Origin: Watersipora subatra
Lineage: Eukaryota > Bryozoa > Gymnolaemata > Cheilostomatida > Watersiporidae
NCBI RefSeq assembly: GCF_963576615.1
Contig: NC_088711.1
Coordinates: forward strand, 18,260,182 to 18,324,181
Direction of reading: 5' to 3'
DNA: 64,000 bases
Shown: positions 1-64,000 of the stretch, piece by piece
Layout: each line of letters starts with the position of its first letter
Position numbering within the stretch: the stretch's first letter is position 1
Made by a program: the position numbers and the translations under genes
The notes under the pieces: generated by a model
Database searches by the model: none
Seen by the model: only the letters and a program-made list of their open reading frames with translations
What the model was told of the DNA's origin: nothing

Positions 1-10
1 CCTAAACCTT

Positions 11-3000
11 ATGTTGTCCTCCATGGAAATTAATAATGCCCATGGAGAGCCAAGCACATCTGACCATTTTTATGTGCACTTTGAGGTGAGCATACCTGAT
101 AGTCTCAAACAGGCAAACCTCTCCAAACTATTGCCCGTTTTTAAATTTAAATATAGCCAAATTAATAACACTGAACTAACAATCCAATCCCAAGCCCTTG
201 ACAGACAAATAACTAATCTCATATCAATCAAATCCAACATTAACGACATTTGGCAATTCTTTAAAACTGGAATTATGGCAGCAGCTAAGGCCTCTATCCC
301 TCATTTTCCCCTCAATAAATGCAAACAGAAATTTTGGATTAAACACACCAACATTAAAGAGATTCATAAAAGGAATATATTGTGTAAAACATTTAAAAAG
401 TGCCCGACCGCCGACAATAAACAGATGCTCCAGCTTCAGATTAAAAAATGTAAAAAACTAGTTAGACAAGACTATAATAGCTTTCTAAATATCCATTTCT
501 GCCTTTAATTGACGGAAGGCAACAATAAATCTCTTTTTAAATTCATATCTTCAAAAAGAGGATCCAGTAACACAGTCAAAACCTTGCACGACAACACTGG
601 CAAACCATCTGATAATATAGCCAACACCTTTTCTGACACGTTTTCTTCCATTTTCACAGTTGATAATAGTGCTTATCCCATTCCCCCAACAAACGAAACT
701 GTAGCAAACTCCACCAAACAGAAGACCAAGGCAATAACTGTTTCCAACGATGGTGTCTTAAAACTTTTAAAACAACTTAACCCTTCTAAGGCTGCTGACC
801 CAGATGAACTGAGCACCTCGTTGCTGAAACACCTAGCCTCCTATATTGCACCCACTTTTACCAAGATAATGCAACACTCTTTATCCAACCATACTGTCCC
901 TAAGGATTGGAAAACGGCTACTGTCATACCCATTTTTAAAAATAAAGGTAGCAGGCTTCTGCCAACTAACTATCGTCCAATCTCTCTGACATGTGTACTT
1001 TCAAAAACCACAGAACACATAGTCGCACACTCCATCCGCAACTTTTTAGACTCTATTGATTTTTTCCATGACTGCCAACATGGTTTTCGTTTGAGGAGAA
1101 GCTGCGAAAGTCAGCTAATCCTCACAACTCATGAACTCATTCACTATGTTTCCATGGTGCGCAGTACTGCGAAGCAGCCCCCTCCGAAGTCGAGGGGATT
1201 GTACGTTTCCATGCTGCGCAGTGGTTTTCAGCAAATACCGCAAATTAGCCAGAGAAGAGAAATTGTATAAATCGAATCGCCTGATGGAGAAATAGAATCG
1301 ATCACGGATACCGAACGTCATAAACGGTCTTTTTATGATTCTGTCGTCATACTTTTATTTACAATACACATTCACAAGGTTTTACAAACCGTAACACACT
1401 TTTTACATAGTAATATATTTTTAATAATTATTTTTAAGTAATATATTATTTAAACGTTAATTTAGGACTTGCCACATATTTTTCGAAAAGTGTTGGCATC
1501 GATAACAAAGTCCAGGAAAGTAATCACCTCATCATCCTCGTGAATGCAGACCTTAATTAAATATAGGAGAAAGAAGATCGGAAGAATAGTAAAAAAAAAG
1601 ATTAGCAGGACAACCTTTGTACTAGTTTATGGCCCTCGAAGAGTCCGTCTCCACGGCATGAGAGCTATGCGCAGCCACTGCGCAGTCGCTGTTTCCTTGC
1701 TGCGAATTTGCACTGGCTTCGCACTGATCAGTGCGCAGTGATTTCAGTGCGAAGACGCCGTTTCCATGATTCGGAGATAGCGCAAATCCGAAGCACTGCG
1801 CATCATGGAAACATAGTGATTGAATCATTTGATACTGGAATCCAAGCTGATGCCATTATCCTGGATTTTTCTAAGGCCTTTGACAAAGTGTCCCACAGCA
1901 AACTTTTATTCAAACTTACCCAAACTAATCTAGACAGAACAATTATCACCTGGGTCGAGGATTGGTTGAAGGATCGCTCACAAACCATTTTTATAAATGA
2001 AACATACTCCAAACCATGTCCAATTTCCTCTGGTGTGCCCCAGGGATCTGTTTTAGGCCCCCTCCTTTTTTTGATTTTTATAAATGATATGCCAGCGGCT
2101 ATCAATACCTTTAGACTCAGACTTTTTGCTGATGATGCTCTCTTATATTCCCAGATTGAGTCAGCCAGCGACTGTGCAAATATTCAAGCAGATCTTGACT
2201 TGCTCATAGACTGGGCTGATAAATGGCAGATGGAATTTAACATCACAAAATGTGAGACAACTTCTTTTTTTAGGTGTCATGAGAGCCCCTTTTTTCACAA
2301 ATATCTCATAAAAGGCCAACAACTAACTTATGCCAATCACTTTAAATACCTCGGAGTCATTATAGACAATAAACTCAACTTTAACCTTCACATAGAAAAT
2401 ACTATAACCAAATCTTTATCCACACTCTACATGCTCATGAGGTCCCTCAGAAGTTGCTCACCCAAAACAAAAACCCTTTCTTTTAAAAGCATCTGCCGCC
2501 CAGTTCTTGAATATTCATCTGCTGTCTGGTCTCCATATTTATCCAAGCACATAGACTCCCTCGAGTCTGTGAACCGAAAAGCTTTTAGGTGGGTGTTTAA
2601 ACTTGATAAAAAAAGGTAGGATTTCTGACCTCATGTCCGAGTGGTCATGGGCCACTCTTGCAGAGCGTCGGAGGCCGGCCGACCGAAATCTAAAAAACAA
2701 AATAATAAGGGAAGAAATTGCAATACCAACCCATTTTTTCTCAAATGCCCACTTACACAATACATGCCACAAAAGCACTAAAGGTGCAATCAACACCAAT
2801 GTTAAAAAACACTCCTTTTTTGTGCGAACTCTTAACAGCTAGCCCCCTTTTTTCTTTTTTTTTGCGCAACCCTACTAAGAACCTTTAATATTTATTAAAA
2901 GTTCTTGTCCCCGCCTAATCCCTACCCTCCACTTTAATAACAACATTGCCCCAACCAAACTTACAAATCACAATAAAAGATAAATAAAAAAATAGGAAGG

Positions 3001-3099
3001 AGGAATCCCAAACTAAGAGTAATCTATTCGTGTTACCTAATAAAGATATCGCTCTAATGCCCCATTATGGGGTGAATGCGATTAATTGATTTGACTTGA
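11..3099 (+). pseudogene. LINE ORF2 (reverse transcriptase), broken and interrupted
   Basis: Non-LTR retrotransposon reverse transcriptase, which would copy the element RNA at a nicked target. The reading frame runs from before the window edge to about 1141, resumes at 1822 and ends at 2619. Visible RT blocks are NYRPISL (about 965-985), QHGFRLRRSCESQL (about 1078-1120), DFSKAFDKV (about 1864-1890), SSGVPQGSVLGPLLF (about 2026-2070) and the catalytic box FADD (2125-2136). Defects are an in-frame TAA at 506-508, a 677-bp DNA element at 1142-1818, and a frameshift in the A-run near 2608 after which the C-terminal part continues to 2842. The 3' untranslated part ends near 3099 with a short TTGAC direct repeat. 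The 5' endonuclease part lies outside the window. I did not assign a clade; a CR1/L2/Jockey-like LINE is the general impression. Dead copy. Confidence 0.9.
1142..1818. mobile_element. Non-autonomous CACTA-type (EnSpm/CMC) DNA element inserted in the LINE
   Basis: 677-bp element with terminal inverted repeats: the left end reads CACTATGTTTCCATGG followed by TGCGCAGT, and the right end is its reverse complement with one mismatch. It is flanked by the 3-bp direct repeat ATT (1139-1141 and 1819-1821). Ends beginning CACTA and a 3-bp target duplication are the hallmark of the CACTA superfamily. Subterminal copies of GTTTCC..G and TGCGCAGT recur at about 1148, 1205, 1690 and 1760, also typical of that group. 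No transposase is visible, so it is a deletion derivative. Confidence 0.8.
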
Positions 3100-5409
3100 C
3101 CATACAATACTCATACTACCACTCAATCAGCAAACGCTCATTTTGTATTTCTATGCCCTCTAAAACATAGTTTGTTCTATTATATTTTATACCTCTGTGG
3201 TTCATGATCACAATATCCTGTGATGTCAATTTTTTGTGTGATTACCTTTTGTATATTGTTAATACCACCCTCTTATCTTGCCTGCAAATAGAGGCTTTTT
3301 TCCTATTCGATATAGAATTCATCATTATTATTTAAATACGTTTAATATCAGGAGGAGGAAGGAAAAATGTTCGTAAACATAGAAATATATTATCAAAACA
3401 AAACAAATAACATCTTGCTAACTATGCATGCAACGTCTCAATACTTATGTCATTGATTATTTGATTCTAGTCATGTTTTACTTCATTTACAAAAGAACAC
3501 AATTTGTAAGAATGCCACAAAGTGTACTTTGTCGATATTAGGGCTGTGTTATATGCTGCCATGAAGCTTTTTTGAAAGAACCTTGTTACATACAATTGTC
3601 TCGCATCTGCACGTACATCAGTGTTGAATCTGTGTTGTCATCCTATTCTATTTTTGACTATGTTTAGTTTGTGCACTTATGCTTGGGTTGTGTAAACTAA
3701 ATTAATTAATATTGACTCGGGCACAAATGAAGGTATGAAGGTACGAAGCTGTAAGCAATACCAATATTTAAGAGTAAAGTATACATCTTTATTTCTAAAA
3801 CAATAATAGTAGTGTCACAAAGGTTAAAAATGGCCGATAACAGTTACACCCTTATGTGAACAGTTATTCGTGCTTCTTCACCCAGTCACATAAGTTTACA
3901 AATTTCAAAAGCGAACTATGGCAATCCAAAAAAAACTTTAGTAGTCAACAGAGTATCATTGAAGCTGTTCTCTTTTATAGATTTATTTGTTAGCCTGCGA
4001 GAAAAAGTTTAAAGATTCAGGTTCAATACTTCATGTTGTTAGGAATGAACGTCTGAATGAATATTGACTTGCATGTCATGGAAAATTACTAGTTAACAAT
4101 GATGATTAGTTCCCGTTATGTTAGTCATGCCCAGTAGAGCTGTTGGCAAAGCTGTGTTTGTGTTGTCGCCTCTACTTTCTTTTGCCAGTTTCCTGATCTG
4201 GCGATTAATACATTTTTTTTATCTTTCTGATCTTTCGATGTACCAGATGTTTTGCTGATTGAATACATGCATTTCATGTGACTCGGCCTCTCTTCGTTTT
4301 TGGTATTCAGTTTCGATAATATGTGCACACAACAAGGCAAACAAGCAATCTATTTTAGCGATTAGCTGGCATTTCTGGCTGAACTTAGTAAAACGTTATC
4401 TAACTTTGATGATGTGTCCAACAGCAAAACTGTAGATTGTTCAACTATGGAATATATTAGTTTAAAATCTCCATTAGTACAGTCTTGCCCTGTTTGTTTA
4501 AGTAATTTTAGTCAGAACATGCTTTGGTTGAGGAGAGCCATACTACTACAAAAAATAACTTTTACACATCTTAAAACGAAAACATAAGTGATAAAAAAAT
4601 ACACAAATAGCTCAGAAATGTAACAGTAAAAACTTAAATTAGAATAAATATAGACATAAATATAAATATAGAAATAAATAAGAGTGACATTTCTTCAAGC
4701 AAGCTTTTTTACAATTGTGTGAGACTGTTCAATGGCAGTCTGTGCCGATAGCTAGGCCCTCCGTTATTTTTCCTATCATATTCCTCGCTTCCAAATACAA
4801 ATTGTATTCTTGAAGCTTTAGCTAAAAAACCATGTATTTTTTTCATACAGAAAAGTACATTATTATTTGTGTAATACCTACAGTTTAATCTTAAATTTTA
4901 TTACGCTAGCATTGCTGCCATATTTAGTCATAAGTGAATTATTTAAAGGAGACCCAAATTTAATTTCTCTAAAGAATTAAAAACGTTGAATCAATTTCTT
5001 TGACCCAACACAAAATATAGTGCTGTTTCTAGTCTGTTGTTGCTTGCATTTCACCACACAGTTAAGTCAATATCATTAGCCATGATCTAATAAAAATATC
5101 TAGTTTATAACAACGTTGTTTGTTTACAAATTATTAATAAATTCAGACCATTGACTAGTTTTTCTAATGATGCAGCTAAATGTGCTGCTCAATTGATGAA
5201 GTCTTCAATAAAAAAAATAATTCTACCAATACATGTCCCTGCTCTGCCCATCTGTTCTGGTCCCGACTCATTTATCAGTTGGACATCATGAAGGTACATA
5301 GCAGAACAAGTTTTTAATGCAAACATATATTGTACCATATAGTAGAGGTTTAAAAATGTGTTTTAATCAATTCAACTTGAATCACGTTTTAACAAATCCT
5401 CATTGTGAT

Positions 5410-5449
5410 CAATGATATACAGCCCCCATGTGGGGGCTGTATATCATTG
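5410..5449. repeat. Perfect 40-bp palindrome
   Basis: 19-bp arms around a 2-bp centre (TG at 5429-5430); each arm ends in a CCCCCA/TGGGGG block at the centre. It would form a GC-capped hairpin within very AT-rich DNA. Function unknown. Confidence 0.85.
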
Positions 5450-5651
5450 GTGTGATGCTCTGGTGAGAACTCGATGTGGTCACAAAGTAGCACCTGCAAA
5501 ACTTGATCTGTTAGAAGTTTATTTTGTGCTCTGCGTATGGTCACCTTGCACATGGTTAATGCACTAACGAAACATGTAATAAAACTTCATTTGTATACAT
5601 ACTTGTTTATTTTTAAAGAATTGGAAGGAATACATTACTAATTTTTTTACA

Positions 5652-5798
5652 ACTAGCTGAATGTACTGCACGGATAATAAGAAAACAGCTTATAAACATT
5701 ACATTACCTTACTTAGTACATTACCTTTACATTACCTGCAACTGTTTGTAAGCTGTTTTTATTACCGGTGCCATGCCAGGCATTCAACTAGTGGGGCC
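5652..5798. repeat. Fold-back repeat ending in the CTAG...GAATG module
   Basis: The left end (CTAGCTGAATG, a TGCACGGATAATAA stretch, then AACAGCTTATAAAC) is repeated inverted at the right end (GTTTGTAAGCTG, TTATTACCGGTGCC, GGCATTCAACTAG). The same module recurs elsewhere in the window, for example 13745-13785, 43145-43187, 49483-49510 and 61725-61780. Confidence 0.6.
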
Positions 5799-5879
5799 AG
5801 CTGGGAATCGTTACGTGTGAAGCAATGTCATTATGTATACTTTAATCATTATTGATGGCTATGCTCAGTTGAAAGCAAA

Positions 5880-6050
5880 TTCTAATGGGTAAGCTCAACA
5901 CTTCGAGAACTGGATGTTTTGGTATCAAAACTTCTGTGAAATGGATTTTTCGTTCCTGAAAAACTTCATCGTTATAACTGGACTCATGGACAGACAGACC
6001 AACAAACAAAAAACAAACATTGAAATATATATATATTAATATATTGATAA
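5880..6050 (+). repeat. tRNA-derived SINE, degraded copy
   Basis: Carries the family body (ACTTCTGTGAA.TGGATTTTTCGTTCCT, then TATAACTGGACTCATGGACAGACAGACC) and an AT-rich tail. The tRNA-like head is mostly decayed. Confidence 0.55.
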
Positions 6051-7359
6051 AGATGTGCCCAATGAGCCTGTTTCCTTAATCAGTTTTATTATTATTTATT
6101 GTTAAAGTTTTCATAAGAGGAAAGATGTTGTAAATTATCCACATGCATTACATTTATTTTCTTTGCATAAATTTGTATATTTTAATTGTATGTTTATTGT
6201 TGCATCATATCAAACACATTTAACCTGTTTGTTATACAAGTGACATGTGATCATTGCTTTAGTTTGTGAAATAAACCAATTGGGTAACATACAACAGTTG
6301 GAGTTGTGCATTCACTACTCAAGGTGTAGTTCTTCCAGCACAGTGAAAGTTCAACACATCTGCCCTTACAAATGCAATGCTTCAGAAAATAGAAAGAGAG
6401 CTTTACATTATGATCCTATATATGTATGGTTTCCATTGGCATGAAATACACTCTGTATGGTTCTGCCTTATTTCCTCAGTCAGACCTTGACTTGCTTGAC
6501 ATAGCAATATTGTATATTAAAACAAACATTTTTATAGGAAGACATGTTTTGAGTAAATCGTGCTAGAACTCGAAATGCAATGATAATTATTCAGACTAAT
6601 CTCAAATAGCCTTGAAACAAATATATTATACAAAACCATGTAAAAAGACTAAATTTAAAAACCTTAATTGTATGTAAAAATTAAGTTCACGACCTACTAA
6701 TCAGGAAAAAAGGTTTGTATTGCCAATGCATTTTCCATACATGTAAACGAAAGTGTAAGCCTGACAATAAATAGATTTGGTGGTCGAGTGAGTAATGGAA
6801 GCGAGTGGTGTAACCTGTACTAAATATGGTTTAAATTACTTTACGTTGTATATGTTTTATTACTTCCATTTTTGTAATGTCTACCGGATTTTTTAATTTT
6901 GCGCTCGAAACTGTGTTGTAAAAAATTTTGGATGTCGCATGTTAGAAATTGGAAGTCTATACAAATTTTTTCTGTAATTTTATTGTGTGCTACGAAATCT
7001 GTATGTAGAAGTGACTGCAATGATTGTATTGATATGTCAGCTGTTATTGTCATACGCAACAAGTTAAATTGTACGCATGGGTTCATAGTCTTGCTATATA
7101 GCTGACATATTAAAGTACAGTATTTTTAGTAACACCAGCCATAACCCTGTTGACATAATAGGTACATAACATAATGAGAGTTATCTTGTACGATTCAGCT
7201 AATTAAATTACAGTGATAAGCATTTAACACGACACAACTTTAGAATGCAACCAAGTTTTGCTATATTGGTCAGAACTGATTGCTGCAATGAATGTCAAGC
7301 TTCCACCTTAGCTTTCGCATCTAAAAGACATGATGGGGCTGTATAACCAGTGCCGTCAT

Positions 7360-7793
7360 AACTTGAGCAACACATATAGAGCAATACATATAAAGCAATA
7401 TATATATAGAGCAATACATATAGAGCAATATATATAGAGCAATACATATAGGGCAATACATATAGAGCAATATATATAGAGCAATATATAGAGCAATACA
7501 TATAGAGCAGTATATATAGAGCAATATATATAGAGCAATACATATAGAGCAATACATATAGAGCAGTATATATAGAGCAACATATATAAAGCAATACATA
7601 TAGAGCAATATATATAGAACAATACATATAGAGCAATATATAGAGCAATACATATAGAGCAATATATAGAGCAATACATATAAAGCAGTATATATAGAGC
7701 AATACATATAGAGCAATGCATATAGAGCAATACATATAGAGCAGTATATATAGAGCAATATATATAGAGCAATACATATAGAGCAATATATAT
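7360..7793. repeat. 14-bp minisatellite (GAGCAATACATATA)n
   Basis: About 30 tandem units of GAGCAATACATATA and close variants (GAGCAATATATATA, GAGCAGTATATATA, some short units of GAGCAATATATA). It produces long stop-free frames in all three minus-strand registers, which are repeat artefacts and not genes. Confidence 0.95.
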
Positions 7794-8858
7794 TTGAAAC
7801 TTGTTAACAGAGTGCATAAAAATATTTGTTTAAACTAGCATATTCAGGCATTTCTCTCTTTCCTTTTTCGCGCTGGTCTTTTTTGTTTTTTCTTCCTTTC
7901 TCTCACATCGTTCTCTCTTTTTTCTTTCTCTCTCCTTTTCTTCTCTCTCTCTGCTGCTGTTACTTATTATTGCGCTTTTGTAGTAGACTGTTTTAGTTGT
8001 TAGAGTGGATGTTGACTATGAGTGATGGAAGTTAGCTAGATTTAATTGAAGTTAAAAGTATCGTGGCAGTAACCATTGTCGTGAATCTGAAGATTGATCC
8101 TGTTGAATCAAAACGTGTAAGCTTAACCTGGATGTGGCGAGTCGTAAGCCATTAGGATTATATGGTATCTTTGGAAATAATTCCTGATTTTTACAAGAAA
8201 AAACTTTTACTCACTGGTCGGGATATTTCGCTTTCTTGCCATCTGATCTCTATTGTTGGGTGTTGATGATTAGATTTTTTTGGATCGTCTCGACTTTTGG
8301 TTAGACTCTTCTTTTAACTAGAAATATTTACAGTCTTAATCTCCTTTGGGCATTGAGCTTTTAAATCTGCATCATTATACTGCATTTAAACTAAACAACA
8401 TTTGCTTCACCGTTCTGACACTTCTTGTTTACTAATTGCGTTCTTGCAGCTTATGTATCACATGCTTTTTTTACCAGTTACAGAAAAATGCAAGCGATAA
8501 AAGTTAAGTACCGTAAAATCTTTAATTGAATGCCACCTCTAATTGAACACCCCCTCTATTTGACCGCCACTTTGAGAGTAGGGTTGAAAAACGTATGACT
8601 TCTCATCCTTGCTGTCACAGACATCTTCCAATATAAAACAAACTAGTCTTTGGAAGGCTATCAACTCGTCCTATAAATGGTTCTACTCTGACCATTGCCA
8701 TCGGAACTACAAGTATTAAATTCAGTTGTAATGCGGAGGCAACACATAAATTTACACAGATGTTTACATTTCTGGTTATAACCTGTCTGTACTATCTGTG
8801 TAGCAAGTCGTATGCTTTCCAAATATGAGAATTTTCTGATGTATTTTATAGGGCAAAA
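7794..8858. other. Upstream region of the SDR gene
   Basis: No coding sequence recognised. A pyrimidine-rich TTTCTCTCTT stretch lies at 7850-7950. At about 8508-8570 sits an end of a dispersed DNA repeat that begins TACCGTAAAATCTTTAATTG. A splice-acceptor-like TTTTATAG immediately precedes the start codon region at 8850, so an upstream untranslated exon of the SDR gene probably lies here, but I could not locate it. Confidence 0.4.
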
Positions 8859-11800
8859 ATGTTCAACTTGGAAACCATTTTGGAGATGATTAAGACCATG
8901 GTAATGGTATTCTACTTTATAGTGAGCAGCATGGTCAAGGCTGTTCTGCCGGTCAGTTGGCAGTATAAGAAAGATATTTCAAAGGACACAGCTCTAGTAA
9001 CTGGGGCAGGTTAGTCATTGTAATTCATTTTATGCTCTCAGTCAATTTCTTTTGGCTTGTCCACTGCCATCCTTTTTTGTCTCACATTGTAATCCTGAAT
9101 GGCAAATTTAATTTTGAGCAGAAAAATTTGTTAGTTGGGCTGTTACTTGAATGCTCAATAAACATTTTGTGTGTGCCCAGACTGCAGTAGTTAAGTTTTA
9201 GAAAAATCATCAATCTTGCTTTGTCATAAAATATTTTCATAGTTACCGGGTCCAATTTTTGTCCAATTTACCATCTATCATAGCTCATTTTAGGAAGTGG
9301 AATTGGACGAGCTCTGGCTATCAGCTTGGCTAAGCATGGCTGTAAGGTCGTGCTCTGGGATATTAATGAAGAAGGAAATGAGGCTACAGCTTCAGAAATA
9401 AAAAGATTTGGTGGACACGCTCACACCTATACCATTGACATGAGCAAACGGGAAGATATCTATAAAGTTGCTGACCAAGTAAGAATCAAATATTTACATT
9501 TCCCTGCGTTTTAGATTTTTCTAGTAACATTGTTCTACTTGAAATATAATCTTTTTGTATTGCACCTTCAAAAAGATGCTTTTTGTTGTGCAACATAAAA
9601 AAGTTTTGCCCAATCTATACATTACAATCTAGGGAGGCTTCTCTTTGAATCTTGCATCAGTTTCAGTAGCATGAAACGAAATGCTGTAAATAAATAATGG
9701 GAGAGTATGCTGGAGGCAGCCGTAGTGTAGTGGTTAGCACCGGGTCACGGGTTCAATCCTTGCCAAATGTCAAAAAGATCATGTAAAATTGCTTTTGTTG
9801 CCAGCATGGCCAGAGGTCAACTCGTCTATCATTCTGTCCAAGTTTCTCATGGTAGTTCTCTCAAGCCTCCATTCACCAGCATGTCGAATACAAGCTCGGT
9901 GAAAAAAGATTTGGTGGTGTTTTAAAGATCATCAATGTTTAACATTTTTGTTTAAAAGGTTAAACATTGATGATGCGCTTTTTGTTTAATGTTCAGACCT
10001 ACCATATCAACAGACTATCATATTGTGACGGATTCAAGACCTCTTTGTGTCTCATTGATAAGCTCAGTAATATGAGGTGCAATACCCAGAAGATTCAGTG
10101 TATTCCATATGTAGGTGCTATCAGAGGTGGGAGTGATTGGTGTCCTCATAAACTGTGCTGGAATAGTGAACATTAAATCCATTCTGCAATGCCCAGATGC
10201 CCATATAGAAAAATGCATGCAAGTGAACACCATGGCACACTTTTGGGTGAGTCTACATGAGACTTGAGAGCTAGAAATTATCTTGCGAGTTCTCCACACT
10301 GTGTTTGCGCATAAGGAAGCAAGCCGTTGATCAACGATATGTGTGAAAATTAGTTTACTAGTATACAACGTACAGTCAAGCATGGATAACTCGCCCACGG
10401 ATAGCTCGAACACATGGTTAATTCGAACGGTTTCTTTGGTCCGTTTCCACGTAATGATAAATTGCTATAGATAACTCGAACTCAACACTGTTAATTCGAA
10501 CTGTTTTTTTGCCCAACGGCTACCGAAGCAGTTGTTATCGCTTTAGAAAATCACTTTATTCAAAGCCATAGAGGTAAACCTCATCTTTTCGTAATTCATA
10601 AGCGTCGTTATTACCACCATCGGCAAAATATTTTTGTCAACGACTTTTCTAAAGGTTTGGTGAAATTAGATTTATACTGCTATACGATGAATAGCACGGG
10701 CTAGCCGGGTCACGCGCGCAAGGATTTTCGCCACGCACATACAAAACAAAAACAGCATGTTGTTTTTGTTTTGTATGTGCGTGGCGAAAATCCTTGAGTG
10801 CGTGACCCGGCTAGCATGCGATGAATAGTTTTCCGACGTTGATTCCGTGTTGAATCAACGTCGGAATGTTGAATGTTTAAAACGTCTTAAAAATTGTTGT
10901 AATTAAACGTATACGTTGTCTTAGCTAAAAAAACTATTCATCGTTTGACCTAAACACAGAATACGTGTGTACATTCAATAAGTATCCATTCAAAAAGCGT
11001 GAGTGATATACAATGTACCGTAAAACCTCGTAAAACTTCTAATTGAACTGCCTCGGAGTGTTGCTCTTAACGCATCCCAGGTAAAGTAAGGTAATCTTTG
11101 CATGAACTTCAAGAAAAATCGGCAAAATTGATCGTGGGTAAAACGCTCAAAAGAAAAAGATGTCTTTTCTTTTGAGCATTTCAACAACGATTAAGTTTTG
11201 CCAATGTCAATCTAAAAAACGTCCTGGCAATAACATCACCTCAAACAACAAACCAATCTCAAGTGATAGAAAAATCTCTATACTTTTTGATAAAAACGTT
11301 TTAAACTTTACATTAGAAGCATTTAATTTGAAACAAGCCATTTGTGCTTTTGATTTTTCTTATAGTTTGTATATGTACATTTATCTACTAATAAATAAGT
11401 AAATACATGGACTTGTGACAGTGCTCTGATAACTTGAACGCTCTGATAATTCGAACACTTTTGCTCGGTCCCTTGAAGTTCGAGTTATCCATGTTTGACT
11501 GTATATAATTAAATATGGTTATAAAAGGCTAAAGAGCGGCATCAACAAGTTAGGTTAGTGAATATATCGATGGAATTGATACATGTATATCTAGTGTTAA
11601 GATCTTGTAGCAGTTGTGCATTGTAGGCTACCTAGCAGCTCCCTTCCCTGTGCTCACTAGACGACAGTTGTCATTCTTACAGACTACCAAAGCATTTCTC
11701 CCGGCTATGATAGAGAGAGACCATGGCCATATTGTCAGCATGGCAAGTTCAGCAGGACTAGCAGGAATGGCTGGACTGACCGACTACTGCGCCAGTAAAT

Positions 11801-12610
11801 TTGCTGTCGTTGGTAAGGCTTCCTACTATTAGTCAGACAAATACACCTCAGAGATGTCAGTATATTTTACTCTGAGTGCTTGTGTAATGTAAAAAAAACA
11901 TCCATTTGTGTGACATCTGTGCGGTTGTGATGAATCGATGAACTGTGCACATGCAGTCACTCTTGTTTTATGTTGGTTATCTGGTTTATTAAACACAATA
12001 TTCAACTCTTGCCAACAGCCATCATAACATCTGTTATTTCTGATGCATCAAGACCCAACAAGTAATGAGAGAGACCATGCTCCTGTTTCAGATTACGTTT
12101 GAGATTTTTAGTAAATTATCTAACTGGAAGACAGCTTGATAACTAATATATATATACTTAATTTTACTTCCGGTGTAGTCTTATCACTACGTAACAGGCC
12201 ATTATGGAGTGTTGTTCATAGTGGCCTGCTCATGTTTCATATGAGGTGCCTGTTCATATTTCATTATTCTTTTTGAGCCCTGCTTGAGAGTCTGCCTCCA
12301 AGTCAACCTCCGTTAGAGTAATTCGGCATGACCTTTTCCTGAATATTGAAATGCCCATTTTCATTAATTCCTCTTTTTAGCAGTGAAGCCATATATTTTA
12401 TATGCCCCTAAACCAGTCCTACTTTATTAAAATATCTTTTCTCACTGAGGCAGCATTACCACTCACTGTTGTAGCATTGATATGATGACTTGACCAAAGG
12501 AACATCATCACCGTACACAGCCTAGATTCTTTGCATTGGTTTGATTCTAATGTTCAATCTTTCTGTCTTTCTTTTCAGTTTATCCTGTTTATATATATAT
12601 ATATATATAT

Positions 12611-12652
<42 letters not shown>

Positions 12653-15600
12653 AATCAATTCCACGAACTATTAAAATCCACGAATAATCAGTTTTATTTT
12701 TAACACAAGGGAGAATAACTACTACCTCAAATTACAAACTAGCCGCTAGGCAGAGCTAGTAAACATAGCTGAGTTCCGAACTTTTTAAAAATCATTGCCG
12801 GGGCTTTGAGTTGAGCCCATTGCCAATGCATCACACTTCTTTACTAAATTATTCAAGGTTGTCTCAAGTTATTCAGAATTCGGCATGTCATCATCAAAAA
12901 AATCTCTCCTTCAGTTCTTTACATTGAAAAAACTCATAACTTACCACAATTTGTTGGTTCACCAAAGGCCTCCAAATCGATGAACATTCATGCAACCAAA
13001 AATTTATAGCTTAGCATGATCGACATAAATTTCTCAGCTAAGTAGAAACCTAAACACGTAGTATACGCACGTGAAGGTTTTACTCTATTGCTAGCTGCTT
13101 TCATGGATTAATTTATTCGCGAATGTGTTCATCCGCGAATAATTTAGTTCACGGATATGCATGAAAAGATAATATTCGCGAAATTTAACTCCGCGAATAA
13201 TTACATCCTGTAGGGTGTGCAATTGTTACATCATTTAGCGTGTACAATTGAGAAAAGGGTATACAGTCTATGATAAGAGCAACAGCTTTAAAATGACTGT
13301 GTAGCTCAGTGGTTAAACGCGTGGTGAGAAATTTGTGGTTGCAATCTTTGTGAGTTCAAATCCAGTATGAAGCGAGCCTTTCATTCCAAGATTTTAATAG
13401 ATATAACTGGACAGACAGATAATGACAGTCGACAACAAACGTTAAGATTTATATGTTATTAGATTAATATTATTAATTCAACAAATTCATGCTTTGTATT
13501 TAGTTTTTTCATTTTGTATTTATCATTACCAAATCATCTTTCATTGTGATCGTAGCAAAACAGACTTTGTTTAGCCAGCCATGACTTGCTAATTATTACA
13601 CATTTACATTTAAACACCTTTACAGTTGTTTTTTTCTCCTAATTTATTTAAACTGCAGAAAACATTTTTCTCATTATATGAAGTTTGAAAGTTGAATGGT
13701 AACTGTTGTTACAAAAAAATTAATTTTCTGTGAAAAGATTTTTCTATTATCCGGCAACGCCAAGCATTCATCTAGTGTGTATATAAATATCAGTGTTTAT
13801 CAGTCTATCGTTCGTCTGTCCGGTTATAGCGATTAAGGTTTAGGTATAAAAAATCTGCTTCACAGAAGTTTTGAACTCGAAACCTCCTAGTCTGCAGACC
13901 AATGAGCCAATCTTCTACACTACATTGTCTTTGCCATACTATGACATAATAGGCACATACCTATGCATCACTTTCAAAATATTATTGGCTAGCTTAATGT
14001 TATTGTTTGCTACAGCTTGTTATTCGTGTAATGTAAAGCTTGTTTCACGGCTATTATTATAGTAAATATTTAGACTACCAGCTTACCAGGAAAGTTACTC
14101 AAACTCATTGGGTAATTATTCTATTATTCATACAACGTCAGGCATTCAGTCAGTATATACATATATACACATGAAGGGCCCAGTTGTGGGAAACAGATTT
14201 GTTGTGACCTTTAGCTGAGTACTGTATTTTTTACTTTTACCCACATTGTTATATTTATATATTTATTTAAATATGTCTGGGTTTGAAAAGGTTAACACTG
14301 CCAAATTATTTTTCAGATTATTGCCAGCTGAAATATTTACATTTACAACGATTTTTATGTATCATATCATCATATAGTGTGTGACAGAACCCAATACCCT
14401 TTAATAGCTTTTTATAAAACTAATCTTCTCTCACTCTTGTTATCACTCTATAAAATTATGTGTATTAGTGTCATAACCTTACATATTAAAAACATCTTCT
14501 ATGTACATTGGAGTATCGCAGTCTGGTGCAGGACTCTAAAATCTCCAACTAGTATCCCAAATAGTAACAAATCCAAAGCTGATGATATTGGTTCTTCATC
14601 AAAGTAATTTTTTGTTAGAAAACACATGTAGAACTTTTTATACATTTTTACTTGATAAACATTGCCAAGAAAAGAATAAGACAAACATAGATATAAACTT
14701 CTTATTGGCAGGTTTGCTTGAAGCACTCACTATGGAACTGATAGCGGAAAAGAGGTCTATCAGAACAACTACAGTATGTCCTATGGCCGTCGACACCCCT
14801 ATGATGAATCAATTTAAATCACTCGTAGAGTGAGTTTCATCATCATATATCAGTTTAGTTGACATGCAGGCAGCACATGTCTGTGTCAGATAGACTAACT
14901 AATATGCATCATTACAAGATCATTTGCTGGTGTGATGCATACTGTGAACACCAGTGCTAGTAGCCTGTCTTGTTGCTATCAACATAGACGGAAGAGAACA
15001 ACTCCCTATAAGTGCAGCTGATGCATCTGGTGCAGTACGTTTTGTGACAAGCTGTTGTGTTGCTCGCCCGCTCCACGGGGGAACAACTCCGCAGAAACAG
15101 CAGTTTGTCAAGACAGGCTACAGTGCTAGGTTCTCAACTCTCAAACTACCTCTAATATTACGCTCTTACATGCAGCAATTTTTATTATTTATCAAGTGAA
15201 CTTACAATAACTTGATTCTATATTGATATGTTTGTCAGACACTCACCTGTGGTCACAAAACTGTAAGAGAATTTAAAGCTAGACACGCATTCTCTAGGCT
15301 TCAAGCAAACATTTCTAGACCTTTGTAAAGAAATGACTGTGTAACACAAAGCTTAACCTCAAGGTTTTGAACATAATTAGCTATACATAGTATCTTATGT
15401 GAATAAACTCTAAAAGTGCAGTTGTTGTTCCATGTAACACAAAAAAGATAGATTCTGATAGTACCCAATCTAGAAATAGATACTGTTATATATTTGAAAT
15501 GTTATTGCGTCTTAACATCATCAATAATTCAACTTATTATCAGGAATGCTTTAGGATGACTAATGCCTAGTTTACATGAGGGCGAATCTCTAATGACACG

Positions 15601-16058
15601 TAGGAGAAACCTTTACTTCAGTTTTGTCTGGACAGTCAGAACTTGCCAAAATTTCTCCGGTTGTTTCATCTGACTTACTGATCGTGTGAGCTAGGCATGA
15701 CTACGGACCCGGTTACACCTTAAGTCATTGACTCCTTGGCTAGGTACATCGTAGCTATTACTATTCTTCAGGACATCTGAAGACATGCCGACAATGAAGC
15801 CTGACTACGTTGCTCAGCGAATAGTAGATGCGATACGGACAAACCAGGAACTTCTCTGCTTACCGAGGAGCTGCTACAGCCTCATTGTTTTAAAAGCGTA
15901 ACTATATTAGAATTTATTTTATGCTTGGTCATTGATTAACGACAGTAAATCTGAAATACATTGTGATTATGATATGTTTTAGACTCCTTCCTACCAGAGC
16001 CATGCAGATGTTGCTGACTACTACAGGTGGTGTCAATGCTATGACAGATAAGGACTAG
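8859..16058 (+). CDS. Short-chain dehydrogenase/reductase, SDR16C type (RDH10 / SDR16C5-like retinol dehydrogenase)
   Basis: Complete gene, 7 coding exons: 8859-9009, 9294-9478, 10115-10246, 11683-11812, 14712-14829, 15772-15897, 15983-16058. All junctions are GT-AG, phases agree throughout, and the total of 918 nt encodes 305 aa. Family role: microsomal NAD(P)-dependent oxidoreductase of retinol or other lipid alcohols. Visible: an N-terminal hydrophobic anchor (about residues 10-32), the Rossmann cofactor motif TGAGSGIG (about 48-55), the acidic WDIN after beta-2 (NAD(H)-type preference expected), NCAG in place of the usual NNAG (in exon 3), a serine-rich SMASSAG strand, and the catalytic DYCASK (Y and K present). 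Exon 5 continues with [13 protein letters not shown]. Length and order fit RDH10/SDR16C5/HSD17B11 relatives; the motif [11 protein letters not shown] points to SDR16C. I started at 8859 because it gives a complete anchor and follows an acceptor-like site. Exon 6 reads to a stop at 15898-15900 if unspliced; splicing to exon 7 restores a family-like C-terminus. The exact substrate is not predictable. Confidence 0.92.
9715..9910 (+). repeat. tRNA-derived SINE (second type)
   Basis: tRNA-like promoter: A box around GTAGTGTAGTGGTTAGCACC and B box GGGTTCAATCC, then an unrelated body containing GTTGCCAGCATGGCCAGAGG. Lies in intron 2 of the SDR gene. A distant relative is at 54338-54530. Confidence 0.65.
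10373..11501. mobile_element. Pogo/Tigger-like (Tc1-mariner superfamily) non-autonomous element
   Basis: Terminal inverted repeats of about 21 bp: the left end starts CAGTCAAGCATGGATAACTCG and the right end is its reverse complement with one mismatch. It is flanked by TA on both sides (10371-10372, 11502-11503), the target preference of this superfamily. Internal copies of AATTCGAAC and AACTCGAAC follow the ends. No transposase was recognised. It lies in intron 3 of the SDR gene and itself contains a fold-back element. Confidence 0.75.
10695..10818. mobile_element. Fold-back element with 10-bp flanking direct repeats, nested in the pogo-like element
   Basis: About 57-bp near-perfect inverted arms (left arm from GCTAGCCGGGTCACGC, right arm ending GCGTGACCCGGCTAGC) around a very short loop. 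It is flanked by the direct repeat CGATGAATAG (10685-10694 and 10819-10828). A 10-bp duplication with long inverted ends suggests a Mutator-like origin. A second perfect hairpin follows at 10831-10866 (arms TTCCGACGTTGATTC). Confidence 0.65.
12587..12650. repeat. (TA)n microsatellite
   Basis: Simple TA repeat with an internal TACATACATA interruption, in intron 4 of the SDR gene. Confidence 0.95.
12655..13215. repeat. Repeat with recurring CGCGAATAATT motifs
   Basis: Several copies of CACGAATAATC, CGCGAATAATT, TTCGCGAATG and TCGCGAAATTT in both orientations near both edges (about 12660-12690 and 13110-13205). Looks like a DNA-transposon derivative, but clear terminal repeats and target duplications were not found. 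Confidence 0.4.
13296..13475 (+). repeat. tRNA-derived SINE (main family)
   Basis: The best tRNA-like head in the window: A box TGTAGCTCAGTGGTTAAACG and B box GAGTTCAAATCC, then CAGTATGAAGCGAGCC, a TATAACTGGACAGACAGATAATGAC body and an ATTTATAT tail. Confidence 0.8.
13740..13960 (-). repeat. tRNA-derived SINE (main family) with CTAG-GAATG tail module
   Basis: Reverse-strand copy: tRNA-like GTAGTGTAGAAGATTGGCTC, the GAGTTCAAAACTTC B-box region, a TATAACCGGACAGACG body, an AT-rich tail, and then the CACTAGATGAATGCTTGGCG module. This copy shows that the module lies directly downstream of the SINE tail. Confidence 0.75.
13961..14711. other. Remainder of SDR intron 4
   Basis: AT-rich intronic sequence. 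A further copy of the GGCATTCAG/TCAGTATATACATAT module lies at about 14130-14165. No exon seen before the acceptor at 14710-14711. Confidence 0.5.
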
Positions 16059-16869
16059 ATGTCACCATGACTTCCAATTAATCTTCAGCTCATCGTCATT
16101 CTCTTTTCATCTAAGGTTATTTGCATTTTATCGAACTGTTACTAGTGCATGAAGTATGTAATTTCTTTTTTCTAAGAATATATTTAACTTATATGGTATT
16201 TAAGGCAATTATATCTAGTTGATTTTTAAAAGAACTCAACACAACTAATTATGGTTTAGTAATCAAATAAGTGGTTTTACATTGGTCCAAGCGTCTGCAA
16301 TTAAAATGTTATAGATTGGCTTTGAAAAAAGAATTACAATTATTATCCAGCCATTCATCACTTCTGGCAAGCGTGTTCCAAGACATGTTTGGCATTCATG
16401 TTTCAAGACACTTTTGGCAGGCATTTTCTAAGACACTTTTGGTAAGTCTGTTTTGCACCTTGATGTTTAACATAACTAAACTATTTTACACATTTGTCTC
16501 TATGCAAATGATCACTCAACATATGCTCTAACTGCTATGCTTGCTGAGTAAAAAATTTACAGTAGCTGAGTTTTATTCTTTGGTATGACATTTAGAAACT
16601 AATGAATATGTTATGTGGGAATTTGTATTAGATTTGCGTTTTGTTAACATTCAGAGGCATTGGTCATAATAAATTTTTATTACAAAACTATCTACCATTT
16701 TCGTTGAACTTGAAAAGTAGATAGAAGACTCAAGTCAAACCAAGACTTGATTTGACAAACCTTCATCAGGTGCATTACTATGCTGCCAATTAGCTGATAT
16801 CAGGTGAATATTGTACAGCACACCTGCAGATATTAAAAATTCATGTCATGCAATTGAAAAGAAGAAATG
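16059..16869. other. 3' flank of the SDR gene
   Basis: Should contain the 3' untranslated region. A possible AATAAA-type signal (ATAATAAATTT) is near 16666. Short direct repeats of AAGACACTTTTGG / AAGACATGTTTGG lie at about 16380-16440. No coding sequence. Confidence 0.4.
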
Positions 16870-17350
16870 AAATCTCACTCTTGCAGTCACATCAGTTGGT
16901 GCGACCAAGGCTACGTTGTGGCTTATGAATGATAGCGGGTCTCCAATCAGCTCGATTACACGCAGTCATCTGCCATGAGTTTGTATTGATCTGCCGCCAT
17001 TTTAAATTCCTCTTAGCTACACCTCTATAGCGGAGTCTAGACCTTCCTTGATTTCACTTACCAGCATATAGTTGAGAGTATAATAGTTGACGTGGAAGCT
17101 GGTCTTGTTCCATTCTGTGTACATGGTTCAACCATTTCAAACTTTTTCAATAAGGATATCAGCCATTGATGATGGGCCTGCTCGTTTTAATATGCCTACA
17201 TTTGTGATTTTGTCTTGCCACTTGATGTTCATGTTTTTTATCATCTCGGCATGCAGTTTTTTGAGCTTGATAAATCGTCGCGGTTTCTGCGCTATATACG
17301 AGAACTGACATAACTGTTGCTTGATACACTACACCCTGACAGAGACATGC
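16870..17350 (-). pseudogene. 3' fragment of a second LINE (C-terminal part of ORF2)
   Basis: Read on the minus strand, frameshifted pieces match the C-terminus of LINE ORF2 proteins: YQATVMSVLVYSAETATIY near 17325-17270, then IKWQDKITNVGILKRAG near 17230-17180, then LKWLNHVHRMEQDQLPRQLL near 17135-17080, then NTNSWQM and DWRPA near 16990-16940. The WLGHV.RM.....LP pattern is characteristic. At least two frameshifts and several stops; a dead 5'-truncated copy unrelated to the LINE at the window start. Confidence 0.75.
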
Positions 17351-18037
17351 TTGTTAGGAAATAAATGAAATGCCAACTAGTAGACAGATATTCACTTATA
17401 TGTATAAAGTTTTTTGCATTGGTGGTCGGATCTACTGATAATTGCATCTGCATGGTCGGTGGGAGAACATTTGATTTCTGGATTTACAGCACCCGAGCCC
17501 ATATGAATCTGATATCAAGACTAAGATGTTTCAAAGCTGACCAGGCTTTCGTAAATTTGTCAATTTAATTGTAATATACTGAAGTTTTATTTTAATATAG
17601 CTTGACTTTGCTTTGAAGGGGATGACTACTTAGGAATTTTTGCTGATGTAAAAACTACATTTTAATAAGATGAGATAGCTACATGTATGTTGACAAGACT
17701 CAATAAATTTGCGATATTTGTGTTTATTTTCGCCAGAGATTATCTAGCTATGCGCTAGCGCAATGTGATTTCTATGTGACCCATTGTAAATTTGGAACTG
17801 TTGTGCATGACTGACGTAACATTACGACTTGCAACCGTTTAAATAGCCTGGATTGTTTCAAACTCCTTTGTTCTTCAATTTGCAGACTGAAGTCGTGTTC
17901 CCGGCTATGATTCCAAGCTTATAACCCCTGACAAACAAGAATTGACTGATTTATTCAGATATATTATTACAGCCTGATCGTATTAACCTGTTTTCACAAG
18001 TAGTGCCAAACCTACTGTTGACGCAATGAACTATCAT
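17351..18037. other. Intergenic stretch, nothing recognised
   Basis: No gene, repeat family or RNA gene recognised between the LINE fragment and the minisatellite. Confidence 0.5.
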
Positions 18038-18704
18038 CTTTAGAGATAACCTCTTCCACTCTTTAGAGATAACCTCCTCCACTCTTTAGAGATAACCTCC
18101 TCCACTCTTTAGAGATAACCTCCTCCACTCTTTAGAGATAACCTCCTCCACTCTTTAGAGATAACCTCCTCCACTCTTTAGAGATAACCTCCTCCACTCT
18201 TTAGAGATAACCTCCTCCACTCTTTAGAGATAACCTCCTCCACTCTTTAGAGATAACCTCTTCCACTCTTTAGAGATAACCTCCTCCACTCTTTAGAGAT
18301 AACCTCCTCCACTCTTTAGAGATAACCTCCTCCACTCTTTAGAGATAACCTCTTCCACTCTTTAGAGATAACCTCCTCCACTCTTTAGAGATAACCTCCT
18401 CCACTCTTTAGAGATAACCTCCTCCACTCTTTAGAGATAACCTCTTCCACTCTTTAGAGATAACCTCCTCCACTCTTTAGAGATAACCTCCTCCACTCTT
18501 TAGAGATAACCTCCTCCACTCTTTAGAGATAACCTCTTCCACTCTTTAGAGATAACCTCCTCCACTCTTTAGAGATAACCTCTTCCACTCTTTAGAGATA
18601 ACCTCCTCCACTCTTTAGAGATAACCTCCTCCACTCTTTAGAGATAACCTCCTCCACTCTTTAGAGATAACCTCCTCCACTCTTTAGAGATAACCTCCTC
18701 CACT
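18038..18704. repeat. 23-bp minisatellite, 29 units
   Basis: 29 head-to-tail units of exactly 23 bp, each containing CTTTAGAGATAACC followed by CTCCTCCACT or CTCTTCCACT. Every unit differs only at that one C/T position, so the array can be read as a two-letter code. No length variants were seen, which implies a young or homogenised array. Confidence 0.98.
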
Positions 18705-19360
18705 CTTTGCATAGACATAATGGCTAACAAAAATCTTGCATATCATATGATTGTGAATTTTTCCGGAAGTATTAGTTTTAAATGTTTTTACAACTTGCTT
18801 TTATACGTCCATGCACCAGTACAATATAGAGCTGACAGTGTGTTTTACATAAATAATCAACAATTATAAAAAAGCTATCTAGCAAACGTTTTTTGCGAAG
18901 TAAGTTTTGCATCAACAGTGAACATGGGAACTTTAGGAATACTTTATTGGATTTGTTTTAAATCTTGTCTTATTTTAGTCTTGTCCTAAATTAATGAATA
19001 ATTCAAGCTAGTTTGCTCGAAAATCATGACTGCATGAGAGATCATGATGTAATTTTTTCCTAACGCTGGCTTTAGAGGGACACTGATTTTATTAGAAGCT
19101 TAAGTTATTCAAATTTATTGCGTAAAAAAACTTGGCCATTTAAAAATAAATTTATTGTCTTAAATTATTGAATAATTTAAGGACTTGTAACACAGTCAAA
19201 GTGATGCAACTGCAACAGTGTATGACCAACTTTCATATGGTGTATAAGATGCTACTTGCAGATCAGCATTTTTAATAAAATAATATACATTTAAGAAAAA
19301 AATCTTTACAATTATAACAAACTGTTTAACTGGTAAAATAACCTCATAGCTTGAAGAACA
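18705..19360. other. Intergenic; 3' flank of the CENP-V-like gene
   Basis: Contains the 3' side of the minus-strand gene and, at about 19010-19180, a dispersed repeat (TCATGACTGCATGAGAGATCATGATG, then GCTGGCTTTAGAGGGA) whose second copy at 20020-20088 plus 21438-21530 is split by a hAT element. Confidence 0.5.
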
Positions 19361-21671
19361 TTATTCTGAAAGCTTTGATCTAGAAGAAATGGTGTCACCA
19401 GAGAGTACCATGTTTTCCTCCCAGTTAGAGCCACCAAATTCCTCTACACGTATCTTTTCCACTGTGCCTGGTTGTAGGCAGTGAGGCATAATTCCTGCAT
19501 GAGATAGAATTTTATAAAAAAAGGGCTAGCGTAATCATTTGAGCATTTCACTATAGTCATTCTATGTAACAATGTTAGCATATGCTGTCAGCAGTGACTG
19601 ACTGAGCTATAGATAAAAGCAGGTACTGAATTCACCAGTTTGAACATTCTTCGAACATACTGTATTAGGTCATGTATGTTTTTACATGCATCGTGACACT
19701 AGCAATTGTGCATATATACAAAATCTACATGTATATATGTACATATATATACACAATATATGTACACAATATATATACACAATATATATATAAATCTCAG
19801 TTTTTGTCGTTTGTTTGTCTGTCATTTGTGTGCCCAGTTCCAGCGATAAAGTTTTAGGAACAAAAAATTTGCTTCATACTGGATTTCAACTCCGGACCTC
19901 CAGTTCTGCAGACAGGCGTACTTACTATTCATTAGACAACTCGTCTAACTGGCATTACTATGGAATAATTGTAAACATACTTATACACCTGTCAATCTTC
20001 AATGCTTTACGCTTCATCTAGCATGCTTGAAAATTATGACTGCATAAGAAATCATGACGCAACCTTTTTTCTAATGCTGGCTTTAGAGCAGGGATTCCCA
20101 AACTTTTTTGGACTAGGTACCCCTTGGGAGTCATATTGCAAAAAATGTACCCCTTTGGAAAACACAGTTCAATCAAGGGTATTGTTGGTTTAACTTCAAT
20201 AATATAACATGTGCATTATTGAAATGTGTCACTTAATTAAACAGGTAAAGAAATGTGGTATGGTATGAAATTGCTATTTATTTATTAAAATAATGATAAC
20301 GATGCAGTACAACTTTTATACATTGCTGTGTTTCGTTACTTTGTTACTTTCCCACTTTATTTTGGGAAAGCTGTGCCTGCTTTGCATCAGTGATCTGTTT
20401 GATGTTTGGTTCAGTAACAGATAATGAAACTCTGAGGTCGTCATCAAAATTTAGTTGTGAGCGATATTTGCTTTTCATGTACAAAAGTGAGGAAAACTCT
20501 TGCTTGCACTTATAACTACTAGGAAATATGAGCAACGCTTTTAAAGCTACCTCTGAAAGCTTGGGTAGGATGTTATCAATGAGCACCAGAACTTGCTAAG
20601 AACGCAATCTTCAAATCTATCATGTGCACCAGAGTCGTTGAGAAGGTCAATCAACTCTTCTTGCATGTCACTATCAATATCAGCTACATTTAACTTAAAT
20701 GGGTTTCTAGCCAACTTCAAATCTGTGTCATTTAAGTCAGGAAAATATTGTTGAAACCAGCAAGCCAGCTGAGAGAGGGGGTCTGCAACCAGATATTTCA
20801 TGAATGAAATTGAATCATGTGAAGGCAATACTTCTGACAAGCTATCAAACATATCAAATGATCCAGCATTGACTTTCTCCACATCTCTAGTTTCATGATA
20901 AATGCTCTAAGCTCGTCTGTAAAATCAATTATAGTGGTAGAGTTCCCTTGAAGGTATGTGTTGACAGTGTTTAATCTTAATAAGATATTTCTCAGATATG
21001 CAGCTTTCCATTTCCATTCTGAAGTCTTTAACTTCTCACTGAATCTTGCAGCTTTCTCAGAAGTCGTGTAGCAAAGAAAGCTGCAATCTCATCAATCAGT
21101 CCCACAAATCGATTCAGGACATTGCCTTTAGAAAGCCATCTCACTTCTGTGTAGTAAAGGAGGTTTTCATGGTCTGCATCGCAATCTTGACATAATTTAC
21201 CAAACAACCTTGTGTTTAGAGCTGATGCTTGCCTAAGTTTTTCTGAATGGCAAAACTAATTGGCTTTAAAATGATACCAATAATAGCTCTATAGCAGTGG
21301 TTTCAGCAAAGTTATTAATAATTGGAGCCAAACAAACCACAAACCAAAAATTTATCAAGTTTATAACTTGTATTGTACCCCCTAAATTTCTAAAATGTAC
21401 CCCTAGGGGTACTTGTACTCCAGGTTGGGAACCCCTGCTTTAGAGGGATGAACACAGACCTTATTACTAGCTTAAATTATTTAAATTCATTGCGTAAAAA
21501 ACTTAGCCAATTAAAAATGAATTTTTTAAGAACAAACCTTTTTTATTACCCGTGCAATGCCAGGAATTCAGCTACTATATATACATAGTATATATATTGT
21601 GTATAGATATATTTATATACAATGTGTATATATATACACAATGTGATATATATCACATTGTGATAATCACA

Positions 21672-21721
<50 letters not shown>

Positions 21722-24700
21722 TGTGTATATATATAGAAAAACAATCATGAGCATGGATAACACAATTGTGGACAGAAAAATACCATTTAGTTCAGAATAA
21801 TTTATTAGAGACATAATTTTTAACCTATTATAATAGGTTATATTATTATATATATAATAGGTGTATATGCACAAGCACCAACAATGATATCATTGCTTTA
21901 TACTGGATGTCTTCATAAAATTTTGTTTCTGGTTATTGGCCAAAAAGGTTCTATCGCAGATCAAATTGCATGCACTTTGTTGTCTAACGAAATTGTTAAA
22001 AATATGTTCATTTTCTGCTAGCATTGCAAATTGTGTAGCCATTGCAGTATTTCAAAAGTACAACGACTCAGCTCGCAATGGAATATAAGTAAATATTATG
22101 CACAATATATAATTCCTTATTTTTGACTGGCCTAGTTACATAAAAACAACCAGATTTTTCAACCTATGTGAACTATAGCATTGTAAAGCAACTTTTTTTA
22201 CTTTTTAAATTACAATTGAGATAAACATGAAAAAGATTTTTCGTAGAAATTGTTATCATAAAATTATCATATCAAGCCTTCTACCCGCTTTATACCGGCC
22301 AATTTTTCTGCTAATAAAGGTTAATAACACGATAAAAAACCTCACCATAGCCATCTGGATTAGACCTGGGTTTGTAGAAGCTCTGTACCCCACATGTCTT
22401 ACAAAATAGATGTTTGGCTGTGTGGGTGTTAAAGGTATACTCCGTGAGATTGTCAGCTCCCTACCATATAAAAAGTATTTATAGTCATAGGAGAGGTCAA
22501 CATGAGTGATTTTTACAAGGTAAAAGATACTAATAAATCATTTTTTAAAAAATGCTTACATGGCCAACATTTCAATGCTATCAGATGTTAGAAAATAATT
22601 CACAGTCATAAAAAAGTTTTAGGATAATTTATCTTCAAAAATTCTGACAAGAAAAATGTTTAAATATGAAAGGTTGCTATATTATGTAATTTTTTCAAGT
22701 CATACCAATGATTAATTAACGAAAGAAAGCTTTGCCCCAACCACAATCAGTCACCGTGGGTCAGTGAGGATAAATCTTTGGCTATGGCAGTGGCATAGTA
22801 ACTAGGAGACCTTTAAGTAATTTGTCACATTTAGACATATCCATGCTTTAGAAACCCGTATGCATATTGTGGTATTTTCTCATTTGAATAAAAAGCAACT
22901 TAGTCAAAAATAAAGGGCAACATAGGATTTATCTAAAATTGTGAATACCCCAGGACAAACTTTATTAACACACTTCTAATGAAGAGAAATCAGTCTAGCT
23001 CAGATATTTGCTGTTCAAATATCGGTATTTGATTTGAAAGTGAATGATTTAAGACTATGACTCATGCCTCAAATGATCCTAGGAAAACACTTTGAAACAA
23101 GAGTAAAGAAATTGAAAAACCATAATAATCAGAAATTATGCTTATACAAACCTTCAATAGAGTGAACTTCTGTTGAGGTACAATAAAATGGTGATTTTGC
23201 TTCATGTAGCATATGGAACAGCTAAAAAAACAAAGTTTTTGATTTTATAACCAGTGAGAAGCTCTACTAGCTTACAAAACCATTAAAAATGTTTTTAAAA
23301 TGTTTTCATTTAGATCACCTAGGGCAGAAACCTGTACTTTCAGCAAAAATATAAATGTTTCCACATAATAAGAAAGAGACAAACCAACTTAGTTATTTTC
23401 AAACAGCTCTATAATTATTGAATAAAAGTGCACATACTGATTGCATCAGTATTATACTAAATACAGTGAACAGCTATTAACAAATAGGGTGTAACAATAC
23501 AAGACAGGGATCTCACGAGAATGCACTTGTAGAAGCGTGCCATTGAGACCAGATCTGGTCTGAAAACTATCTAGTTGACGCATGCTTGGAGAAGAAATTA
23601 ACAAATGATGAGACATACGGATACGGACCTTGGAATGATTACAGACAGACAAGATTGATAGCCATACTACTGCAACAGACATCGCTAAAGACAATTAACT
23701 AGTCAGGTTTGTAGCTCTGCGGGACATTACATGATACCACAGGTAAAAGCTACAAGCGGATAGAGTGAAAGGTCGGATTGTTCAACTGAAATATTAACAC
23801 AATCTAAAAACTTACTTGAGTCAGACTTGAAAAGGTGAGAGAGGGCAGAGATGACTGGAAATATATAAATCAGCAAACGCATAATAGAAAGCCACAACAA
23901 GTTAAGGAGCTAGAAGAAGTTTAAAAGAATGTTAAATAGCAGCATTGACAGTTGACTTTGGAGTAAAAGTGGTGGAAACTGATGAGAATGAGAAGGAAAC
24001 AGATATAAGCAAAAGGAAAACGGTGAAATTTGTGTACAACTTAGAAAAGAAGTGTATGATAATCCTTAGGATGTCAAAAATGGAGGCGAATGACCTGAGG
24101 TATGAGAGGGTAGTGAATAACTTTTAGGCCAATATTGCAATAAGGGATACTGAAACCATGCTGCAGCAACGGTTCTTAAACTCAAAACAGCAGTCAGGGG
24201 AGAAACTCGGCACATTCAATCAGAAAGCATTGGCGATATCGTACAGGCTGAAGGATTTCGAAACTCTCATCATACACGCTGGGATCAATGCAGTCCAAAA
24301 CGAGAGCTTGCAGAGTGCAACGCTTCAAATGAATACAATCAATTTAATCAGAGTCCTAAAAGATAGTGAAACAGTTGTGCGAACCATAGCTGCACTGCAG
24401 GATAGGGAATGAGGACTTGGATGTTGTTGAGGAGCAACCTAAATGGGAAGATAGACGTGTCAAACCTGCGACAAACCAGAGCACTTTCACAAGCATTGCC
24501 CTGGAATACTGTGTTATGCTTGCAGAGAAAAGGGACATCTTGAGCTGAGACTGTCTAAATAGAAAAGCAAGAAGAGTGGAAAACCACATATTCTGTTAAG
24601 GCTGTGGAGAAAAAGGACACCCGTCACTATATTGTCCAAAAAAACCAAGCGCCATACAAGGAAAAGGTACTGAATGGAGAAGTCACAGAGAACAGAACAC

Positions 24701-27700
24701 AGCAGTGAATGGAGAGTGAAGACCAGTGCAGTAAGAGAAAATGGATATAATGCGAAATGGTAAAAAAAGGGAGTGACCTGTCTGATTATATGGGAATGTT
24801 ATGTTAGAAAGTAGCGATCACTGTAATGACTATATATTGGGCAACATCAAAAAATGTAGTGGCTTCAACGTGTTGTTCAGGGTAAATGGTCAAGCGAATT
24901 GGTTTAGAATAAACTCAAGGGCTGACATTACCCTTGTCCATGCATCCACAATGAGGCGACTTGGTCTGAAACTTAATACACAGGACCAACAACGCCTGAC
25001 AGACACAGGAGTGGTAGAGCAATCGAGAATAGTGATGGTAAAAATGAGAGTGGGAGAGAAAACAGTTGAAGCTAAGTTTCGAGTGATCGTGGAGGCATCA
25101 CAAAACTTGCTGAGCAAGCCAGAAATCTATGAGCTGAGACTATTGAGGCGACAGATAAGTAAGGTCACGATAGATGAACCAGAAAAGATGGAAGAGTTGT
25201 TCAGGGGTGTAGACCGTTGCCAGACAAACTCTAAGTCAATTTGTGGGAGGGAGTAACAGCTGTTTGCACTGGCCGTGCTACGTCAACTACCCTTTGAGCT
25301 CAAAGAGGCCTCACGAAGAGAGCTGGAACAGATCGAAAGTTTGGGAGTAATTGAAAAAGTTGAGGGGCAGCCGACTGGTGTGAGTATAGTAGTAGCCTCA
25401 AAGAGAAATGATGAGGTGAGGATATGAATAGGCATAACATTTCTGAACCAAAATATTTGGAGAGAGAATTTTTTTCGCAACCAATGGAAAAGGAAATGTG
25501 GGCGAAGGTTGCAGGAGCAAAATGGTTCAGCAAAATGGACACCAACTCCGGCTTTTGGCAAATTGAGTTGGGTGAAAGATCTTGTCGTCTGACTACATTC
25601 ACCACACCACTTGCCCTATTTCAATTTTGCAAAATGCTTATTAGAACCTCTGTGGCGCCGAAATTCTTTTAAAGGCAGATCACAAATATGGCTCATGATC
25701 ACAGAAACCATGGTTAAGTCGCAAATCACGAAGTTTAGTTATACGACTTTGAAGCTGTACTATCTGAATTTATAATGTTAGTAACGATTTTTGCAACACA
25801 TGCATCTGGGCCAATCAAAGAGTGATCTTTCTGAATCTGAAAACACTTTAGCCAATAAAAGACTCTAACCATTGGAAAAAACCTTAAAGCTGTTGCTAAG
25901 CTGAAGAGGAAGTACTGAAAAATGGCGTCCAATAAAAGTAATCGATTCTTTTTTGCTGATTTTAAAGATAACTCTGACGTTTTGGACACTTTTAATGAGT
26001 ACTTTGGTATTCCAACTGATGTCAAAAGCAGTGAAAATAAAGGGAATGACGATGATATTTTCCTAACGATTTTTATAAAATTATTATAATATTTAATTAT
26101 AAGAATAGTTATTCGATTTTACAAGATTGGAGGATATAGTGTCTGATGGTGTGCAATATGTCTCTGTTATTATTTTTCTAAAGATTTTGTTGGTGATACT
26201 ACCGTTGTGCCAAAATCGGGTTACTGCCAAGCCGCTTTAATATCTGCAAAATTAAGAGTAAGTAATACATTTTCTAATAGATAGACTGCTATCTCTATGT
26301 CAGCTAGCAAAAATCTGTTTAGATTTTTAAATTCAGCATAATTATTTGGATACAAATACAGAAATCTAGATAAATATCACAACTTCTTGATATTAGTTGC
26401 TATGGCGTTTTGAAATGGAAACAAAATTGTGCATTGGTTTTCGGTTCTCAAACTTTACCACCAGTTTTTTCAGAACTGCGTTCTCGCACTAATGGTGAAC
26501 GTGCATTCAGTTTATTGATGATAAAATCTGTTGTAATTAAGCTAGAACCAAACTTTTTTGGCAAAATAACTGAGAATTTTTTCCTTCTGCTAGTGTAGAT
26601 AACCCCAAATCTAACACACCCGACTTAACCATGGTTTCTGTGATTATGACCCAAATATTGGAAGAACTAAAGGTATGCATGTATGATTGACAACATACTA
26701 GTATGTGGATGAACAGCATCAGAGCATGATGTGAGAAAAAAGGCAGTGTTAAAAAGGATTAAGGAGCGGGGATGACGTCAAATCGAAAAGTGAGTTTCGT
26801 AAAACAAACTTAGATTTCTAGGTCACATAGTTGGAGAAAACAGAGTAAAGACAGACAGTGGAACAGTGCAAGCAATCAGGGAAATGAGACCACTGACCAC
26901 CAAAAAATAACTAAAAAGCTGTTTGGGAATGGTCAATTACTTGCACAAGCTCAATCCAAATTTGGCTGAATTGAAGAGGTAGGTAAGGGAGTTGTCGAAG
27001 GAGAAGAATGATGGGATGTGGACTGTGAAGCACACCCAAAAAGTCAAGCCGGAAGTATGTTCGGCATTGGTACCAGCCAAGTATGACATAAGAGCGTGGC
27101 ATGGGGTCACAGTCAACCAAGCAGATACGCGATAGGGACAGCGCTATTGCGAAAGATGCGAAAGGGCCTATGGCACTTGCATTGCAGGGACTCACAAACA
27201 CAGAGATATGCTCAAATCGAAAAAGAACCCTGGCCATGTGAGCGGTTTGGTTTTTATCTCGTTGGCACAGTGTTTGAAGTTGCGATAAATCACAACCCAC
27301 TGATAAACTTGCCGACTTGGTAGACATCTTAAAGCTGGTTCACCCTATATCGCCATATCTCTGCAGTAATACCGCAATACTTCGGTGATCGTCGATGATA
27401 ATAATGTTCACACTATCACAAACCCATCCACGTTTGCATCTGCAAATACTCCATGACGTCGTGTTTTCATTTTTGCTTTCAAATTCTTGCAAAAAAACTT
27501 TGTTTTCGGGTGTTTGAAACCAATACTAGTCGCACAGCAACTATCATAAACGGAAATAAATAAATCACGCTATCCGCGACCACGAATTACTATTGCCGAA
27601 ATGGTTCATATTGCAAAGGCGGTCATTGATGCTCGGCAAAATATCAGTTTGAGAGCTGCAAATTTCCCCGAGGTATCCGCATTGCCTCATTGATGCCATC

Positions 27701-29895
27701 GGTTTACAGTTCATATAATCGACGATGGATGCCGAAAAGAAGCCGTCATACAGCGATATAGTGTGAACCAGCCTTGAGGGTCCAGTTGTTCAAGCTCAAA
27801 ATGATGAGGTACAATTTTGAGAGCCACCATAGCCTACACTAGAAATGGTCTATTTCTGGCCAATCTCTTGTCACAACTGACACAGAAACCAGACAGCAGG
27901 AAACAAGTAAAGGGCAAAAGTGTAAAAATACATGTTGCGGCATTGTTGAAGTGAACAGAGGAATTAGATAATGTACTACTGAAACATGTACATAGTAAAA
28001 GATAAGAGGAAGATATGCATGAACAGGGAATGAAAAAAATAAAGAGGGAAGTAGCCAAAGCAAAGAAAAAAGTAGAAGGCAGATATGCAAGTATTACTAT
28101 GCTATAACCAGCTAACACTGCAATGGGACTTAGTGCTGATGAACCATCAGAAGGCGGATGTTTGAAAAGAAAAATTGAAAATGTTGGCGATTCGAGATGA
28201 GGGAGGCAAAGGAGGATGTAGAATGATGAAGTATGTGTGAAGAACTGGAGAATTAAGCACTACCCCCTCCAATCCACCGAACCACCCGAAAAGGCCTGAC
28301 AGGTGCTGGGTTCAGATTTTTTTTTAGTTTAGAAGAGACTATCCGATTCTGGTAAACTAGTATTCATGATGGGTAGAAATTTTTGAGTTACCAAACAAGC
28401 CAGCAGAAGTGGTAGGAAAGACAGAAAAGAAAGGTAGAAAAGATAAAGGAAGCATTTGCGAGGTTTGGTGCACTACTAAGAGTCCAAATGAACAATGAAA
28501 TTGTTTTGCGGGAAGAAAGTTCATACAGTTTCCGAGGGAATGGAGAGTGAAGCAAAATACATGAGCCCTCACTATTAAAAAAGCAATAGCCCAGCAGAGA
28601 GATATGCTCATACGGTGAAACAGGAGTGGTTAGAGAAGCAGATGAGAATATGACATCGATAGTGTACAGAAACGCGGCACTGGAGAGTGGGCTCTCATCA
28701 GCACAATTACTTTTGAGGAGAGCAGTGTGTATCAACATTCTCGCAAGGGAGGTTTATAATAAAGAGTTGAAAAAAGAAGCAAAAACACTGTGCTCATCGG
28801 CGTAGAAGAGCCCAAAAGCTACTGGAGCTATACGACGAAGACGCAGTTTGATGCAACCAGAATCCTAACCATCGGGATGCGATGGAAGGCGCCTGGGACC
28901 TCCTGACTCATGTCAGGTACAAATAGGAAACGAGCTGAAGAGGAGGAATTGAAAGCAACTACTGAAACTGAAAAACACTAAAGACGGACACGGAAAGTGA
29001 AGCAATGAAGATAGAGACCAAAAAGGAGGCAGGGGAAACAGGAGTGGCAGTGAGGAAAAGACAATAGACACCCGAGCAATGAAGCCACATAGGTCAACTA
29101 GGACCTAAAAAGGCACACCATCTCTATGAATAATTTTACTAGGAGAGAAGCAGCGAGAGAAAGAAGAGGGAGTAATAAGAAAAAGTTCATCGCAAAAACA
29201 TTGAGAAAAGGGGATATGAATAGTTCACCCGCTGTTATTAACAGCAAGAACATATTAATACAAAACATGGGTTGCACAAAAGTGCCCTTGCATTAGCATG
29301 TGATTGTGACATGATCTGCCAAAAACTGACACACTAACAACTGACACACGTTTGGAGGACGAAATTGAAAAATATGGAACTGACGAACTATAGGAGACAC
29401 GGACCTTGGAACGGTTGCAGACCGACGAGTTTGATGGTCAATACTACTACAACAGATATCGCTACAGACACCTAACAAAACAACAAACAAGTCAGGTTCG
29501 TACCTCTACGGCACATTAAAACTACTAATACCACATTAACAATCATACCGTGTGAACTGTTAATGAAAGCTCATTAAACAACAGCTATTCAAATTCGTTT
29601 TGCAAAGAAGAAAAACGTACCAACCTAAAAGTTACAGAGTACGTAAATTCTCCAAGTATTTGTAAAAAACGTATCATTCATAATATGGGAAAACGTGAAG
29701 TTTTCATCAGGAAGCGATAAAAATAAAGAAGTTATATAAAGAAGAACGCTAGCTGCCATAGCAGAACAAAGGATTAATTATTGTAAAAACATACTCGCAG
29801 TGAATAACATTTAATTCTTTTGGAGCTTCTACCAAAAACTTTACAGCTCCACAGTGGCATCCACCCTTGTGTACTACTGATGTGTCAGTCGACAT
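19361..29895 (-). CDS. Gfa/CENP-V-like zinc-binding protein
   Basis: Complete gene on the minus strand, 4 coding exons: 29895-29795, 23221-23152, 22460-22346, 19494-19361 (stop at 19361-19363). Phases agree (2, 0, 1) and the total of 420 nt encodes 139 aa, normal for a single-domain GFA/CENP-V-like protein. Visible zinc ligands: GGCHCGAV (about residues 11-18), HCDCSIC (about 32-38) and FCKTCGV (in exon 3), followed by the family signature PRSNPDGYG and the C-terminal MPHCL and EEFGGSNWE. The aspartate of CDC is encoded across the exon 1/2 junction. Family members bind zinc like bacterial glutathione-dependent formaldehyde-activating enzymes; vertebrate CENP-V acts at centromeres and in microtubule organisation, and the function of short invertebrate homologues is not established. 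An upstream in-frame ATG at 30013-30015 would add 40 residues; I prefer 29895 because it matches usual family starts. Intron 1 (6.6 kb) is mostly a Gypsy-type element; intron 3 holds a hAT element. Confidence 0.93.
19790..19955 (-). repeat. tRNA-derived SINE (main family)
   Basis: Reverse-strand copy: GTCTGCAGAACTGGAGGTCC, the TTGAAATCCAGTATGAAGC B-box region, then CCTAAAACTTTATCGCTGG. Its 3' tail runs into the ATATATACACAATATA microsatellite at 19690-19795. Confidence 0.7.
20089..21437 (-). mobile_element. hAT element (ZBED5/Charlie-like), truncated
   Basis: 1349-bp element flanked by the perfect 8-bp duplication CTTTAGAG (20081-20088 and 21438-21445). Terminal inverted repeats start CAGGGATTCCCAAAC on the left and, reversed, CAGGGGTTCCCAACC on the right. 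The CAGNG start and 8-bp duplication define hAT. The 5' part of the transposase is missing. Confidence 0.92.
20344..21260 (-). pseudogene. hAT transposase remnant (ZBED5/FAM200-like)
   Basis: Minus-strand pieces of the C-terminal half of a hAT transposase: [19 protein letters not shown] and [17 protein letters not shown] (about 21235-21090), a middle section (20882-20547), and the dimerisation-region motif [15 protein letters not shown] with [11 protein letters not shown] (20530-20430), ending at a stop at 20344. At least two frameshifts (near 21070 and 20570) and no zinc-finger or catalytic N-terminal half, so it cannot encode an active transposase. Confidence 0.88.
21540..21760. repeat. TA-rich microsatellite with CACAATGTG motifs, preceded by CTAG-GAATG module
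   Basis: TTATTACCCGTGCAATGCCAGGAATTCAGCTAC (21544-21576; the dispersed module, inverted) runs into TATATACACAATGTGATATATATCACATTGTG and a long (TA)n, forming nested inverted repeats. Confidence 0.7.
21765..22345. other. Intron 3 of the CENP-V-like gene, proximal part
   Basis: AT-rich intron sequence, no repeat family or exon recognised apart from a short AATAGGTTATATTATTATATATATAATAGG palindromic stretch near 21830-21860. Confidence 0.4.
25690..26652. mobile_element. 963-bp DNA element inserted in the Gypsy RT region
   Basis: Terminal inverted repeats of about 30 bp (left GGCTCATGATCACAGAAACC, right the reverse complement with a few mismatches), flanked by the 6-bp direct repeat AAATAT (25684-25689 and 26653-26658). 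A short frame begins at 25922 ([17 protein letters not shown]) and ends about 50 codons later; it may be the first exon of a lost transposase. Superfamily not assigned. Confidence 0.8.
27333..27773. mobile_element. TTAA-flanked MITE, copy 1
   Basis: Terminal inverted repeat GCTGGTTCACCCTATATCGC on the left, its reverse complement with mismatches on the right (ATAGTGTGAACCAGCC). Flanked by TTAA (27329-27332) and TTGA (27774-27777, probably mutated TTAA). It sits inside the RNase H/integrase region of the Gypsy element. A second copy is at 60176-60572. TTAA targets fit piggyBac or Kolobok relatives. Confidence 0.8.
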
Positions 29896-30126
29896 CCCTG
29901 AAAAATTGGCAACTACATATAGTCTTACGCTGTTGACACGGTATTCTTCTACCCGAGTCGTTACAAAACAAACGCGCCCTGTCGTAGTCTTTAATTCTTT
30001 GCAAATTTTCACCATTTTCGAGTGTATTGCATTAGCTCTCGTTCTACTACAGACGAGTTTGGTATTTGGGTTGCTAAATAGCGAGGCCAGTTATTTAGCT
30101 TATGTTAGTGAAAGAACGAGCAAGGC
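29896..30126 (-). promoter_or_regulatory. Presumed 5' flank/promoter of the CENP-V-like gene
   Basis: About 230 bp between the chosen start codon and the target duplication of the 5.7-kb inverted-repeat element. No TATA box or other core motif was identified; the assignment is positional only. Confidence 0.35.
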
Positions 30127-31368
30127 CAGAGTCGCGGTCAGGTATAATTGCAGTGGCTCAAAACCTGGTCAGTTTCTGGGTCGTTTTGTAGGGGTGGAGC
30201 TTAATCCGGAAATACAAAAGCTTTAAAGTTAGTCGAACCACTGCAAACGTTTAGTTGTTGAGAAATCCAGTACATTTTGTAGTTATCTTTTTGTTTAACA
30301 AAATATCATGTAAGCATCTTTTCCAAGCAAATTTTTAATTACAAATATGAGTTCTTTTAGCAAAATCACATAAAGTATTTGCATAGCTGTTTATCGTAGT
30401 TTTTTCTTGTTAAGAATAAATAGTAACACGCTCACTAAACGGAAAAAATCTTCTCAAAAATACACCATTAATTATTCTGTATTCATTTATATTTGAAAAA
30501 TAGTTTTATATTTTTTAATATGAATACACTTTTGTAAAGCAGTATTACATAAAATATTGAAAAGTTACGATTATGTTCTGAACAAATAAAATGCACATTA
30601 AAACGGTTGTCCACTTTGTTACCATTCTGAGAGCCTAAAATGATTCTATTTTATTTCACTGTAAATATTAGTATTAGCATCTCGTTAGGCATTGATTGTA
30701 AAAATGAAGGCAACAGAAGACCTCTGTTCCTTATCTATACTATCTATACTGTATTTGCTGCAAGCACACACTTTTTTAACAACTAACTTTATATTACTAC
30801 CAAGTCTCAACTGTAGCACATTTTGAAACAACGACAGTATGTAGCTACCTAAGAAACAACCATTTAATTGTGTATCTCAAATTTTATTTGAACTTGTTAC
30901 TACAATGGTGCGTTGTCAGTAGCACCGCCAGGCCTAGACTGTATCTCATCTGTTTGATTCACAAAAAGTGTAGGAGAGGAGGCAAGGTAAAGCAAGTTTT
31001 TGTAGTCTCCTGCAATGCAGGGCAGTTATATTTTCGGACTAGACAGCCTGCCTGTGATCAGTAGTCCTCGGTAGTCAGAGTCGCTTACTGCTTGAGATTT
31101 GTCTTAAAAAATTAATTGAAATGCACTGCATATTCATATTGCTTCAACCCTAAAAGAAGACCTCAGTGGGTCATCATTTATTCATAATTGACTTTTTGTA
31201 TTCGTCATTTCATCTTCTATATTGGCCTACCTACAGGCCTCCCGTGCCTGTAGTCGGCAATCGTGTCGGTAGGTTATCGAAGCCTCGATAGCTGAATGAC
31301 ATGATCGCTGACGACAGTCAACTTCTACGAGGAGCCTGAGGGCCTACCAAATATATTTTTAATTGCAG

Positions 31369-34210
31369 TGCATTTAAGCATTATGCCGCTCCTTCTTGCC
31401 TCATTGGTAGACGAGGCTGAGCAAGCCATCAAAGCCCATGAAATCGAATATGGCAACAAGTTTTACACATACCATGAGGACGGCATATTCAACAAGCATG
31501 AAAGACTTTTTAAAGGTAATCTCATATCCTTAAAGCACTTTTTCTCCACTGCCTAATTTGTGATCTTCTGTTGAAAATGAACATTTTATACCTCGGATAT
31601 TTTAGTGTAACCTTGATTGTGAAGTGTAACCTTGATTGTAAAATGTAGGCCTATGCTTGGTTGTTGTGCAATAAAAGTACATGTCAATAGTAGCAAGCAA
31701 TAAATGTATCAAGCATCATATACATGCAGCAGTTAGTTCTCAATTGAGTGTTAGCAATCAAGTAAGGCTAAAAACCTACAACGTCTTCAGCCAATGAATC
31801 TAAAAAATCTGTACCATGTTTCTTAATTTTAAAATTTTATCTGCTCTAATTTAGCAAGTTGAAGATATTTGGAGAGGTGAAAACGTCATTCATGACAGTC
31901 AAGGCTATTTATGTATGGCGAAGAAAAAGAGTATGGCGAAGAAAAAGAGTATGGCTGCATGTACGGCCCTGAAAGACAGCAAACCCAGAAGGAAAAGTAC
32001 AAAGAACAGCAAAGGGTAAGTTACCGGTACACCAAGAATATTTTACTCAGCCTATTATAAGGGATATTTTTGGACAGCAAAACTCGGTCATTGTATGTCC
32101 AATATATTTAGACAGGGCTATCCTTCCATGTCTTTGCAAATGCACAAATAGTATAGTATGGATTTTACATAGAGATGATAAATAATATTTATTACTTTTA
32201 TGGATTTTAATTTGTCTTATTTCTGAAATAGCTATCTTGTAACAAAAGCACGCGTGCACATTTATATTCTTGTAAGCCCGAAATCAGAGAATGCAGTAAA
32301 TCTAAGTCTACACTACTGTGAGGGTTGCGACATGTCTAAGCTGTATTCGATACTTTGCTTTCGATCTCACATTACATCAAAGTTCAAAAACATTTTCTCT
32401 TATTTTAATTCATCTACACTCTCATAGAAATTTGGTAGAATTGCAAAGAAACAAGGACTTGTTTGGAATGCTCAGATACCATATCCTTGACCCAATAGCC
32501 AGTGAAGTTTACGGCAATCTGTCTAATTTTTCTTGAGAATTTCTCATCTCGAGGCCTCACACATGTGCCAGATAGTATTATATTGCAGTTCACACCTTTG
32601 GTTAAACTTGGACGTAATATTGTATTTTACATTTAATATTTCACACCTAAAATTTGCAAAAACAATCATTAAAAGCAAGATAAAATGAATGCTTATTTTG
32701 GAGCCCTGTCAACAAGGCCTTTGTTTGGACTCTTTTGCCAATTTGAATTTAGTTAGATTGTGCCCACAAATATAAATATGCTATACGTGTGCATAAATTC
32801 ATATATGTTGTCACATGGTGTCGATATACATAATTTACATATTGTTTACATTTTTAGTCACAGAATCCAACAAAGAGACCGCATCCTCAAGACAACACAT
32901 CTGATAGTAACATGGAGGTACTCACTCACATAACCAGCAATAAAATTTTAGGCAAATCGTGCAATATTAATTATGGTTAAATGTGGAATTTCATTGGTAG
33001 GCGGATCTTCAAGCCATTTATAGCCCTAGATTAGTAGCTAGAAAAACGTGAAGTTATAGTAGGATAATGCAGAAGCACCCCTTGTGTAGGCAGGATTAGG
33101 TTTTAGAAACAAATTATTTGCTGCCAACTGCGATATCTGTTAATTTGCCTGTTCACACCCAGCCAAGCGTTCAATGCCTCGAGCATTCTGATTTATAGCT
33201 CAAGATAAGGAGGAAATGCAGTGCTTGCTCAGGACGGGTAAGAGTAAGAGCAGAGGCTATGCGAGCTTCCATAGATGTGGGGAGCATCTACGAAACGCCA
33301 CAAATGACAGCATTATAGATGTAACTCAGACACCTGATGTTACTTTCATACCTACCAGTCTGGTGAGTGGTAATATTCAGTAACTCAGTTTTAAAATTAG
33401 AACCCTGTTGCATGATGCTTTCGTGTCACTTTAGTGTAAGTGCTCAGTGTCTGAATTGGAGAGAGTTGTGCAGCGATGCTCCCAAATCTTTGATTCCAGA
33501 TTTGTAAAGCATATCAAATCGCTGGCATGCGTTTTGCTCCAAATCAAATCACTTAGAAGGGTGACTGCTCAGCTTTCAAATAAAATGAAATTAAAACCAT
33601 CATCCACTATGTAATTGATGGTTTTAATTTGATTTAATTTAACAAGCTGAGTAATCCATTTTTATGGTGCTTTGATGCCAATCTCATGATTGGTGATTTG
33701 ATGTGATTTGCAAATATCTAATCAGGATTTGGGAGCATCTCTGGAGTTGTTATCAACTCTTTGAGAAATTGATTACAAGGTGCCACAACACCATCCGATT
33801 CATAGACTGAGTACTTGGGCTAATGTCGCTGTTGTCTTCTACAAGTCCACTCTATGGGCTAAGTCGGTTGAGCAATGTAGGATCGGAGAAGATATATGAA
33901 GCCAGGAAATAATTGTGAAATAAAACTACTGTAAAAACAGTAATAAAGTCAGGAACTAGCAAAAGCAGATTTGTCCGGTTCTTTGAGATCGCCAAATTAA
34001 CTTCCAGCTAATCACAATGTCCAATGTAACTTTTCGATCTACTTCATTAAATTAACAAATAATATTCCTGTCAAAGTCAAAAATCGTCACAAGTAATGCC
34101 ACTTGAATACTGCATTCACAGTACTTTACAAGTTCAAGGAGATGTAAATACACATGCTATGATTGTTTTTATTTTAGATCAAGGATCTCCAAGAGGAGTT
34201 TGCAGGGAGT
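31369..34210 (+). CDS. Unrecognised multi-exon gene inside the inverted-repeat element (tentative)
   Basis: Exon-like open segments bordered by splice consensus: 31369-31515 (acceptor AATTGCAG, donor AAAGGTAAT; contains SLVDEAEQAIKAHEIEYGNK and YHEDGIFNKHERLFK), 31855-32015 (acceptor TAATTTAG, donor GGTAAG; basic, with a duplicated MAKKKS and SKPRRKSTKNSK), about 32859-32919 (SQNPTKRPHPQDNTSD), about 33190-33362 (lysine/arginine-rich, MQCLLRTGKSKSRGYASF) and about 34177-34210 (KDLQEEFAG). The highly basic middle resembles a nuclear or DNA-binding tail. I do not recognise the family and cannot prove that these exons are joined. It could be a gene of the element or captured host exons. The start and stop are not defined. 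Confidence 0.35.
33475..33739. repeat. Fold-back MITE inside the 5.7-kb element
   Basis: Inverted ends GATGCTCCCAAATC / GATTTGGGAGCATC, with further inverted pairing inside (AAACCATCA / TGATGGTTT around 33593-33630). About 265 bp; no clear target duplication. Confidence 0.65.
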
Positions 34211-34274
34211 AAGAAATGACAGAGCAAAAATGCTTCCTGAGGCTTTCTAATACATGCAATATCTAGATAGGCAT

Positions 34275-34400
34275 AGAACAAGTTTGTTCCCTATAGCTGT
34301 GGGTAAACTGGCAATGAAGGGAGGGCACGCCAGAGGGCATCTCGCGTGCCTTCCACCTCATTGCCAATTCATCTGCAGCCATAGAGAACAAACTTGTTCT
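34275..34400. mobile_element. Fold-back element with 10-bp flanking direct repeats
   Basis: 126 bp that folds almost completely on itself (AGAACAAGTTTGTTC at one end, its reverse complement at the other). Flanked by AGATAGGCAT (34265-34274) and AGATAGGAAT (34401-34410), a 10-bp duplication with one mismatch. Same architecture as 10695-10818 with a different sequence. Confidence 0.75.
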
Positions 34401-35830
34401 AGATAGGAATACTTTTATATGCAAAAACTCGAACTGCTTCAGCTTGTACTGTGCTCAATTTCGAGTAAATATATTGATCAAATGAAAACATACCTGCATA
34501 CATAAAACATTCAGGATTTTCAACACTGATTTTTTTTAAATAACCCAGACTTATATTCACTTATTTTCACATATCTACATGTAGTATATGTAGCCCTTTT
34601 CTACTGTGTTATTCTGTTCTCATTTGTGCTTGTTAAAGGCCTTTTATGGCTTTGGTGCTGATGTGGTAGTAATTAAGTTATGTGCAACATTTTCTTTTTA
34701 TATCAAATAAAGTAAAATTATTAAACTTTACAATTTATCATGATAGATTCGTCTGATAACTGAAACAACCTACTTCCCATCATTGTTCCAGTGATCCATC
34801 ACCAGACATTTTGTCATTGCGCATCGGCTTTTCAAACAATGTATGTTGTACAATGTCAGCAATGCCAATAGACATACATCATGCTAAAGGCTTTGTGTGT
34901 GCTGCCCTCTGATTTTCCAGAATTGGCTACATTGTGCTTGTGGAGGTAACGGGAAAGCTGCTAACAATGATGCACAACAATTGCCACATGCATTATTTAT
35001 ATTGGAGCAAGAAAATGCATCATGCCAAGAGTAAGAAAATATTTTTTGCCCAACAAATCAAAAAAAAATTTTGGTCACACAATGCTGTACATAAATAATA
35101 AATATATAAGCAAATTGACAAATGAATACCTACAGAGTGCGGTCATGTTCAAAATCTAAATAAAGTTAGTTGTTGGAGAAGTCGGTGTTTGCAGTAAAAA
35201 TAAGATAGACTAATGTCTTCTGTTGCCCTTTCACAATCTTTGTCTTATGATACGCTAACACAAATAGTTACACTAAAATGAAATAGAATCTTCTTTAGCT
35301 CTCAGAATGGTAGCAAAGTAGACAATTGTTTAAATGTGCATTTTATTTGGTTAGAACATAATCACAAATATTCAATAACTTATGTAATACCGCGTTACAT
35401 ACATGTAAGTGCAATCATATTGCAACGTATGTAAGATATTTTTTATACACACTGTATAAACGAATACAGAATAATTAATGATGTATTTTTGAGAAGATTT
35501 TGTTCCGTTTCGTGAGCATGTTACTATTTCGTCTTAACACGACAAAACTACGATAAACAACTATGTGAATACGTTATGCTAGTTTGATGAAAGATCTCAT
35601 ATTTTTGATTAAAGATTTGCCTAAAACGATGTTCATGCTTTATTTTGTTACAAAAAATAAAAAGATTACAGACTCAATTTCTAACCGACTAAACATTGGC
35701 ACTTGCTTAAAACCTCGTCGCTTAGTGCCGACAAAACATTTGTATTTCCGGATTAAGCTCCACCTCTACAAAACGACCCAGAAACTGACCAGGTTTTGAG
35801 CCACTGCAATTATACCTGACCCAGAGTCGC

Positions 35831-36444
35831 ATATCGCAAGGAAACCAGTGACAAAAACCGGAAACCAAAACGCTAGTTTCCAAACAAACAGACCGTTTTA
35901 CAGAGATCACAACATTAGCACACATGAATGCATTGCATTTCTACTAGCTCTAACATTTATTGCTGCATAATACAGCATTTAAAAGAACACAAAATTTCCC
36001 ACAAGGTGCTGTCAATAACTTAATAATTTAATACAAGATAATTTTTTAAGGGTAAGTCAAAGCAACAGTTTTACCGAAACTGGCACCGCTCAAATTCTGA
36101 TAGGTTTTGTATCTGCAACCAGTTTCTGGTTTTTAACAGAATTATATGTTTTATAACAAAAGTGACAAATTGATTTATATTCTAATTAAATTATGCATTA
36201 AATCACCAAATTCTTTGTCAAAAAAGCGGATTTATATATATGCGCTTTTTTGGCAAATGAATTTGGTATTGAAGGGATTAAATAATTAATATATTATACA
36301 ATATAAATACATATATCTTAATGTATATATACAAATATACCATGTATTGAATTGAAAAATATTTGCATTAAAAATCAAATTAAAAAATTATATGTTCGTC
36401 GAAATGAATGTAATAAAAATAGTCAGTATTTGCATAATTATCTT
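35831..36444. other. Intergenic stretch between the inverted-repeat element and SINE copies
   Basis: AT-rich, no gene. A hairpin lies at about 36212-36272 (CCAAATTCTTTG...AAAAAGCG / CGCTTTTTTGGC...AATTTGG). The TATGCATTAAATCACCAAATT motif here recurs in the low-complexity stretch at 47760-47970. Confidence 0.5.
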
Positions 36445-36540
36445 TAGAAGTGCTAAGTTGGCTGAGTAGTGTAGTGGTTAGAGCGTTGGTTTGTAAAATG
36501 GAGTTTTCAAGTTCAATTCTTGTATGTTACAATTGTTTTT
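36445..36540 (+). repeat. tRNA-derived SINE head
   Basis: A box GTAGTGTAGTGGTTAGAGCG and B box AAGTTCAATTC. The body diverges after the head. Confidence 0.7.
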
Positions 36541-36854
36541 GCTAACACCGTTAGCTTTGGGTGGACACGTCTCTTATTATAGTAACGACTAGCCAAATTC
36601 TCAACAATTAACGAGTATTAAAATTATTACCCAGTGAATTTGAGTAACTTACGATAGTCTCAATCTACTACGGTATAATAAAAGCTGTGAAGCCAGCTTG
36701 ACACCTTATATCATGACGTTACGCGACATGGTCTCTCATGCAATCATGATCTCCAAGCATGCTAGTAGTAACCAACAGTATTTTTGCAAGCGCCAAAAGC
36801 CAAGTGCCATAAGTATGATGCATAAGTATGTGCCCAATTATTCCAAAGTATGGT

Positions 36855-37030
36855 AAGGACAATGTAGCCTAGAGATTAGCTTGCGTATCTCCAGAACTAG
36901 TGGTTTCAAGTTCAATACCATTGTGATGCGGATTTTTCATTCATAGATTGTAATGGCTATAATTGGACACGCAAATGACATGCACAGACACTGAAATTAG
37001 TACCTATGTAGATTGGTATTTCATGATAAA
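36855..37030 (+). repeat. tRNA-derived SINE (main family)
   Basis: AATGTAGCCTAGAGATTAGC head, TTCAAGTTCAATACC B-box region, GATGCGGATTTTTCATTC, and the TATAATTGGACACGC body. Confidence 0.75.
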
Positions 37031-37914
37031 CAGATTGATATATGTAAATGAAGTATTTTAGAGGTTATACCAAGAAGTAAGATGGCAAGAGTACATTCTG
37101 TTAAATGAACATCATTGTATTTTTACTCAATTTGGAGAGTATGAAGAAATTAGTGTAATATTCAATGTTACCATCAGTGTTTTAGTGGTTATGGTCTATC
37201 AGCTCATCAAAACCATCTCTGCTTAGCAAAGTCTTTGGTATAGTATATTCCATACCATGTATTCATTACTACAACATGTCGCGTGTGTAAAAAATAAATA
37301 GATTACAAGCTACGATGATCTCTTCATTGAGTCATTCACGCCTAAAAGGCTTCAAGTAGCTGAACAATTTGAGATAAGATTTGTGGCTCCCTTTGTTAGA
37401 GTCTGGTCAGGGTATCTCAGCTCTAACTGCATCTACTGGGGGTCATTGGCTCTGGCAAGCCATTCTTCCAAAATCTCCCTTTTCTAATTTGCTTGACTTG
37501 GTGAGTAGAGTATCGGAGCGAATGTCCAAGTTGTCCAATAAAAGAAATTCTATACATTATTTTCTTGTTAGCTCTAGCCGTAGCTAGCATGAAACCTTTC
37601 GTAATTGATTACAGCAAGTTGATAGTAATAATATAATTTTACGATAGTCAGCTGTTTAAAAGAAGAAAACACCTCATGTAAAAACAGCAATGCACATTGA
37701 TTAAAGGCATTAACAAAGTCTTTTTGTTGTGATAATGGATTCAGTAACACTGCAGCATTTTCTTAAACCAACTTTGTACATAGGTCTTGCAAAATAGTAT
37801 TTTACGCAGCGTGAATGATATCAGGTGTTTGCTATTTCGTTTTTGAAACGTAGTGACACAAATTGTTAAACTAGAAAATTTAAGCCGGCGGGTCGCCGAG
37901 GTGAGTTGTTTTAT

Positions 37915-38195
37915 TATTAGACTAGCAGTGAGCCCAGTGATGCCTGAATTTTTTTCAGTTTTAATGGAATAGGGTGGGGGTGTGTAAACACCCACCCTGA
38001 AAATGGATGTTTAAGCGGCTGGTTCTCAGGAGTCAGATGTATGTGTAGTTTTGAAACAAATTACTTTTGGTGACCTGGAGGAAGGCATGAAACATATGTG
38101 TGAAGTTTGGATGAAATTGGGCACAAATTTGGACATATTTACGCAGACTAACAAACACACAATGACAAAGTGAGATTTATTAATATATACTGTAG
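37915..38195 (+). repeat. Second dispersed repeat family sharing the SINE 3' tail, copy 1
   Basis: Contains GGCTGGTTCTCAGG, ACCTGGAGGAAGGCATGAA, GTTTGGATGAAATTGGGCAC and ends CAATGACAAAGTGAGATTTATTAATA. Copy 2 is at about 45685-45935. The last part matches the tail of the tRNA-derived SINE although the front does not. Confidence 0.7.
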
Positions 38196-38737
38196 ATGAC
38201 TTCAGAGTAGTTGGACCATTTAAGGCATTTGGTTAGAAATCAACCAATGCTTTATTTATTTTTGTTAAAATAAATTTAATATTTTGCTAGTTTGGAAGTC
38301 TGTCCCTCTTTACATACCGTAGTAAAATTGGTTTGTCACTGCTCTTTTTATACAATTTTTGGAGTTTGGTAGCATCCAGATGGTTTAGAACTTTTCATGG
38401 AATTTACAAAATAGAGTTTGGGTTCTTCGTACATATATTTTCATTTTCGTTACATAATATTACAACAAATATTAGCGACTTGAAAGACTACCATAATGAT
38501 GTCATCGGCACTCTTGGTTAAATCGAGCAGAAAATAATACAGAAATTTTCTTCCTTCGCTCTACAAATATAGATCATGTAGTTAATTGTTGCATTTCAAC
38601 AATAAGCCAAAGCAGTTTGCTGACAAGGTAACTTCAATTTAATGTTCCCATTAGAGGTTATTTGACCAATGTTTTTATTATCTTTACGTCTATGGCTAGC
38701 CTCCTGCATTGCTTTGTCTTTTGCCTTGATGAGTTAG

Positions 38738-38825
38738 AACATCTTGTTTAGATTTAATGAGATGTTATAACAAGCTGTTATTACTCATCTCGTTATAACA
38801 TCGTGTTAAATCTAAACAAGATGTT
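38738..38825. repeat. 88-bp fold-back
   Basis: Inverted arms AACATCTTGTTTAGATTTA and TAAATCTAAACAAGATGTT with an inner inverted pair around ATAACAAGCTGTTAT. Confidence 0.75.
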
Positions 38826-39691
38826 AAGATTGTTCAGATTTTAAAAATCTTAGCATTCAGATTGCTAAGACCTGAATTACAATCTGATCTTAACCCTTTT
38901 AACAATTTTGTTAACATCTAATTCAGATTTAAGGAGATTTTTAAAAGGGTTTGAAATTAAAATTGTTTACAATTATAAAGACAGTTTTACACAAATTTAT
39001 GAAATTTAAAAGGATTTCTGCAAAATTTCCTTTTACCTACAAAAAGGAGCGTTAAATTTGTACAGCTTGGAAGCAAAGTAATTGGTAGCAATGATTGCAG
39101 AATTTTAGGTTAGATAGACTGTGGATGAAAAATAAGTTTTACATTGGTCGAATGGTTGAACACTCTAAACATTTAGTTGAATGGTTGACTCTATGAGTGT
39201 CTGTCAGAGATACATACACCTTAATCTTTCTTGTTTATATGTAGTAATTCAAAATCAATAACTTCAACATAATTGTATAATTCTGTATAGGCGACATTTT
39301 GAATTTTGCTTAAATGAAAGTTTACAGCAAAGCTTGTTAGTACCAATATTAAAATTTTAATGTTTTCTGTTGTCGGCATTTAAACTCAATTTGAAATTGA
39401 GTAAAGTTCCAACTGTACTCCTAATTTGTTACACATCAAGGCAATTAATTGGCTGATTGCATGACAAAATAAACAAACAGAAGAATATCAGCATACCTCT
39501 TGTTTTTCACACTTTTTCACTTTACCCAGACGAAGAATCTACTTCACTTTCTCTGTAAGAAAAAATATGCCGTATTTCTTTCCAAGAATATGTTAGAATT
39601 CTAACAGATGAAAGTTATCAAGGAGAATAATTGAATAGCTATAGTGAAGTTGGAATGTTATAAAGAGAGGCACAACTTCTATAAAGAAATA

Positions 39692-42600
39692 TTACACACT
39701 GGGAGAGCCCTTCGGGTCAAATGACTTGTCAAGGTCCTTTCCGATAATAAGACCAAAGAAGGCGACAAGCAGAGCGAAGTTGAGAAGCAGGAATGCTCGT
39801 GTCCAACCGTAATGAGAGGCAAGAAAGCTCATGGGAAATCCGGCTGTCACCGCAGCAACTACCAACAAATAATTCAAAAACCATGTTTTTACGAGTGTCT
39901 CAACATGCAGATAGTCTTACTATAGTTATACATTATACAGTTATACATGTAGTTATACATTATACAGTTATACATGTAGTTATACAGAGAAAATGAACTT
40001 TTGCAAGCCATTGTAAAACCCTCCTATGAATGTTGAACTCAAACTGCTAACTGAACTTGCAATATTTTCAAAGTTATCAACAATTTATCAAGTTTGTATA
40101 CAAGCTCTTGGCATTCAGCTTACATGAAATATTTTTATTTGCTCGCGGTACAAAGTGCTACAAATCTAAATATTGACTACAGATCTAGATGTTAATGACA
40201 AATCTAGATGTTGACTACAGATCTAGGCGTTAACCAAAATCTAGATATTGACTGCAGATCTAAGATGTTGACTGCAGATTTAATATGTTGACTACAGATC
40301 TCGATGGTGCCTACAAATCTAGATGTTAACGACAAATCTAGATGTTGACTGCAAATTCAGATGTTGACTACAGATCTAGATGTTAACGACAAATCTAGAT
40401 GTTGACTACAGATCTAGGCGTTAACCAAAATCTAGATATTGACTGCAGATCTAAGATGTTGACTGCAGATTTAATATGTTGACTACAGATCTCGATGGTG
40501 CCTACAAATCTAGATGTTAACGACAAATCTAGATGTTGACTGCAAATTCAGATGTTGACTACAGATCTAGATGTTAACGACAAATCTAGATGTTAACGAC
40601 AAATCTAGGTGTTGACTACAAATCTAGATGTTGACTACATATTTAGCTGTTGACTACAAATTTAGATGGTTACTACAAATCTAGATGTTGACTACAAATC
40701 TAGATGTTTACTACAAATCTAGTTGTTGACTACAAATCTATATCTTGCCTACAGATCTAGATGTTAACGACAAATCTAGATGTTGATTGCAGATTTAATA
40801 TGTTGACTGAAAGTCTAATATGTTCATTGCATAATGGTGTTTGACAGCTTGCTTACGATTGTTAGAGAAGCCAAGTAGTGCATAACAGGAATTGAGTTTA
40901 TTAGGAGGGGCAGTCTCGATAAGCATGGCTTCAAGGTTCTGTAAAGCTGCGCAGAAGGTCAAACCCATAACAAAGGCATAGAGATTTACTTCCATCTAAA
41001 GTGAAAGATTTCAGCTAAACTCACTACAGCTCCGCAAACACAACGCTAAAGAGAGCAATCACAGGATGTTATAGATCATACATCTTTGAGTGATCACCAA
41101 ATTTCATCCTGCATACTTAGGATTGCCAAAAACTAGTTTGCAAACTTTTGCATTAAGTAATTTATAGTTTATTATTAATCTTTTATTCATTGTGTATTCA
41201 TGAAACCTATAATTTACGTTTTTTTATGATACTTTAGTTATCATGTTATAGCTATCATGCAGGCTATACAATACGTGTGTCATATACATGTATCATATAC
41301 ATGTATCATACATACGATACATGTATATGATATGTGTATCATAACTATAATATGTATCGTGTTATATTTTTAGTTAGTTAAAATCAAAAATATTTTTTTC
41401 TTGGGTGGAACGTGTGAAAACAAGTCACGGATTTTAAAGAAGAAAATTGATTCAAACATATCACTATAAGTTAGTCTTATCTCTATTTCTAATGCTACTA
41501 CCCCTTGAATTCAAATAGCAATTTTTGTTCCTAAGGTAACTAATTGTGACCTGCAATTTAAATAAGAACATTTAGCATAAGACAGCACTTGTGGTGTGTC
41601 AATGTCGTAATTTTATTTTACAATAGTATCTAGTAATATAATGCTATATATTCACTCTACTTTGATAGGAAATAGCAGTCTACTAAATGGAAACTTTCAA
41701 GCCATCTAGATGATTAGAAATCACATCTTGCTTTAAGGGTGACTAAATATCACTGCTGTCGGGCTGTAATAGCCAACAAGGCCTAAAATATTCAGGTACG
41801 GAAAGGCTGGTATACCTACAGCCCCGGAGTAGGCTGTAATTCCAAGGATGAAAGAACTAAGGACTATTCCTCCTCCAAACAAAGATAAGAAGAGAAGAAT
41901 CATTCTTGGGAACTTGTAGTATCCGATGTGCATGTCCTGCAAAATGGTGCGCATACAGTCAATGGTAACAGGTGGTAACAGGTGCCAATTGTTGTTAGTG
42001 GAGTCAGCCTAAATAATCGCAACATACGGAAATGACAAATTCTACAGGTTCACCTAGCAATTGCTAGACATTTTTCTTTTCGCTGTATTCTAATTACAAA
42101 ATCATAATTCAAGATGGTGTCACATATAGCTTTAAAACATAGGGTGTGGGTTCGAGTCCCAAAATTTGCCTTTTCGGGGCGGTTCTGCTTCAGCATACTA
42201 CACCATATTCTTGTTATGAATGTCTGCTGAGGCATCCGTTTTGCAAAAATTGGCAATCAGCCTAACAGTTGCACAGTCAAATAGACCACAATGAAATGAA
42301 AAAATTAAAAATAAAATGATAGACACACAACAGTAAAACATTATTTATCTATATATGTATATTTCTCCAAGTTGGTCTGTTTACATGTTTGACCATCTTT
42401 AGCTATTAATTCATATCTTGGAACAAAAAACCCGCATCCACGGAGATTTAATCTCAGACCCTCCGGTTCACCAGTCCGATGCCTTACCAATTCAGCCACA
42501 CGAGCTTGATGGATTCATTAGGCGATATATGGCGTTGTATGGGAGCAAATACACTACAGCTATCTGTCACGGCGCAAAGTGATAGTGTAACGTCATAAGA

Positions 42601-45600
42601 AGCGGTAGCTCTTATTAGTAAGCTTATTCAAATTCTTCATTGGCAATGCGTCAGGCTAATAGCAAGTGGCAGACAACTCTCATTATCTTTCATTGTTTAT
42701 AAGCTGATTTTTAGAATCCAGGCAACATCGGGTAGCACAGCTAGTCTGTATATAACCCTAAGTGTTTGTTTATTGGTCTGTTGTATGTCCAATTAAAGAG
42801 AGTAAATACACTAAAAGGGAAAAACCGTTTCACACTGGAATTGAACTCAGAAACATTGGTTCTTTAAACAGGAATGCTAACCATTACCCACACGGCTACC
42901 TTGGCATGCAATGGAATAAGTGTGAACATACTTATTATACATGCCAATAATTAATGGCGCACAGGACTGCCTGAGTACTAGAAAAAATACATGCTGAGAC
43001 TCCCCAAACTGCTATAAATATACCGTATGCATATGTAACATAAACATAATTAAACTTATAGCCCACACAGAAATAAGCAAACACCTTCATTTAAAAGTCA
43101 GAATGGTAAATGTTGTTTGTTGGTTAAAAATAAAATTTCTTTGCAAAAACTTTTTATTACCCGTGCAACACTGGCATTTATCTAGTTATACATAAAATAC
43201 CTTTTTGATAGCAAAATCAGCCATGGCCCCAATTACGGTTGTGCCAAATATAGCTCCACACTCGAGGGCTGTGCCAAAACCACCGGCATTATATGTGGAG
43301 AGGCCTCGCTCTTCCATGAGATAAAGTTGACCCCAGTCAGCACTGCTGACTCGTATGAGTGTCATCAGAAAGCCACCGCCACAGAGGACCAGCATAAACT
43401 CTGATCCTATGATATCCGTCCAATGAGCATCACTGTTACCTACATGTATACAATGATTCGTCCAATGAGCATCACTGTTACCTACATGTACACATTGATC
43501 CGTCCAATGAGCATCACTGTTACCTACATGTATACATTGTAAATTGATTTGATTTCTGCATAATGCCCTTGAAAGAACCTAGTGACATTACAGCTGGATG
43601 GCTTCTTGTAAACATAACCATACAAATATATAAGTGATGCATATATATATACGAGGTGAATGCCCGACGTGGCCCGTGAAAGTTATCATTCTAACTTTCA
43701 AACTTCATATCATGGAAAAGTGTTTTTGTGCAGTTCAAATGAATTAAGAAAAAAAATAAACAATGAGTTATTGGAAGTGTGTGTATAAAAAATGTTACTG
43801 TTGCAGCAGAAGCTCGTATTCAAAGTTTTGATGGACGATACGGGTATAAACGTTAAAATGAAATACCGCACTGTTTTAGTCTGGTACTTCGTCTGATTGA
43901 ACAAAGAGATAATGTAGAGGCAATTCCTACTTGAGATAATACAATAATTATTACCCATGTCAAAAGTATTTAGCCTTTACAGATTTAGCGATCGAACCTT
44001 AGGATAAACCAGAAATAGGAATAAGGGGTTTGGGTATCTCATGTAACTGAACATTTGAAATTGAAACGTTACATTTAAAAATCACAAATTGAAAAAAAAA
44101 AAGTAATGGCGAAAGAATTTAACTTTTAAAAGCTTTCAAAAAATAATAAATGCAAAAGGTAATACAATGGACCCATACAATTTTAAGAATGGCGAAAATA
44201 TTGTATAGTGTAGTATTGAAACCCATAGGAATTATTGAATACAAACACTCCCTGGTAAAGATCATCAGAATTTTATATACGTGATGTACATATTAAAAAT
44301 TATTCAAAAAATAATATGCTAAAATTAGTACCTATGGTTACCTACAGTAACTTTAGTGTAGTTAGTGGTTATGGTCTGCAATAAAATGTAACATTACAAT
44401 GTACTATGTGCAGTACGTACCATAGAGAGTTCTTACCTTTGAGACAGACGTATAACATGAATACTGAAGTTAATTTAAATGAATTTAGCTTACTTAACAC
44501 ATAATTAAAGCTAATTTTTATTATTTATTTCACTAAAATGTATTTTGACAGAAGTTTATATATAGGCTATAATATAAATACATATATAGATATCTAATAA
44601 TAGATAAGTGGCCAGGCCTACTGCTAACAGCACTCTAAGCTCTAAAAAGTGCAGTGTTATAACTAACTAGAGTGTTGGAATAGGTTAATGTTACTTATCT
44701 TTCTTCCGGATTGGTGTTTTTCTCTGGGGTCATGACAGGTCTGTTTTGCGCTTCTGCACTCGTAAGATGACTTACGTTAAAATCTGATTCTGATAGCCAT
44801 TTTAACGCAAGTCACCTGACGAGTGCAGACGCACGAAACAGACCTGTCATGACCACAAAGAAAAACACCAATCCAAAAAAAAGATAAGTAACATTAACCT
44901 GTTCCAACACTCTAGTTAGTTATATACCTATATACATGTATATGTTTTGTTTTATAGTTATGTTTATATGTTTTATACACTATATACAACATATAGAACT
45001 GTTTACATAGATTTGAAAACAATAATTTATATACAGCATTTAAGTTTAATACAATGTAATACATCTGGTGGCATGAAAGTTCTAATCTGGTACCTTGAGT
45101 GAATTTCTGGTTCTGATAGCCAACATCTGATGGTTTATCAATGTTTAGGAAGTAGAGAGCACTCGCTACTACCATAGATATGACTGCAGGCATCTGTATA
45201 GCTACTCGCCATCCGTGTTCGTTAGCCCAATTGTTAGCAGCCGCAGGACCAATAAGATTAGTTAAAAAATATGATAAACTCATCAGGGCCCACCACAAGC
45301 CAAATGAAATGGTTGGAAACCTAAAACAAGTGAATACATCTGGTAGACTACTGCCGTTTCCTCAAGCTTGCTTTGAAAAGCTACGCAAGGTCATGCGTGT
45401 AACTAGACCTAGGGAGTAGATGATGACCAATCAAAACACGGAACTAATTTTTATGCATTACGATTGGTGAGAACTATTTTTTTATTGTTTTTATAATACT
45501 CTAATGATTGTAACAAAAAATTGTGTCCAAGCGATTGAGCTCCGTTTAAAATTTTTAACATTTTCCACTTTTTTAATGTTTAAGCTTTAGTTCTATTTTA

Positions 45601-48600
45601 TTTATGTTTGAGGCAAATAAACTCCTACTTGTTTGCCTCAAATATTTTGGTTTTTTAGGTTTTAATGCTGTTCTTTAGGAGGAACTAGCAGTAAACTGGG
45701 CAAAACTCGGCATTTCTTTTATTTTTAATCAGATACCCTCAAGTTGGTGCTGAAGAGGCTGATTCTCAGGCACCAAATAGAGTTTTAAAACCAAACATTT
45801 TTTACAACCTGGCGGAAGGCAGCGAGCGTATGCGATGATAGTTTGGATGAAATAGGACAAAAGATATGAAACCGCATAGTGTTGTCACGGACTAACAGAC
45901 ATACACAATAATAAAGTGAGATTTGTTAATAAAGATTTCTATCAAAGAGCTTCTTTAATGCCATCATTCATAATCTGCCATAATAATATTGCATTTTTAA
46001 ATTTTCACAAACTTTGTGGTACCATTGACAAAAGATGAGGAAGCCTACTGCGTGTTGCAAGAAACCAGCAGTTATTAATTACTCAAATACATTAGATTGT
46101 TCTATATTTTAATACTCATATTACCAAACACTACCAATACTTATGTTATAAATCACTGACCATGGTACTGCCAGTTACTTAATATTGCAGTGTTACAATG
46201 ATTTGAAAGCCTGCTATTCATGAATACTACAGACCCATTAGTGTGGATACTTGCAAGAACGACTATGCGCTACTTGGTGCAAAAGCTCACCATGCCCGAG
46301 TCACTTTGACCACACACGGCCAACCAAAGCCATTGCAAATTCCATTTAAAGAAGCCATCAGCATCAAGTTTCCAGAATCATCAGCATCTAATGTATAAAA
46401 ATAAAGATAAGACAACTCCATGTCATTAGAGTTGGTGCTTTTACTGTGCTGAGTCAATATGTAGTTTAGCTTGCTTTAACTTGTTCATGTACAGAAAGTC
46501 CTCAGCTCACAACAATCTCGACTTATGTTGTTCCGAGGTTACAAACGCACCACATAAAAATATTTAATGCAATATTGAATGTAGTTCTGCCTTAGTGTCT
46601 CTTACGACATAAGCAACGCAAACAATTGTCAACCCGCATCCGTCATGCAGAAAATATATATATGCTTTGTTGTGCTTGTAGTAGAGGAAGATGGCATCGA
46701 TGGGTCATTCAACTTCAGCGCCATTTTGGTGGTGCCTTGCAGTTCTCGCTCTGTCGCCTGTTTGAGATTTTTTTGTATTTTTGACCACAATGATACCAAA
46801 GTGCAAGACAGATTCTTCTAATGGCAATGCAGCAAAAAAAGAAAAGTCATCATCATGGAGGGGAAACTAAATATTAAAAAGAGCATAAAGCAATTTATTC
46901 AAAATGTTTTGACTTACACTGAAATTCAAGTTAAACCATGGATCAACATAGTAAGCTGAGGACCCCCTGCTCACCCCCAATCGTAGGGAGGACCCCCTGC
47001 TCACCCCCAATCGTAGAGAGGACTAGTGTATGTACTAATTGTTAGGCTCGTTACGCATTTTTCTTACTGAATTCCTCAATTTTGTTAAGTAATAATTTAT
47101 AGTAAAACTTTTCTAGTAACATTATAGTTAAGTTGGTGAAGTCAGCATTAGAAGCTGTCTCTCAATTTTGCCGAGTCACTCCCTGAACAATAAGGAAAGC
47201 ATAGTACAGATAGAATGTATTACATGCAGAAAAGTACCATTTTAGCTGGTAGAGTTTAGGTCTTTACAAAGCCGGTAATCATGAATAATTTTATTGTGCA
47301 TTCAATCTACCTAGTCATGACAATAGTGAACAAGTACTCACCAGAAAATCCAAAGTTGAAAAATCCAGATAGAAACATGCCGAGGGCGAAAAGAGTTTTT
47401 GCACTTGAAGCGTCTAGTGATGTACCAACGAAGAAAGATGAGATGGTGAATGACACTTGTTGTAACATCACTATCGAAGCTGCAAAAACCACATTCTCTC
47501 ATATACTATGTCATGGCAATGCATGCTGATAAATGTGAGAAGTTTTCTCCACGCTGAGATAATAACTCCACAATGAATGCAATGATTCAACTATAGTTGG
47601 TTTCAAAAATTACGGAAACCCATGTTTGTACCCAGGGTTGGAGCAACGGCGGAATTTGCAATTACGATGAATTAATAATTAATTGGTAGTTTGAAATGGC
47701 ATTAATAATTAAAATAATTAATTTTAAGTTTGTGAACTTGCATTAATCATTGAGTCAATTAATTATTTTCTGTTTAAACTCAATTATGCATTAAATTACC
47801 AAATTACCTTTAAGACTAAATGCATTACCAATTAAATTGACAAATTCTATATTCAAAATAAATTATTCAATAAATTAAAAAATTAGTTTTAAACATAACA
47901 GCATTAATAATTAAGTTAATGAAGTAAATAGTGATTCAATTGAATTATGCATTAAATCACCAAATTAGTTTGTCAAATAAGCACATTCATTTTTAAATTA
48001 GTGAAGTGATTAGTCTTGAAAAATGAATTACTCACTAAGTTATCAAACGAGCAGATCAAAAACTTCATTAATTGTGTTTTTTTAATTGATGTATTTAAGA
48101 ATTTTGCATTTACTTAAATTGCTAATCAATAATTTAATGAGCAATTTAATACAATTGTTAATGTGCATTATTAATTGACCACAACCCTGTTTGTATCCAC
48201 CCAAATACAGTGAACCTTTTGGTCATCGTTAAAAGGTCAAAGTTTACTTTGTCTAACCCAAGTTAGACACTAACTTCAGTACGACAACTTAGTCGTCTAT
48301 GACAAGGAATAGAATAATCTGTCGCTAATTACTTGTTACAACTCAAAGAACTACCTAGTCTTGCCTTGCTGATACTTTAGAATTGATAAATATAACTCAC
48401 TTATCTCTTGTCCTGAAAAGACTCCTTCATTCATGATGTGTGGGAGTATGAATTGAAAGACTCGCCTGTTGTATATGTAGAGGCAATGACCGAGAAAACA
48501 ACTCGCAAACACAAACATCTGGTAAGTCGAATAAGCGACATCTCCCACTAAAATACATATTGTATGACAATTTAAATTAGTAAAATATATATTGTATATG

Positions 48601-51600
48601 ACAATTTTAATTGGTAAAATATATATTGTATAGGACAATTTTAATTAGTAAAATATATATTGTATGTGACAATTTTAATTAGTAAAACATAATTTGTATG
48701 GTTCAAAAGCCTATTGCTTTTTTGCCAGATTTATATATTTTCTATTTTGCCTCATGCTGCCCCAAACTTGTATCTCTTTGTATCAAAGGCTGATAAAGAA
48801 AAATCAGAAGGATTTCAAAAAGTATGCTTTAGGGTTATGCCACCTGATATGAAGAGTTACGATCAGTGTCTAAATGTCCTTAATGCTGAGAAGCTAAATG
48901 TGTTCTTAGATATTTGCTGCCTGATATTTGTAAATCTCCCAGACCACCCATTACACTTCTACTTTCCCAAAAAATCTACTACACTGTATACCAATATATA
49001 TAATATTCTTTCAATACACATAATTTTACATTTTTATCTTTTATTTTTGTGTTCTACTTTGTGCTGAAAGGTATAGACTGATGTAAATAAAGTTTGTGTT
49101 TATATTAATAATTACTATGAAATAAATTTAATTATTAAAACATATACCGTATGTAAAGATTTTAATGATGCTGCAGTTAACATTTTGAAACATTTTGTAA
49201 CACGAATTCAGCTGTTATGTAGTAGCATACGCTAGTCGATGACATTACTTGACCATAATGCCAGAAAACATGTCAGGCAGCAGCCTGTCAAAAAACTGGG
49301 ATTCCTCCTTGACAGCGGACGGCTGTCAGACAGGCATCGAGCTGCAAAAGTAACGCTAAGTTATCGCTCCACAGTTATTCAGGTAGCTAGCCTGAGCATG
49401 CTTCTGTATTTGTACGTCACAGGCAGTATCTTGATCTGCTATGACACCAGAGTTTTATCACGTTTTAAAAATGTAATTTCACTAGGTGAATGCCCGGCGT
49501 TACGCGGATAATAAAAATATTTTGCATAAAAAGTTTAATTTTAATTTGCTACATTTCTTTATGCAATAAATTTGAGTAACTTCAGCTAGTCTAAACTTTT
49601 ACTATAATAAAAGCCATTATTATAACTTGATGGACTTGCCTAAACTTTGAGTAAAATTCATCAGAATGTATTGCTATTTTTTGTATCAATTGCAATTGTT
49701 TTTAATGTATGAGGTGATCTGATTAGGAGGATGTTTCAAGATTAAAATCAATAAAACTTGATCGCAACTAAAATGCTCCAACCAAGCAAAAGTGTGATTA
49801 TGACATCTTTAATTGCAGAGAGATCGACAGAATAAAGAGTCATAACATTTTATTTAGCACAAACCATAAAACTTCCATTTGATCGCCATGGTACTCTATT
49901 TTCAACCCTTTTCCGATAGTGGTAATAAAATAAAAGTGACGTTTAAATTAGAGGGTGTTGTTGTATTTTTCATACCGCTCCTCAGAATTTTGGGGCGATA
50001 CATTTAACCCTTTTAAGGGCGAAATGAATGTCGACTATATTTTGCACTCTCCTTTGAGCAGAGCGACATTGAACCATTTTACTGCAATATATCTGCTAAC
50101 TTACTTCCAACTTGTAAAATATCTCTATATAAATATGATTTGGAAAGCCAAGAAATATCTTTACCACCTGATATCTATTGCTTGCAATTAACCTGTGATG
50201 ATATTATAGCATGCGCCCAGCTTTGCAATTTGTTTAAGCTTTTAATATTTTTATTTCATTCTAAATTTGAAGACATATTTTATTTTATAACTATATTTAA
50301 GAATGTTGCATAAAAGCTCATTGCACTCATCGATATGTTTAGTACAGTTTGCAGCCAAAACTAGCTTATTATGTGCAATAGAGGAAGAGTTATGAATGTC
50401 GATCCTTTCAATTCCTTTGTAAGATCAGAGTACCACAATGATGCTATAAAATAATATGCTATAAATCTGCAAAATTATAAGTTTTATGATGATAATCTAT
50501 CAAATTCTACAACTATATATTCATGAGCAAGTGACTTAAACAAACCATATTTATATTACACGCAGAAACAGAAATTAATGTTTTAAAAACAAAGATATTT
50601 TCATTGTTTTCTTGAATAGCTGCATTCTGATTGTTGCTTTTCGATCGAACGAATATCTTCTAGTTGTCCAATATCTTCCACAATATCTTCTGGTCTCAAC
50701 TATTTTTCTGCATTGCTGAATTAGTCGATATCGGCGTCCAAACAATTTTTTGAGCAGAGCAAATCATTTACGCACTGTGTTTTGCCCAATGATAAACTTG
50801 TAGCAGCTAAGGTGCTAAGCACTAGTTCTAGTCTAAAACTAGTCATTCATATACCATCATAAATATAAACAATTTTTCACATACGTCGAAGTATCGAATT
50901 GAACAAAGAACTATTATTACTTTAAAACAATTATTACTTACTTCTATGGTGTTGCTGTCAAAGATTAAACGTAAAACACGAAAGGCTTTAGAGTTGGAAA
51001 ATAGACTATGATACAAACAGAAACAACGAAAGAATTAATTGTTATTGCTGTAATCGAGTCATTATTAGTACGATCTTGTAGACGCTTTTCTACTGACCAC
51101 TTGATATTATAGGTTAGTAAAAATCGAAAAATGTCAAAATGACGATCAAATGGAGGTTGGCATTCAATTAAAAAGTGGAACTCCATTTTTCACCCTTTTT
51201 CCCATAGTGACGGTAAAATAGAAGTGGCGGTCCATGGAAAGGTGGCGCTCAATTAGAGGTTTTACGGTAATAGCCGATATTGCAGCGATAACAACTAGGG
51301 ACGTCATTTTGCACATATCTTTTGTCTGTGTGTTTTAATCGCAATCAAGTTAGTCATCGCAATGGAAGTTAGGAATGTTTAGTCCGATTTAGAATGATAG
51401 AGAAAGGTGTCTTAAAACCCATTATTATCTAAATTCAGCCTTCAAAATAATCTCAGTCTTTTCTGAAAAGTAGATAAGCTATTTAACATTGCATATTCAA
51501 AAATGAGCTCAAAAAAGCACAATAACAACTCTAGCTTAAAATAAAATCATGCTTTTTTGAGCTCATTTTTCTAGGCGTTCAGCTGACTAAATATCATGTA

Positions 51601-52599
51601 ACAAGCTACGAGCAATTTTAAATAGTTTATCTACCTTTCATAAAAAACTGAAATTATTTTATAGGCTGAACTTAGATAATAATGGGTTTTAAGACACCCA
51701 TCTCTATCATTCTAAGTCACACTAAACATTCCGTTACTTCCGCTCCTAAAAAGCTAGGCTGCGTCACATACATGTATTTATGGGCGGAGCCTGTTATGCC
51801 GATTGTCTTTTTTTAAAACGGATATTGAAACGCTTTAAAAAAGCCTTTATGACTTTGAAGGTTAGTGGACCAATCTTTATTCTGAGTACAAAAGCGGAAT
51901 CAGCGTGTTTGATTTACCTAGAAATTACGATAAAAGTTGTACGTGACAGTTATGGTTTAATCTTGAAACATTCTGACAATCAGATCACCTTAAACATCAA
52001 AAACAGTCGCAAATGATAAACAAATATCGACACATTCTCATAAAATCTACAACATAATTTGCGTAAATTTAGCTTAAAGTCAGCATTTGGAAAAAAGAGC
52101 CCATCATGATTTTTAAACGAGTCAGCAGAAGCGTGAGTATTTTGATCAATCGGTATTAAAGATTAGCCGGTACATAAGTATGTTCACAATTATTCATGGC
52201 TACAGCCAGCTGGACACGTAGTCTAGTGGTTTAGTATGCCTGTCTGCAGACCCGAAGGTTACGAGTTTAAATCTACCGCCAATACGATTTTTTATTCCTA
52301 AAAATGTCAGTATAACAGCGCACACCAACAAACCAACAGACTGACAATGAGATTTATGTACATATATAGATGGAAGATCTGAGTTTGGAAGCAAACATAG
52401 GCTGAGGATAAGAAAAAATTGAAAACTTTTGGTACATATCCTGTACGACACCATATCCTGTATGATAAGTGTGGGACTCACGATCACTTCCTGGCTCTAA
52501 CAAGTTGGCATTTGAATCACTTGATCCGGTTTCAGCTGGAGTTGTCTCCTCTGCTGTTCCTGATTCCTCCGCCTCACTTCCTCCTTCTTCATCTGACAT
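39692..52599 (-). CDS. SLC37A4-like glucose-6-phosphate/phosphate exchanger (major facilitator)
   Basis: Complete gene, 9 coding exons on the minus strand: 52599-52482, 48547-48401, 47479-47342, 46387-46291, 45320-45094, 43439-43201, 41936-41820, 40995-40857, 39858-39692. Phases agree throughout; the total of 1389 nt encodes 462 aa. Vertebrate SLC37A4 (G6PT) is an ER membrane antiporter moving glucose-6-phosphate into the lumen against phosphate. Family landmarks: YIYNRRVFQFILP (TM1 region, with the conserved Arg), NGFGWPCVVKVTRAW, GLWWALMSLSYF, DWGQLYL, the ETAPPN loop and the last helices AGFPMSFLASHYGW. About 12 hydrophobic segments are spread over the exons. Unusual: an acidic, low-complexity N-terminal extension of about 40 residues in exon 1 (SDEEGGSEAEESGTAEE) not typical of vertebrate G6PT, and a triplicated acceptor before exon 6. 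Exon 7 donor was set at GTAGGT (41819) because it keeps phase; a stronger-looking site 4 nt downstream (GTATAC) breaks the frame. Confidence 0.92.
39895..39985. repeat. Short tandem repeat (about 30 bp, x2.5)
   Basis: Tandem copies of GTTATACATTATACA / GTTATACATGTA in intron 8 just upstream of the last exon. Confidence 0.7.
40160..40830. repeat. Minisatellite of ~20-bp units with a 191-bp higher-order repeat
   Basis: Diverged units around ATCTAGATGTTGACTACAA, about 33 of them. A block of several variant units (marked by CTAGGCGTTAACCAAAATC and GATCTCGATGGTGCC) occurs twice with a 191-bp offset (for example 40226 and 40417). Lies in intron 8 and ends close to the exon 8 donor at 40856. Confidence 0.92.
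41280..41345. repeat. ATACATGTATCAT-type tandem and palindromic repeat
   Basis: Several CATATACATGTAT units forming direct and inverted repeats in intron 7. Confidence 0.65.
42355..42515 (-). repeat. tRNA-derived SINE (main family)
   Basis: Reverse copy: GTGGCTGAATTGGTAAGGCA head, CTGAGATTAAATCTCCG B-box region, GGATGCGGGTTTTTTGTTCC. In intron 6 of the SLC37A4-like gene. Confidence 0.75.
42747..42930 (-). repeat. tRNA-derived SINE (main family)
   Basis: Reverse copy: GTAGCCGTGTGGGTAATGGT head, GAGTTCAATTCCAGTGTGAA B-box region. Adjacent at 42640-42745 is a piece of the composite CTAG module seen also at 61725-61950. Confidence 0.75.
43417..43542 (-). repeat. 42-bp tandem triplication across the exon 6 splice acceptor of the SLC37A4-like gene
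   Basis: Three near-identical 42-bp units starting at 43417, 43459 and 43501 (each CGTCCAATGAGCATCACTGT followed by TACCTACATGTA). On the minus strand each unit carries TACATGTAG followed by GTAACAGTGATGC, so there are three equivalent AG acceptors with exon starts at 43439, 43481 and 43523. The unit is 14 codons and open in the coding frame, so using the outer acceptors would add 14 or 28 residues without a frameshift. Confidence 0.88.
44659..44924. mobile_element. 266-bp fold-back MITE
   Basis: Almost entirely inverted: TATAACTAACTAGAGTGTTG at the left end and its reverse complement at the right. The pairing continues through AATGTTACTTATCTTT, GGATTGGTGTTTTTCT and TCATGACAGGTCTG. TA is present at both edges. 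In intron 5 of the SLC37A4-like gene. Confidence 0.82.
45685..45935 (+). repeat. Second dispersed repeat family sharing the SINE 3' tail, copy 2
   Basis: Matches 37915-38195 at GCTGATTCTCAGGCACC, ACCTGGCGGAAGGCAGC, GTTTGGATGAAATAGG and ACTAACAGACATACACAATA, and ends AAAGTGAGATTTGTTAATAAAG. Confidence 0.7.
46492..46969 (+). mobile_element. Tigger/pogo-like element, internally deleted
   Basis: Left end CAGAAAGTCCTCAGCTCACA preceded by TA (46490-46491); right end AAGCTGAGGACCCCCTG is the inverted counterpart. At about 46789 a transposase-like start MIPKCKTDSSNGNAAKKEK is followed in another frame by KVIIMEGKLNIKKSI, resembling the N-terminus of Tigger transposases. The rest of the transposase is absent. 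A 31-bp tandem duplication (46960-47022) includes the right terminus. Confidence 0.7.
46958..47024. repeat. 31-bp tandem duplication
   Basis: Two copies of GGACCCCCTGCTCACCCCCA followed by ATCGTAG, an island of C-rich sequence in AT-rich DNA. Confidence 0.85.
47640..48185. repeat. Degenerate ATTAAT-rich low-complexity tract
   Basis: About 540 bp of loosely repeated ATTAATAATTAATT and GCATTAAATTACCAAATTA motifs in intron 2 of the SLC37A4-like gene. No protein or RNA gene. Confidence 0.7.
48548..48695. repeat. Tandem repeat of about 36 bp, ~4 units
   Basis: Units of AAAATATATATTGTATATG followed by ACAATTTTAATTAGT, starting directly at the exon 2 acceptor in intron 1. Confidence 0.85.
48700..52204. 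other. Intron 1 of the SLC37A4-like gene, bulk
   Basis: No exon recognised. A 117-codon open frame at 48714-49067 has no family signature. The CTAG-GAATG module lies at 49483-49510. Related stretches at 49866-49955 and 51145-51272 belong to the TACCGTAAAA dispersed family, directly repeated with each other; the second ends with AATTAGAGGTTTTACGGTAA. Confidence 0.5.
51364..51741. mobile_element. MITE with ~70-bp terminal inverted repeats
   Basis: Left GGAAGTTAGGAATGTTTAGT through TTAGAATGATAGAGA and TGTCTTAAAACCCATTATTA is repeated inverted at the right end. An inner hairpin (AAAATGAGCTCAAAAAAGCA / reverse complement, about 51500-51570) adds a second fold. No target duplication identified. 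Confidence 0.75.
52205..52380 (+). repeat. tRNA-derived SINE (main family), near full length
   Basis: GTAGTCTAGTGGTTTAGTAT head, TTACGAGTTTAAATC B box, ACGATTTTTTATTCC, CAACAAACCAACAGACTG and tail CAATGAGATTTATGTACATATATAGAT. Sits 100 bp 3' of exon 1 of the SLC37A4-like gene on the opposite strand. Confidence 0.8.
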
Positions 52600-52649
52600 C
52601 TTTTCTCACGGCTCGTTTTAGAAGGAACAATGGTTTGGTAACTAGAAAC

Positions 52650-53430
52650 CAGAAGTAGATTCCGTTACCAAATCAGACCAAACAGAAAGTTTAATAAAAA
52701 TAGCTGTTTTTGCACTGAAACGCTGCTCAACTGAGCTCCATTACTCACACTGCATTAAGTCTTTGACACTAGCTATAAAAGATGTAAATTGTAGAAATTA
52801 CCTTGCTGCCGCTTAGCCATGTTTACTCCTCTGTACAAAAAGAGTATGTACAAACTTGACTTGTGCTCCTTGAGTGCAGTGAACTGCCATGAGCTTTTAT
52901 ATATAACTGGAGATAAATGCAGCTCAGAAAATAAAAATGCACGGATAAGCTTACTAACACCATCAGGATGAAAAGTTTGACCATTCCATCAATCTGACGA
53001 CTCAACTACCTTCGATTTTGTCTTATGAAATTGTTTGAGTTGTGGTAAAATCTATAATAACTATTTCTTAGCACAAAACCAAAGGTGGTTTGGTAGCTAG
53101 AGTGGTAAAATGGTCGAATTCTTCATATTGGTGGTGTTAGAAAACCAGCTAATCCGTACATTTCTATTTTTTTCAGCTGCATTTGTTATCCTTAAACCAA
53201 AGATAATTTTACTAACATATTTAATCTCTCCCGGAAATTCACTGCACTCAAGGAGCACAAGCCAAGTTTTTACATACTCCTTTTTTGTACAGAAGAGTTG
53301 ACATGGCTGAGCTGCAGCAAGGTAATTTCTATAATTTATAGCTTTTATAACTAGTGTCAAAGACTTAATGCAGTATCAGTAATGGAGCTCAGTTGAGCAG
53401 CGTTTCAAAGTTTGGTCTGATTTGGGAAAC
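52650..53430. repeat. Inverted duplication (two ~350-bp arms) with a short ATG exon in each arm
   Basis: Left arm about 52650-53000, right arm about 53100-53430, roughly 88% alike by eye with about a 100-bp spacer. Both contain, outward facing, TGCACTCAAGGAGCACAAG, TACAGA.GAGT, an ATG and a GTAATTTCTA donor. Left (minus strand): ATGGCTAAGCGGCAGCAAG (MAKRQQ) ending near 52802. Right (plus strand): ATGGCTGAGCTGCAGCAAG (MAELQQ) at about 53304-53322. The reading could be two divergent copies of a promoter and first exon. I could not find a downstream exon for either. Confidence 0.7.
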
Positions 53431-53544
53431 TTTTGGGTTACTTTTAAAAGATTATTGGAAAAACAAGTATTTGATATTTTTGAGCCAGGGATCTAATTTA
53501 CTGAAACTTAAAAGTAAAAATAAGTACATAAATGCACTTAATGT

Positions 53545-53635
53545 CTATGTGTATAATGTGCATGCGTATAATGTACATGTGTATAATGTACATGGGTATA
53601 GTGTACAAGTGTATAATACACAGCGTATACAATTG
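53545..53635. repeat. 15-bp tandem repeat (GTATAATGTACATGT)n
   Basis: About six imperfect units of GTATAATGTACATGT and relatives. Confidence 0.85.
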
Positions 53636-53639
53636 TATC

Positions 53640-55348
53640 ATTTGCTTGCTTTCTATCTCAACATAATGAACAGTTTAGACAAACGGAACACTTTATCAAT
53701 TAGAACTGGAAGAGGATGAAAAATGGGTGATTTTGTCCCATCACTTGCTACCATCCCGGCAATCATGATGATACAATTGTGTAACAAAAAATAAGGCTGC
53801 TAATAGGAAAAAATCTGTGCCAAAGGCTATTTTGGATAATTTTCTCACTATTCTAAATTCTTCCAACTTGTAAAAGAGGTAAACGAAATTGGAGTATGAA
53901 AAAGCAGATAACACAAAAGGTATGAGAAGAGAGCAAAAAATAAAGCGAAAAGAAATAGTGAGAGAGAAGATGTGGTTAAATAGTAATGGCTAAGTGAAAA
54001 AATGTTGACAGAGTTGGTCAACACGCTGCATCACTATATGTAGTTTTATTCTCTGTGTTTATTGGAGAAGCATTCAGCTGCTTCTGGCCCATATAACGCC
54101 ATGTAGGAAGATGCATATCGACATTCCCTAGGCTTCAAAGAAGTTTAATAATGTACAAGCCTTAACTTTAGATATAATAATCTAATCATCATTGACACTG
54201 GCAAATCTACCCTATTTATTATTATAATAATTATTATTTATTGTTATAATAAAATAATTAATAATAAGTAATAATAGTAATAATAACAATAATAATAAAT
54301 AACAATTGTCATTTATTATTATTTATTATTACTAGAGAGTGGCTGATGTAGTGGTTAGTACTCTCGACTACCAAGTGACAGGTCAGTGACTCAAGCGCCG
54401 CTACAAAAAGTCAGAAAGGGCTTCTGGTCGTTAATTTCTTCTATGCTAAAGAAACAACTTTAACAGAAAACATAAAGAAAGCAGCGGAAAACCAACTCAG
54501 TAGGTACTCCCGTCAAGAAAACTAGCTAAATGTTTAATAAAAAAAAACTGGACAAAATAGGACCAATCATCTAAACAGTTCATATAAGTTTCTTTCTAGC
54601 ATTTTACTAACAACAAGCATGTAATGATTTAGCAACTGATTCTGTGCTAACAGAAAAGAATGCTATAAAAATCATTATCCATGATGATAACTTGAAGCTT
54701 TCTGAGTTTGCAAATACATTGTTTATTACAAAACTGGGCATATTGACCGTAAAACTTGCTTTTGTAGGCAGTTTAGCAAAAGAAGGTAGACCATATTAAA
54801 AAATTAAGCTGCTCTTAAACTGTCACCCTTTAAATGACCGCTCCACTAAATGGGCTTTCAAGCAGCCACAAATATTCGTTTTGTGCATTTTGTACCATCA
54901 TGAATGAATGATGCTTTGAAGAAATAACAAAGCTCTACTATATGGAGAAATATGTATTAATAGTACATGGTTATATTACTTAGAACAAAATCACAAAATA
55001 TAGAGATTATTCGTACTCAAGCTGTACAGAACTGTAGTATAATATACTACATATATTATGGTATAGAATATTCGTTACCTGCTCTGCACGTTGGAATTTC
55101 GCGGAATATGATGTAACAGGCTCAGTAAACATACTTCGCATTGTTTACGTTTTTAGCGGTTTTTCTCCCACGCGTGTAAATAAGGTGTTTTTATTGGCTT
55201 ATCGTCCAAAGGTCATGTAAAGGTGACATTCGGTAAACGTGCTGAGAAGGCGTGGGCTATTTCAAGAACAACTTAGCAAATACATGTAATGACGAAAAGC
55301 AAGCTCTGGCTACATGTGAAATCGATCTCCGCGAGGCTAGCGTTTATA
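53640..55348. other. Upstream region of the choline-transporter-like gene
   Basis: No gene recognised. AATAATAAT-rich low complexity at 54215-54330, a second-type SINE at 54338-54530, and a short end of the TACCGTAAAA/AAATGACCGC family at about 54745-54860. The last 200 bp are less AT-rich and probably hold the promoter. Confidence 0.45.
54338..54530 (+). repeat. tRNA-derived SINE (second type)
   Basis: GTGGCTGATGTAGTGGTTAG A-box region and GTCAGTGACTCAAGCGCC near the B-box position, followed by a GGGCTTCTGGTCG body; distantly like 9715-9910. Confidence 0.55.
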
Positions 55349-58300
55349 ATGGCGAGCTCAACGTTTATTGCTTCCATTGTGACGCTTGTTATTTTCTACT
55401 GTTTAATTGCGGTGGTCGGAATTGTAGCGTCCATATATTTTAAAAGAAAACAGAAAAAGAACTTTGATTTGCAAAATGCCACCGGTGATTTGGAGTTTCA
55501 GTTAATTGCTGGCAGACAGCTTAGTTCATGCGTGGGATGGCTCACGATGTCAGGTAAAAACCTAATCATGTGAACTTGAGTTTTGATTTACTTTTTGATT
55601 TGATTTTTTAATGTTGTAACATAAACGCAATGTTACTGTTGCATTATGCGAGCGCATTCAATTTGGCAACTGAACTACGTTAGATTTAAAACGAATAATG
55701 CTACAAATAATAAGTCGAACTACAAGTTAAATTTCTCATAAAGTGAGACTGATTATTGAATTAATAAATAGGACGGCTCCAAAATACTGTATGCAAAAAG
55801 TTTAGGTCTCATTCTCAGATTGTCTTTTGAATAAAATTTTATGTAACGATTGTCGTGCTGTTCTTGCATGTTTTCATCGATTTTATGCTAATTGTAAATC
55901 TGTTGACTTTCCTAGACTCTTAGCTTAGTAACGTCAATTCAAGATTTTATTTAGTAATTGAAACATGATGCTCATCTTTTCAATTGTTTTACCAGAAGCA
56001 AAATTTATACGCAGTAGTTTAAATTTTCTAAACCTGTATAAATCTGTCAGTTTAAATTACATGAAAATATGGTTTTCCATTAAGAATTTTCATAAAAATT
56101 AGCAAGCAAATGAAATGTGCATTGAGTGGAGTGGGAATAACTCCCACTTTTGGGGACTCCAAGTTACTTTCTTAATACCAACTTGATGCCTCTGCTGAAA
56201 CAGAGTGCGCTAACCTCAACAAGTCCGTCTGTGCAACTCGCTGAAACCAACGGAGAGAGCTGTAACTAGTTCACTTCCGTCTGTGCAACTCGCTGAAACC
56301 AACGGAGAGAGCTGTAGCTAGTTCACTTGCACTCTGCTCAGACCAACAGAGTGCGTTAAACAATGCTTTCCATTGTAGTACATCCTACAGAAAGCAATAG
56401 GAGAGAGCTGTAACCAACTCACTTGGGCTCTGCTTAAACCCAATGCTTGTTAGTCAATGCAATGTTACTCACAAGAAACAACTCAAGTCATTGTTAGAGT
56501 AATTTTCTTTTAATTATTGAATGATTTTTGCAACCTTGTCCGAGCTTGCTGTCAGTTATATAATAATGGCCAGAAACTAACCGTATTTCTCCTAGAAACT
56601 ATTAATGTATCATGGAGCAAAACACAGACTGAATTTGCGTAAGCAGGTAGGCTTGAGCTTGACAGCAACCGTTTTAACCAACCAATCTTGTTATTCTAGT
56701 GATTTTTCAAAATTTCTCCATATGAAACAATAAACAATTATTGTGCGACAATTAGCCATCACATCATGTTTCAATAAATCAGACATTTGTAAAAAAACCC
56801 GTAAAAAGTTAAACATAATATGTAAGAAATAGCACTCTTTAGTAATGGGAAGACATATCTTTAGTACGAAAATCTCGAGAATCAGAATCTCATCTCGAGA
56901 AAAAGTGTAACAAAAAATACCATTTGAAGGAATTTTAATCAATTAATAACCAATTGAAAAAGATATTTTCATTATTCCGGCAGGCACGCATGAACACAAA
57001 TAAGTTTTACTAACGTGTTAGTTGTATGAATAAACTCATTGTAAATTGCTTAAAAATTATCTTCAAATGGCGATTTTTAACATTTTAAAATCAACTTCTG
57101 TTCCAGAAGTCTTTCTTGTTTATATAAAGGTTCGGTCACCTCCTTTTCTCTGTTCATCATGTCTCCCCATACCAGACACCCCAAACGCCCCGTTGATGGT
57201 GTCACAAAGGCATAAAAGATGTTATACAGCTCGGCTAACTCCGCCGATTTGTTTACTCCAAGGCCCTTTTCACAATCGCACTCATTTTATAGAGTTTGTT
57301 CTTAAAAATATCTCTTTCAATTTCTCGTTTTACTACAAAAGATATAAAGATGCAAATATGTTGGACTTTTGCCAGTACTTTCCATTTTTCAAACTTGAGA
57401 AGCATGCTTGATAAATTGTGTATGCGCAACTTTCCAAAAGATTGCACCTTCTGCAAATGACTGTCAAAAGCTAAGTTCCTATAATGTCACTGTAATATCT
57501 AGTTATTCTTAATAATAAACAGTTGAATAAATAACAATAAATAATAAACACTGTCAGATTTAAGTTTAATCAATAAAAGATTTATTTTATATTTCTTCGT
57601 CCAAACACAGATGATAAAAAACTTTCCAATCATAGACCAACATGCTCGGTAACCATAACAAGAGAATAACTCCAACATATAACTAAATACATAAATCATA
57701 TTAGAAATACATTACTGAACACTACAGTTACAACTTTTGAAGTTGGTCTATGAAAATCAGTTATAGTACATTGCTAACAATCAGTCAAAATATTTTCAAT
57801 AAAAATAATTTATGCTCTTTTTCAGTCAGAGTTCTTGTGGTTAGTGTGATTAGCAGCTAATGTTAGCAGCAAATGAACTAATATTTCTAGTTAAGTTCAA
57901 GATGTGATGTGGAGCATCAAGCTGTCAGTATACCTATCTGTATCTCAAAGGTCAGGCTATATGAACCTGCTATTGGTAATACATGTAATCCGGTACTATT
58001 TATACATGGGTCTGGCCAACGACAACTAAACAGTCAACCACCATACAAATGAGAAGGGCGAACTGGACATCCTTAGATATCCCGACATCTGTAAAACCAC
58101 TGCGCTATACCAGTGATGCCCTGTAGCAGCATTCAGAAGGCCTAAACAGGGATGGGATAAACAAACCTATCCAGCGTCCAGCCACTGCAACAGGATGGAA
58201 ATGCTAGCATGCCTCGTACTGTTCTTGTCGGCCTGTTACCATATTTTTTCTGTCGAGATAATGAATCTGGTCCGGTGAAAGCCAGCAATCACTTCAACAT

Positions 58301-61300
58301 TAGCATGAAGCTCTATGGAATATATGATATGTGCAGCTCTATGGAATATATGAAACGTGCAGCTCTATGGAATATATGACACGTGCAACTCTATGGAACA
58401 TATGACATGTGCAGCTCAATGGAATATATGACATGTGCAGCTCTATGGAATATATGACATGTGCAGCTCTATGGAATATATGACATGTGCAGCTTTATGG
58501 AATATAAGGCAAATAAAACAATCTCTGCAAGGCACAACCATAGATAGTCTTAGTTGCCTTGACTGACAGCAAGAAAGATCTCAATAGCTATATTGCTGTC
58601 TACAAAACGTCCATTCTTCTCAGTGAGTCAAGCTCATGAGATAGTACTGTGTTCATGTAATTCCCTATTCACTACTAGAGCATGTAATCAGTATCATTGC
58701 TTCCTGGTAATTTGCTTTATTTCAAATATAGCTTTAGTTGAGCCATCTTTCAAAAACAAAAAAATAATATAGAGCAACTAGAATAACTGTAGTATAATAT
58801 TTGATATTTTGCTGGAGTAGTTCACCTTGGTGAGATTGAAATTATAGAAGAATCATAAAACCTACTACTTGTAGTTAAATCTACCCCTGTCTCCCGGTTT
58901 AACTATTTTATATGGTACTTGGGTCTTCAGTCCGCCTTTGAATTTAGTAGAAAACTAGTAGCCTAATCTCTGACTTGATGGTTTGTCATTTGCAAAGTTA
59001 ACCGAATTGTTCATTAAACTAACAGTTAGGTTGATGAGTATAGATAACCTTTTTAATCTAGGGGGTCATAGGAACAAGTTTATTTTGCGAGAGCCATGCT
59101 CTCATCAGCAAGTTATCAGCAGTGTCAAAGTAACAAGCAGCAACAGCAAGCCTGCTAGTAAATGGCCTACCTGTTAATCTGTAGCACATGTAGTTAAACT
59201 AGGTCTATGAAAGCTTAGCTATTGAAAATGCTGTACCTGATACAGCCACTTGAGCCACCTAAATCTAATAAATTAAAATGACCTAACATTTTAAATTTTA
59301 CTTTTTCACAAAACCTTTTATATAAATTAGTTTTTGAAAATTGATGTTGGTTACAACTCTTAATTCTGATTTTCCTCTCACTGTTTCCATAGAAGTTGGT
59401 ACTATTTTTAACAGTCTACTCTTTGAGTTTATCTGAGCATGCTACCCTAATCACCAACTTTTGTGTATTTTCTTTCAGTATTAGGTATTTTTCACAAACT
59501 TTTTTCCATGGTCTACTGTATGCTAATTAGCACAATAGATGTGAAATGTTGCTGAAATAGTTGCAGCATAGCAAAGAAAATCATAAACTTCATATCCTGA
59601 AGTTTGTGTTGGTGCAGCTGATCTCTGTTTGCAGTATCATAGAAATATCACAATATCAGTGTCTGAATTCGTGTCTGTCATTTGAAAATGATAAAAGGTT
59701 GTAAGTGAGCTATTAATTTTGTTCAAAAAAGCCTATGATATGGCAGCCCACATTTATACAAGTTGTTATTTTTATATAATTCAAATGGTTTCTTTTGTAC
59801 AAAAACTAGGAATGCTCTCTGTAAAAAATCAGATTTGTCACTCTTCATTTGAGCTATTAATTTTGAGCCTGGCCTTGACAGACGATTTCTTGCGATCAAA
59901 TGTCTCTCTTATCTATCGCTACAAGCTGGCTAAGTGCACAGTAGTTTGAAATCATTTTGATCTTTTTGGCTTGTGAAAATATCACTTGCTATTCTGTTGT
60001 TTGAAGTGTTAAGTATTTAGCGTGTATCATAACCACTCAAGTATAGCTAGTATGTGGCACTAGCCAACTTTGCACCACAGGTTTTTTTCTTGACTCCAGT
60101 TACAGTAAGGTAATACGCAGTGTGTCTAGTGACAGGAAAGCAAAGTTACAGTTTATCAGGAATCGAATTACTTAAAGCCGGTTCACGCTGTATTGTCATA
60201 TGTTGGCGTTATCCTCTCGCGATTATTCATCAACTACTGTATATGCACTGTAAACTTATGGTATCGTTGAGGTCAGGATAGGTCAGGAACGATTGCAGCT
60301 GTCAAACTTTCCCAATTGTTCGCCGAACATTCACAACAGCCTGTGTAATGTCTACCACTTTGGCAATGGTGATTGACTGTCACGGATTGCTCAATCCGTA
60401 TTTTTTTTCATGATCGTTGTTGTAGGACTATTTAATCATTTCCGTGTTTGGATTAAATAATGAGAACACTATGCCATGGGCTATTCGCTGATGTAAACAC
60501 AGATGGGTTTGTGACTGTGTGAAAATTGTTATCGCAGATTACCACATACGGTGATATAGTGTGAACCAGCCATTAAAGATGATACGTTTCTGTGTAATTG
60601 AATTTTCAAGTCTTCACTGACTTAAGGCTGACTTATTTAGACTTAATTGTCACAGACAACTGGCTCCTATACTCAATGTAATGAATCTAATTAAATCCAC
60701 TAAACAACCTTTAGTCAGGCTTCACTTCCAACATGAAGCCATAAACCTCAGGATTTTCTAAAAATATGCATCAAATTCCTTTCTGTTTACAACACTACAT
60801 GTTACACCTTTCTTGTTAAATTCAGTTGACAGTGTAGAGAAAGATATGAGAATATTGATTACTTGCAATTACGGAAGTGATGTGATCCCACCTGAAGTTG
60901 TACAATTTTACAAAAGCCACACTTCTGCATAAATAGCATAATTCTCTAACACTCCCATTACATTCACCAACTAATTGTCTAATCTGTGAAAGATTTGCAG
61001 TGTTTATGAAACTCTTTGGCATCACGTGGCTCCAGATGCGTTTTCAATTCCTTTGATCCCTGTCAGTCCTTTGATTTCTGGTTTATTAATTAGAATGATA
61101 CAAGACCTTTCACTGTTTAACAATGCATAGCAGGTGTATGATTCATCAGCGCAGTGTCACATTCTTCAAAAGAACTGTAGCTACTGTTTTCGCTTCAAGC
61201 TACGTATACCATGTTCGTTTCTATGGATAGCCACACTTGTTGGAGGAGGATTCCTCAATGGCACCTCTGAGATGGTGGTCACCAGTGGACTCCTATGGAC

Positions 61301-63919
61301 GCTGCCACCTTTCGGCATTTGCTTTGGCCTCATCATTGGTAAACAACAAGATATTTCTAAATTATTCTATTCATTTATATTATTGTCTCCTTGGACTGCT
61401 CAACAGTTTAAAGTCTGGTTTCGTTGTTTCCGGTTTTTAGTAAGTAAATATGTAGAAGATTATATTTCAATGGCTTTGATTAATTTTTATGCTGATTTCC
61501 TAATTGATAACAGATCGGGTGGATAACTTCTATGATTAAACAATGTTGATAGTGATGCATAAAATTATCTAACTGAAATTTACTAAGTTGTTTTATTACA
61601 TAACCAGTTGAACACCTTGCGTTGCACAGGTAATATAAAAGTTTTTGCCCTAAAAATTTATTTTCAATCAACATATACAACATAGTGAACATACGACAGA
61701 CCTACAACGAACACTCGGATTTCTATAGATACTAGCCAAATGCCTTGCGTTCCATGGGTATTAAAAACAGCTTATAAAAAGCGGCAGGTAATGCAGTTGC
61801 CTGCTACTCGCCATTATCCTGGCACAATGCCAATGACTAATTTGATTACACTGCTATCCGTATTGCTAAACTTACTAATAAGAGCCGTGAGAGCAAGCTT
61901 TAGTGACATTGCATAACACAGAGTGCTATGCATATTTTAAACGACAGCGACTTATATCGCGTAATGAAATCATTGCATCTGGCGTAGCTTAATTGGTAAG
62001 ATTATCGCCTGGGGATCGAGAAGTTCCGAGATCAAATCCAGCATGAAGCAGATATTTATTTCCTAAATATTAATAGCTATAGCTGGACACACCGAATGAC
62101 GAAGTGTGAGATTTATATAGATAAGGTATATAGATTATAGCATAAGGAAGAACTAATGGCATTTGCTGAGTCCTCCCTTTCAGAATTTTGTCTTTGGCCA
62201 CTGGCCAGTGTTTCACCGTATACGCAGAGCCTAAAAAGACTTATTCATCTACTTTTACTGTTCATATCAAGTATGTGAGTATAACATTTTAAGATTATTC
62301 ATGTTATTCATGCCTAAGATGGAAATAGTTAGTCTGAATTATAGTGATTTAGATGGTTGTGACCTTACAGAAATAGTGACTCTGTCACACAGTTATATCT
62401 TAGCCTGATGAGTTAACTGGTCATGCCTTTTAGGAGGTCTTCTGTTCGCCCCTAAAATGAGAAGCAGGCGGTACTGTACTATGTTGGACCCAATGCAAGA
62501 GAGCTATGGTACCTTTGTCACATCATTAATTTACCTGTCTAGTTTGTTCGGGGATATTCTCTGGTCTGCCGCTATATTAGCTGCCTTGGGTGGGTATGGC
62601 GCAAGGCTACCACTTTCATGCGTCTGCTGTTAATCGTTAGTTTCTTTCTCTTGCTTTTCCTATTTCTTATTTTGCTGAATTGCTCATATGTTGTCTTAAC
62701 TGCTAGCAGATAGCCTGGGCATATGCGATTGCAGGTAGCACACTATATGTCATCACTGGGATGAGTGTGGTGCTGTCCGTTATAGTTTCCGCAGCAGTTG
62801 CCATCCTCTACACACTTATTGGTCAGATGATCTCTGTTGCCTACACTGACATTGTAGAGTTGTTTTTCCTTGCAGTTGGTCTTGTAAGTATTCCACATAC
62901 ATACAGATTTTATGATTATGTCTATATTAAATTGCTGCTCAGAAATTATGTTGCTTGATCATTTATGGGAAGATGTATCTCGCTTCTTTTTTCTCATGAT
63001 GGTGGACACACTTTTTCTGAATTTTCTCTGCTTCAATCTATTTATGCCAAGCTGGAGGAAGTCTAAACACGCCCATCGGTTAGGGCATCTTTAGAAAGCC
63101 TGCGCGGAATCTGTGGTACTTGAACGCATGATGGTTTTAAACGCTTGTTCACTTGTACTAGGTGGTGGTAACACCCTTTGTGCTGACACACGAGGAAGTG
63201 AACTCTAAGCTAGCAGATAGCATCGCCAACTCGACAGTCTCTTGGCTAGGACAGCTGGAGCCAGCTACAACTGCCCTCTGGCTTGACCTTCTTATCGCTA
63301 TGGTGTGTTCTACTCTCCAGGCGGTCAGCCATGGTACAGAATGTTATAACTATTATGCTGTCTGTTATTTTACAGTTGTTATTTTCGCTGTTGCTCGCTG
63401 TAGTACTACCTGTGGTTTCTTTCGGTTGTATTGGTTGTGGCTTGTTTGACTGTTGCTTTCATGATTTTTGACATAAAGAATCGCGTGGTTACAGCCAAAG
63501 GCTGCCTACAGCTATTGTGTTTTATGTATCCGATAGCTACAAACTAAACCACCAAAAATTTGTTGAAATCAATGTCATTTATTCATCAAACTTTCCCCTG
63601 ACTCAGAACACATGAACGCCAATTTTGGGGTATCAATAAACTTTACTTGCTGGTTTTAATTTGTTTTTGAGATTCATAATATCTCTTAGCAGATATTTTT
63701 CTGTATTATAAAACTTATTGATTATCATATAACATGCTTTGCACGATGATTGAGTTATCTTGCAGACACTCGGCAGCATACCCTGGCAATCGTACTTTCA
63801 AAGAGTGCTATCGGTTACATCAGTGAAGGAAGCCCGAACTCTCTCCATATTAGCTGGTCTGACGGCGCTGCTGTTCGCTGTACCACCGGTATGCCTTGGC
63901 GTGGTTGGGGCAACTGTAG
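55349..63919 (+). CDS. High-affinity choline transporter-like protein (SLC5A7 family), 5' part
   Basis: Six coding exons seen: 55349-55553, 61231-61338, 62434-62589, 62735-62883, 63162-63302, 63766-63919 (the last donor is either 63919/63920 or 63915/63916). Phases 1,1,1,0,0 agree, giving about 304 residues; the rest of the usual ~550-580 aa lies beyond the window. SLC5A7 is the Na+/Cl--dependent choline uptake carrier of cholinergic terminals. Matches: TM1 in exon 1, LIAGRQLSSCVGWLTMSA then VGGGFLNGTSE (family VGGG.NGT), MRSRRYCTMLDPMQESYG, LYTLIGQMISVAYTDIVEL (family YSVAYTD), and GSIPWQSYFQRVLS (family GGIPWQ.YFQRVL). Differences such as TLVGGG where known transporters have TWVGGG suggest a divergent paralogue, so choline may not be its substrate. 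The start is 55349; an in-frame ATG at 55289 would add 20 residues. Intron 1 is 5.7 kb. Confidence 0.9.
56224..56345. repeat. 52-bp tandem repeat, ~2.3 units
   Basis: TCCGTCTGTGCAACTCGCTG followed by AAACCAACGGAGAGAGCTGTA and ACTAGTTCACT, repeated from 56276. Looser relatives of GGAGAGAGCTGTAAC continue to about 56425. Confidence 0.9.
58310..58508. repeat. 26-bp minisatellite, ~8 units
   Basis: Units of GCTCTATGGAATATATGACA followed by TGTGCA with few substitutions; the last unit is partial. Confidence 0.95.
60176..60572. mobile_element. TTAA-flanked MITE, copy 2
   Basis: Ends GCCGGTTCACGCTGTATTGTC and (inverted) GGCTGGTTCACACTATATC match copy 1 at 27333-27773. Flanked by TTAA on both sides (60172-60175, 60573-60576). 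About 400 bp, no coding capacity. Confidence 0.85.
61720..61830. repeat. CTAG-GAATG module copy
   Basis: ACTAGCCAAATGCCTTGCGT, then GGTATTAAAAACAGCTTATA and GCGGCAGGTAATGCAG with an inverted partner GTTGCCTGC. In intron 2 of the choline-transporter-like gene. Confidence 0.55.
61975..62135 (+). repeat. tRNA-derived SINE (main family), near full length
   Basis: Head TGGCGTAGCTTAATTGGTAAG, B box GAGATCAAATCC, AGCATGAAGCAGATATTTATTTCC, TATAGCTGGACACACCGAATGAC and tail GTGTGAGATTTATATAGATA. Confidence 0.85.
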
Positions 63920-64000
63920 GTAGGTCTTGGGTGCATTTGCACTCTCTACTAAGTGATCATCTCTGTGACAACTCCTAGTCCTTGCTGTTTGCTACCCATG

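Follow-up and report, generated by a model that had tools for sequence, protein, structure and literature searches.

The window, by which we mean the whole stretch of 64,000 nucleotides that was analysed, carries on its minus strand a gene for which eight exons can be recognised between 48547 and 39692, delimited by eight AG acceptors and seven GT donors (here and below, a slash marks an actual or candidate splice point):

48401-48547, minus strand: exon 1 as recognised (TM1); the start codon lies further upstream or is an inner Met
47342-47479, minus strand: exon 2 of the gene model
46291-46387, minus strand: exon 3 of the gene model
45094-45320, minus strand: exon 4, ending in phase 1 (CAA G) at the weak donor AAG/GTACCA
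43201-43439, minus strand: exon 5 in its shortest form, with acceptor 43439; 239 nt, encoding the loop before TM7 and onward
41820-41936, minus strand: exon 6 of the gene model
40857-40995, minus strand: exon 7 of the gene model
39692-39858, minus strand: exon 8 of the gene model, including the stop codon

Splicing these exons in silico through the innermost of three candidate acceptors of exon 5 yields 422 residues without a stop, the phases after exons 1 to 7 being 1, 1, 2, 1, 0, 0 and 1. Compared with the sequences of solved structures, this product matches SLC37A4, the glucose-6-phosphate transporter, with an E-value of 3.7e-53 over residues 4-403, versus only 1e-4 for SLC37A2; five SLC37A4 sequences match it, with E-values from 1e-51 to 3.7e-53, and Pfam reports the domain MFS_1 at 4.3e-32. 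The original prediction had called the gene SLC37A4-like, and the matches to SLC37A4 and MFS_1 bear this out. The solved SLC37A4 chains are, we presume, human, and we infer from the gene and its introns that the source of the window is an animal. A short upstream exon with the start codon is likely, since the first recognised residues include no start codon and the alignment begins at residue 5 of the solved SLC37A4. The exon that concerns us is the fifth of the recognised coding exons, and would be the sixth if that unseen upstream exon exists: the number 6 that it had first been given holds in the second case only.

In this gene model, the predicted fifth exon opens with a tandem array. Positions 43414-43539 consist of three head-to-tail copies of a 42-bp segment (TRF score 231, with a second repeat finder in agreement):

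43498-43539, minus strand: outer unit U3, transcribed before the other two; TAG closes its 16 intron bases, and 26 nt beginning with GTAACA follow
43456-43497, minus strand: middle unit U2, with 2/42 differences from U3
43414-43455, minus strand: inner unit U1, with 1/42 differences from U3, continuing directly into the conserved exon body
43522-43525, minus strand: AG/GT of U3, acceptor and candidate donor in one
43480-43483 and 43438-43441, minus strand: AG/GT of U2 and of U1, as in U3

On the minus strand, the unit reads CAATGTATACATGTAG/GTAACAGTGATGCTCATTGGACGGAT, with small changes between copies, and each one joins 16 intron bases ending in TAG to 26 exon bases. Exon starts of the form AG/GTAACAGTG thus occur three times, at 43439, 43481 and 43523, exactly where they had been predicted. 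The triplication itself also stands, but the interval proposed for it, 43417-43542, is off by 3 bp according to both repeat finders, and the 22-23 exon bases attributed to each unit fall short of the actual count of 26. Each of the head-to-tail copies contains a splice site, as placed by the gene model.

The copies are 93-98% identical: over 42 positions, the outer and middle units differ at two, the outer and inner at one, and the middle and inner at three, two of the substitutions being private to U2 and one to U1. In 20 shuffles of the window that preserve dinucleotides, TRF found at most two rows per shuffle and a best score of 69, against 231 for the real array, which is therefore not chance sequence. 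Near-identical repeats are a known cause of assembly error, and the array could in principle be such an artefact, or the product of collapsed alleles. However, its copies bear private substitutions, and at 126 bp it is short enough for a single read to span; we regard an artefact as extremely improbable.

Tandem repeats are dense in the window: TRF reports 39 rows, some of them overlapping, which cover 5.6% of the bases. When the arrays are rotated past the 15 splice sites of the gene, at least one site is met in 52% of the placements, so the coincidence of an array with an acceptor needs no selection. We also considered whether arrays are concentrated at the acceptors of this gene. Two of its eight acceptors have an array within 5 nt, and at least two of eight have one in 7.7% of the rotations; when the seven donors are included, at least two of the 15 splice sites lie within 5 nt of an array in 26% of the rotations. 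Such a concentration is unconvincing.

Several other repeats can be described in and around the gene. A 34-bp array of 4.5 copies at 48549-48699 ends 2 nt before the exon 1 acceptor; a CTAAT/CCAAT motif and a TATTTT stretch recur in its units, which do not include the AG. Intron 7 consists mostly, at 40158-40794, of a 19-bp repeat with a higher-order period of 191 bp that begins about 63 nt after exon 7. Intron 4 contains, at 44658-44924, a MITE-like foldback element whose two 126-nt arms are 90% complementary and stand 15 nt apart. Diverged copies of the end of one interspersed repeat, resembling GAATGCCCGGCGTT, can be seen by eye at 43640-43680, 43150-43187 and 49481-49518, and two of the three flank exon 5 in opposite orientation; the repeat finder, at its settings, does not report them. 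Elsewhere in the window, a 23-bp array extends over 29 copies at 18037-18708, with 98% matches.

The rest of the window was surveyed through 10 open frames, hand-picked among the 53 that reach 85 residues or more: Pfam finds retroelement domains in four, three of which are below the curated cut-off, and no domain in the other six. Retroelement remains lie at 509-2619 and 24786-25669, the best piece being a reverse transcriptase (E-value 4.2e-26), together with weak matches to a gag-type protease and reverse transcriptase below the curated cut-offs. ARAGORN found no tRNA in the window. Rfam gives a borderline tRNA match on the minus strand at 42433-42505 (29.6 bits, for a gathering threshold of 29), possibly the head of a SINE, and a tRNA-like stretch is visible by eye around 42830-42910.

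We now turn to the reading frame. The phase at the end of exon 4 is 1, and exon 5 measures 239, 281 or 323 nt with acceptor 43439, 43481 or 43523, all equal to 2 modulo 3. The three acceptors are in phase, and give 0, 14 or 28 additional residues, the last two through the following extensions:

43440-43481, minus strand: 14-residue extension with acceptor 43481, translated without a stop
43482-43523, minus strand: second 14-residue extension with acceptor 43523, translated without a stop

The array is open in one of the three minus-strand frames, and this frame is the required one; both the conserved phase and the 0, 14 or 28 extra residues before a membrane segment, as originally predicted, are recovered by translation. 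Between 43300 and 43760 there are 24 AGs, eight of which are in phase and stop-free, namely the three AGs of the array and five downstream within the exon, and none of the nine AGs upstream of the array in that range is both in phase and stop-free. The locus thus offers several stop-free AGs in the same frame, as alternative tandem acceptors do. Frame preservation is only mildly improbable, and is not strong evidence of function: among 20,000 random 42-mers of a composition set close to that of the window, 36% are open in the required frame, and about one third of unit lengths are multiples of three.

The five downstream AGs, 43406 (ATAG/GATCAG) and four others, being in phase and stop-free, raise the possibility that the true acceptor is one of them and that the entire array is intronic. 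In that case the array would be open by coincidence, which at some 36% for one random unit is weak evidence against it. A downstream acceptor would also lose the residues DII: a translation across the array has SLC37A4 as its best match among the sequences of solved structures, with an E-value of 4.9e-06, and this local alignment starts at DIIGSEF, whose D is encoded by the codon that closes the inner unit. We consider a downstream acceptor very improbable.

By the usual helix numbering, we take the insertion point to be the loop before TM7. It would correspond to the variable central loop that separates the two six-helix halves of the transporter. Alignment gaps make the solved SLC37A4 longer by seven residues in this loop than the shortest form found here and, because of these extra residues, the SLC37 family appears to tolerate changes of length at this place.

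While the array and the gene model are firm, the choice of acceptor is a prediction made from the sequence. Candidate branch points were sought by their motifs:

43540, minus strand: A of a branch-point-like TTTAC that precedes the exon start of U3 by 17 nt, with no intervening AG; motif match only
43508, minus strand: A of a branch-point-like CTCAT that lies within U3 and precedes the exon start of U2 by 27 nt, with no intervening AG; motif match only
43466, minus strand: A of the equivalent CTCAT for U1, which precedes the exon start of U1 by 27 nt, with no intervening AG; motif match only

The same search on the other acceptors of the gene found nothing at exons 4 and 7, so that not every intron here needs such a motif. 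Donors and acceptors were scored with approximate matrices, whose scores are rough. With the acceptor matrix, the inner, middle and outer acceptors obtain -1.35, -2.50 and -3.37 respectively, and 84 of the 472 AGs of the gene score as well as the inner one. On the same matrix, the scores of six other acceptors, that of exon 8 excluded, run between -6.59 and 4.33, five of the six being higher than that of the outer acceptor of the array. The polypyrimidine tracts of the three are not strong, with 6-7 pyrimidines out of 12.

Two indications are thus at odds: the order of the AGs after the branch-point-like site would favour the outer acceptor, and the acceptor score would favour the inner one. 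Use of the outer AG may be expected because it is the AG met first downstream of the original intron's branch-point-like TTTAC; its score, the lowest of the three, would argue against its being used by default. The explanation that we prefer, to which we give about an even chance, runs as follows. The general churn of tandem repeats in this genome would, fairly recently, have turned a 42-bp stretch spanning the exon 5 acceptor into three tandem copies. The array would persist since its unit, 14 codons long and free of stops, lengthens the protein in the variable central loop and nowhere else. The spliceosome would use mainly the outer AG, at 43523, leading to a protein longer by 28 residues, and the two inner AGs, both preceded by a CTCAT at 27 nt, would compete with it to some degree.

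Another reading is that the inner acceptor, 43439, is used alone, the outer two copies being the inert end of an intron that measures 1,654 nt up to this acceptor. Its score is the best of the three on the approximate matrix, and single-copy exon sequence lies directly downstream. However, two AGs in a near-identical context come earlier after the branch-point-like site of the intron, and no sequence feature was seen that would exclude them; use of the inner acceptor alone seems to us unlikely.

The original prediction overlooked that every copy of the array is a candidate donor as well: AGGT is present in all three units, each time as AG/GTAACA. On the approximate donor matrix, the donor of exon 4, AAG/GTACCA, is weak, with a score of -0.17 that 63 of the 544 GTs of the gene equal or exceed. 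The same matrix gives TAG/GTAACA, read as a donor in place, a score of 1.52 (30 of the 544 GTs are as good), and AAG/GTAACA, the site formed by joining the array to exon 4, a score of 2.98 (12 of 544).

The extra copies could then be spliced out through these candidate donors. Either the junction of exon 4 with the outer AG would regenerate the donor AAG/GTAACA, to be spliced in turn to an inner AG, or a nascent GT-AG mini-intron of 84 nt, from U3 to U1, would be removed. Excision of the 84 nt bounded by the outer GT and the inner AG leaves an mRNA identical to the one obtained by direct use of the inner acceptor, and the copies would be silent. In support of such recursive or mini-intron splicing, the regenerated donor and the donor in place surpass four and three, respectively, of the seven native donors on the approximate matrix, that of exon 4 included, and a CTCAT precedes the U2 and U1 exon starts by 27 nt. 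Against it, the donor matrix is an approximate one, GTAACA has no G at position +5, and an intron of 42 nt, the length of one unit, is shorter than is usual in animals. Introns arising from tandem duplication are documented for 24-nt repeats in fission yeast (PMC3629103) and for an intron-exon boundary in potato (PMC4974935); on the other hand, the ratchet points of Drosophila occur within long introns and require an RS-exon (PMC8605326), and intron 4 here measures 1,654 nt up to the inner acceptor. We hold this kind of splicing to be possible but improbable.

These comparisons deserve to be made explicit. By title and abstract opening, the on-point paper among the matches listed for duplicated acceptors is PMC2812944, on human duplicated genes whose exon-intron boundaries carry internal tandem repeats; it reports 27 intron modifications, 66% of which have, in addition, a transcript retaining the repeat. 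As in our array, tandem repeats at a boundary are able to alter splicing, but the human cases are supported by RNA and lie in segmental duplications, whereas ours is read from DNA, lies in an SLC37A4 gene and has three complete acceptors. In the RdRp gene of potato (PMC4974935), the duplicated segment likewise runs from the last part of an intron into the beginning of the exon that follows; there, however, the copy includes the branch site and the polypyrimidine tract, and the new intron is supported by RNA-seq, while only 16 intron bases are copied here and the intron is hypothetical. The fission yeast genes SPOG_01682 and SOCG_00815 (PMC3629103) share with our array several short units, 24 nt in their case, that carry a proto-splice site, but their repeats are exonic and have spliced ESTs, one of them at odds with the annotated intron. 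The proto-splice site is given as AGGC in that paper, and as AGGT in the summary of PMC4974935.

Since the exon part of each unit begins at AG/GT, the array has the layout of an intron birth or of a recursive site. It matches the layout proposed in PMC3443670 for the birth of introns by tandem duplication, with an AG/GT in each unit. The recursive splice sites, or ratchet points, of Drosophila also have an acceptor followed directly by a donor, AG/GT, but PMC8605326 places them in long introns with mostly strong regenerated donors, in contrast with the middling candidate donor that opens a predicted coding exon here. Variants of length exist in the same gene family: vG6PT is an isoform of human SLC37A4 with 22 additional residues from the 66-bp cassette exon 7, reported to be similarly active (PMC5913288); it differs from our case in that a cassette exon is involved, rather than repeated acceptors of one exon. 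Repeats that alter exon boundaries are thus already documented, and the array looks like another case of a known repeat type, genuine but ordinary.

A bolder conjecture, which we judge doubtful, is that we are looking at a splicing ratchet at its birth. The three AG/GTAACA sites, acceptors and donors at once and accompanied by branch-point-like motifs, would yield 28, 14 or 0 additional residues, whether one site is chosen directly or pieces of 42 or 84 nt are taken out step by step, and changes in the number of units in the population would tune the length of a transporter loop.

Three 3' splice sites that are nearly identical, follow one another at intervals of 42 nt and share a reading frame, in a gene that has relatives of solved structure, constitute a compact natural test of acceptor choice. 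If a single site is used, the array is a neutral repeat; mixed use or stepwise removal, if seen in RNA, would offer a direct view of an intron, or of an isoform, arising from a minisatellite.
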